DNA from: an uncultured Clostridium sp.
GTDB taxonomy: Bacteria; Bacillota; Clostridia; Clostridiales; Clostridiaceae
Reading direction: 5' to 3'
Assembly: GCF_947036855.1 (NCBI RefSeq)
Contig: NZ_CAMQRY010000009.1
Coordinates: 1-35,836 of the forward strand
Length of the DNA stretch: 35,836 nucleotides
Part shown: positions 1 through 35,836 of the stretch, piece by piece
Layout of the letters: each line of letters begins with the position of its first letter
Position numbering within the stretch: position 1 is the first letter of the stretch
The notes under the pieces: generated by a model
Database searches by the model: none
Told to the model about the DNA's origin: nothing
What the model saw: only the letters and a program-made list of their open reading frames with translations
Made by a program: the position numbers and the translations under genes

Positions 1-566
1 GAGATATAATGCAAGTTCCACCAATGTATTCAGCATTAAAAAAAGATGGTGTAAGGTTATATGAACTTGCGCGAAAAGGTATTGTAATAGAGCGTGAACC
101 TAGACCTATAACTATACATTCATTAGAAAATATAGTTATAGATATACCTAATATAACTATGGATGTTTATTGTTCAAAGGGAACATATATAAGAAGCTTG
201 TGTTTTGATATAGGAGAAAAACTTGGTGTTGGAGCTGTAATGACATCACTTGAAAGAATTCAAAATGGACCATTTTTAATAGGAAATGCTGTAAATATAG
301 ATGATTTAACAAGTGAATCTTTAGAAGGTAATATTATATCTATAGATGATGCTTTAGAATCATTTCCACAATTTTTTATAAAAGATGAAAAGTTTAGAAA
401 ACTTTTAATTAATGGTGTAGCTGTAATGGATAATAAACTTTATAGCGAGAATAACATTAAAAAAGATGTTTTATATAGAGTGTATGATTTAGAGAAAAAC
501 TTAATTGGACTTGGTAAACTTGGAAAGAATGGCTTTAAAATAGAAAAACAATTAGTAGAGGGGTAA
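1..566 (+). CDS. truB: tRNA pseudouridine(55) synthase TruB, 3' part
   Basis: This is the C-terminal part of TruB, which isomerises U55 to pseudouridine in the T-loop of tRNAs. The reading frame is open from the first bases, so the gene starts outside the window and the N-terminal region with the catalytic Asp is missing here. The visible part begins in the conserved segment [20 protein letters not shown], followed by the [17 protein letters not shown] segment typical of TruB and a C-terminal region in the position of the PUA-like domain. The ATG at 9 is an internal methionine, not a start. Only 5 bases separate its stop from ribF, the usual truB-ribF pairing of Firmicutes, so the two are probably cotranscribed. 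Confidence 0.95.
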
Positions 567-571
567 TAAGT

Positions 572-1501
572 ATGATGTTAATAGATCAAACTTTTAGGGG
601 TAGATTAAAAGAAAAGACTTATATTGCACTAGGTAGTTTTGATGGACTACATAAAGGTCATTTAACACTTATAGATGAACTGTTGAAAATATGTAAGGAA
701 AAAAACTCTCGAAGTATGGTTTATACATTTGAAAATCATCCATTAACTATTATAAATAAAGCTTCTATACCTAAAATTATAATGAGTAACAAAGAAAAAA
801 TATCTGTTTTAGAAAATTTAGGTGTTGATATTGTCTGTTTATATAAATTTGATTTAGAGATGATGACAATGGAGGCAGAGGAATTTATTATTTTCCTGCT
901 AAAAAGATTTAATACAAAAGGATTTGTAGTTGGATTCAATTATAGATTTGGATATAAAAATAAAGGTGATATAAAACTTTTAGAAAAATTAAGCGAAAAG
1001 TATAATTTTGAGCTTATTGTTAAAAAAGCATATAAATCAGAAGGGAAGATAGTAAGTTCAAGTAGTATAAGAGAACTTATATCTAAAGGAAGTATTGAAT
1101 TAGCTAATGATTTGCTTACAAGAAATTTCACATTAGATGGAAAAATTATTGGAGGTAAAAAATTAGGAAGAACAATAGGATTTCCAACTGCTAATTTAGA
1201 TATAGATAAAAAGGTTGCATTGCCTAAAATTGGTGTTTATTATACGAATACAGAGATTGAAGGTGTTTTATTTAAGAGCATAACTTCTGTTGGGAATAAT
1301 CCAACTGTCAATGGAAATGCGACAACAGTTGAAACTTATATACTAAATTTTTCAAAAGATATTTATAATAAAAATATTTCAGTACATTTTATTGAGTGGA
1401 TTCGAGGAGAAAAAAAGTTCGATTCATTAGAAAGTTTGAAAAAACAGCTAGAAAAAGATAAAATGTATGCATATCAGAGAAAAATAAAAAAGAATTTGTA
1501 A
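572..1501 (+). CDS. ribF: Bifunctional riboflavin kinase / FAD synthetase RibF
   Basis: RibF phosphorylates riboflavin to FMN and adenylates FMN to FAD. The 309-residue length is normal for the family. The N-terminal FAD synthetase domain (about residues 1-180) shows the nucleotidyltransferase motif LGSFDGLHKGH near residue 20 and the SSSSIRELI segment near residue 165. The C-terminal flavokinase domain shows GGKKLGRTIGFPTAN and SVGNNPTV, followed by VETYILNF and a KKFDSLESLKKQLEKD tail. The start is ATG 572 (ATG 575 is also possible), 8 bases after AGAGGGG, which lies inside the end of truB. No terminator follows; the rpsO promoter lies directly downstream. Confidence 0.96.
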   Translation: MMLIDQTFRGRLKEKTYIALGSFDGLHKGHLTLIDELLKICKEKNSRSMVYTFENHPLTIINKASIPKIIMSNKEKISVLENLGVDIVCLYKFDLEMMTMEAEEFIIFLLKRFNTKGFVVGFNYRFGYKNKGDIKLLEKLSEKYNFELIVKKAYKSEGKIVSSSSIRELISKGSIELANDLLTRNFTLDGKIIGGKKLGRTIGFPTANLDIDKKVALPKIGVYYTNTEIEGVLFKSITSVGNNPTVNGNATTVETYILNFSKDIYNKNISVHFIEWIRGEKKFDSLESLKKQLEKDKMYAYQRKIKKNL

Positions 1502-1508
1502 AACGTTA

Positions 1509-1537
1509 TTTACAATAAAATAGACTTTTGATATAAT
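1509..1537 (+). promoter_or_regulatory. Sigma-A type promoter of rpsO
   Basis: TTTACA (1509-1514) and TATAAT (1532-1537) are separated by 17 bases. The promoter lies just after ribF and would give a leader of about 70 bases before rpsO. Confidence 0.75.
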
Positions 1538-1543
1538 CATATA

Positions 1544-1608
1544 GAACCTAGTTCTAAGATTTTGGGTAACGCCTTTTTCATGGAGCTTAGGGGATAATAT
1601 AACGGAGG
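1544..1608 (+). ncRNA. Probable rpsO 5' leader (S15 autoregulatory type)
   Basis: The rpsO leader can fold. GAAC/GTTC (1544-1547 and 1551-1554) forms a small hairpin, and CTAAG (1554-1558) can pair with CTTAG (1586-1590) around a GGGTAACGCC segment. The SD GGAGG is at 1604-1608. S15 is known to repress its own mRNA through structured leaders in many bacteria. I infer that role from position and foldability; I have not matched it to a covariance model. Confidence 0.45.
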
Positions 1609-1617
1609 TGTTTATCA

Positions 1618-1881
1618 ATGGATAAAGCTAGAAAAGAAGAATTAATCGTACAATACGGAAGACACGAAGGGGACACTGGTTCACCAGAGGTTCAAATCGC
1701 TCTTTTAACAGAAAGAATTAACATGTTAACAGGTCACTTAAAAATGCACAAGAAAGATCACCACTCAAGAAGAGGTCTTTTAATGATGGTTGGACAAAGA
1801 AGAGGATTATTAAACTACTTAACTAAGCAAGATATCGAAAGATATAGAACTGTAATAAAAGCTTTAGAATTAAGAAGATAG
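1618..1881 (+). CDS. rpsO: 30S ribosomal protein S15
   Basis: This primary 16S rRNA-binding protein of the small-subunit platform binds the three-way junction of helices 20-22. The 87-residue length is typical. The core carries the family signature: [17 protein letters not shown] near residue 20, then the [14 protein letters not shown] loop and [11 protein letters not shown]. The start ATG is 9 bases after GGAGG. The gene has its own promoter and a hairpin terminator, so it is probably mainly monocistronic, with some read-through to pnp as in other bacteria. C and G in wobble positions are more frequent here than in neighbouring genes, as expected for a highly expressed gene. Confidence 0.98.
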
Positions 1882-1905
1882 TCTTTTAATAAAAAATAAA
1901 TTTAG

Positions 1906-1935
1906 TAGAGCGGGTATATTCCGCTCTATTATTTT
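1906..1935 (+). terminator. Terminator after rpsO
   Basis: An 8-bp stem TAGAGCGG (1906-1913) / CCGCTCTA (1921-1928) is followed by TTATTTT. The T-run is interrupted, so termination may be partial and allow read-through into pnp, for which I see no strong promoter. Confidence 0.7.
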
Positions 1936-1991
1936 AAAAATATTTAAATTATAAACTTTTACCAGTTAGTTATTGAAAGGAGGTATTCAGT

Positions 1992-4109
1992 ATGATTAAT
2001 ACACACGAAATACAATTAGCAGGAAGAACTCTAAAAGTAGAGTTTGGTAGAATAGGAATGTTATCAGATGCAGCTATTTTTATGAGTTATGGAGATACTG
2101 TAATTTTAACAAATGCAAATGCATCAGAAAAACCAAGAGAGGGTATAGACTTTTTCCCGTTAAGTGTTGAATATGAAGAAAGACTTTACTCAGTTGGTAA
2201 AATCCCAGGAGGATTTATCAAAAGAGAAGGAAGACCATCACAGCATTCAATATTAAATGGTAGAGCTGTTGATAGAACAATAAGACCACTTTTCCCTAAT
2301 GGATATAGAAGTGATGTTCAGGTTGTTTGTACTGTTGTTTCAGTAGAAATGGATAATTTACCAGAAATATTAGCTATAAATGCTGCATCTACAGCATTAT
2401 GCTTATCAAGTGTACCATATACAACACCAGTTGCAGCAGTGCAAGTAGGTTTAATAGGTGGTGAGTTCATAACAAACCCTAATTCAGAGCAAAGAGCTAA
2501 AAGTGAAATGCAATTAACAGTTTGTTCTACAAGTGAGAGAGTTATGATGATAGAAGCAGGTGGAAATGAAATACCTGAAGAAGTTATGATAAGTGCTATT
2601 AAATTTGGATTTGATGAATGTCAACCAATAATAAAATTCCAAGAAGAAGCTATGGCTTCATTTGGAAAAGAAAAAATAGTTCCAGAACTTCATGAAGTTG
2701 ATGCACAAGTTCAAGCTGATATAAAAGCTTTTGCTCATGATATGATTAATGAAGCTATGCACATAATTGATAAAGATGCTAGAAATGAAGCTATGAGTAT
2801 CGTTAAAGGTAAAATATCTGAGGAATTCAATGAGAAGTATGCAGAGAAATTATCAGATGTTGCAGAAGCTATTTACAACACTCAAAAGAAATGTGTTAGA
2901 CACATGTTACTTAAAGAAAAGTTAAGACCAGATGGTAGACCTTTCAATAAAGTAAGAGAGATTGGTTGTGAAATTGACATATTACCAAGAACTCATGGTA
3001 CAGGTCTATTTACAAGAGGGGCTACACAAGTAATGACTGTGGCTACACTTGGTGGTGTTGGAGAATATCAAACACTTGATGGATTAAGTGAAGAAGTTCA
3101 AAAAAGATATATGCATCATTATAATTTCCCAGCTTATAGTGTTGGAGAAGTTAGACCTTTAAGAGGTCCAGGAAGAAGAGAAATAGGTCATGGTGCTTTA
3201 GCTGAAAGAGCTTTAGAGCCGCTTATACCTTCAGAGAATGATTTCCCATATACAATAAGACTTGTTTCAGAAGTTTTAAGTTCAAATGGATCTACATCAC
3301 AGGCTTCAGTTTGTGGTAGTACACTTGCGCTTTTAGCAGCTGGTGTTCCACTTAAGAGACCTGCAGCAGGAATTGCTATGGGACTTATCACATCAGATGA
3401 CTTAACAGAAGAAGGCGTTTTAACAGATATTCAAGGAATAGAAGATTTCTTTGGAGATATGGACTTTAAAGTTGCTGGAACTGAAAAAGGTATAACATCA
3501 ATACAAGTTGATACAAAGATTGCAGGTTTATCAGAATCTATAATCAGAAACGCTATAGTTGATGCTAGAGTTGCTAGAATGCATATCCTTGATAAAATTA
3601 AAGAATGTATTCCTGCAGCTAGAGAAGAAGTTTCATTCTATGCTCCTAAAACTTCAACACTTAGAATCAACCCTGATAAAATCAGAGATGTAATAGGTGC
3701 TGGTGGTAAGATTATAAATAAAATTATAGCCGATACTGGAGTTAAGATTGACATAAAAGAAGATGGTTTAGTATTCGTATCTTCAGAAAGTTCAGCTGGT
3801 GTTAAAGAAGCAATGGCGATAATCGAAGGATTAACAAAAGAGCTTAAACCAGGTGAAGTATATCTTGGGAAAGTTACTAAAATAACTACTTTTGGTGCTT
3901 TTGTAGAAATTCTTCCTAATAAAGAAGGATTAGTACACATATCTAAATTAGCTCTAGAGAGAGTTAATAAGGTTGAAGATGTTGTTTCAGTTGGTGATGA
4001 AATATTAGTAAAAATCACAGAAATAGATCCTCAAGGAAGAGTTAATCTTTCAAGAAGAGATGTTTTAGTTGATGAAGCAGCAAAAAAAGAAACAGAAGAA
4101 CAGAAGTAG
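1992..4109 (+). CDS. pnp: Polyribonucleotide nucleotidyltransferase (PNPase)
   Basis: PNPase is a phosphorolytic 3'-5' exoribonuclease that works in mRNA decay, often alongside RNase Y (encoded further downstream in this window). The 705-residue length is standard. Domain order is RNase PH-like domain 1 (about 1-220, with [22 protein letters not shown]), an alpha-helical linker, RNase PH-like domain 2 (about 310-540, with [20 protein letters not shown] and [16 protein letters not shown]), a KH domain (about 550-610, with [16 protein letters not shown]) and an S1 domain (about 620-690, with [20 protein letters not shown]). The start is ATG 1992, 8 bases after AAAGGAGG. The rpsO-pnp order is conserved across bacteria. 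Confidence 0.98.
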
Positions 4110-4114
4110 TAGAT

Positions 4115-4145
4115 GGGCAATTTGAAAAAATTGCCCTTTTATTTT
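4115..4145 (+). terminator. Terminator after pnp
   Basis: A 9-bp stem GGGCAATTT (4115-4123) / AAATTGCCC (4128-4136) with a GAAA tetraloop is followed by TTTTATTTTA. This is a textbook intrinsic terminator. Confidence 0.92.
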
Positions 4146-4204
4146 ATACATTTTTATCATATCTATCATTGTTTCCTCATAATTTAATATAATAGGGGTG
4201 ATAT

Positions 4205-4483
4205 ATGATGAGTAATATAAAATATTTAAGTGAAATTGAAAAGTATGAAATAATAAATGTTAATGATGGAGAAAAGTATGAGACTCTTGCAAGTAATGAT
4301 ATAATTGTTGACGATAAAGGTAATTTTAAATTATTATTATTAAATATAGGGAGCAGTAAATTTGGTTTTTTAAACAATTCACCTGATTATTATGAAGTAG
4401 ATTGGGAGTATGTTAGAAAAATTGGAGCTCGAACTATTATTTTAGATGCAGAGCAAGAGCTTATGCGAAAAGTAAATTTATAG
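4205..4483 (+). CDS. ymxH: YlmC/YmxH family PRC-barrel protein
   Basis: This 92-residue protein resembles the YlmC/YmxH family of small Firmicute proteins with a PRC-barrel fold, often labelled sporulation proteins although no biochemical function is established. Visible family features are an opening LSEIEKYEIINVNDGEKY, then SNDIIVDDKGNFKLLLLN, and a final VDWEYVRKIGARTIILD. Its place just upstream of the aspartokinase gene matches B. subtilis ymxH, which precedes spoVFA-dapG; this is the reason for the symbol. ATG 4205 and ATG 4208 are both possible starts after AGGGGTG. The stop is 12 bases from the dapG start, so the two probably share a transcript. Confidence 0.8.
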   Translation: MMSNIKYLSEIEKYEIINVNDGEKYETLASNDIIVDDKGNFKLLLLNIGSSKFGFLNNSPDYYEVDWEYVRKIGARTIILDAEQELMRKVNL

Positions 4484-4495
4484 GGGCGTGGTCTA

Positions 4496-5692
4496 GTGGA
4501 TATTATAGTTCAAAAGTTTGGTGGTACATCAGTATCAACAAAAGAACGAAGAGAAATGGTAATTAGAAAAGTTAGAGAAGTATTAGATTTAGGGGAAATG
4601 CCAGTTGTGGTTGTTTCTGCTATGGGTAGAAAAGGGGAGCCTTATGCAACTGATTCTCTTTTAGGACTTGTTGGGGATAAGTTTAAAGAAGAGAATAAAA
4701 TGGCTACAGATATGCTTATGGCATGTGGTGAAATAATTAGTACAGTAGCTATGAGTAATGAGTTTTTAGAGGCTGGTATTAATGCTGTTCCATTAACAGG
4801 TGGACAGGCTGGGATATTAACTGATAGCAATTTTAAGGAAGCAGAACCTATTGATATTGATCCTAAACATATTTTAGAAGTGTTAAAGAGTGGAAGAGTT
4901 CCAGTAGTAGCAGGTTTCCAAGGGATTAATAGAGATGGATTTTTTACAACACTTGGAAGGGGTGGTAGTGATACTACAGGTGCAATTTTAGGTGCTTCAC
5001 TTTCAGCAAAGGAAGTTCAAATATTTACTGATGTAGATGGAATGATGACTGCGGACCCTAGAATAGTTTGTGATGCAAAGCTTATAAATAAAATAAGTTA
5101 TAATGAAATATTTGAGTTAGCAGAACAAGGTGCAAAAGTTATACACCCAAGAGCTGTAGAAGCTGCAATGAGAGGTAATATACCGTTAATAATTAAAAAT
5201 ACAATGTCAGATTGTAAAGGAACTAGAATAGATAGCATTGGTGATAGAGAAGCTAATAATATTATTACAGGTATAACACATCAAACAAATAGAATTCAAG
5301 TTGAAATAGATGCAAATCAAAATAAAGATAATAAAGATATGTATAGAGATGTTTTAACTATATTAGCTGATGAGGGTATAAGTTTAGACCTTATAAATAT
5401 TTTCCCGAAGCAAAAAATATTTACAATATGTGATGAAAAGAAAATTTTATTTGAAGATATAATGACTAAACATAATATAAAATTTGAATTGATTGAGAAC
5501 TTAAGTAAGATAGCTGTTGTTGGTACTAAAATGAGAGGTATACCAGGAGTAATGGCTAAAATAGTTGCTACTTTAGATAAAAAAGGTATAGATGTTTTGC
5601 AAAGTGCTGACTCACATATGACTATATGGTGCCTTGTTGAAACTGCAAAAGTACAAGAAGCTATAAACTCTCTTCATAAAGTATTTCTTTAA
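4496..5692 (+). CDS. dapG: Aspartate kinase (DapG type)
   Basis: Aspartokinase phosphorylates aspartate, the first step toward lysine/diaminopimelate, threonine and methionine. The 398-residue protein has the N-terminal kinase signature KFGGTSV (residues 7-13), the LGRGGSDTTGA substrate loop, the FTDVDGMMTADPR segment and two C-terminal ACT domains (about 265-398, ending with GVMAKIVATLDKKGIDVLQ) that bind the feedback amino acid. The start is GTG 4496, about 7 bases after AGGGGCG. Placement between ymxH and tepA recalls the B. subtilis dapG region, so I infer a role in diaminopimelate or dipicolinate supply. dapA and spoVFAB, which sit there in B. subtilis, are absent. Confidence 0.94.
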   Translation: MDIIVQKFGGTSVSTKERREMVIRKVREVLDLGEMPVVVVSAMGRKGEPYATDSLLGLVGDKFKEENKMATDMLMACGEIISTVAMSNEFLEAGINAVPLTGGQAGILTDSNFKEAEPIDIDPKHILEVLKSGRVPVVAGFQGINRDGFFTTLGRGGSDTTGAILGASLSAKEVQIFTDVDGMMTADPRIVCDAKLINKISYNEIFELAEQGAKVIHPRAVEAAMRGNIPLIIKNTMSDCKGTRIDSIGDREANNIITGITHQTNRIQVEIDANQNKDNKDMYRDVLTILADEGISLDLINIFPKQKIFTICDEKKILFEDIMTKHNIKFELIENLSKIAVVGTKMRGIPGVMAKIVATLDKKGIDVLQSADSHMTIWCLVETAKVQEAINSLHKVFL

Positions 5693-5748
5693 TAATGAAT
5701 AAATAGGACCTTTCTTGCAAATTATAAGTATATGCAGGAGGGGTTTTT

Positions 5749-6489
5749 ATGTTTTTAAATGAAGAAGATATTGAAAAAGAAAAAGTTATAAAGACGGAAG
5801 AAAGTAAAGTTGATGATAATGAGTCAAAGATTGGTCAAATAAAATCTATTGGAAATATAGATAAAACTGAAGAAGATGATAAACGGAAAAAAGAGGATAA
5901 TATACAAGTTATAAGTATTATTGGATTAATTGAAGGTCATCAAGAGTCAAATCCACAGATGAAAACAACAAAGTATGAACATATGATACCACAGCTTATT
6001 GAGATTGAAAGAAGCGAAAAAGTAAAAGGTGTACTATTTCTTTTAAATACTGTTGGTGGAGATGTAGAAGCAGGTCTTGCAATAGCTGAGATAATAAGCA
6101 GTATGAGTAAGCCAAGTGTATCATTAGTTATAGGTGGTGGACATTCTATTGGAGTTCCACTAGCAACAGCTACTAATTATTCATTTATTTCACCATCAGC
6201 AACTATGATTGTCCATCCAATTAGAATGACAGGTCTTGTTATAGGAGTATCACAAACTTTTAAGTACTTTGAAAAAATGCAAGAACGAATAGATGATTTT
6301 GTTGTCAGAAATTCTAAAATAAGTAAAAGTAATTTAAAAAAATTAATGCTTAAGACAAATGATTTACTTAATGATATGGGTTCTATTCTTATTGGAGATG
6401 AGGCTGTAAAAGCAGGTATTATTGATGAACTCGGTGGAGTAAGTGTAGCAATGAAAAAACTAGATGAATTAATAGGAAAGAAGTCATAG
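5749..6489 (+). CDS. tepA: ClpP-like serine peptidase TepA
   Basis: This 246-residue member of the ClpP/crotonase fold resembles B. subtilis TepA (translocation-enhancing peptidase), implicated in processing linked to protein export. The N-terminal 60 residues are charged and low-complexity. The ClpP-like core follows: VGGDVEAGLAIAEII, then the nucleophile in GGGHSIG (Ser133) and the catalytic His in IVHPIR (His156). There is no signal peptide or ATPase partner beside it. It directly precedes the ftsK/spoIIIE gene, as in B. subtilis. The start ATG follows AGGAGGGG, and the stop codon lies inside the stem of its own terminator. Confidence 0.88.
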   Translation: MFLNEEDIEKEKVIKTEESKVDDNESKIGQIKSIGNIDKTEEDDKRKKEDNIQVISIIGLIEGHQESNPQMKTTKYEHMIPQLIEIERSEKVKGVLFLLNTVGGDVEAGLAIAEIISSMSKPSVSLVIGGGHSIGVPLATATNYSFISPSATMIVHPIRMTGLVIGVSQTFKYFEKMQERIDDFVVRNSKISKSNLKKLMLKTNDLLNDMGSILIGDEAVKAGIIDELGGVSVAMKKLDELIGKKS

Positions 6490-6508
6490 ATATATTCTAT
6501 GACTTTTT
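6481..6508 (+). terminator. Terminator overlapping the tepA stop codon
   Basis: A 10-bp stem AAGTCATAGA (6481-6490) / TCTATGACTT (6496-6505) with loop TATAT and a T7 run. The TAG stop (6487-6489) is part of the left arm. Confidence 0.9.
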
Positions 6509-6533
6509 TTACATAATTTTAACTAATAAATAA

Positions 6534-6562
6534 TTGATTGATTTCTTTTTTAAGAGTAAAAT
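6534..6562 (+). promoter_or_regulatory. Candidate promoter of ftsK/spoIIIE
   Basis: TTGATT (6534-6539) and TAAAAT (6557-6562) are separated by 17 bases. The site lies after the tepA terminator and about 75 bases before the start codon. Confidence 0.55.
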
Positions 6563-6639
6563 ATCAAGTATATGTATTTTTTATGGGGATTTTTTAATTT
6601 ATACGGAAATTAAAATTACAAGAGAGGTGATTTAGCAGG

Positions 6640-9201
6640 ATGGCAACTGCCAAAAAGACGGGAAAAAATAGTAATAAAAAGCAAAGAAGGGATACAAAGA
6701 GTATTTCAAGAGAAGTGAAGTCTGAAAAAAATAATAGTGAAATATATGGAATTGTAGCAATTGCATGTTCGTTAATATTTATGTTTAGCCTATATACAAA
6801 TAAACTTGGATATTTAAGTACAATATCTAAAGAAATATTTATAACGTTATTTGGAATAGGTGCTTTTCTTATACCAATATTTTGTTTATATATATCGGTA
6901 AAGCACTATTTTTTAAAACAAAAGTTAACTATAACAAGAAAATATTGGGGAATATCAGGAATTGTTATAGTTAGTATTATTCTTATACAAACAATAAATA
7001 TGAAATTATATGTAGATAAGGATATAATAAATTCTTTTGGAAAGTTTTTAGTTTCTAATACGTATTTACATGGTGGTTTTATAACTTTTATTATAATATT
7101 ACCGCTGTATAAGCTTATAGGTGATGTTGGTATATATATATTAATAGCTGCAGCATATGTAATATGTTCTATACTTGTATTTAACTATAATATAAGAGGG
7201 GTTGCATATGATGTTCATAGTAAGGGGAAAAAGATTCAAAAAAAAGCTACTAAAAAAATAAATACACAAAGAGAAAAGCTATCAAATATTAAAGTGGCTA
7301 ATAGAAATACACAAGTTAGGAATAATAATGAAAGTAATAATATTGATGATACTATATCGGATAATAATCTTAGGAGTGAAGTTGAGAATAGAATGAAAAT
7401 GATAGACTTTATGAATAATGTAACGCTTGAAGAGAATGATAAAGATGAAGAAGTGTTAGAAATATCTAATGATAATATTAAAGAGAAAAAAAATAATGAG
7501 TCATTAGAGGTTATTGAAGTCTTAGATTTTAGTAGAATTAAGAATGAAGAGATTAGGAAAGATAGTGTTGAGAGCAAAATAATAATGGAAACTAGAGATA
7601 CAAGTGTAAAAGATGAAACTATACATAATGATATTAGTGTAGCTAAGGAAAAAGAAATAGAACGTGTACCAGTAATTAAAACTGAAAAAGTTAGGTATGC
7701 TGAAAAAAATGAATCTGAAGATATTATTGATGAAGAAATTATTAAAAAAAATGAGTATCTATTTCCAACAGCAGATCTTTTAAAAGTAAATACAAGGTCA
7801 GAAATGACACCTGAGGAGAAACAAGAACTTTTAAGAAATGCTAATAAGTTAGAAGAGGTATTGCTTAGTTTTGGAGTTCAGGCAGAACTTTTAAATGTAA
7901 CTAAGGGTCCATCTGTTACAAGGTATGAAATACAACCACGAGCAGGTATAAAGGTTAATAAAATTGTAAATCTTTCAAATGATATAGCACTAGGTCTTGC
8001 AGCAGCAGGTGCGGTTAGAATAGAAGCACCTATTCCAGGGAAAGCTGCGGTTGGAATAGAAGTTCCTAATTTAAAGCAAACACCAGTTTATTTTAGAGAA
8101 ATAATAGAGACAAATGATTTTAATGATAGTAAATCAAATGTTGCATGTGCTCTTGGTAAAAGTATAGAGGGAAAACCAGTAGTAGTTGATTTATCAGCAA
8201 TGCCACATTTACTTATAGCAGGTGCAACTGGTTCTGGAAAAAGTGTTTGTATAAATACACTTATTGTAAGTATTTTATATAAATATTCTCCAGATGAAGT
8301 TAAGCTTTTAATGGTTGACCCAAAAGTTGTTGAACTTAGTGTTTATAATGGTATTCCACATTTACTTATACCAGTTGTTACAGACCCTAAAAAGGCATCT
8401 GGTGCATTATTTTGGGCAGTTAAAGAAATGGATAGAAGGTATAATCTTTTTGCAGAAAATGGAGCAAGAAATATTGGTTCATATAATAATATGATTGAAA
8501 TTGGTAGAGTTAAAAATGGAGAAAGACTTCCTTATATAGTTATTATTGTAGATGAGCTTGCTGACCTTATGATGGTTTGTCCAGGTGATGTGGAAGATTA
8601 TATTTGTAGACTTGCACAAAAAGCTAGAGCGGCAGGTATGCATTTAGTTATAGCAACACAAAGACCATCAGTTGATGTAATAACAGGAGTTATTAAAGCT
8701 AATATTCCATCAAGAATATCATTTTCTGTATCAAGTCAGATTGATTCACGAACTATACTTGATAGCACAGGTGCAGAGAAACTTTTAGGTAGAGGGGATA
8801 TGTTATTCCACCCTATAGGGAAATCTGGTAATATGAGAGTACAAGGTGCTTTTATTTCTGAAGAAGAGGTTGAGCAGGTTGTAGAACATGTGAAGTGTTT
8901 AGAGAATAAAATTTCAAACAACTATGAAGAGGAGATTAATAAGCATATGGAAAGTGCAGTATCGGGTGGTAAAGGTGGTAGCTCATCAGATGATCAGGAT
9001 GATTTGATAGATGAAGCAATAAAACTTATTGTAGATAGTGGACAAGTTTCAGCTTCTTTCATACAGCGAAGGTTAAAAATAGGATTTAATAGAGCTGCTA
9101 GAATGATAGAACAGATGGAAGAGATGGGAATTATATCAGAAAAAGATGGAAATAAGCCAAGACATGTATTAATTAGTAAAGAAGAAATAGAAAATTTATA
9201 A
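6640..9201 (+). CDS. ftsK: DNA translocase FtsK/SpoIIIE
   Basis: This membrane-anchored, septum-located DNA pump moves chromosome ends across the division or sporulation septum. The 853 residues show a basic N-terminus, four to five transmembrane segments (about 35-52, 66-87, 104-119 and 145-181), a long acidic and Asn/Lys-rich linker (about 190-380), and the RecA-like motor. Motor signatures are Walker A GATGSGKS (528-535), Walker [12 protein letters not shown] near 640 and [12 protein letters not shown]. The C-terminal winged-helix gamma domain, which reads orienting DNA sequences, is [20 protein letters not shown]. The start ATG 6640 is 9 bases after AGAGGTGA. SpoIIIE and FtsK are not distinguishable from sequence alone; the tepA neighbour favours the spoIIIE locus. 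Confidence 0.96.
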
Positions 9202-9229
9202 TATATTTAAATTTAAAGACTCAAAATTA

Positions 9230-9257
9230 TAGACAATAATATAGAAATTGTTATAAT
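9230..9257 (+). promoter_or_regulatory. Candidate promoter of pgsA
   Basis: TAGACA (9230-9235) and TATAAT (9252-9257) are separated by 16 bases, about 90 bases before pgsA. No terminator is visible between ftsK and this site. Confidence 0.5.
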
Positions 9258-9348
9258 ATTATATAGGACTAAATGAGTTGTTAATAATAGTTATTTTTAG
9301 TTGTCTTAAGTTAGACGGTTAATTACTAGAATAATAGGAGTGTAAAGA

Positions 9349-9939
9349 ATGAATTTAGCAAATAAATTGACAGTATTAAGGGTTATACTTGTTCCAATAT
9401 TTTTATTATGTATGTCGACTGACATAATACCATATGGAACACTTATAGCTACAATCATATTTATACTAGCATCAATAACTGATAAATTAGATGGATATAT
9501 AGCTAGAAGTAGAAATCAAGTTACTAACTTTGGAAAATTTATGGATCCACTTGCAGATAAATTATTAGTTACAGCAGCACTTATAACACTTGTTGGTATA
9601 AATATAATACCAGCATGGATTGCTGTTATTATAATAGCTAGAGAATTTGCAGTATCAGGTCTAAGATCTGTTGCAGCAGCAGAAGGACATGTCATTGCTG
9701 CGAGTAATTGGGGAAAAATAAAAACAGTATTCCAAATGATAGCAATAGTATTATTACTAATAGTTGCAAATATAGCAACTACGCCATTTATTGCAGATAT
9801 TATTAATTCAAGCAAATTATTAATACAATTCTTTGCTTATGTGCCAGATATCACTTTATATATCGCTTTAATAATAACAATAATTTCTGGTGTAGATTAC
9901 TTTGTTAAAAACAAATCAGTAATTAATACAAATAAATAA
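9349..9939 (+). CDS. pgsA: CDP-diacylglycerol-glycerol-3-phosphate 3-phosphatidyltransferase
   Basis: PgsA makes phosphatidylglycerophosphate from CDP-diacylglycerol and glycerol-3-phosphate in the cytoplasmic membrane, the committed step to phosphatidylglycerol and cardiolipin. The 196-residue protein is strongly hydrophobic with several membrane helices. It carries the complete CDP-alcohol phosphotransferase motif D-x2-DG-x2-AR-x8-G-x3-D-x3-D, at residues Asp45, Asp48-Gly49, Ala52-Arg53, Gly62, Asp66 and Asp70. The segment NKLTVLRVILVPIF at the N-terminus is typical of bacterial PgsA. The start ATG follows an ATAGGAG site. It has its own promoter and terminator. Confidence 0.95.
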   Translation: MNLANKLTVLRVILVPIFLLCMSTDIIPYGTLIATIIFILASITDKLDGYIARSRNQVTNFGKFMDPLADKLLVTAALITLVGINIIPAWIAVIIIAREFAVSGLRSVAAAEGHVIAASNWGKIKTVFQMIAIVLLLIVANIATTPFIADIINSSKLLIQFFAYVPDITLYIALIITIISGVDYFVKNKSVINTNK

Positions 9940-9945
9940 AAGAAA

Positions 9946-9976
9946 ACATCACCGATTTAGGTGGTGTTTTTTTTTA
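9946..9976 (+). terminator. Terminator after pgsA
   Basis: An 8-bp stem ACATCACC (9946-9953) / GGTGGTGT (9960-9967) is followed by a run of about ten T. Confidence 0.92.
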
Positions 9977-10053
9977 TTTTTAGTATAGAATAATAAAGGA
10001 ATTATTTAGTGTGAAATATTTGTAATTTTAAGGGAGAGAATACTTCCATAATC

Positions 10054-10082
10054 TTGACATAAGAAATTATATGCTATACAAT
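10054..10082 (+). promoter_or_regulatory. Promoter of rny
   Basis: A consensus TTGACA (10054-10059) is 17 bases from TACAAT (10077-10082). This gives an untranslated leader of about 110 bases before rny, in which I see no recognisable riboswitch. Confidence 0.75.
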
Positions 10083-10200
10083 AATAACAAATACTGGTTT
10101 TATGTAATTGATTAATTAGTATTTTATTTAAGACAAACAAAAACCTTATAAATGGCTAAATATTGCTTTATAGATGCCTACGCAGGGAGGAGTTTGTATT

Positions 10201-11745
10201 ATGGATACAGGAATAATAATGATAATAATAGCGATAGCAATTGTAATTATTGGTGGTTTTATAGTTTACAAGTCAATACAAAAAGCTACAGAAACTAAGG
10301 TGGATACTTTAGTGAAAGATGCTGAAAACAAACTTGAAACTGCAAAGAAAGATGCCGATGCAATTAAGAAAGAAGCTATATTAGAAGCTAAGGAAGAGGC
10401 ACACAGATTAAGATCTGATGTTGAAAAAGAGTCTCGTGAGAGAAGAAATGAAGTTCAAAGATTAGAGAAAAGAGTTATACAAAGAGAAGAATCTTTAGAT
10501 AAGAAAGCTGATGTGTTAGATAAGAAAGATGAGAGTATAAATGTCAAAATACAAGAAGTTGAAGATTTAGAGGCAAGCATACAGGGATTACACCTTAAGC
10601 AAAGAGAGGAACTTGAAAGAATATCAGGTTTAACAAGCTCAAATGCAAAAGAAATTTTATTAGATGAAGTAAGAAGAGAAATTAAACATGAAAGTATAAT
10701 GATGATCAAGGACATGGAGAATAAAGCTAAGGAAGAAGCTGATAAAAAAGCTAGAGAAATAATAACTACGGCTATTCAAAGATGTGCTGCTGATCACGTA
10801 TCAGAAACAACTGTTCATGTTGTAGCATTACCTAATGATGAAATGAAGGGTAGAATTATAGGGAGAGAAGGTAGAAATATAAGAACGCTTGAGACACTTA
10901 CAGGGGTAGATTTAATAATTGATGACACTCCAGAAGCAGTTATACTTTCAAGCTTTGATCCTGTAAGAAGAGAAGTTGCTAGAATGGCACTTGAAAAATT
11001 AATAGTTGATGGAAGAATTCATCCAGCAAGAATTGAAGAGATGGTTGAGAAGTCAATTAGAGATGTTGAAAATGATATCAAAGAAGAGGGAGAACAAGCT
11101 ACATTTGAAACTGGTGTACATGGATTACACCCAGAGATAATTAAACTTTTAGGAAGACTTAAGTATAGAACAAGTTATGGTCAAAATGTTCTTAAGCATT
11201 CTATAGAAGTATCATATCTTGCTGGGCTTATGGCATCAGAGCTTGGAATGGATCCAACAATAGCTAAGAGAGCTGCACTTTTACACGATATAGGAAAAGG
11301 TGTAGATCAAGAGATTGAAGGACCTCACGCACTTATTAGTGGAGATTTAGCTAAGAAATATAATGAATCTAGTATCGTGGTGAATGCTATAGCAGCACAT
11401 CATGGTGATGTTGAGATGGAAAGTTTAGAAGCAGTACTTGTTCAGGCAGCAGATGCTATATCAGCAGCAAGACCAGGGGCTAGAAGAGAAACTTTAGAAG
11501 CTTACATTAAAAGACTAGAAAAATTAGAAGAAATAGCAGATTCATATGATGGTGTAGAGAAATCATATGCTATTCAAGCAGGTAGAGAAATTAGAATAAT
11601 GGTTAAACCAGATGTAATTGATGATGCAGGAGCTATTGAACTTGTTAGAAATATTGTTAAGGATGTTGAAAGTAAACTTGAATATCCAGGACAAATCAAG
11701 ATCAATGTTATTAGAGAAACTCGTGCAGTTGATTATGCAAAGTAA
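10201..11745 (+). CDS. rny: Ribonuclease Y
   Basis: RNase Y is a membrane-anchored endoribonuclease that starts mRNA decay in many Firmicutes. The protein has 514 residues when started at ATG 10201, which sits 8 bases after GGGAGGAG; an in-frame upstream ATG at 10174 has no ribosome site. Domain order is one transmembrane helix (about 4-23), a long coiled coil rich in Lys/Glu (about 30-200), a KH domain ([17 protein letters not shown], near 215) and the catalytic HD domain (LLHDIGK, His362-Asp363). The [11 protein letters not shown] anchor and the lengths match the B. subtilis enzyme. It is a separate transcription unit between two strong terminators. Confidence 0.97.
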
Positions 11746-11762
11746 ATATTAGAATTAGAGTT

Positions 11763-11798
11763 AAAACACATTTTACATCAGTAAAATGTGTTTTTTTT
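11763..11798 (+). terminator. Terminator after rny
   Basis: A 14-bp perfect stem, AAAACACATTTTAC (11763-11776) and its complement 11781-11794, with loop ATCA and a T8 run. Confidence 0.93.
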
Positions 11799-11813
11799 AT
11801 AAATTAACAAATG

Positions 11814-11842
11814 TTTACTTTTGAAAATAAAAATGATATATT
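11814..11842 (+). promoter_or_regulatory. Candidate promoter of the aminotransferase gene
   Basis: TTTACT (11814-11819) and TATATT (11837-11842) are 17 bases apart, with an extended -10 TG at 11834-11835. Confidence 0.6.
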
Positions 11843-11880
11843 TTAAATAAATATATTTAATGTTTATTGGAGGCGGGGTT

Positions 11881-13068
11881 ATGAAAGAATTATCAAAAAA
11901 AGCTAAAAATATGTCAGCATCAGTGACACTTGAGTTAACTGCAAAGGCAGGAGAAATGAGGAAATCTGGTATAGATGTAATAAGTTTTGGGGTTGGGGAA
12001 CCTGATTTTAATACTCCTAAAAATATTATTAATGCAGCAAAAATGGCTATGGATGCTGGAAAAAATAAGTATACAGCAGCATCAGGAATGATTGAGCTAA
12101 AGACTGCTATATGTGGGAAATTTAAAAATGATAATAATTTGAACTTTGAAGAATCTAATATTGTAGTATCAACAGGGGCGAAACAAAGTCTTGCTAATTC
12201 ATTTTTAGCAATTCTTAATCCTTTTGATGAAGTTATAATGGCAGTTCCATATTGGGTTAGTTATCCAGAACTTATAAAACTTGCAGATGGTGTTCCAATT
12301 TTAGTAAAAACATCTGAAAAAACAGATTTTAAATTAACATCAAAGGATATAAAAGATAATTTAACAAACAAGACAAAAGCTATTATAATAAATAGTCCTA
12401 ATAATCCAACAGGTGCAATATATACAAAAGAAGAACTTGAGGATATTGCAAAAGTTTGTGAGGAATTAGATTTATTTATTATATCTGATGAAATTTATGA
12501 AAAGTTAAATTATGATAATCAGAATAATCCACATATTAGCATAGCGAGTATCAGTGATGATGCTTTTAATAGAACTATTGTTATAAATGGTTTTTCTAAA
12601 TCACATGCAATGACAGGGTGGAGACTTGGATACTGTGGTGCAAATAAAGAAATTACAAAAATTATGTCTACAATACAAAGTCATACTACATCAAATCCTA
12701 ATACAATAGCACAATATGCTGGTCTTGAAGCATTAATAGGAGAGGATGAAGAACTTAATAAAATGGTTGAAATATTTGAAAAAAGAAGAAATTTAATGGT
12801 TAAGCATTTAAAAAATATTAAAGATATTACTTATATTACTCCAAAAGGAGCATTTTATTGTTTTATAAATGTTTCGAATTTGTTTAATGATGAAATAAAA
12901 AGTTCATCAGAATTTACAAATAAATTATTAGAAAATGAGAATGTCATGCTAATACCTGGTATTGCATTTGGAAATGATGATTATATTAGACTTTCTTATG
13001 CTACTTCTGAGGAAAATATTGTAAAAGGTATGAATAGAATAGAAACATTTGTAAAAGCAATGAGATAA
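11881..13068 (+). CDS. aspB: Pyridoxal-phosphate aminotransferase, aspartate type (class I)
   Basis: A fold-type I aminotransferase, probably moving amino groups between aspartate and 2-oxoglutarate. Started at ATG 11881, 7 bases after GGAGG, it has 395 residues, the usual length. Seen are the N-terminal substrate-binding segment FGVGEPDFNTP, the PNNPTGA cofactor segment, SDEIYEKLNYD, and the Schiff-base lysine Lys240 in GFSKSHAMTGWRLGY with the phosphate-binding Arg after it. This pattern fits the subgroup I aspartate aminotransferases (AspB/AatA). Exact substrate preference, for instance prephenate or aromatic substrates, cannot be read from the sequence. It stands alone between the rny terminator and the ptsH promoter. 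Confidence 0.88.
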   Translation: MKELSKKAKNMSASVTLELTAKAGEMRKSGIDVISFGVGEPDFNTPKNIINAAKMAMDAGKNKYTAASGMIELKTAICGKFKNDNNLNFEESNIVVSTGAKQSLANSFLAILNPFDEVIMAVPYWVSYPELIKLADGVPILVKTSEKTDFKLTSKDIKDNLTNKTKAIIINSPNNPTGAIYTKEELEDIAKVCEELDLFIISDEIYEKLNYDNQNNPHISIASISDDAFNRTIVINGFSKSHAMTGWRLGYCGANKEITKIMSTIQSHTTSNPNTIAQYAGLEALIGEDEELNKMVEIFEKRRNLMVKHLKNIKDITYITPKGAFYCFINVSNLFNDEIKSSSEFTNKLLENENVMLIPGIAFGNDDYIRLSYATSEENIVKGMNRIETFVKAMR

Positions 13069-13080
13069 ATAGAATTTTTG

Positions 13081-13109
13081 TTGAAATTTTTAGTAAAAAT
13101 TATTATAAT
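13081..13109 (+). promoter_or_regulatory. Promoter of ptsH
   Basis: TTGAAA (13081-13086) and TATAAT (13104-13109) are exactly 17 bases apart, about 55 bases before the ptsH start. Confidence 0.75.
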
Positions 13110-13166
13110 AGTATATAGATATAAATACGTTTTATATTAAAATATAAATTAAAAGAGGTGTGTGTA

Positions 13167-13427
13167 ATGATAACTAAAGAAGTTTTAGTTAAAAATGCAA
13201 CAGGTTTACATGCTAGACCTGCTACATTATTAGTAAAAAAGGCTTCATCTTTCAAATCAGATGTAAGTTTAGAGTTTAATGGTAAAAAAGCAAATGTTAA
13301 GAGTTTAATAGGTGTTTTATCATTAGCTGTTGGTAGAGATGCAAAGGTAACAGTAATCGCTAATGGTGATGACGAAGCTGCTGCTGCAGAAGGTATTGCA
13401 GAATTAATCGCAAACTTAGCAGACTAA
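13167..13427 (+). CDS. ptsH: Phosphocarrier protein HPr
   Basis: HPr relays phosphate from PTS enzyme I to sugar-specific EIIA proteins and, when phosphorylated on serine, acts as CcpA co-repressor. The start ATG 13167 is 8 bases after AGAGG, giving 86 residues; the in-frame GTG at 13158 overlaps the ribosome site and is rejected. The active-site histidine is His15 in GLHARPA and the HPr-kinase site is Ser46 in KSLIGVL, so this is HPr rather than the His15-lacking Crh. The gene is not next to ptsI, which is common in clostridia. It has its own promoter and terminator. Confidence 0.97.
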   Translation: MITKEVLVKNATGLHARPATLLVKKASSFKSDVSLEFNGKKANVKSLIGVLSLAVGRDAKVTVIANGDDEAAAAEGIAELIANLAD

Positions 13428-13436
13428 TTATTCCAT

Positions 13437-13467
13437 GATCCATAGAGAAATCTATGGGTCTTTTTTT
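13437..13467 (+). terminator. Terminator after ptsH
   Basis: A 10-bp stem GATCCATAGA (13437-13446) / TCTATGGGTC (13451-13460) with a GAAA loop and a T7 run. Confidence 0.93.
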
Positions 13468-13560
13468 ATTTTAAAAAATAAGTATAGGAATGATGGCATA
13501 TGAATATATTTATACTAGCTAGCAATAATAAAAATATATTTGAAAAGTGGGTGTTATTTA

Positions 13561-14337
13561 ATGCAAGAAATAGAGGATTATTTAGATACAAGAATAGGTG
13601 ATTATAGTTTTCATTTTGAGGATTTAAGAAGTGGATATGTATTCGGGTATAATGAAAACGTTAAAATGACAGCAGCAGGATGTATGAAACTGCCAATAGC
13701 CATAGCACTTATAAAAGAAGAAGAGGAAAAAAGAATTAGCTTCTTAGATAAAATAAAAATTGAAAAAGAAGATAAAGTATATGGTAATGGAATAATACAT
13801 GAATTTAATGATAGAGAATATACAATATTTGAATTACTTGTAGCAATGCTTATACAAAGTGATAATACTGCTGCTAATAAAATTATAGATATAGTTGGTA
13901 TGGGGAAAATAAATGAGACAATAGGAATACTTGGTCTTAAAAATACAACGCTTAATAGAAAAACTAATGATGAGAGAACACCAGTGGAGATAGAAAATAT
14001 TATTAGTTCGAGGGATCTATGTATAATTTGGAAAGTGCTTCATCAGGCTACATTTTTAAATAGAGAGAATTCTACAATGCTTATTGATATTTTAGCAAGG
14101 CAACAGAAAAAAAATAAGCTTGCACTATATATTCCAGATGATTTGAAATTTGATATATCAAGTAAGAGTGGAGATAAGAAGGGAATAGAGAATGATACAG
14201 AATTTATAAAGATTAATAAGGGTGAATTTACATTTGCAGTTATGTCATCAAATATACCTAATTCTGTTTATGGAACTATGACTCTTGCTAAGGTTGGAAA
14301 AATGATGTGGGATAATATTATGACGAAGTGGAATTAA
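13561..14337 (+). CDS. Class A beta-lactamase-fold protein with Gly at the nucleophile position
   Basis: A 258-residue cytoplasmic protein (no signal peptide) of the beta-lactamase/serine-hydrolase superfamily (Beta-lactamase2 type). The usual S-x-x-K motif is G-C-M-K here: Gly40, Cys41, Met42, Lys43, followed by LPIAIAL. The SDN motif (Ser100-Asp101-Asn102) is intact and exactly 60 residues on, as between Ser70 and Ser130 in class A numbering. A KSG triad (201-203) stands for KTG. No clear Glu166 equivalent is visible. I infer a non-classical or inactive enzyme. ATG 13561 is chosen over the in-frame TTG 13540 because GTGGGTG lies 7 bases before it. No terminator separates it from the pyr promoter, so read-through into the pyr leader is possible. 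Confidence 0.75.
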   Translation: MQEIEDYLDTRIGDYSFHFEDLRSGYVFGYNENVKMTAAGCMKLPIAIALIKEEEEKRISFLDKIKIEKEDKVYGNGIIHEFNDREYTIFELLVAMLIQSDNTAANKIIDIVGMGKINETIGILGLKNTTLNRKTNDERTPVEIENIISSRDLCIIWKVLHQATFLNRENSTMLIDILARQQKKNKLALYIPDDLKFDISSKSGDKKGIENDTEFIKINKGEFTFAVMSSNIPNSVYGTMTLAKVGKMMWDNIMTKWN

Positions 14338-14341
14338 TTTC

Positions 14342-14370
14342 TTGACATAAAATTTATAAAATGGTAGAAT
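14342..14370 (+). promoter_or_regulatory. Promoter of the pyr operon
   Basis: A consensus TTGACA (14342-14347), a 17-base spacer and TAGAAT (14365-14370), beginning 5 bases after the preceding gene. Transcription should start near 14377, just before the PyrR-binding leader. Confidence 0.85.
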
Positions 14371-14387
14371 AAAGTCAATTTAAGAAA

Positions 14388-14498
14388 CCTTTAATTTGAT
14401 CCAGAGAGGTCAATAAGGAAGTTGATTTTGAGATAAACACTATATTTGTCTTGATTTAGTGCGATACAAGTCTTCCTTTATACGGAGGGCTTTTTTTT
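14388..14498 (+). promoter_or_regulatory. PyrR-dependent transcription attenuator of the pyr operon
   Basis: Three parts of a classical PyrR attenuator are visible. The PyrR-binding loop has lower stem CCTT/AAGG (14388-14391, 14415-14418), upper stem TTGA/TCAA (14396-14399, 14410-14413) and the conserved CCAGAGAGG tip (14401-14409). The antiterminator pairs AAGGAAG (14415-14421) with CTTCCTT (14472-14478). The terminator is a 9-bp stem (14468-14476 / 14484-14492) followed by T's. From the B. subtilis and related systems, UMP-bound PyrR stabilises the loop, which frees the terminator and stops transcription when pyrimidines are plentiful. pyrR itself is not in the window. Confidence 0.9.
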
Positions 14499-14517
14499 GT
14501 AAAAAATTGTACTATAT

Positions 14518-14553
14518 CTTCTTTAAATTTAACACAGAGAGGTTAAAAAGGAG
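14518..14553 (+). promoter_or_regulatory. Second PyrR-loop-like element covering the pyrB ribosome binding site
   Basis: A second copy of the binding-loop pattern lies between the attenuator and pyrB. The lower stem is CTTCTTT (14518-14524) / AAAGGAG (14547-14553), with one G-U pair. There is an asymmetric 5' bulge AAAT. The upper stem is TTAAC/GTTAA (14529-14533, 14542-14546), and the tip carries the same CAGAGAGG (14535-14542) as the first loop. The 3' arm contains the pyrB SD AAGGAG (14548-14553). I infer that PyrR binding here would block translation of pyrB, as is known for mycobacterial PyrR leaders. No second terminator follows. Confidence 0.6.
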
Positions 14554-14561
14554 TGAATAAC

Positions 14562-15497
14562 ATGAGAGTAAATGACTTAAAACATAAACATCTTATAGAG
14601 CCTAAAGATTTTACGATAGAAGAAATTGATGAAATTTTTGAGCTTTCCAATCAAATAATAAAAAATCCAAGTGATTTTGCTGAATTATGTAAGGGTAAAA
14701 TACTTGCGACACTTTTCTATGAACCAAGTACGAGAACTAGATTGTCATTTGAGGCAGCTATGTTAAGACTTGGGGGACAAGTCCTAGGTTTTTCAGATGC
14801 AAAGGCAAGCTCTGTATCAAAGGGAGAATCTATAAGGGACACAATTCAAACAGTCGGCTGTTATGCAGATGTTATAGCAATGAGACATCCTCTTGAAGGA
14901 TCAGCAAAGCTTGCATCAATGTACTCACAGGCACCAGTTATAAATGCAGGTGATGGAGGGCATCAACATCCAACTCAAACCTTAACCGATTTATTTACAA
15001 TAAAAAAATATATGAAAAAATTAGATGGTAATGTTATAGCACTCTGTGGCGATTTAAAATATGGAAGAACAGTACATTCGCTTATTAAGGCTTTATCAAG
15101 ATATAAAAATAATAAGTTTATACTAATATCACCAAAGGAGCTTAGAGTTCCAGATTATATAAGAGAAGAAATACTTGAAAAAAATAATTTAGAGTATGAA
15201 GAAATTGAGAGCTTAGAAGAAGGCATCAAGGAATGTGATATTCTTTATATGACAAGAATACAAAAAGAAAGATTTGATGATGAAAAAGAGTATGATAGAT
15301 TAAAAGATAGTTATATCTTAGATTTAAATAAGATGAAACTTGCAAAAGAGGACATGATAGTATTACATCCACTACCAAGGGTTAATGAAATTAGTTATGA
15401 GGTAGATGCGGATAAAAGAGCTAAATATTTTAGTCAAGCTAAAATAGGGATGTATGTAAGAATGGCATTAATAGCAAAACTTTTGGGGGTAGCATAA
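14562..15497 (+). CDS. pyrB: Aspartate carbamoyltransferase catalytic chain
   Basis: PyrB condenses carbamoyl phosphate and aspartate to carbamoyl aspartate, the first committed step of UMP synthesis. Started at ATG 14562 it has 311 residues; this start is 8 bases after AAGGAG, while the in-frame GTG 14553 lies in the ribosome site. Seen are the carbamoyl phosphate loop [15 protein letters not shown], the [11 protein letters not shown] loop, and the [10 protein letters not shown] segment for aspartate binding. The length is that of a full catalytic chain, and its ATG-proximal residues [13 protein letters not shown] are usual. The stop TAA touches the ATG of the mini-PyrI gene, so the two are probably translationally coupled. 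Confidence 0.97.
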
Positions 15498-15641
15498 ATG
15501 GAATATAAAATTAAAAAATGTGAAAATCAAAAATGTGTAACTAATCATGAAAATTATGTTAAGCCAACATTTACTTTAGTTGATAAAGAAAAAGGGAAAT
15601 ATACTTGTGATTTTTGTAGCAATGAGATTAAATTTAAATAA
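15498..15641 (+). CDS. Mini PyrI: zinc-binding domain only of the aspartate transcarbamoylase regulatory chain
   Basis: A 47-codon gene begins at the base after the pyrB stop, 8 bases after a GGGGG ribosome site, and ends in TAA. The product matches the C-terminal zinc domain of PyrI. Cys8-x4-Cys13 and Cys37-x2-Cys40 have 23 residues between the pairs, the same spacing as Cys109/114/138/141 of E. coli PyrI, and the context is KKCENQKCVTNHE, PTFTLV and YTCDFCSNEIKF. The roughly 100-residue allosteric nucleotide-binding domain of ordinary PyrI (about 145-155 residues) is absent, and no remnant is visible because pyrB is intact and contiguous. In E. coli the zinc domain makes the contact with the catalytic trimer, and an isolated zinc-domain fragment is known to bind it. 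I infer a PyrB-binding modulator or stabiliser without CTP/ATP sensing. Confidence 0.8.
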   Translation: MEYKIKKCENQKCVTNHENYVKPTFTLVDKEKGKYTCDFCSNEIKFK

Positions 15642-15667
15642 TTAATTTTATATAGGAGATGATATTT

Positions 15668-16867
15668 ATGAATCTATTAATAAAAAATGTAAATGGAATT
15701 GATAAATCGCATAATTTTTATGGCGATATTTATATAGAGAATGGAATTATAAAAGAAATTGGGGAAAAGATAGAGAAAGATTGTGAAACTATAGATGCAC
15801 AGGGAAAGGTTGTAATGCCAGCATTTATTGATACACATGCACACTTTAGAGATCCAGGTTTTACACATAAGGAAGATATAGAAACAGGATCAAAGGCAGC
15901 CTCAAGGGGTGGATACACAGCAGTTACACTTATGGGGAATACAAATCCTATATCAAGCACTTTAGAAGTTATAAATATGGTTGAAAATAGAGCAAAAGAA
16001 GTAGGGCTTGTAGATGCATATCAGTGTTGTACTATAACAAAGAACTTAGATGGAAAAACTTTAAGTCATTTAGATAACTTTGAGGGAACTGATAGAATAA
16101 AAGTTATAACTGATGATGGAAGAGGCGTGTGTGATTCTAAGATAATGCATGATGCTATGCTTATAGCTAAAAGAAATAACTGGATTGTTATGTCACATGC
16201 AGAAGATCATGATTTATCAAAAATTAGTATGCGACTTGCAGAAAATATGATGACACATAGAGATTTAGAACTTGCAAAGTATACAGGAGCTAAACTTCAT
16301 ATGTCGCATGTTAGTACAATAGAAGCACTTGAAGAGATTAAAAGAGCTAAAGATGTAGCAGAGAATATTACATGTGAGGTAACACCACATCATATATTCT
16401 TTGATACAAGTATAAGCAATTATAGAGTAAATCCTCCAATAAGAGAAAAAGAGGATGTGAAAGCTGTAATAGATTCTATAAGACAAGGTGTTGTAGATTG
16501 TATAGGAACAGACCATGCACCGCATACAGATGAGGAAAAAGAAAAAGGTGCACCAGGACTTACAGGTATAGAACTTGCTTTCTCAGTAGTTTATACAAAA
16601 CTTGTTAAAGAAGAAGGAATGAATCTTAATAAGATCTCTGATCTAATGAGTGGTAGACCAGGGGAAATACTTAATATAAATAAAGGTAAAATTCAAATTG
16701 GATTTGATGGAGATTTAGTATTAATTGATACAGATAAAGAGTTTATTGTTGATAGACAAAAACTTGTATCAAAAAGTAAAAATACTCCTTTTGATGGAAT
16801 TAAGTTATATGGTGATATATTAATGACTATAAAAGCTGGAAAAGTTGTTTATAGCAGTAAATTTTAG
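15668..16867 (+). CDS. pyrC: Dihydroorotase (class I)
   Basis: PyrC cyclises carbamoyl aspartate to dihydroorotate. The start ATG 15668 is 9 bases after AGGAG; an in-frame ATG at 15659 directly abuts that site and is rejected, giving 399 residues. Amidohydrolase features are the metal-binding HAHFRDPGFTHKEDIETG segment, the GGYTAVTLMGNTNP substrate segment, metal-ligand histidines in MSHAEDH and LHMSHVST, and the catalytic Asp in CIGTDHAPHT. The length and HxHFRDPG pattern assign it to the class I (PyrC, Bacillus-type) enzymes. It lies 26 bases after the mini-PyrI gene. Confidence 0.96.
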   Translation: MNLLIKNVNGIDKSHNFYGDIYIENGIIKEIGEKIEKDCETIDAQGKVVMPAFIDTHAHFRDPGFTHKEDIETGSKAASRGGYTAVTLMGNTNPISSTLEVINMVENRAKEVGLVDAYQCCTITKNLDGKTLSHLDNFEGTDRIKVITDDGRGVCDSKIMHDAMLIAKRNNWIVMSHAEDHDLSKISMRLAENMMTHRDLELAKYTGAKLHMSHVSTIEALEEIKRAKDVAENITCEVTPHHIFFDTSISNYRVNPPIREKEDVKAVIDSIRQGVVDCIGTDHAPHTDEEKEKGAPGLTGIELAFSVVYTKLVKEEGMNLNKISDLMSGRPGEILNINKGKIQIGFDGDLVLIDTDKEFIVDRQKLVSKSKNTPFDGIKLYGDILMTIKAGKVVYSSKF

Positions 16868-16879
16868 GGGGATAAAGAA

Positions 16880-17752
16880 ATGATAATAGATAAATTATAT
16901 GAAAAAGTAGAACAAAATGGTGTTGTGTGTTTAGGACTTGATACAAGTGTAGATTATATACCAGAGTTTTTTAAAAATAAATTTGATAATAAAGTAGCAG
17001 ATTATTTATTTGCTTTTAATAAAGAAATAATAGATGAAACATTAGATGTTGTATCATGCTTTAAAGTACAAATAGCATATTATGAAGCGTTAGGTCTTGA
17101 AGGATTAATGGCTTATAAAAGAACTCTTGAATATTTAAGAGAAAAAGAAGCTATAAGTATAGCAGATATAAAAAGAGGAGATATAGCAGCAACTGCAACA
17201 ATGTATGCAAAAGCTCACTTTGAGGGAGATTTTGAAGCAGATTTTATAACACTTAGCCCATATATGGGGATGGATAGTATAGAGCCTTATATGCCATACT
17301 TTGAAAGTGGTAAAAAAGGAGCATTTGTACTTGTTAGAACTTCTAACAAAGGAGCACAAGATATAGAGTTTGTTAAAAGTGAAGAAAGTAAAACTATATA
17401 TGACATAGTAGGAGAAAAGATAACATCTCTTGGAGAAAGTTCTATAGGAACATCAGGATATAGTGCAATTGGTGGCGTTATAGGATGTACTCATAGTGAG
17501 AATGCAGAAAAAATAAGAGATGATTTTAAAAACATGTTTTTCTTAATTCCAGGTTATGGAGCACAAGGTGGAAAAGCTGAAGATGTAGCTAAGTATTTAA
17601 ATAATGGAAATGGTGGCGTTGTAAATTCATCAAGAAAGATTTTACTTGCATATAAAGAGCAAAATGATGAGTTAAACTTTGCAAAATGTTCTAGAAATGA
17701 AGCTATAAGAATGAGAGATGAAATAAAAAGTGCTGTAGAGAGATTAAAATAA
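16880..17752 (+). CDS. pyrF: Orotidine 5'-phosphate decarboxylase (type 2)
   Basis: PyrF decarboxylates OMP to UMP, the last step of the pathway. The 290 residues match the longer type 2 subfamily rather than the 230-240-residue type 1 enzymes. The opening VCLGLDTSVDYIP carries the first substrate Asp, FKVQIAYYEALG the next strand, and the catalytic Lys/Asp charge network lies in IADIKRGDIAATA. The GGVIGCTH and FLIPGYGAQGG segments form the phosphate-binding end of the barrel. The start follows a GGGGG site 12 bases after pyrC. Confidence 0.95.
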   Translation: MIIDKLYEKVEQNGVVCLGLDTSVDYIPEFFKNKFDNKVADYLFAFNKEIIDETLDVVSCFKVQIAYYEALGLEGLMAYKRTLEYLREKEAISIADIKRGDIAATATMYAKAHFEGDFEADFITLSPYMGMDSIEPYMPYFESGKKGAFVLVRTSNKGAQDIEFVKSEESKTIYDIVGEKITSLGESSIGTSGYSAIGGVIGCTHSENAEKIRDDFKNMFFLIPGYGAQGGKAEDVAKYLNNGNGGVVNSSRKILLAYKEQNDELNFAKCSRNEAIRMRDEIKSAVERLK

Positions 17753-17778
17753 TCTGAGTGTTAAAGGAGAAAGTTTAT

Positions 17779-18522
17779 ATGGCTATGGAGTTTGTAAATA
17801 CTATTGTTACTGAAAATAAAGAGATTTCAAATGGGATTTTTTCTATGAAGGTAAAGCATAAATCAGGTGTTAAAGCAGGACAGTTTTATATGCTTAAAGG
17901 AGAACTTGCTTTCCTTGGAAGACCAATAAGTGTATGTGAAGTTGAAGATGATATTATAAGATTTGTTTATGCCGTTGTTGGAATTGGAACAAAAGAACTT
18001 GAAAAGATGAAGGTGGGGAGTGAGCTTAAACTTATAGGACCACTTGGTAATGGATTTGATACACAGAAGGAATATGGAAGAGTTGCAATAGTTGGTGGAG
18101 GAATAGGTGTTGCACCTATGCTTGAACTTGCAAAACAGCTTAAACTAAATGGCATAGAAAAAGCAGATTTCTATGGTGGATTTAGAGAAGATGTATATCT
18201 TACTGATGAAATATCAAATTATGTTAATGAAACTTTTATAGCTACGAATAGTGGTAAACATGGAGAAAAAGGATTTGTAACAGATCCACTTCTTAGAAAT
18301 ATAAAGCAGTATGATACAGTTCTTTGTTGTGGACCAGAGGTTATGATGAAGAGGGTTGTAGAAATATGCAAAGAAAATAGTGTTAATGTATATATTTCTA
18401 TGGAGAAACATATGGCTTGTGGAGTTGGAGCATGTCTTGTATGTACATGTAAAACAAAGTCAGGAAATAAAAGAGTATGCAAAGATGGTCCAGTATTTAA
18501 TGGACTTGATGTTGAATTTTAG
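17779..18522 (+). CDS. pyrK: Dihydroorotate dehydrogenase electron-transfer subunit
   Basis: PyrK carries FAD and a [2Fe-2S] cluster and passes electrons from PyrD to NAD+. Started at ATG 17779, about 8 bases after AAAGGAG, it has 247 residues; an in-frame GTG at 17758 precedes the ribosome site. Order of domains: an FAD-binding barrel with [10 protein letters not shown], an NAD-binding domain with the glycine-rich [14 protein letters not shown], and a C-terminal iron-sulfur loop with [18 protein letters not shown] and a later Cys in RVCKDGPVF, giving four cysteine ligands. It sits directly before pyrD, confirming a class 1B enzyme. Confidence 0.95.
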
Positions 18523-18533
18523 GAGGGATATCT

Positions 18534-19433
18534 ATGTTAAAAGTTAATATAAATGGAGTAGATTTTAAAAATCCAGTAATAGCAGCATCAGGGACTTTTG
18601 GATTTGGAGCAGAGTATAATAATTTTTATGATGTAGGAATTCTTGGTGGGATTTCATCAAAAGGACTTACATTAAATGAAAAACAAGGTAATGATGGAAT
18701 AAGAATATATGAAACATCACAAGGGATAATGAATTCAGTAGGACTTCAAAACCCAGGAGTTGAAGGATTTATAAAGAATGAACTTCCAAAAATGAGAAAC
18801 CTTAATACTAAAATCATTGCTAACCTTGGTGGGGGAACTATTGAGGACTATGAAAAAGGTATAATTCTTTTAAATGATACAGATGTTGATATGATAGAAC
18901 TTAATATATCTTGTCCTAATGTTAAATCAGGTGGAATGGCATTTGGTATTAAATCAGATGTAGCAAAAGATGTAGTAGCAAAAATTAAAGCTCTAACAAA
19001 TAAACCATTAATGGTTAAATTATCACCAAATGCAGAAGATATAGTTGATATGGCTATAAAATGTCAAGAAGGTGGAGCAGATTCAATATCACTTGTTAAT
19101 ACATTAAAAGGTATGGCAATTGATATTAATAAAAGAGAAACTATATTTAATAATAAGTTCGCTGGACTTTCAGGTCCTGCTATAAAACCAATTGCACTTA
19201 GAATGGTTTATGAAGTTTCAAAAGCTGTAGACATACCAGTTATAGGACTTGGTGGAATTAGTACAGCAGAAGATGCAATAGAATTTATGATGGCTGGTGC
19301 AAGTGCAATACAAATAGGAACAATTAATTTTATAAATCCAACAGCAGGAGTAGAGATAATTCAAGGTATGGAAGATTTCTGCATAAGAGAGGGTATCAAA
19401 GATATCAATGAAATAGTTGGGATAATAAAATAA
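18534..19433 (+). CDS. pyrD: Dihydroorotate dehydrogenase, class 1B catalytic subunit
   Basis: PyrD oxidises dihydroorotate to orotate with FMN and works as a PyrD2-PyrK2 complex using NAD+. The 299-residue protein shows the N-terminal [15 protein letters not shown], the substrate segment [11 protein letters not shown], and the active-site Cys127 in [15 protein letters not shown], followed by VKLSPN and the FMN-binding VIGLGGIS and [11 protein letters not shown]. The pattern is that of class 1B, matching the adjacent pyrK. The start ATG is 5 bases after AGGAGGG. Confidence 0.96.
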
Positions 19434-19492
19434 TTAATTTATAAATAGAATAAATAAAAAATATAATGGTGAAAAATTAGGAGGAATTTATT

Positions 19493-20059
19493 ATGGTAAT
19501 AGAAATTTTAAAAGAATCAGGTGCATTATTAGAAGGTCACTTCTTACTATCTTCAGGAAAGCATTCAAATAAATACTGTCAATGTGCAAAGGTATTACAA
19601 TACCCTGATAAAGCAGAGAAAGTTTTAAGTATTGTTGTAGAAAAATTAAAAGAAGCAAAAGTTGAATGTGATTTAGTAGTAGGACCAGCAATGGGCGGAG
19701 TTGTTGTTGCTTATGAAATTGGAAGACAACTTGGAAAACCTGCTATATTTACAGAAAGAGAAAATGGAGAAATGACTTTAAGAAGAGGTTTCGAAATTAA
19801 AAAAGGTCAAAGAATTATAATAACAGAAGATGTTGTTACAACAGGAAAAAGTTTTAATGAAGCAGCAGCTGTAATAGAAGCTCATGGTGGAATAGTTGTA
19901 GCTGTTATATGTATGGTTGATAGAACTTCTACAAATGTAACTAAATATCCAATGTTTAGTTCAGTTAAGCTTGACATTGAAACATATGATGCAGATAATT
20001 GCCCATTATGTAAAGAAGGGACACCATATGTTAAACCAGGAAGTAGAAAAATTAAATAA
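19493..20059 (+). CDS. pyrE: Orotate phosphoribosyltransferase
   Basis: PyrE joins orotate to PRPP to make OMP, the substrate of PyrF. The 188-residue protein has the PRPP-binding signature [13 protein letters not shown] and, before it, the [20 protein letters not shown] segment and [16 protein letters not shown] short C-terminal [16 protein letters not shown] tail with two cysteines matches the clostridial form of the enzyme. The start ATG 19493 follows AGGAGGA. It is the last gene of the pyr operon and is closed by a strong terminator. With pyrB, pyrC, pyrD/K and pyrF the operon covers every step from carbamoyl phosphate to UMP; carAB is not here. Confidence 0.96.
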
Positions 20060-20070
20060 TAAATAAATTT

Positions 20071-20116
20071 AAAATCCAGATATCTTTTAAAATAAAAGAT
20101 ATCTGGATTTTTTTTA
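20071..20116 (+). terminator. Terminator of the pyr operon
   Basis: An 18-bp perfect inverted repeat (20071-20088 and 20094-20111, core ATCCAGATATCTTTT) with a 5-base loop and a T8 run, the longest stem in the window. Confidence 0.95.
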
Positions 20117-20315
20117 GATAATAATTATAAAAAAAATAAAAAAATTAAATTGTTTTTTTATTAAGCATATGAAATGGCTATTTTAAAGGGTTTTATATGG
20201 AATTGTTTTTAAATACTAAATTTTCTGTTAATTCAAGTATTTGGATAATTGGGTGATATAATTAAATTAAGGCAAACGAAGTTATATTTTTAAAAAAGAT
20301 AGTTAAAAAAATATT

Positions 20316-20333
20316 AATGTAATAGCTTACATT
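20316..20333. repeat. Perfect inverted repeat upstream of the pflB promoter candidate
   Basis: AATGTAA (20316-20322), TAGC, TTACATT (20327-20333). It is centred about 37 bases upstream of the candidate -10 at 20359, a usual position for a transcription-factor site near the -35 region. There is no T-run after it, so it is not a terminator. Confidence 0.45.
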
Positions 20334-20355
20334 TGTAACAAAATAACTATTTTAA

Positions 20356-20364
20356 TGGTAATAT
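20356..20364 (+). promoter_or_regulatory. Candidate extended -10 promoter of pflB
   Basis: TGG followed by TAATAT (20359-20364) forms an extended -10. The -35 region is poor (TAACAA at 17 bases, TTGTAA at 20), which would fit an activated promoter. The start would be near 20371, about 270 bases before pflB. Confidence 0.35.
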
Positions 20365-20594
20365 ATAACATAGATTCCTAAAAAAGAAATATTATTAATT
20401 AGTAATAGGTAAATGTTAATAATTAATAAACATAAACAAATGAGGGGATATCTAGTAAGATAACAGTTAAAATGTATCTTTATTGGATAAATGTTAAGAA
20501 AAAGTAATATTTACTACTACTATGTTTACTTTGGTAAATAATAATGTTAAAGTAATATTATAGAGTAGAAATTAAATTTAGTGATGTATAAAAA

Positions 20595-20612
20595 TAGTTA
20601 TATTTTTAACAA
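20595..20612. promoter_or_regulatory. Candidate Rex redox-repressor operator before pflB
   Basis: TAGTTAT-ATTT-TTAACAA matches 12 of the 14 defined positions of the clostridial Rex consensus TTGTTAA-N4-TTAACAA; the right half is perfect. It lies about 30 bases upstream of the pflB start and downstream of the promoter candidates, where a bound repressor would block elongation. In such AT-rich DNA chance matches are possible. Confidence 0.4.
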
Positions 20613-20642
20613 TCGAATTAAACTTTAGGAGGTTTTTTAGTT

Positions 20643-22871
20643 ATGTTTAAACAATGGGATGGATTCAATGGTGGAATTTGGTCAGAAGGAATTGACGTAA
20701 GAAACTTTATTCAAAAAAACTATACAGAATTTACAGGGGACAAAGAATTCTTAGCTGGAACAACAGAGAAGACAGATGCAGTTTGGGCTAAAGCCAAAGC
20801 ATTAATTATAGAAGAAATTCAAAAAGGAATCATAGATGTTGCTACTGATAAAGTATCAGGAATCAATAATTATGAGGCTGGATATATAGATAAAGATAAC
20901 GAAGTTATAGTAGGACTTCAAACAGATGCACCTCTTAAAAGAATAGTAAACCCATACGGTGGTATGAGAATGGTTGAAGGAGCTTTAAAAGAGTATGGAT
21001 TTGAGTTAGATGCAGAAATAGGTAAGCATTTCAATGAGTATAGAAAAACTCATAACCAAGGAGTTTTCGATGCTTATACAAATGAAACTAGAGCAGCTAG
21101 ATCAGCAGGTCTTTTAACAGGTCTTCCAGATGCTTATGGTAGAGGAAGAATTATAGGAGATTACAGAAGAATAGCACTTTACGGAGTAGATTATTTAATA
21201 GCTCAAAAGAAAAATGATTTAAATGAACTTGTTGGTGATATGTTAAATGATTTAATCAGACAAAGAGAAGAAGTAAACATGCAAATTAGAGCTTTAGGTG
21301 AAATCAAAGCAATGGCTGCTAGATATGGTTCAGATATTTCTAAGCCAGCTCAAACAGCACAAGAAGCTATTCAAGCTTTATACTTTGGATACCTTGCAGC
21401 TATTAAAGAAAATAATGGAGCAGCTATGTCAATAGGTAGAACTTCTACATTCTTAGACATATATGTTGAAAGAGATTTACAAAATGGAACAATTACAGAG
21501 AAAGAAGCTCAAGAGTTAATTGATCAATTAATCATAAAATTAAGACTTGTAAGACACCTTAGAAGTCCAGAGTATAATGATTTATTTGCTGGAGATCCTA
21601 CATGGGTAACAGAAGGGTTAGCTGGTATGGGTGTTAATGGTAAGTCACTTGTTACTAAAAACTCATTCAGATACCTTCATACATTAATAAATCTTGGAGC
21701 TGCACCAGAGCCAAACTTAACAGTTTTATGGTCAGATAGATTACCAGAAGGATTTAAAAAATTCTGTGCATATATTTCAATAGAAACAGATTCAATCCAA
21801 TATGAGAATGATGATATCATGAGACCAGTATATGGTGATGATTATTCAATCGCTTGTTGTGTATCAGCTATGACTATTGGTAAGCAAATGCAATTCTTTG
21901 GAGCTAGAGCAAACCTTGCTAAAGCATTACTTTACACAATAAATGGTGGAGTAGATGAGAAAACAGGGAAAACTGTTATAGCTGGAATGAAGCCAATAAC
22001 AGACGAAGTTTTAGATTTTGAAGTAATAAAAGCTAATTACAGAAAAGTTCTTGATTATGTAGCTAAGCTATATGTTGATACAATGAATGTAATTCACTTC
22101 ATGCATGATAAATATGCTTATGAAGCTGGACAAATGGCATTACATGATACTTCAGTAGAAAGATTAATGGCATTTGGAATAGCAGGACTTTCAGTTGTTG
22201 CTGACTCATTAAGTGCTATTAAATATGCTAAAGTTAAGCCAATAAGAAATGAAAATGGAATTGCAGTAGATTTCGATATTGAAGGAGAATTCCCTAAATA
22301 CGGAAATGATGATGATAGAGTTGATGATATAGCAGTTCAGGTTGTTACATTATTCAGCACATACCTTAAAAAGCATCCATTATACAGAGATGCTAAGCAT
22401 ACACTTTCAATCTTAACAATAACATCAAACGTTGTTTATGGTAAGAAAACTGGTTCTACACCAGATGGAAGAAAGCTTGGAGAAGCACTTGCACCAGGAG
22501 CTAACCCAATGCACGGAAGAGATGCTAGTGGAGCGCTTGCAAGTTTAAATTCAGTAGCTAAAATTCCTTATCATAATGTTTGTGAAGATGGAGTTTCTAA
22601 TACATTCTCAATCGTTCCAGATGCACTTGGAAAAGATATGAATGGAAGAATTACAAATCTTGTAGGATTACTTGATGGTTACTTTAAGCAAGGAGCTCAT
22701 CACTTAAATGTAAATGTATTTAATAGAGATACTTTACTTGATGCGATGGAAAATCCAGAGAAGTACCCAACATTAACAATAAGAGTTTCAGGATATGCTG
22801 TTAACTTTACAAGACTTACAAGAGCACAACAACAAGAAGTTGTAAGCAGAACATTCCATTCAGCTTTATAA
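20643..22871 (+). CDS. pflB: Formate acetyltransferase (pyruvate formate-lyase)
   Basis: This glycyl-radical enzyme splits pyruvate with CoA into acetyl-CoA and formate under anaerobic conditions. The 742-residue length is that of true PflB. The active-site cysteine pair is Cys405-Cys406 in SIACCVSAM, the radical glycine is Gly717 in [12 protein letters not shown], and the N-terminal [20 protein letters not shown] and YEAGYIDK segments are family-typical. The start ATG is 10 bases after AGGAGG. Codon and base use look more optimised than in its neighbours (more C-ending codons such as AAC and TTC), fitting high expression. The activase gene follows after a terminator-like hairpin, which may lower its level relative to pflB. 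Confidence 0.98.
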
Positions 22872-22887
22872 AAGTTAGTTTGAAAAT

Positions 22888-22921
22888 AAAAGGTATGAAG
22901 GCTTTGCTTTCATACCTTTTT
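22888..22921 (+). terminator. Hairpin terminator between pflB and pflA
   Basis: A 15-bp stem (22888-22902, complement 22906-22920) with triloop TTT and one G-U pair, followed by T's. No clear promoter lies between it and pflA 33 bases on, so it may be a partial terminator that sets a low activase to enzyme ratio. Confidence 0.85.
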
Positions 22922-22953
22922 TGTAAATAAATTAGAAATTGGGGGAGTTTTAT

Positions 22954-23664
22954 ATGACAAAAGGTAGAATACATTCAATAGAGAGTATGGGACTTGTTGA
23001 TGGACCAGGAATAAGATTTGTTGCATTTATGCAAGGTTGTGCAATAAGATGTGCATACTGCCATAATCCAGATACTTGGGCAATGAATGGTGGAGATGAA
23101 TATACACCACAAGAATTAGTAAATAAAATTAGAAGATATAAAACTTATTTCCAATCATCAGGTGGTGGAGTTACATTTTCTGGTGGGGACCCACTTCTTC
23201 AGCCAGATTTCTTAATAGAAACTTTAAAACTTTGTAAACAAGAAGGTATTCATACAACACTTGATACAGCTGGAGTTGGTCTTGGACAGTATGACGAAAT
23301 TTTAAAATATACTGATTTAGTTATGTTTGATGTAAAACATATAGATAAAGAAGGGTATAAAGAACTTGTTGGAAAAGATATTGATAAATCACTTGAATTT
23401 TTAAAGGCGTGTCAGGATAATAATACAAAATTATGGATAAGACATGTTGTAGTACCAGGAATAACTGACTCAAAGGAACATTTAGTAAAAGTTAAAGAGT
23501 TTACTGATACACTTAAAAATGTAGAAAAGATAGAGCTTTTACCATATCATGTTTTAGGTGCTAATAAATATGAAACTATGGGAGTTAAGTATAAACTTGA
23601 AGGTTTAGAGCCTATGGACAGAGATTTATTAAGTGATATGAAAAAGGAAATATTTGGAATATAA
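22954..23664 (+). CDS. pflA: Pyruvate formate-lyase activating enzyme (radical SAM)
   Basis: The activase uses S-adenosylmethionine and a [4Fe-4S] cluster to make the glycyl radical on PflB. Started at ATG 22954, 6 bases after GGGGGAG, it has 236 residues; an in-frame TTG at 22939 precedes the ribosome site. The N-terminal GRIHSIESMGLVDGPGIRF is the activase signature, the cluster motif is CAIRCAYC (C-x3-C-x2-C), and GGGVTFSGGDPLLQ is the SAM-binding region. The absence of an inserted ferredoxin domain distinguishes it from activases of other glycyl-radical enzymes. Confidence 0.97.
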   Translation: MTKGRIHSIESMGLVDGPGIRFVAFMQGCAIRCAYCHNPDTWAMNGGDEYTPQELVNKIRRYKTYFQSSGGGVTFSGGDPLLQPDFLIETLKLCKQEGIHTTLDTAGVGLGQYDEILKYTDLVMFDVKHIDKEGYKELVGKDIDKSLEFLKACQDNNTKLWIRHVVVPGITDSKEHLVKVKEFTDTLKNVEKIELLPYHVLGANKYETMGVKYKLEGLEPMDRDLLSDMKKEIFGI

Positions 23665-23693
23665 AAAAGATTGCCGCTTGGCAATCTTTTTTT
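23664..23693 (+). terminator. Terminator after pflA
   Basis: A 12-bp stem AAAAAGATTGCC (23664-23675) and its complement 23680-23691, loop GCTT, in a T7 run. It begins at the last base of the pflA stop codon. Confidence 0.93.
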
Positions 23694-23825
23694 GTTATTT
23701 AGCTTAGCAATAAAATATTAATTAAGTATTAAGAATATATTTATAATTGCTAATGAGATATAAACTTTAGTATAATTAACTAAAGAGAAAAATGTCTAAA
23801 AAAGTTGAAAGTAGGGGGAAGCAAA

Positions 23826-24944
23826 ATGGTTAATAAAGAAAGATTAATAAATAGATTTATAGAGTATGTAAAAATAGATAGTGAAAGTTATAGTGAGAAG
23901 GATTTTGCAGATAGACTTTTTAGTGATTTAGAGAGTTTAGGATTTGAAGTTTCTTATGATAACGCAGGTGAAGTAATTGGTTCTAACTGCAAAGGTAATA
24001 TAATTGGAAGACTAAAAGGAACTGTAGATGGGGAAACTATATTATTCTCAGGGCATATGGACACAGTAACTCCGGGGATAGGTATCAAGCCTTTAATTAA
24101 TGAAGAAATGATATATACAGATGGAACAACTATTCTTGGTGGAGATGATAAAGCTGGGATTGCTGGAATTATAGAAGCAATAATGATGCTTAAAGAAAAT
24201 AACATTGATTATCCAACTGTTGAAGTTGCTTTTACAATATGTGAAGAAGTTGGACTACTTGGATCAAAAAATCTTGATTACTCTAAGATTGAATCAAAAA
24301 AAGGATTTATTTTAGATAGTAGTGGAGAAATTGGAATTGTTGCAATAAAAGGACCAGCACAGGATAATTTAAAAGTTAAGATATTTGGAAAGCCAGCTCA
24401 TGCAGGGGTTGCTCCAGAAACAGGAATTAGTGCTATAGAAATAGCAGCAAGAGCAATTGCTAATATGAAACTTTTAAGAATTGACGAAAATACAACAGCT
24501 AATATTGGTACAATATCAGGTGGTAAAGTTACAAATATAGTTTGCCCTGAAGTATTTATTGAAGCAGAAGCAAGAAGTACAGTAGAAGAATCTTTAGATA
24601 TGCAGACAAAACATATGGTAGAAACTTTTGAAAAAGTGGCTAGTGATATGAATGGTAGAGTTGAAATTAAAGTTACTAGATCATATGGAGCTTTTTCTGT
24701 AAATAAAGATGAAGAGATAATAAGTCATTTAGATAAAGCTTGTAAAAATGCTAATCTAGAATTAAAACTTGTGTCATCAGGTGGTGGAAGTGATACTAAT
24801 ATATTTAATGGAAAAGGAATAAAGTCTGTTAATTTATCTAGTGGAGAGAGAAAACCACATACGCTTGAAGAGCATATTTATATAAAAGATTTATTAAATA
24901 TTGCGCTTATTGTTAAGGAAGTCATAGAAGTAGCAAAAAAATAG
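23826..24944 (+). CDS. PepT-like M20 family metallopeptidase
   Basis: A zinc-dependent peptidase of the tripeptidase T-like (PepT-like) group in the M20 family. It is 372 residues from ATG 23826, which is 6 bases after AGGGGGA; an in-frame TTG at 23805 precedes the ribosome site. Metal and catalytic residues are visible in GHMDTVTPG (His77, Asp79), GGDDKAG (bridging Asp in 106-109) and CEEVGLLGS (catalytic Glu140-Glu141), followed by the dimerisation lid domain starting near KGPAQDNLKV. No signal peptide, so it acts in the cytoplasm on small peptides. A weak promoter (TTGCTA 23747, TATAAT 23771-23776, spacer 18) lies upstream. Confidence 0.88.
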   Translation: MVNKERLINRFIEYVKIDSESYSEKDFADRLFSDLESLGFEVSYDNAGEVIGSNCKGNIIGRLKGTVDGETILFSGHMDTVTPGIGIKPLINEEMIYTDGTTILGGDDKAGIAGIIEAIMMLKENNIDYPTVEVAFTICEEVGLLGSKNLDYSKIESKKGFILDSSGEIGIVAIKGPAQDNLKVKIFGKPAHAGVAPETGISAIEIAARAIANMKLLRIDENTTANIGTISGGKVTNIVCPEVFIEAEARSTVEESLDMQTKHMVETFEKVASDMNGRVEIKVTRSYGAFSVNKDEEIISHLDKACKNANLELKLVSSGGGSDTNIFNGKGIKSVNLSSGERKPHTLEEHIYIKDLLNIALIVKEVIEVAKK

Positions 24945-24955
24945 AAACTAAGAAG

Positions 24956-24996
24956 CTGTTAGTAAGTAGAGTAAATCACTTATTAACAGTTTTTTA
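24956..24996 (+). terminator. Terminator after the PepT-like gene
   Basis: A 12-bp stem CTGTTAGTAAGT (24956-24967) / ACTTATTAACAG (24978-24989) with one G-T pair and a T6 run. Confidence 0.88.
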
Positions 24997-25091
24997 TTAT
25001 AGTTTTATGTAAAAATACATATGATAATAATTGTAATAAATTATTTTATATAATAGAATGAACTTAACTAAGAAAAAAAGGAGCGGTTGGT

Positions 25092-25880
25092 ATGTATAAT
25101 GATGAAATAGATTATAAGATTTATGGAAATGATATGCAGTTTGTTGAAATAGAACTTGACCCACGAGAAGCTGTGATAGCAGAGGCTGGTGCTATGATGA
25201 TGATGGATAATGATATTCAAATGGAAACAATTTTTGGAGATGGTTCTAAAAAAGGTGGAGGATTTCTTGGGATGCTTGGTGGAGCAGCTAAGAGAGTAGT
25301 AACCGGTGAAGGATTATTCATGACTTTATTCAGCAATAATGGTAATTATAAAGAGAAGGTTGCTTTTGCATCTCCATATCCAGGAAAGATAGTACCACTT
25401 GATTTAAGTCAGTATCAAGGGAAAATAGTGTGCCAGAAAGATGCATTTTTATGTGCGGCTAAAGGTGTTAGTGTTGGGATTGATTTTAAAAGAAAACTTG
25501 GTGCTGGATTCTTTGGTGGAGAAGGGTTTATTCTTCAAAAATTAGAAGGTGATGGTATGGTATTTATACATGCTTGTGGAACTATAGCTAGAAAGGTGTT
25601 ACAACCTGGGGAAAGAGTTAAAATTGATACAGGATGCCTTGTAGCTATGACTAAAGATATAGATTATGATATTCAATTTGTAGGTGGAATTAAGAACAGC
25701 TTATTTGGTGGAGAAGGTGTATTTTTTGCAAGTGTAACAGGTCCTGGTGAGGTTTGGATACAGAGCTTACCATTTAGTAGACTTGCTTCAAAAGTGTTTG
25801 CAGCAGCACCACAGACTGGTGGAAAAAGTACTGGCGAAGGTAGTGTACTTGGAGGATTTGGAAATTTATTTCAAGATTAA
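25092..25880 (+). CDS. AIM24 / TIGR00266 family protein
   Basis: A 262-residue soluble protein of the AIM24 (TIGR00266) family, widespread in bacteria but without an assigned function; the mitochondrial namesake affects membrane organisation. Family features seen are AEAGAMMMMDNDIQMET near residue 35, a glycine-rich GGGFLGMLGGAAKRVVTGEG (about 55-75), FASPYPGKIVPLDL, KLEGDGMVFIHACGTI and a final GPGEVWIQSLPFSRLA. The opening MYNDEIDYKIYGNDMQFVEIELDP is typical of the Firmicute members. The start follows AAAGGAG. It ends at a bidirectional terminator shared with the convergent gene. Confidence 0.85.
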   Translation: MYNDEIDYKIYGNDMQFVEIELDPREAVIAEAGAMMMMDNDIQMETIFGDGSKKGGGFLGMLGGAAKRVVTGEGLFMTLFSNNGNYKEKVAFASPYPGKIVPLDLSQYQGKIVCQKDAFLCAAKGVSVGIDFKRKLGAGFFGGEGFILQKLEGDGMVFIHACGTIARKVLQPGERVKIDTGCLVAMTKDIDYDIQFVGGIKNSLFGGEGVFFASVTGPGEVWIQSLPFSRLASKVFAAAPQTGGKSTGEGSVLGGFGNLFQD

Positions 25881-25891
25881 ATAAAAAAATG

Positions 25892-25932
25892 AAGGACTAA
25901 AGTTATTTAATTTATAGCTTTAGTCCTTTTAT
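25892..25932. terminator. Bidirectional terminator between convergent genes
   Basis: A perfect 11-bp stem AAGGACTAAAG (25892-25902) / CTTTAGTCCTT (25918-25928), extendable inward by four pairs. It has T's on the + side and A's (25882-25888) giving T's for the minus-strand gene. Confidence 0.9.
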
Positions 25933-25935
25933 TTT

Positions 25936-26793
25936 TTAGATGTATTGTTTTGAAGTATCTGGGAATATAGGTGCATCTTTAAATTCAGTATATTGATAAT
26001 CAATTCTTGCATGATTAGAATTAATATCTTTAAATGTTACATCAGCAATTTGCTTGCCTATAAATTCTCCAAGTGTGAAACCTTCATCACAATCAGCTTT
26101 ATAGTGAACACCAGCATATAATCTTGAAACAGAACATTCTAATCCAAGCTTATAAATTTTTTCTTTTTCAGCAGGGAAAAAATGACTAAGTATTGCACTT
26201 GTGCAACCAGCTAAAACAGAGTGTCCGGCAGGATATGATGGGTGTCTTGGTGTAGGAAGAACTGCTTTGAATAATGGATTGTATTGCACAGGTCTAATAA
26301 TTTTATATTTATATTTATAGTGCCAACAAACAGTACATGCATCATTTAATGCAGAGTTTAAAATATATAAAATTCTTTGTGCTCTACAAGCAGGTACTTT
26401 ATAAGTTGTTATAAGTATATCTGCTATTGGCATAAATTGTTTTGCTGGAGGTCCATATCCCCAGTAGTGAGCAAGTTCTATTTCTTTTGGTGTTAAAAAT
26501 TTAGCTATGTTACAGATGTATTCAAATTCTTTTTCAAAATCAAATAATAAATCTGGTTCTTTTATAGGAAAGTTTAAAGGACATTCAGAGTTTAAGAAAA
26601 ATAAATCTCCTTCTTTCTTTAAAAAAGATGTTGTCCAGCTTGATGCTGCAAATTCTTCACCTTGTGGATATAAGTACTCACCAGGATAAGGAATAGTATG
26701 CCAAGCATAAGGGTCTATAGATCTAAAAATTTCTGGAACATCTGGTTGGCAAGGGTTGTAATTAAATGTGTTACTAGTTAAATTATTTGTCAT
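25936..26793 (-). CDS. PAP2 superfamily / vanadium-dependent haloperoxidase-like protein
   Basis: A 285-residue protein with the complete acid phosphatase/vanadium haloperoxidase signature in three parts: K-x6-RP (Lys160 to Arg167-Pro168 in KYKYKIIRP), PSYPAGHS with His191, and S-R-x5-H-x3-D (Ser223, Arg224, His230, Asp234 in SRLYAGVHYKAD). These residues bind phosphate or vanadate. Unlike membrane PAP2 lipid phosphatases it has no transmembrane segments and no signal peptide, and the soluble all-helical layout is closer to the vanadium-haloperoxidase-related bacterial phosphatases. Its substrate cannot be told. The start ATG follows TGGAGA on the minus strand. It stands alone, divergent from the his operon and convergent to the AIM24 gene. 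Confidence 0.8.
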   Translation of the reverse strand: MTNNLTSNTFNYNPCQPDVPEIFRSIDPYAWHTIPYPGEYLYPQGEEFAASSWTTSFLKKEGDLFFLNSECPLNFPIKEPDLLFDFEKEFEYICNIAKFLTPKEIELAHYWGYGPPAKQFMPIADILITTYKVPACRAQRILYILNSALNDACTVCWHYKYKYKIIRPVQYNPLFKAVLPTPRHPSYPAGHSVLAGCTSAILSHFFPAEKEKIYKLGLECSVSRLYAGVHYKADCDEGFTLGEFIGKQIADVTFKDINSNHARIDYQYTEFKDAPIFPDTSKQYI

Positions 26794-26838
26794 AAATTTT
26801 CTCCATTAAAATAAATTGATAATAATAAAGTATATGAA

Positions 26839-26867
26839 TTGACAAGTGAATTTGACAGTATTAAAAT
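26839..26867 (+). promoter_or_regulatory. Upstream candidate promoter (P1) of the his operon
   Basis: TTGACA (26839-26844) and TAAAAT (26862-26867) with a 17-base spacer. A further TTGACA at 26852 lies within it without a good -10. Confidence 0.55.
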
Positions 26868-26879
26868 TAAAATAAATAA

Positions 26880-26908
26880 TTGACAAAAAATGGTAATTGG
26901 AATACTAT
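26880..26908 (+). promoter_or_regulatory. Proximal promoter (P2) of the his operon
   Basis: TTGACA (26880-26885) and TACTAT (26903-26908) with a 17-base spacer. The start would be near 26915, giving a leader of only about 40 bases, so a T-box cannot fit between P2 and hisZ. Confidence 0.7.
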
Positions 26909-26921
26909 ATAAGTAGTTTAA

Positions 26922-26941
26922 CACTTTAACTTGATAAAGTG
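26922..26941. repeat. Inverted repeat in the his operon leader (possible operator)
   Basis: CACTTTA (26922-26928), ACTTGA, TAAAGTG (26935-26941). It lies about 8-27 bases downstream of the predicted P2 start and just before the hisZ ribosome site AAGGAGG, so it could be a repressor operator or an RNA hairpin that limits ribosome access. Confidence 0.4.
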
Positions 26942-26953
26942 GAAGGAGGGAAA

Positions 26954-28045
26954 ATGTTTAAAGAAATAAAAGAACTTCCAAGAGGTGCAAGAGATGTTAT
27001 AGGTAGTGAATGTGAAAAAATAAATTTTGTTATAAATAAGTTTAATAATTATTTTGATGGTTTTGCTTATGAAGAGGTTATTACACCAAGTTTTGAGTTT
27101 AAGGATATATTTAACTCAGTAAGTGAAGAAGAACTATATAAATTTTATGATTGCGAGGGAAGAATGCTTAGTCTTAAAGCTGACTCTACACTTGCTATTG
27201 CAAGACTTGTATCAAGTAAGCTCAAAGATAAAAAGCTTCCGCTTAGAATACGATATTCATCAAAAGTCTTTAGAGTAAATAAAAACTTATCTGGAAAGAA
27301 GAATGAAGTTTTTGATGCTGGAATTGAGATAATAGGTGAAAATAAAGAGAATTCTGATATAGAAGCAATAGTTCTTGGGATAGCAGTATTAAAAAATATT
27401 GGTTTTGATGATTTTAAAATTGAGATTGGACATATTGGTATAATGCAAAAAATAATATCTATGTTAAATCTTGATGCAAATAAAGAAAAAAAGTTTATAG
27501 AACTTATAGATGGTAAAAAATTAGTTGATTTAAATTATTTTATAGAGAGTTTAGATATTGCTAGTGATATGAGTGATAGTCTTAAAGAATTACCTTGGTT
27601 ATTTGGAGATATAGATAAGATTACTGGAAGTACAATAGCTAAAAATAAAGAGCTAAAGGATTATATTGACTATCTTAAATTAATAAATGATAAGCTTACA
27701 AGCCTTGGATTTGCTAAGTATTTGAGTTTTGATTTAGGTGTTGCAAGTAAGATAGATTATTACTCAGGTATTGTTTTTAAAGCATATATAAATGGGGCTT
27801 CAAATGATATTTTGCAAGGTGGAAGGTATGATAATCTTATGAATTCTTATGGTAGAGAACTTGGGGCTATTGGCTTTTCACTACGAGTTGATGATATTGC
27901 AGGTTTAATATGTGAAAAGAGTTTACCTAGTAAAAAAGCATTAAAACTTTCATATAATGATGAAAATTATTTTGAAATATTAAAAGATGCTATAAAACTT
28001 AGAGAATCAGGTGAAGAGGTTTCTCTAGTTAAGGAGGAGATATAG
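26954..28045 (+). CDS. hisZ: ATP phosphoribosyltransferase regulatory subunit HisZ
   Basis: HisZ resembles the catalytic core of histidyl-tRNA synthetase and forms a complex with the short HisG, which needs it for activity and histidine feedback. The 363-residue product starts at ATG 26954 after AAGGAGG. Class II synthetase-like features are LPRGARDVIG at the N-terminus, the motif 2-like region around RYSSKVFRVNKN, and DYYSGIVFKAY with QGGRYDNLM toward the C-terminus. It lacks the anticodon-binding domain of a true HisRS. Its stop TAG touches the hisG ATG. Together with the 207-residue HisG it shows the heteromeric type of ATP-PRT. Confidence 0.93.
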   Translation: MFKEIKELPRGARDVIGSECEKINFVINKFNNYFDGFAYEEVITPSFEFKDIFNSVSEEELYKFYDCEGRMLSLKADSTLAIARLVSSKLKDKKLPLRIRYSSKVFRVNKNLSGKKNEVFDAGIEIIGENKENSDIEAIVLGIAVLKNIGFDDFKIEIGHIGIMQKIISMLNLDANKEKKFIELIDGKKLVDLNYFIESLDIASDMSDSLKELPWLFGDIDKITGSTIAKNKELKDYIDYLKLINDKLTSLGFAKYLSFDLGVASKIDYYSGIVFKAYINGASNDILQGGRYDNLMNSYGRELGAIGFSLRVDDIAGLICEKSLPSKKALKLSYNDENYFEILKDAIKLRESGEEVSLVKEEI

Positions 28046-28669
28046 ATGACTATAAATATTGCATTAACTAAAGGTAGACTTGAAAAAGATGCTATTGAGC
28101 TTTTTGAAAAAGCAGGATTTGATTGTACAAGTCTTAAAAATAAAGGCAGGAAATTAGTTTTTAGAGATGAAAAAAATGATATTAATTATTTTTTAGTTAA
28201 ATCAGCTGATGCCATAACTTATGTGGAACATGGAGTTGCAGACCTTGCTATAGTTGGGAAAGATACTCTTATGTGTTCTAGTAAAGATTATTATGAAATT
28301 TTGGATTTAAAGCTTGGGGTATGTAAATTTATAGTAGCTAGTATGCCGAGTATAAATATTTTTGAAAGAGTTGGTCATGTGAAAATTGCATCTAAATATC
28401 CAGAAGTTGCTAGTGAATATTTTAAAAGTAGATATATGGATGTAGAGATTATAAAAATAGAAGGTTCTGTAGAGCTTGCACCAATACTTGGATTATGTGA
28501 TGGGATTGTTGATATTATGGAAACAGGGACAACACTTAAAGAGAATGGACTTATAGTTTTAGATGATGTTTGTGATATTAGTGCAAGGCTTATAGCTAAT
28601 AAGGCAAGTTTTAAAATAAATCAAGAAATTATAACTGCTTTCATAAAAAAGATTGAAAATGTAGTTTAA
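28046..28669 (+). CDS. hisG: ATP phosphoribosyltransferase, short catalytic form
   Basis: HisG condenses ATP and PRPP, the first step of histidine synthesis. At 207 residues it is the short form that lacks the C-terminal ACT-like histidine-binding domain and depends on HisZ. Seen are the opening ALTKGRLEKDAIELFEKAG, the VEHGVADLAIVGKD segment, and the PRPP-binding ILGLCDGIVDIMETGTTLKENGL. The ATG abuts the hisZ stop, with the ribosome site AAGGAGGA inside hisZ, so translation is probably coupled. Confidence 0.96.
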   Translation: MTINIALTKGRLEKDAIELFEKAGFDCTSLKNKGRKLVFRDEKNDINYFLVKSADAITYVEHGVADLAIVGKDTLMCSSKDYYEILDLKLGVCKFIVASMPSINIFERVGHVKIASKYPEVASEYFKSRYMDVEIIKIEGSVELAPILGLCDGIVDIMETGTTLKENGLIVLDDVCDISARLIANKASFKINQEIITAFIKKIENVV

Positions 28670-28696
28670 GAAATTTGGGTGAAGGGGGAGAATTAT

Positions 28697-29980
28697 ATGT
28701 TAAAGGTTAACTTATTTAAAGAAGGGGATGACATTGTTTCTCTATTTAAGGATAGAGAAGTTGAGGCATCTTTAGAAGTTGAGAATAGTGTGAAAAAAAT
28801 ATTGAATGATATCAAAAATAATGGTGATGAAAGTTTAATATATTATACAAAGAAATTTGATGGAGTTTACCTAGAAAATTTTTTAGTAAGTGATGATGAG
28901 TTAAAAAGAGCGGCGAGGGAAGTAACAAATAAATTTTTCTTAGCACTTGAGGCTGCAAAGGAAAATATAGAGAAGTTTCATAAAAATCAAGTTCAAAATT
29001 CATATATCAATTTTGAAGAAAATGGAGTTTTACTAGGGCAAAGAATTCTTCCTTTAGAAAAAGTTGGAGTATATGTTCCAGGGGGAACAGCTGCTTATCC
29101 TTCTTCAGTTTTAATGAATGTTATTCCAGCAAAAGTTGCAGGTGTTAAAGAAATTATTATGGTTACACCACCAAGTAGTGATGGGGGAATTAATCCATAT
29201 ATAGCAGCAGCAGCAATTGTTGCAGGAGTAGATAAGGTTTATAAAATAGGTGGAGCACAGGCAATAGGAGCTTTAGCATATGGAACAAAAACTATTGGGA
29301 AGGTTGATAAGATAGTTGGTCCAGGAAATATATATGTAGCAACTGCAAAAAAGATGGTTTATGGAATTGTTGATATAGATATGATTGCAGGGCCAAGTGA
29401 GATTCTTATAATTGCAGATGAGTTTGCAAATCCAAGTTATGTAGCAGCAGATATGTTATCACAGGCTGAACATGATGTACTTGCAGCTAGTATTTTAGTT
29501 ACAGATTCTAAAAAACTTTATGAAGAGGTAAATCAAGAGATTATAAGACAAACAGAACTTTTAAGTAGAAAAGATATAATAAAACAATCAATAAAGAATT
29601 ATGGACAGGCTATAATTTGTAAAGATTTAAATGAAGCAGTAAAAATAGCTAATGAGTTTGCTCCAGAACATTTAGAGATAATGACAAAAGATCCTATGCA
29701 GTATTTAGATAAAGTGAAAAATGCCGCATCTGTATTTTTAGGGTATAACACACCAGAACCGGTAGGAGATTATTTTGCAGGGGTAAACCATGTGCTTCCA
29801 ACAAGTAGAACAGCTAGGTTTTTCTCGCCATTATCAGTAGACAGTTTTATTAAAAAAATATCATTTACTAAATATACAAAAGAAGCTCTTTTAGAAAATG
29901 GTGAAAAAATTATGCTTTTAGCACGAAAAGAAGGACTTACAGCACATGAAAATTCTATAAAAGTTAGGTTAGGAGAGTAA
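28697..29980 (+). CDS. hisD: Histidinol dehydrogenase
   Basis: HisD oxidises histidinol to histidine in two NAD+-dependent steps with a zinc ion. Started at ATG 28697, 6 bases after AGGGGGAG, it has 427 residues, normal for the family; an in-frame GTG at 28679 precedes the site. Signatures include VGVYVPGGTAAYPSSVLMN, VYKIGGAQAIGALAYGT, VDKIVGPGNIYVATAKK, IAGPSEILIIAD, the zinc-site segment DMLSQAEHD, and the C-terminal catalytic region EHLEIMT and AGVNHVLPTS. Confidence 0.97.
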   Translation: MLKVNLFKEGDDIVSLFKDREVEASLEVENSVKKILNDIKNNGDESLIYYTKKFDGVYLENFLVSDDELKRAAREVTNKFFLALEAAKENIEKFHKNQVQNSYINFEENGVLLGQRILPLEKVGVYVPGGTAAYPSSVLMNVIPAKVAGVKEIIMVTPPSSDGGINPYIAAAAIVAGVDKVYKIGGAQAIGALAYGTKTIGKVDKIVGPGNIYVATAKKMVYGIVDIDMIAGPSEILIIADEFANPSYVAADMLSQAEHDVLAASILVTDSKKLYEEVNQEIIRQTELLSRKDIIKQSIKNYGQAIICKDLNEAVKIANEFAPEHLEIMTKDPMQYLDKVKNAASVFLGYNTPEPVGDYFAGVNHVLPTSRTARFFSPLSVDSFIKKISFTKYTKEALLENGEKIMLLARKEGLTAHENSIKVRLGE

Positions 29981-29984
29981 GCTT

Positions 29985-30989
29985 ATGAAGAATATTTATT
30001 TAGACAGTAATGAAAATTTATATAATCCATATAATTGTTTAAAGAATGAATTTATAAATGAGTTTTTAAATATAAATTTTTCAAAGTATCCAGACAATAT
30101 ATATAACGATTTAAGAGAGGGCTATGCAAAGTATGTAGGGCTTGAAACTTATAATATTATGTCAGGGAATGGTTCTGATGAGATGTTAAATCTTATAATA
30201 TCAACTTATATAGGCAAAGGGGATATACTTTTAACATTTGCACCAGATTTTTCAATGTATGACTATTATGTAAATCAGAATGAAGGTGTAATTAAAAAGT
30301 ATGCAGTAAATCCTGAAAAGTTTATAGTGGAAGATTTTATAACTTTTATAGAAGAGGTAAATCCCAAAATTGTGATGTTTTCAAATCCTAATAATCCCAC
30401 TGGTATGGGTATAGCAGCTAAAGAAATAGAAAAAATACTTATAAGATTTAAAGATATTAAGATAGTTGTAGATGAAGCTTATTATGAGTTTTTTAAGGAA
30501 TCTGTAATTGACAAAATTAATGTCTATAAGAATTTGATTGTTACAAGAACATTATCAAAAGCTTTTGGACTTGCTAGTTTAAGAGTTGGGTTTTTAATAT
30601 CGAATATAGATGAAATTAAAAAGTTGCTTGATGTAAAAGTTCCTTATAATGTTAATAGTATTTCACAGGTTTTAGCTACTAGGGCATTAAAAGATACTAG
30701 TCTTATGCAAAATTCAGTTGAAAAGATTATAAAACTTAGAGGAGAATTATTTATAGAGCTTGAAAAAATAAATATAGATGGAATAAAGTTTGTGAAAAGT
30801 AGAGCTAATTATATATATGCTTATGGAGAATCAGCTTTAAAAATAGAAAAGATTTTAAATAAAGTTGGAATTATTATGAGAAAGTTTGATGATACAAGAA
30901 TTAGGATAACAATAGGAACAGATAAGCATAATGAGCTTATCTTAAATGTATTAAGGAGTGAATTTAAGGATGAGAAAAGCACAGATTAA
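29985..30989 (+). CDS. hisC: Histidinol-phosphate aminotransferase
   Basis: HisC is a PLP enzyme that makes histidinol phosphate from imidazole acetol phosphate and glutamate. The 334 residues are slightly fewer than the usual 345-360. It shows YLDSNENLYNPY at the N-terminus, SGNGSDEMLNLIIS, FSNPNNPTGMG, VVDEAYYEF and the cofactor lysine Lys192 in TRTLSKAFGLASLRVGF. The gene starts 4 bases after hisD and ends 20 bases inside hisB. Confidence 0.95.
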   Translation: MKNIYLDSNENLYNPYNCLKNEFINEFLNINFSKYPDNIYNDLREGYAKYVGLETYNIMSGNGSDEMLNLIISTYIGKGDILLTFAPDFSMYDYYVNQNEGVIKKYAVNPEKFIVEDFITFIEEVNPKIVMFSNPNNPTGMGIAAKEIEKILIRFKDIKIVVDEAYYEFFKESVIDKINVYKNLIVTRTLSKAFGLASLRVGFLISNIDEIKKLLDVKVPYNVNSISQVLATRALKDTSLMQNSVEKIIKLRGELFIELEKINIDGIKFVKSRANYIYAYGESALKIEKILNKVGIIMRKFDDTRIRITIGTDKHNELILNVLRSEFKDEKSTD

Positions 30990-31554
30990 AAGAAAAACAA
31001 ATGAAACAGATATTTATATATCTTTAAATTTAGACGGTAGTTCAAATAAAAGTATAAATAGTGGAATAGGGTTTTTAGATCATATGCTAGAATTATTTGC
31101 ATTTCACTCAGGAATAGATTTAGATTTAGTTTGTAGTGGTGATTTAAATGTTGATGACCATCATAGTGTAGAGGATATAGGAATAGTATTTGGTGAATGT
31201 ATTTTATCAGCACTTGGTGATAAAAGAGGGATAAATAGATATGGGAATTTCTATCTTCCTATGGATGAAACTTTAGCAAGGGCTACAGTTGATATAAGTG
31301 GAAGAAGTTTTTTAGTTTTTGATGCTGAGTTTAAATCAGATAGAGTAGGAGATTTATCAACACAAATGGTTGAAGAATTTTTTAGAGCATTAGCATTTTC
31401 AGCAAAGATGACTCTTCATATAAATATTTTATATGGGAAGAATGATCATCATAAAGTGGAAGCTATATTTAAAGCAGTAGCAAGAGCAATTAAAGAAGCA
31501 ATATATGTTGATGAAAATAATATGAGGGTACAAAGTAGTAAGGGGCTTTTATAG
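30970..31554 (+). CDS. hisB: Imidazoleglycerol-phosphate dehydratase
   Basis: HisB dehydrates imidazole glycerol phosphate with Mn2+. The single-domain 194-residue enzyme lacks the histidinol-phosphatase domain found fused in enterobacteria. Metal-binding signatures are GIGFLDHMLELFAFHSG and DDHHSVEDIG, repeated near the C-terminus as YGKNDHHKVEAIFKA. ATG 30970 overlaps hisC by 20 bases; AAGGAG at 30953-30958 is a little distant (11 bases), and a closer AAGG abuts the ATG, so initiation probably relies on coupling to hisC. No hisH lies between it and hisA, only 9 bases. Confidence 0.96.
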   Translation: MRKAQIKRKTNETDIYISLNLDGSSNKSINSGIGFLDHMLELFAFHSGIDLDLVCSGDLNVDDHHSVEDIGIVFGECILSALGDKRGINRYGNFYLPMDETLARATVDISGRSFLVFDAEFKSDRVGDLSTQMVEEFFRALAFSAKMTLHINILYGKNDHHKVEAIFKAVARAIKEAIYVDENNMRVQSSKGLL

Positions 31555-31563
31555 GAGGATTAT

Positions 31564-32283
31564 ATGATAGTTATACCAGCAATTGATATTATAAATGGAA
31601 ATGCAGTTAGATTATATAAAGGTGATTATTCAAAGGAAGAGGTAATATCTAGTGATATTATAGGGCTTGCTAAAGGATTTGAAAAAGTAGGAGCTAAGTT
31701 TTTACATTTAGTTGATTTAGATGGAGCTAAAAAAGGTGAAGTTGTAAATATATCTATAATTGAGGATATTGTTAGAAGTATAGAAACTCCAGTTGAAGTT
31801 GGTGGTGGAGTTAGAAGTATGGAAAGTATAGATAAACTTATAAATATAGGCGTTAAAAGAGTTATACTTGGAACTTCTGCAATAAAAGATAAAGAACTAC
31901 TTTTAAAATCAGTTGAAAAATATGGTGAGAGAATAGCTGTAGGAGTTGATTTTAAAGGAAATAAGGTTTGCACTAATGGGTGGCTTGAAAAAAGTGATAA
32001 AACATATATGGAATTTTGCAAAGAACTTGCAGATATAGGGGTTCAAAATATAATTATCACAGATATATCAAAAGATGGAACACTTGAAGGCAGCAATACA
32101 GAATGCTTAAGGGAGTTATCAAAGATTTCAGGAATTAAGATAACAGCATCAGGTGGAGTTAAAGACATAAATGATATAAAAAAAATTAATGAGATTGGAG
32201 TTTATGGAGTTATAACTGGTAAGGCTATATACTCAAAAACTTTAGATTTAAATGAAGCTATAAAATTAACAAATATAAAATAA
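31564..32283 (+). CDS. hisA: ProFAR isomerase HisA
   Basis: HisA catalyses the Amadori rearrangement of ProFAR to PRFAR. The 239-residue half-repeat TIM barrel shows the catalytic Asp8 in IPAIDIINGNAVRLYKG, phosphate-binding EVGGGVRSME and the second-half copy TASGGVKDINDI, and the second catalytic Asp within GVDFKGNKV. It is the paralogue of the next gene, hisF. The start ATG follows AGGAGG. Confidence 0.96.
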   Translation: MIVIPAIDIINGNAVRLYKGDYSKEEVISSDIIGLAKGFEKVGAKFLHLVDLDGAKKGEVVNISIIEDIVRSIETPVEVGGGVRSMESIDKLINIGVKRVILGTSAIKDKELLLKSVEKYGERIAVGVDFKGNKVCTNGWLEKSDKTYMEFCKELADIGVQNIIITDISKDGTLEGSNTECLRELSKISGIKITASGGVKDINDIKKINEIGVYGVITGKAIYSKTLDLNEAIKLTNIK

Positions 32284-32296
32284 GAGGTGATTATTA

Positions 32297-33058
32297 ATGA
32301 GTGGTAAAAAAATAATTCCATGTCTTGATATGAAGAATGGAAAAGTAGTAAAAGGAATAAACTTTGTAAATATAAAAGAAGTTGGCGACCCAGTAGAAAT
32401 GGCTAAAGATTATTGTATGCAAGGTGCTGATGAACTTGTATTTTTAGATATTGCTGCAACAGTTGAAGAAAGAAAAACAAGAAAAGATTTAGTTACTAAA
32501 ATTTCTAAAAATATAAATATTCCATTTACTGTTGGTGGTGGAATTAGGAGTTTAGAAGATGTTGAAGAGGTGTTAGCCGCAGGAGCAGATAAAGTAGGAA
32601 TAAATTCAGCAGCTATAAAAGATAAAGTATTTTTTAAATCTGCAATAGATAAGTTTACAGCAGAAAAAATAGTTTTAGCTTTAGATGGTAAAAGAAATGA
32701 TAAGGGGACATGGAATGTTGTTGTAAATGGAGGAATGGTTGATACAGGGATTGATGCAATAGAGTGGGCAAAAGAAGCTAAAAGTTTAGGTGTTAAAGAA
32801 ATTCTTTTAACTTCACTTGATGAAGATGGTGAGAAAAAAGGTTATGACTTAGCTTTTACAAAAGCAATTAAGGATGCAACAAATGCTATTGTTATTGCTT
32901 CAGGTGGATGTGGAAAGCTTGAAGATTTCTATGATGTATTTAAAAGTGATATAGCTGATAGTGGGCTTGCAGCTTCAATTTTTCATTATAAAGAAATTGG
33001 AATTAAAGAACTTAAAGCATATTTAAAAGAAAAAGGTGTTTCACTTTATAAGGAGTAA
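32297..33058 (+). CDS. hisF: Imidazole glycerol phosphate synthase, cyclase subunit HisF
   Basis: HisF joins ammonia to PRFAR and splits it into IGP and AICAR. The 253-residue barrel retains both catalytic aspartates, Asp11 in IPCLDMKNGKVVKG and Asp130 in LALDGKR, and phosphate loops VGGGIRSLED and IASGGCGKLED. It normally receives ammonia through a tunnel from the glutaminase HisH. No hisH is next to it or anywhere in the window, so either HisH is encoded elsewhere or HisF uses free ammonia. The start follows AGAGGTGA. Confidence 0.97.
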   Translation: MSGKKIIPCLDMKNGKVVKGINFVNIKEVGDPVEMAKDYCMQGADELVFLDIAATVEERKTRKDLVTKISKNINIPFTVGGGIRSLEDVEEVLAAGADKVGINSAAIKDKVFFKSAIDKFTAEKIVLALDGKRNDKGTWNVVVNGGMVDTGIDAIEWAKEAKSLGVKEILLTSLDEDGEKKGYDLAFTKAIKDATNAIVIASGGCGKLEDFYDVFKSDIADSGLAASIFHYKEIGIKELKAYLKEKGVSLYKE

Positions 33059-33064
33059 ATAAAT

Positions 33065-33406
33065 ATGGAAAATAAGTATGATATAGATTTTGCAAAAGGA
33101 AATGGTCTTGTTCCTGCAATAATTCAAGACTATGATACAAAAAAAGTATTAATGCTTGGTTATATGAATGAAGAAAGTCTAAAAAAAACATTAGAAACAG
33201 GTAGAACTTATTTTTATTCAAGAAGCAGAAAAAAACTTTGGAATAAGGGTGAAACATCAGGTCATTTTCAAGAAGTTAAGGATATAAGAATAGATTGTGA
33301 TAATGATACTATACTGGTTTTAGTAAAACAGATTGGTGTAGCTTGTCATACTGGGAGAAGAAGTTGTTTTTATAAGGATATAAATGGGGAGGAAGTTTAT
33401 GAGTAA
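33065..33406 (+). CDS. hisI: Phosphoribosyl-AMP cyclohydrolase
   Basis: HisI opens the adenine ring of PR-AMP. The 113-residue stand-alone enzyme shows [18 protein letters not shown], the substrate segment [19 protein letters not shown], and the metal-binding cysteines in [21 protein letters not shown]. It is not fused to HisE as in many bacteria, but the two genes overlap by 8 bases. Confidence 0.97.
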
Positions 33407-33725
33407 TATAATAAATGAATTATATGGTGTTATAAATGATAGAAAAGTTAATAAAGTAGCAGACTCATATACAAGTTATCTATTTACTAAAGGTAAAGAT
33501 AAGATACTAAAAAAAATGGGTGAAGAGGCAATTGAGGTTATAATAGCAGCTAAAAGTGATGATAAAAATGAGCAGGTAGAAGAATTTAGCGATCTTATAT
33601 ACCATATGCTTGTTTTAATGAATGAACTTGATATAAGTGTTGATGATATAAGTCAAAGTCTTGAAAAAAGAAGAAGTAAAATAGGTAATTTAAAAAAAGA
33701 AAGAGCTGATATAGAAATATTATAA
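33399..33725 (+). CDS. hisE: Phosphoribosyl-ATP pyrophosphatase
   Basis: HisE hydrolyses PR-ATP to PR-AMP, the step before HisI. From ATG 33399, 6 bases after GGGGAGG, the protein has 108 residues; the ATG at 33384 lies before the ribosome site. The MazG-like fold shows the Mg2+-binding acidic residues in [14 protein letters not shown] and [14 protein letters not shown]. It is the last gene of the his operon, which lacks hisH and a histidinol phosphatase gene. Confidence 0.95.
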
Positions 33726-33760
33726 AAAATACCCTGAAGAAAAAATCTTCAGGGTATTTT
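33726..33760 (+). terminator. Terminator of the his operon
   Basis: A 15-bp stem (33726-33740, complement 33746-33760) with core ACCCTGAAGA/TCTTCAGGGT and loop AAAAA, ending in TTTT. Confidence 0.93.
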
Positions 33761-33769
33761 ATTATGTGC

Positions 33770-33833
33770 TACTGTGGAATAAAGGGGATTAAACAAAAAT
33801 AAACATATAATATATATTCTTTTTGCCACAGTA
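33770..33833. repeat. Widely spaced inverted repeat TACTGTGG / CCACAGTA
   Basis: Arms of 8 bp at 33770-33777 and 33826-33833, flanking 48 AT-rich bases, just after the his terminator. No ORF lies inside. It could be a remnant of a small mobile element, an operator pair or chance. The remaining intergenic DNA up to 33995 is AT-rich with only weak promoter-like matches (TAAAAT at 33936). Confidence 0.35.
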
Positions 33834-33995
33834 AATATAGGTATAATTTTATGTCACAACTAGATTATTAACTAAAATAATAAATGATATACATAAAATT
33901 AATTATTATGTTATTTTTATAATATTATTCTATGTTAAAATATTAGTGTAAATAATTAACAAAGATGTAATTTAATGAGTTTGATAGGGGGAAAT

Positions 33996-34649
33996 ATGGG
34001 GATTATTCATTATTGGTCAGATTATGTAAAAAAGTATAGAGATTATATAAAAACAGATAAATATATAGTTGCTTTTGATGTAAAGGATTTAGATTTAAAA
34101 AAAGATTATAATAAATATTTTTTCTTCAAAAAAAGAGAAGAAGTTATAAAATTTTTAAAATACGTTGTACTACCAAGTTTTATTTATAATAAGCTTGATA
34201 TTACTCATGAGGAAGATAAAATAATAGTACAAGATTATAAAGATGTTTTAAATTTTTTTGTATCGAATGAAATAAATAATAGTAAGGAAATTATAAAAAG
34301 ATATTCATTTTTTTATAATTCATTAGAAGAGTTTGAATATGAAAAAAATAATGTGGGTGAAGAAACATTTTTAAATCTTATAGAAACAATAAATTTTTAC
34401 TTTGATAATGATAAATTAAAAAAATCTAAGGTTAATGTATATTCTGGTACAGAAGAACTTTTAGATAGTATTTCAAATAATAATGATGAGTATTTTAGTG
34501 AGAAGTTTAGGAAAATTATAGGTGCGAAAAGTGAGGATGAATTAAAGATGTTTTTAGCTGATAATAAAAATAATGAAGCTATTATAAACTTTATTATTGA
34601 TATGACATCTGAAATTCATAATGGAGAAAATATAATAATTGAAGTATAA
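33996..34649 (+). CDS. Hypothetical protein, unrecognised
   Basis: I do not recognise this 217-residue protein. It is very rich in Lys, Asn, Glu, Phe, Tyr and Ile and appears soluble and mostly helical, without a signal peptide, membrane segment or cysteine. The opening is MGIIHYWSDYVKKYRDYIKT. A region near 70-90 reads DITHEEDKIIVQDYKDVLNFF, and the last 50 residues (ENNNDEYFSEKFRKIIGA and following) look like a helical bundle. ATG 33996 is preferred, since AGGGGG lies 4 bases before it; an upstream in-frame ATG at 33975 has no ribosome site. It is a single-gene unit that shares a terminator with the convergent methyltransferase gene. Confidence 0.7.
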   Translation: MGIIHYWSDYVKKYRDYIKTDKYIVAFDVKDLDLKKDYNKYFFFKKREEVIKFLKYVVLPSFIYNKLDITHEEDKIIVQDYKDVLNFFVSNEINNSKEIIKRYSFFYNSLEEFEYEKNNVGEETFLNLIETINFYFDNDKLKKSKVNVYSGTEELLDSISNNNDEYFSEKFRKIIGAKSEDELKMFLADNKNNEAIINFIIDMTSEIHNGENIIIEV

Positions 34650-34677
34650 AAATAAACTAGCATTTGCTAGTTTATTT
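34650..34677. terminator. Bidirectional terminator overlapping the stop codon of the minus-strand gene
   Basis: A 12-bp stem AAATAAACTAGC (34650-34661) / GCTAGTTTATTT (34666-34677) with loop ATTT. T's follow on the + strand and A's precede on the left, so it can serve both genes. It includes the stop codon of the methyltransferase (34667-34669). Confidence 0.9.
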
Positions 34678-35533
34678 TTTTGAATATTGCAGTGCACCAC
34701 TCATTTGTTTGAACTTTTTCTGTTATCTCAAAATTAAATTTTTCAACTTCTTGTTTAACAAAGTCAAAGCTCCATTCAACAAGTCCAGATACAAGTAACA
34801 TACCATCATTTTTAATATGATTATCTATATACTCCATAAACATCTGAGTTTCTTCACCACCGATATTTATGTAAATCCAATCATATTTATCGTCAACTGA
34901 AAAATCGTTAGTTAGAGCATTACCAACTTTAACTTCTACATTTGAAAGATTATTAAGATCAGAATTAAGATTTACTTCTTCAGAAACATCACGTATATCT
35001 ATTGCAGTAACTTTTTTAGCATTTTTCATAGCTGTTGCAATTGATAATATTCCAGAACCAGTTCCAAGATCCATAACTGTTTTATCTGAAAAATCTTTGC
35101 TAAGTATAAGTGCTAGGATATCTTTTGTTGTTTCATGAAGTCCTGTACCAAAAGCACCTTGTGATATAAAGTTAATTCTATTTTTTATATTTGTAGATTC
35201 ACTTGGGTGTATAAGAATCCAATCATCATTTATTTCAACTGATGGGAAAATATCTTCTTCATATGTATAGTTTTCTTCTTTAGTAGTAAAATCTTTACTT
35301 TCTAAAATTTCACAAAGTGAGTTTGTGAAAGTATTTAAATCTTTATTTTCACCCTCAAAAACTATATTAAGGTCTAATGTTTCATTTTCTTTTTCTTCAT
35401 ATCCATAACCCCAGTTATCTGTTGTTATATGTAGTGGGGCTTCATAGTAGACATTGAATATTTCATTAAATTGAAGTTTTTCAACTTTAGAATCAACATC
35501 ATTGCTATTTGTTTTAAATGTAATTATAAACAT
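34667..35533 (-). CDS. PrmA-like (ribosomal protein L11) methyltransferase
   Basis: A 288-residue SAM-dependent methyltransferase resembling PrmA, which trimethylates ribosomal protein L11. Features in order are an N-terminal domain with DNWGYGY and a WILIHPSES segment like the PrmA linker, then ISQGAFGTGLHETT (PrmA usually AFGTGTHPTT), SAM motif I VMDLGTGSGILSIAT, the acidic VTAIDI, and YINIGGEE at the place of the PrmA NI-L-A motif. The departures at these sites and the lack of dnaJ or a 16S methyltransferase gene nearby suggest a PrmA paralogue with possibly another target. The start follows AAGGAGG on the minus strand. Confidence 0.75.
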   Translation of the reverse strand: MFIITFKTNSNDVDSKVEKLQFNEIFNVYYEAPLHITTDNWGYGYEEKENETLDLNIVFEGENKDLNTFTNSLCEILESKDFTTKEENYTYEEDIFPSVEINDDWILIHPSESTNIKNRINFISQGAFGTGLHETTKDILALILSKDFSDKTVMDLGTGSGILSIATAMKNAKKVTAIDIRDVSEEVNLNSDLNNLSNVEVKVGNALTNDFSVDDKYDWIYINIGGEETQMFMEYIDNHIKNDGMLLVSGLVEWSFDFVKQEVEKFNFEITEKVQTNEWCTAIFKKIN

Positions 35534-35544
35534 AAAAAATTCCT

Positions 35545-35560
35545 CCTTAGTTATCTAAGG
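35545..35560. repeat. Perfect inverted repeat at the start of the methyltransferase transcript
   Basis: CCTTAG-TTAT-CTAAGG. On the minus strand its 3' arm supplies the AAGG of the ribosome site AAGGAGG, and the predicted transcription start (about 35557) falls inside it. It could be an operator over +1 or an RNA hairpin over the ribosome site. Confidence 0.45.
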
Positions 35561-35563
35561 GTT

Positions 35564-35572
35564 ATTATAGCA
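35564..35572 (-). promoter_or_regulatory. Extended -10 promoter of the methyltransferase gene
   Basis: On the minus strand TGC is followed by a perfect TATAAT (35569 down to 35564). There is no good -35. Confidence 0.6.
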
Positions 35573-35614
35573 TAAATGTTAAAGTTTTATTTACAATATG
35601 TTAATTAAATGTTG

Positions 35615-35623
35615 TGATACAAT
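35615..35623 (+). promoter_or_regulatory. Extended -10 promoter of the YgjP-like gene
   Basis: TGA followed by TACAAT (35618-35623), 24 bases before the start codon; the -35 is weak. Confidence 0.5.
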
Positions 35624-35646
35624 ATAAAAGATATGGAGGGTGAATG

Positions 35647-35786
35647 ATGGATTCTATATATAAGATAAATAATTTAGAAATAGAAATTCAGATAGTAAGA
35701 CTTAAAAAAAGGTCGATATCTGTGGAAATAAATAATAAGGCACAGCTTATAGTAAGAGCACCAAATACTTTAACATATAAGCGGAT
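35647..35786 (+). CDS. YgjP-like M48-type metallopeptidase, N-terminal fragment
   Basis: Only about 46 codons are genomic. The start MDSIYKINNLEIEIQIVRLK, then KRSISVEINN and LIVRAPNTLTYKRI, matches the N-terminus of the YgjP/DUF45 family (SprT-like zinc metallopeptidase domain), whose HExxH motif would lie further on and is not in the window. ATG 35647 is 6 bases after GGAGGG; ATG 35644 is also in frame. The apparent continuation of the frame, RKSTRLNSSHSDRSR, is translated sequencing adapter, not protein. Confidence 0.75.
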
Positions 35787-35836
35787 AGATCGGAAGAGCA
35801 CACGTCTGAACTCCAGTCACAGCGATAGATCTCGTA
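35787..35836. other. Illumina TruSeq adapter sequence (assembly artefact)
   Basis: From 35787 the sequence is the TruSeq read-1 3' adapter, beginning AGATCGGAAGAGC and ending CCAGTCAC at 35820 (34 bases), then the 8-base index AGCGATAG (35821-35828) and ATCTCGTA, the start of the flow-cell tail. This is not chromosomal DNA. Genomic sequence ends at 35786. Confidence 0.99.

Follow-up and report, generated by a model that had tools for sequence, protein, structure and literature searches.

A stand-alone PyrI zinc domain directly behind pyrB

The window analysed here, the whole stretch of 35,836 nucleotides from an uncultured Clostridium species, contains a pyrimidine operon in the order pyrB, mini-pyrI, pyrC, pyrF, pyrK, pyrD and pyrE, preceded by PyrR-type RNA elements.

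14384–14500, + strand: candidate PyrR-binding transcription attenuator upstream of pyrB (Rfam RF00515)
14518–14553, + strand: second PyrR-loop-like hairpin, with the pyrB Shine-Dalgarno sequence in its stem (weak RF00515 match, 25.9 bits)
14562–15497, + strand: pyrB, aspartate transcarbamoylase (ATCase) catalytic chain, 311 aa (Pfam PF02729 and PF00185; OTCace_N and OTCace)
15485–15489, + strand: GGGGG, candidate ribosome site of mini-pyrI, inside the 3' end of pyrB (direct reading)
15498–15641, + strand: mini-pyrI, stand-alone PyrI zinc domain, 47 aa (PF02748, 44.1 bits, and AlphaFold2 model)
15668–16867, + strand: pyrC, dihydroorotase (NCBIfam TIGR00857, 334.9 bits)
16880–17752, + strand: pyrF, orotidine-5'-phosphate decarboxylase (NCBIfam TIGR02127, 233.4 bits)
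17785–18522, + strand: pyrK, dihydroorotate dehydrogenase electron transfer subunit (NCBIfam NF000798, 346.6 bits)
18534–19433, + strand: pyrD, dihydroorotate dehydrogenase (NCBIfam NF005574, 415.9 bits)
19493–20059, + strand: pyrE, orotate phosphoribosyltransferase (NCBIfam TIGR01367, 237.4 bits)

The mini-pyrI ORF runs from an ATG at 15498 to a stop codon at 15639–15641, and its product is MEYKIKKCENQKCVTNHENYVKPTFTLVDKEKGKYTCDFCSNEIKFK. The ATG abuts the TAA of pyrB (15495–15497) and is preceded, 8 nt upstream, by the GGGGG. Four cysteines are arranged as C8-x4-C13, then 23 residues, then C37-x2-C40, which is the spacing of E. coli PyrI. The match to PF02748 (PyrI_C; E=1.8e-11, curated cut-off 23.4 bits) places the product in the zinc-domain family. 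The Pfam search of the 47 residues found no further family, and the PF01948 nucleotide-binding and dimerisation domain of a full PyrI is not among them. The NCBIfam equivalog for the regulatory subunit scored 40.9 bits against a cut-off of 171, with only profile positions 99–140 aligned. When the AlphaFold2 model of the 47-residue chain (mean pLDDT 78) was compared with the PDB using Foldseek, the 17 best matches were ATCase regulatory-chain entries, the top two of which (2yww_A and 1pg5_B) superpose with an r.m.s.d. of 0.8 Å over 38–39 columns. E-values from Foldseek were modest (best 0.048) for this very small query.

The product of pyrB is full length and is matched by ATCase catalytic chains in the PDB (best E=1.4e-96); an in-frame GTG lies upstream of its start, at 14553. 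The initial annotation had described a 47-residue PyrI zinc domain with the E. coli cysteine spacing, its ATG abutting the stop of a full-length pyrB with no sign of a frameshift, and a candidate ribosome site inside pyrB, all of which is borne out. Judged from its sequence and from the comparisons below, the ORF is a genuine gene under selection, namely a pyrI cut down to its zinc domain.

Absence of a full-length PyrI

The source genome is a draft of 2.64 Mb (95.5% complete, 217 contigs). A PF02748 profile search of this genome returned no second PyrI_C above the cut-off, the sole other match being G000:C58 at 15.8 bits, and PF01948 gave zero matches in any frame. PF01948 is also missing from 7/7 genomes of the genus, in which 6/7 species keep the zinc domain, and no PyrI N domain was found in the mini-carrying genomes of the family.

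An assembly deletion or a frameshift in an ordinary pyrI might be suspected in a draft of so many contigs. The same layout of pyrB and mini-pyrI recurs, however, in independent assemblies of other species, including the complete chromosome of C. cadaveris; pyrB is intact right up to the abutting ATG; and PF01948 is absent from every frame of the genome. These observations refute an assembly fault, for which we see practically no remaining probability. The initial annotation had named such a deletion, a full-length pyrI elsewhere and poor conservation of the cysteines as findings that would overturn its reading. None of the three emerged, the four cysteines being conserved in relatives.

Distribution among Clostridiaceae and beyond

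A survey of 207 genomes of the family found PyrI_C in 185 and PF01948 in 166. We re-examined 22 genomes, namely the candidates with PyrI_C and no N domain together with G006. Fifteen of the 22, from 15 species, have a stand-alone zinc domain of 46–71 residues directly behind pyrB. The pair that the initial annotation had suggested seeking in related genomes is thus found in seven genera (g1, g12, g15, g23, g29, g30 and g34), its carriers including Clostridium tarantellae DSM 3997, C. mediterraneense and C. cadaveris (complete genome). The start of mini-pyrI lies between −1 and +11 nt from the pyrB stop in the 15 pairs, and G-runs like GGGGG precede most of the other starts. The zinc domain is fused to the C terminus of PyrB in six Clostridiaceae (G016, G046, G101, G102, G113 and G137), and frames of fused length also occur in several other Clostridia families. 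Across the genomes compared, the picture goes beyond the initial annotation: the reduction is recurrent, fused versions exist and PyrB changes alongside.

Other arrangements were also seen. In G203 (L139), of the same genus as the source genome, pyrB is followed directly by pyrC, no zinc domain is found anywhere in the genome and PyrB position 114 is glutamate. PyrB without any zinc domain occurs in two further lineages, G112 and g9. The opposite damage is present in L055 (G006, about 1501–1605), where the PyrI nucleotide domain is intact and the zinc-domain match stops short, covering profile positions 1–34 of 48; an in-frame TAG in this region could stem from a sequencing error or mark a recent loss. 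Finally, two Alistipes/Rikenellaceae-named MAGs (L133 and L136; records with Bacteroidota names) encode fusions of PyrB with the zinc domain of PyrI alone, in which N111 and E119 are kept. The PyrB tree places these two PyrB sequences with those of the G016 and G046 fusions (support 100/98), which could reflect horizontal transfer or long-branch attraction.

Selection on mini-pyrI

NG86 dN/dS between minis was 0.06–0.43 across the six computable pairs, values that are rough because dS was saturated in some of them; the pair L051/L048 gave no dS. In neutral simulations at the observed dS, 0/4000 runs retained an open frame, the observed identity and the four cysteines, and this held for each of five pairs. 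The four cysteines, N111 and E119 are 100% conserved in full, mini and fused forms, and position 116 is T or S throughout. The numbering is that of E. coli PyrI, whose cysteines lie at 109, 114, 138 and 141. By these measures the minis are under purifying selection. At equal PyrB distance (70–75% bin), the mean identity of the zinc domain is 0.48 for minis versus 0.64 for full PyrI; the mini thus evolves faster, which indicates that constraint is partly relaxed.

This faster change could be read as that of a decaying, non-functional remnant of pyrI en route to complete loss, as could the loss of the zinc domain from G203 of the same genus and the G112 and g9 lineages, which have PyrB and no zinc domain. 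Against this, every computable pairwise dN/dS is below 0.5, no run survived in any of the five simulations, and the cysteines, N111 and E119 are unchanged across deeply split species. Moreover, the mini starts remain coupled to the pyrB stop and PyrB position 114, considered below, is still hydrophobic beside minis. Decay is largely refuted by the dN/dS values, the simulations and the invariant residues, and we regard it as improbable. G203, which has pyrB and has lost the domain, nevertheless indicates that the clip formed by the zinc domain is dispensable on evolutionary time scales.

A probable docking site for the zinc domain on PyrB

Residues N111, N113, E142 and K143 of the regulatory chain belong to the c–r interface (PMC6981877), and in the R state N111 forms a bond with catalytic-chain Glu109 (PMC6056424). 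Within the Glu109 segment of PyrB, position 114 is V, I, L or A whether PyrI is full (103 enzymes), mini (15) or fused (9). Where the zinc domain has been lost genome-wide the residue is E (G203), T (G112) or R (three g9 species), a contrast drawn from 3–4 independent losses. Position 114 is R in L118 too, and no zinc domain was found downstream there. Three sequences classed as 'none' by the strict pattern were not counted as losses, since L077 and L106 have a full pyrI and the 3' end of pyrI in L055 is damaged. Because position 114 stays V/I/L/A beside minis, PyrB at this site still resembles a docking partner, and the zinc clip probably still holds the catalytic enzyme. The AlphaFold2 model of a fused PyrB–zinc enzyme has a pTM of 0.85.

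Small zinc ribbons are versatile and mini-pyrI has its own start codon, so one might envisage a protein that acts apart from PyrB, perhaps storing zinc or serving as a regulator that shares the operon. In every genome examined, however, the zinc domain is encoded immediately after pyrB or forms part of the same protein as PyrB, the residue at the PyrB docking site tracks the presence of the domain, and interface residues beyond the zinc ligands are preserved. We consider an independent role very improbable and retain a role at the PyrB interface as the preferred reading.

Inter-trimer columns of PyrB in mini lineages

We examined 135 PyrB columns that are ≥93% conserved in 40 full-PyrI Clostridiaceae. 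Those deviating in at least three of the seven mini lineages are 236 (six lineages), 235 (five), 108 (four), and 13, 237 and 165 (three each). In 300 draws of seven random held-out full-PyrI genera, the number of columns deviating in at least four lineages averaged 0.13 with a maximum of 2, compared with three observed. At a threshold of at least three lineages, the six observed columns equal the maximum of the random draws (mean 1.07). On the regulatory side, 75% of full chains have E at position 143, compared with 26% of minis. This position departs in g1, g29, g30 and g34, where PyrB 235 departs too, so the genus-wide losses appear to have decayed on both sides. Isolated losses within otherwise full-PyrI genera (g15 and g23) appear less decayed.

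In E. coli the catalytic 230–245 loop, including D236, is reported to touch regulatory K143 of the opposite trimer when the enzyme is in the T state, with Y165 and E239 likewise described as inter-trimer contacts (Newton and Kantrowitz in 1990; reviews by Lipscomb and Kantrowitz). We take PyrB columns 165 and 235–237 to be these contact regions, with position 143 of the regulatory chain facing them. Columns 108 and 13 likewise drift in minis, and we know of no inter-trimer role for either. The importance of the Lys164–Glu239 pair in E. coli ATCase has been described (PMC6056424). Drift at the inter-trimer columns fits a trimer that carries clips and forms no dodecamer, and the 'structural clip without nucleotide feedback' of the initial annotation fits the co-variation in PyrB.

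An arrangement in which the mini still supports a higher oligomer or an effector response by other means, such as association with dihydroorotase as in class A, is unlikely. The next gene is indeed pyrC, and class A ATCases make dodecamers with dihydroorotase (PMC6022934), but PyrB columns 165 and 235–237 have drifted in the mini lineages and no sign of a PyrC contact was seen.

Origin of the reduced forms

The mini of G145 starts with MLKIDSIK, close to the MLNIDSIK of its full-length sisters, and continues directly with the linker LPEE. In G016 and G046 the fusions retain a remnant of the N domain (IGYVDPNTMVNIM versus LGLIDPNITI). Both features point to an ordinary pyrI that has undergone internal deletion. 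The mini state requires seven changes on a tree of 75 PyrB sequences (IQ-TREE, LG+C20), at least six of them forced by well-supported branches, with relatives that have a full pyrI interspersed. Fusions need five changes (at least three forced) and complete absence needs four, the 'none' group here taking in the damaged L055. The tree itself does not distinguish gain from loss; as the same N domain is unlikely to be regained, we infer that most of these changes are losses. All four states (full, mini, fused and absent) are held by g15, and g23 holds full and mini.

We lean towards a recurrent route by which class B ATCases, on losing the nucleotide domain, become trimeric 'clip' enzymes (c3r'3 or fused), their inter-trimer contacts decaying on both chains and their intra-trimer dock being held by selection. 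Such enzymes would constitute a further architectural class of ATCase, with at least six separate origins in this one family, the Clostridiaceae.

A proposed trimeric enzyme with zinc clips

For the enzyme encoded in the window, we think it likely that PyrI has been reduced to a zinc domain that serves the catalytic trimer; we infer its translation, binding and stoichiometry, the lack of feedback and any kinetic or stability effects. Mini-pyrI would be translated as a small protein and would bind every PyrB chain at the normal intra-trimer c1–r1 site, stabilising or tuning the trimer to give a c3r'3 enzyme. With the N-terminal domain missing there would be neither a CTP/ATP site nor an r2 dimer bridging two trimers, and so, on this proposal, no 2c3:3r2 dodecamer and no nucleotide control of the T and R states at the enzyme. 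PyrR acting on mRNA would then mainly set pyrimidine supply.

The closest working model is an isolated zinc-domain fragment of E. coli PyrI, which Markby, Zhou and Schachman reportedly found in 1991 to bind catalytic trimers. It too is a lone zinc domain acting on the catalytic trimer, but it is a laboratory product, whereas mini-pyrI occurs naturally and has become fixed in several lineages. Class B PyrI (PF01948 plus PF02748, for example in E. coli) shares with mini-PyrI the zinc-domain sequence, cysteine spacing, N111, E119, place behind pyrB and predicted fold; it differs in having an N-terminal nucleotide and dimerisation domain of about 95 residues, the whole of which mini-PyrI lacks. 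Class C ATCases (trimer only, for example in Bacillus subtilis) resemble the predicted mini enzyme in having no dodecamer and no allosteric nucleotide control. They have no regulatory chain, however, whereas the mini enzyme keeps a selected zinc-domain gene and a hydrophobic PyrB docking residue, which sets it outside class C. Thermotoga maritima, as cited in PMC6022934, has a fused PyrB–PyrI, a covalent pair like the fused relatives here; it is a fusion of the full regulatory chain, whereas the Clostridiaceae fusions contain the zinc domain only, with a short N-domain remnant in G016 and G046.

In the searchable literature, which misses most subscription and older enzymology papers, we found no account of a PyrI that naturally consists of the zinc domain only; this argues weakly for novelty. 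As an allosteric, feedback-controlled enzyme ATCase is a textbook case, and to our knowledge the role of its zinc domain beyond relaying nucleotide signals has been studied only with artificial fragments. Evolution appears to have repeated that dissection at least six times, leaving closely related species with a full PyrI, the zinc domain alone, a fusion or no zinc domain, sometimes within one genus. With such relatives one can test directly what the zinc domain contributes by itself, in what sequence the parts of an allosteric assembly are lost, and how the residues responsible for intra-trimer docking differ from those of the inter-trimer T state.

Possible RNA-level control through PyrR

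The candidate attenuator upstream of pyrB matches RF00515 over its full length (51.0 bits, just short of the gathering score of 54; E=2.7e-06 with 371 bases searched) and includes a terminator-like hairpin (14468–14492) followed by a U run. A PyrR gene is present in the genome (248.9 bits, cut-off 138). With PyrR encoded, a candidate attenuator placed before pyrB and a second PyrR-like hairpin behind that, pyrimidine regulation may rest on RNA-level control via PyrR, in line with the suggestion of the initial annotation.

The second hairpin, downstream of the attenuator, folds so as to pair the AAGGAG of the pyrB ribosome site, with a fold energy no better than that of shuffles; its CACAGAGAGG loop is kept in relatives of the genus (L060, L061, L051, L059 and L139). 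Its position suggests that PyrR may act on both transcription and the initiation of pyrB translation. No separate attenuator was seen within the 200 bases inspected in L140 (G112); there the PyrR-loop-like element that precedes pyrB directly overlaps its ribosome site (CCTTTAATTTAATCCAGAGAGGTTAATAAGGAGG).
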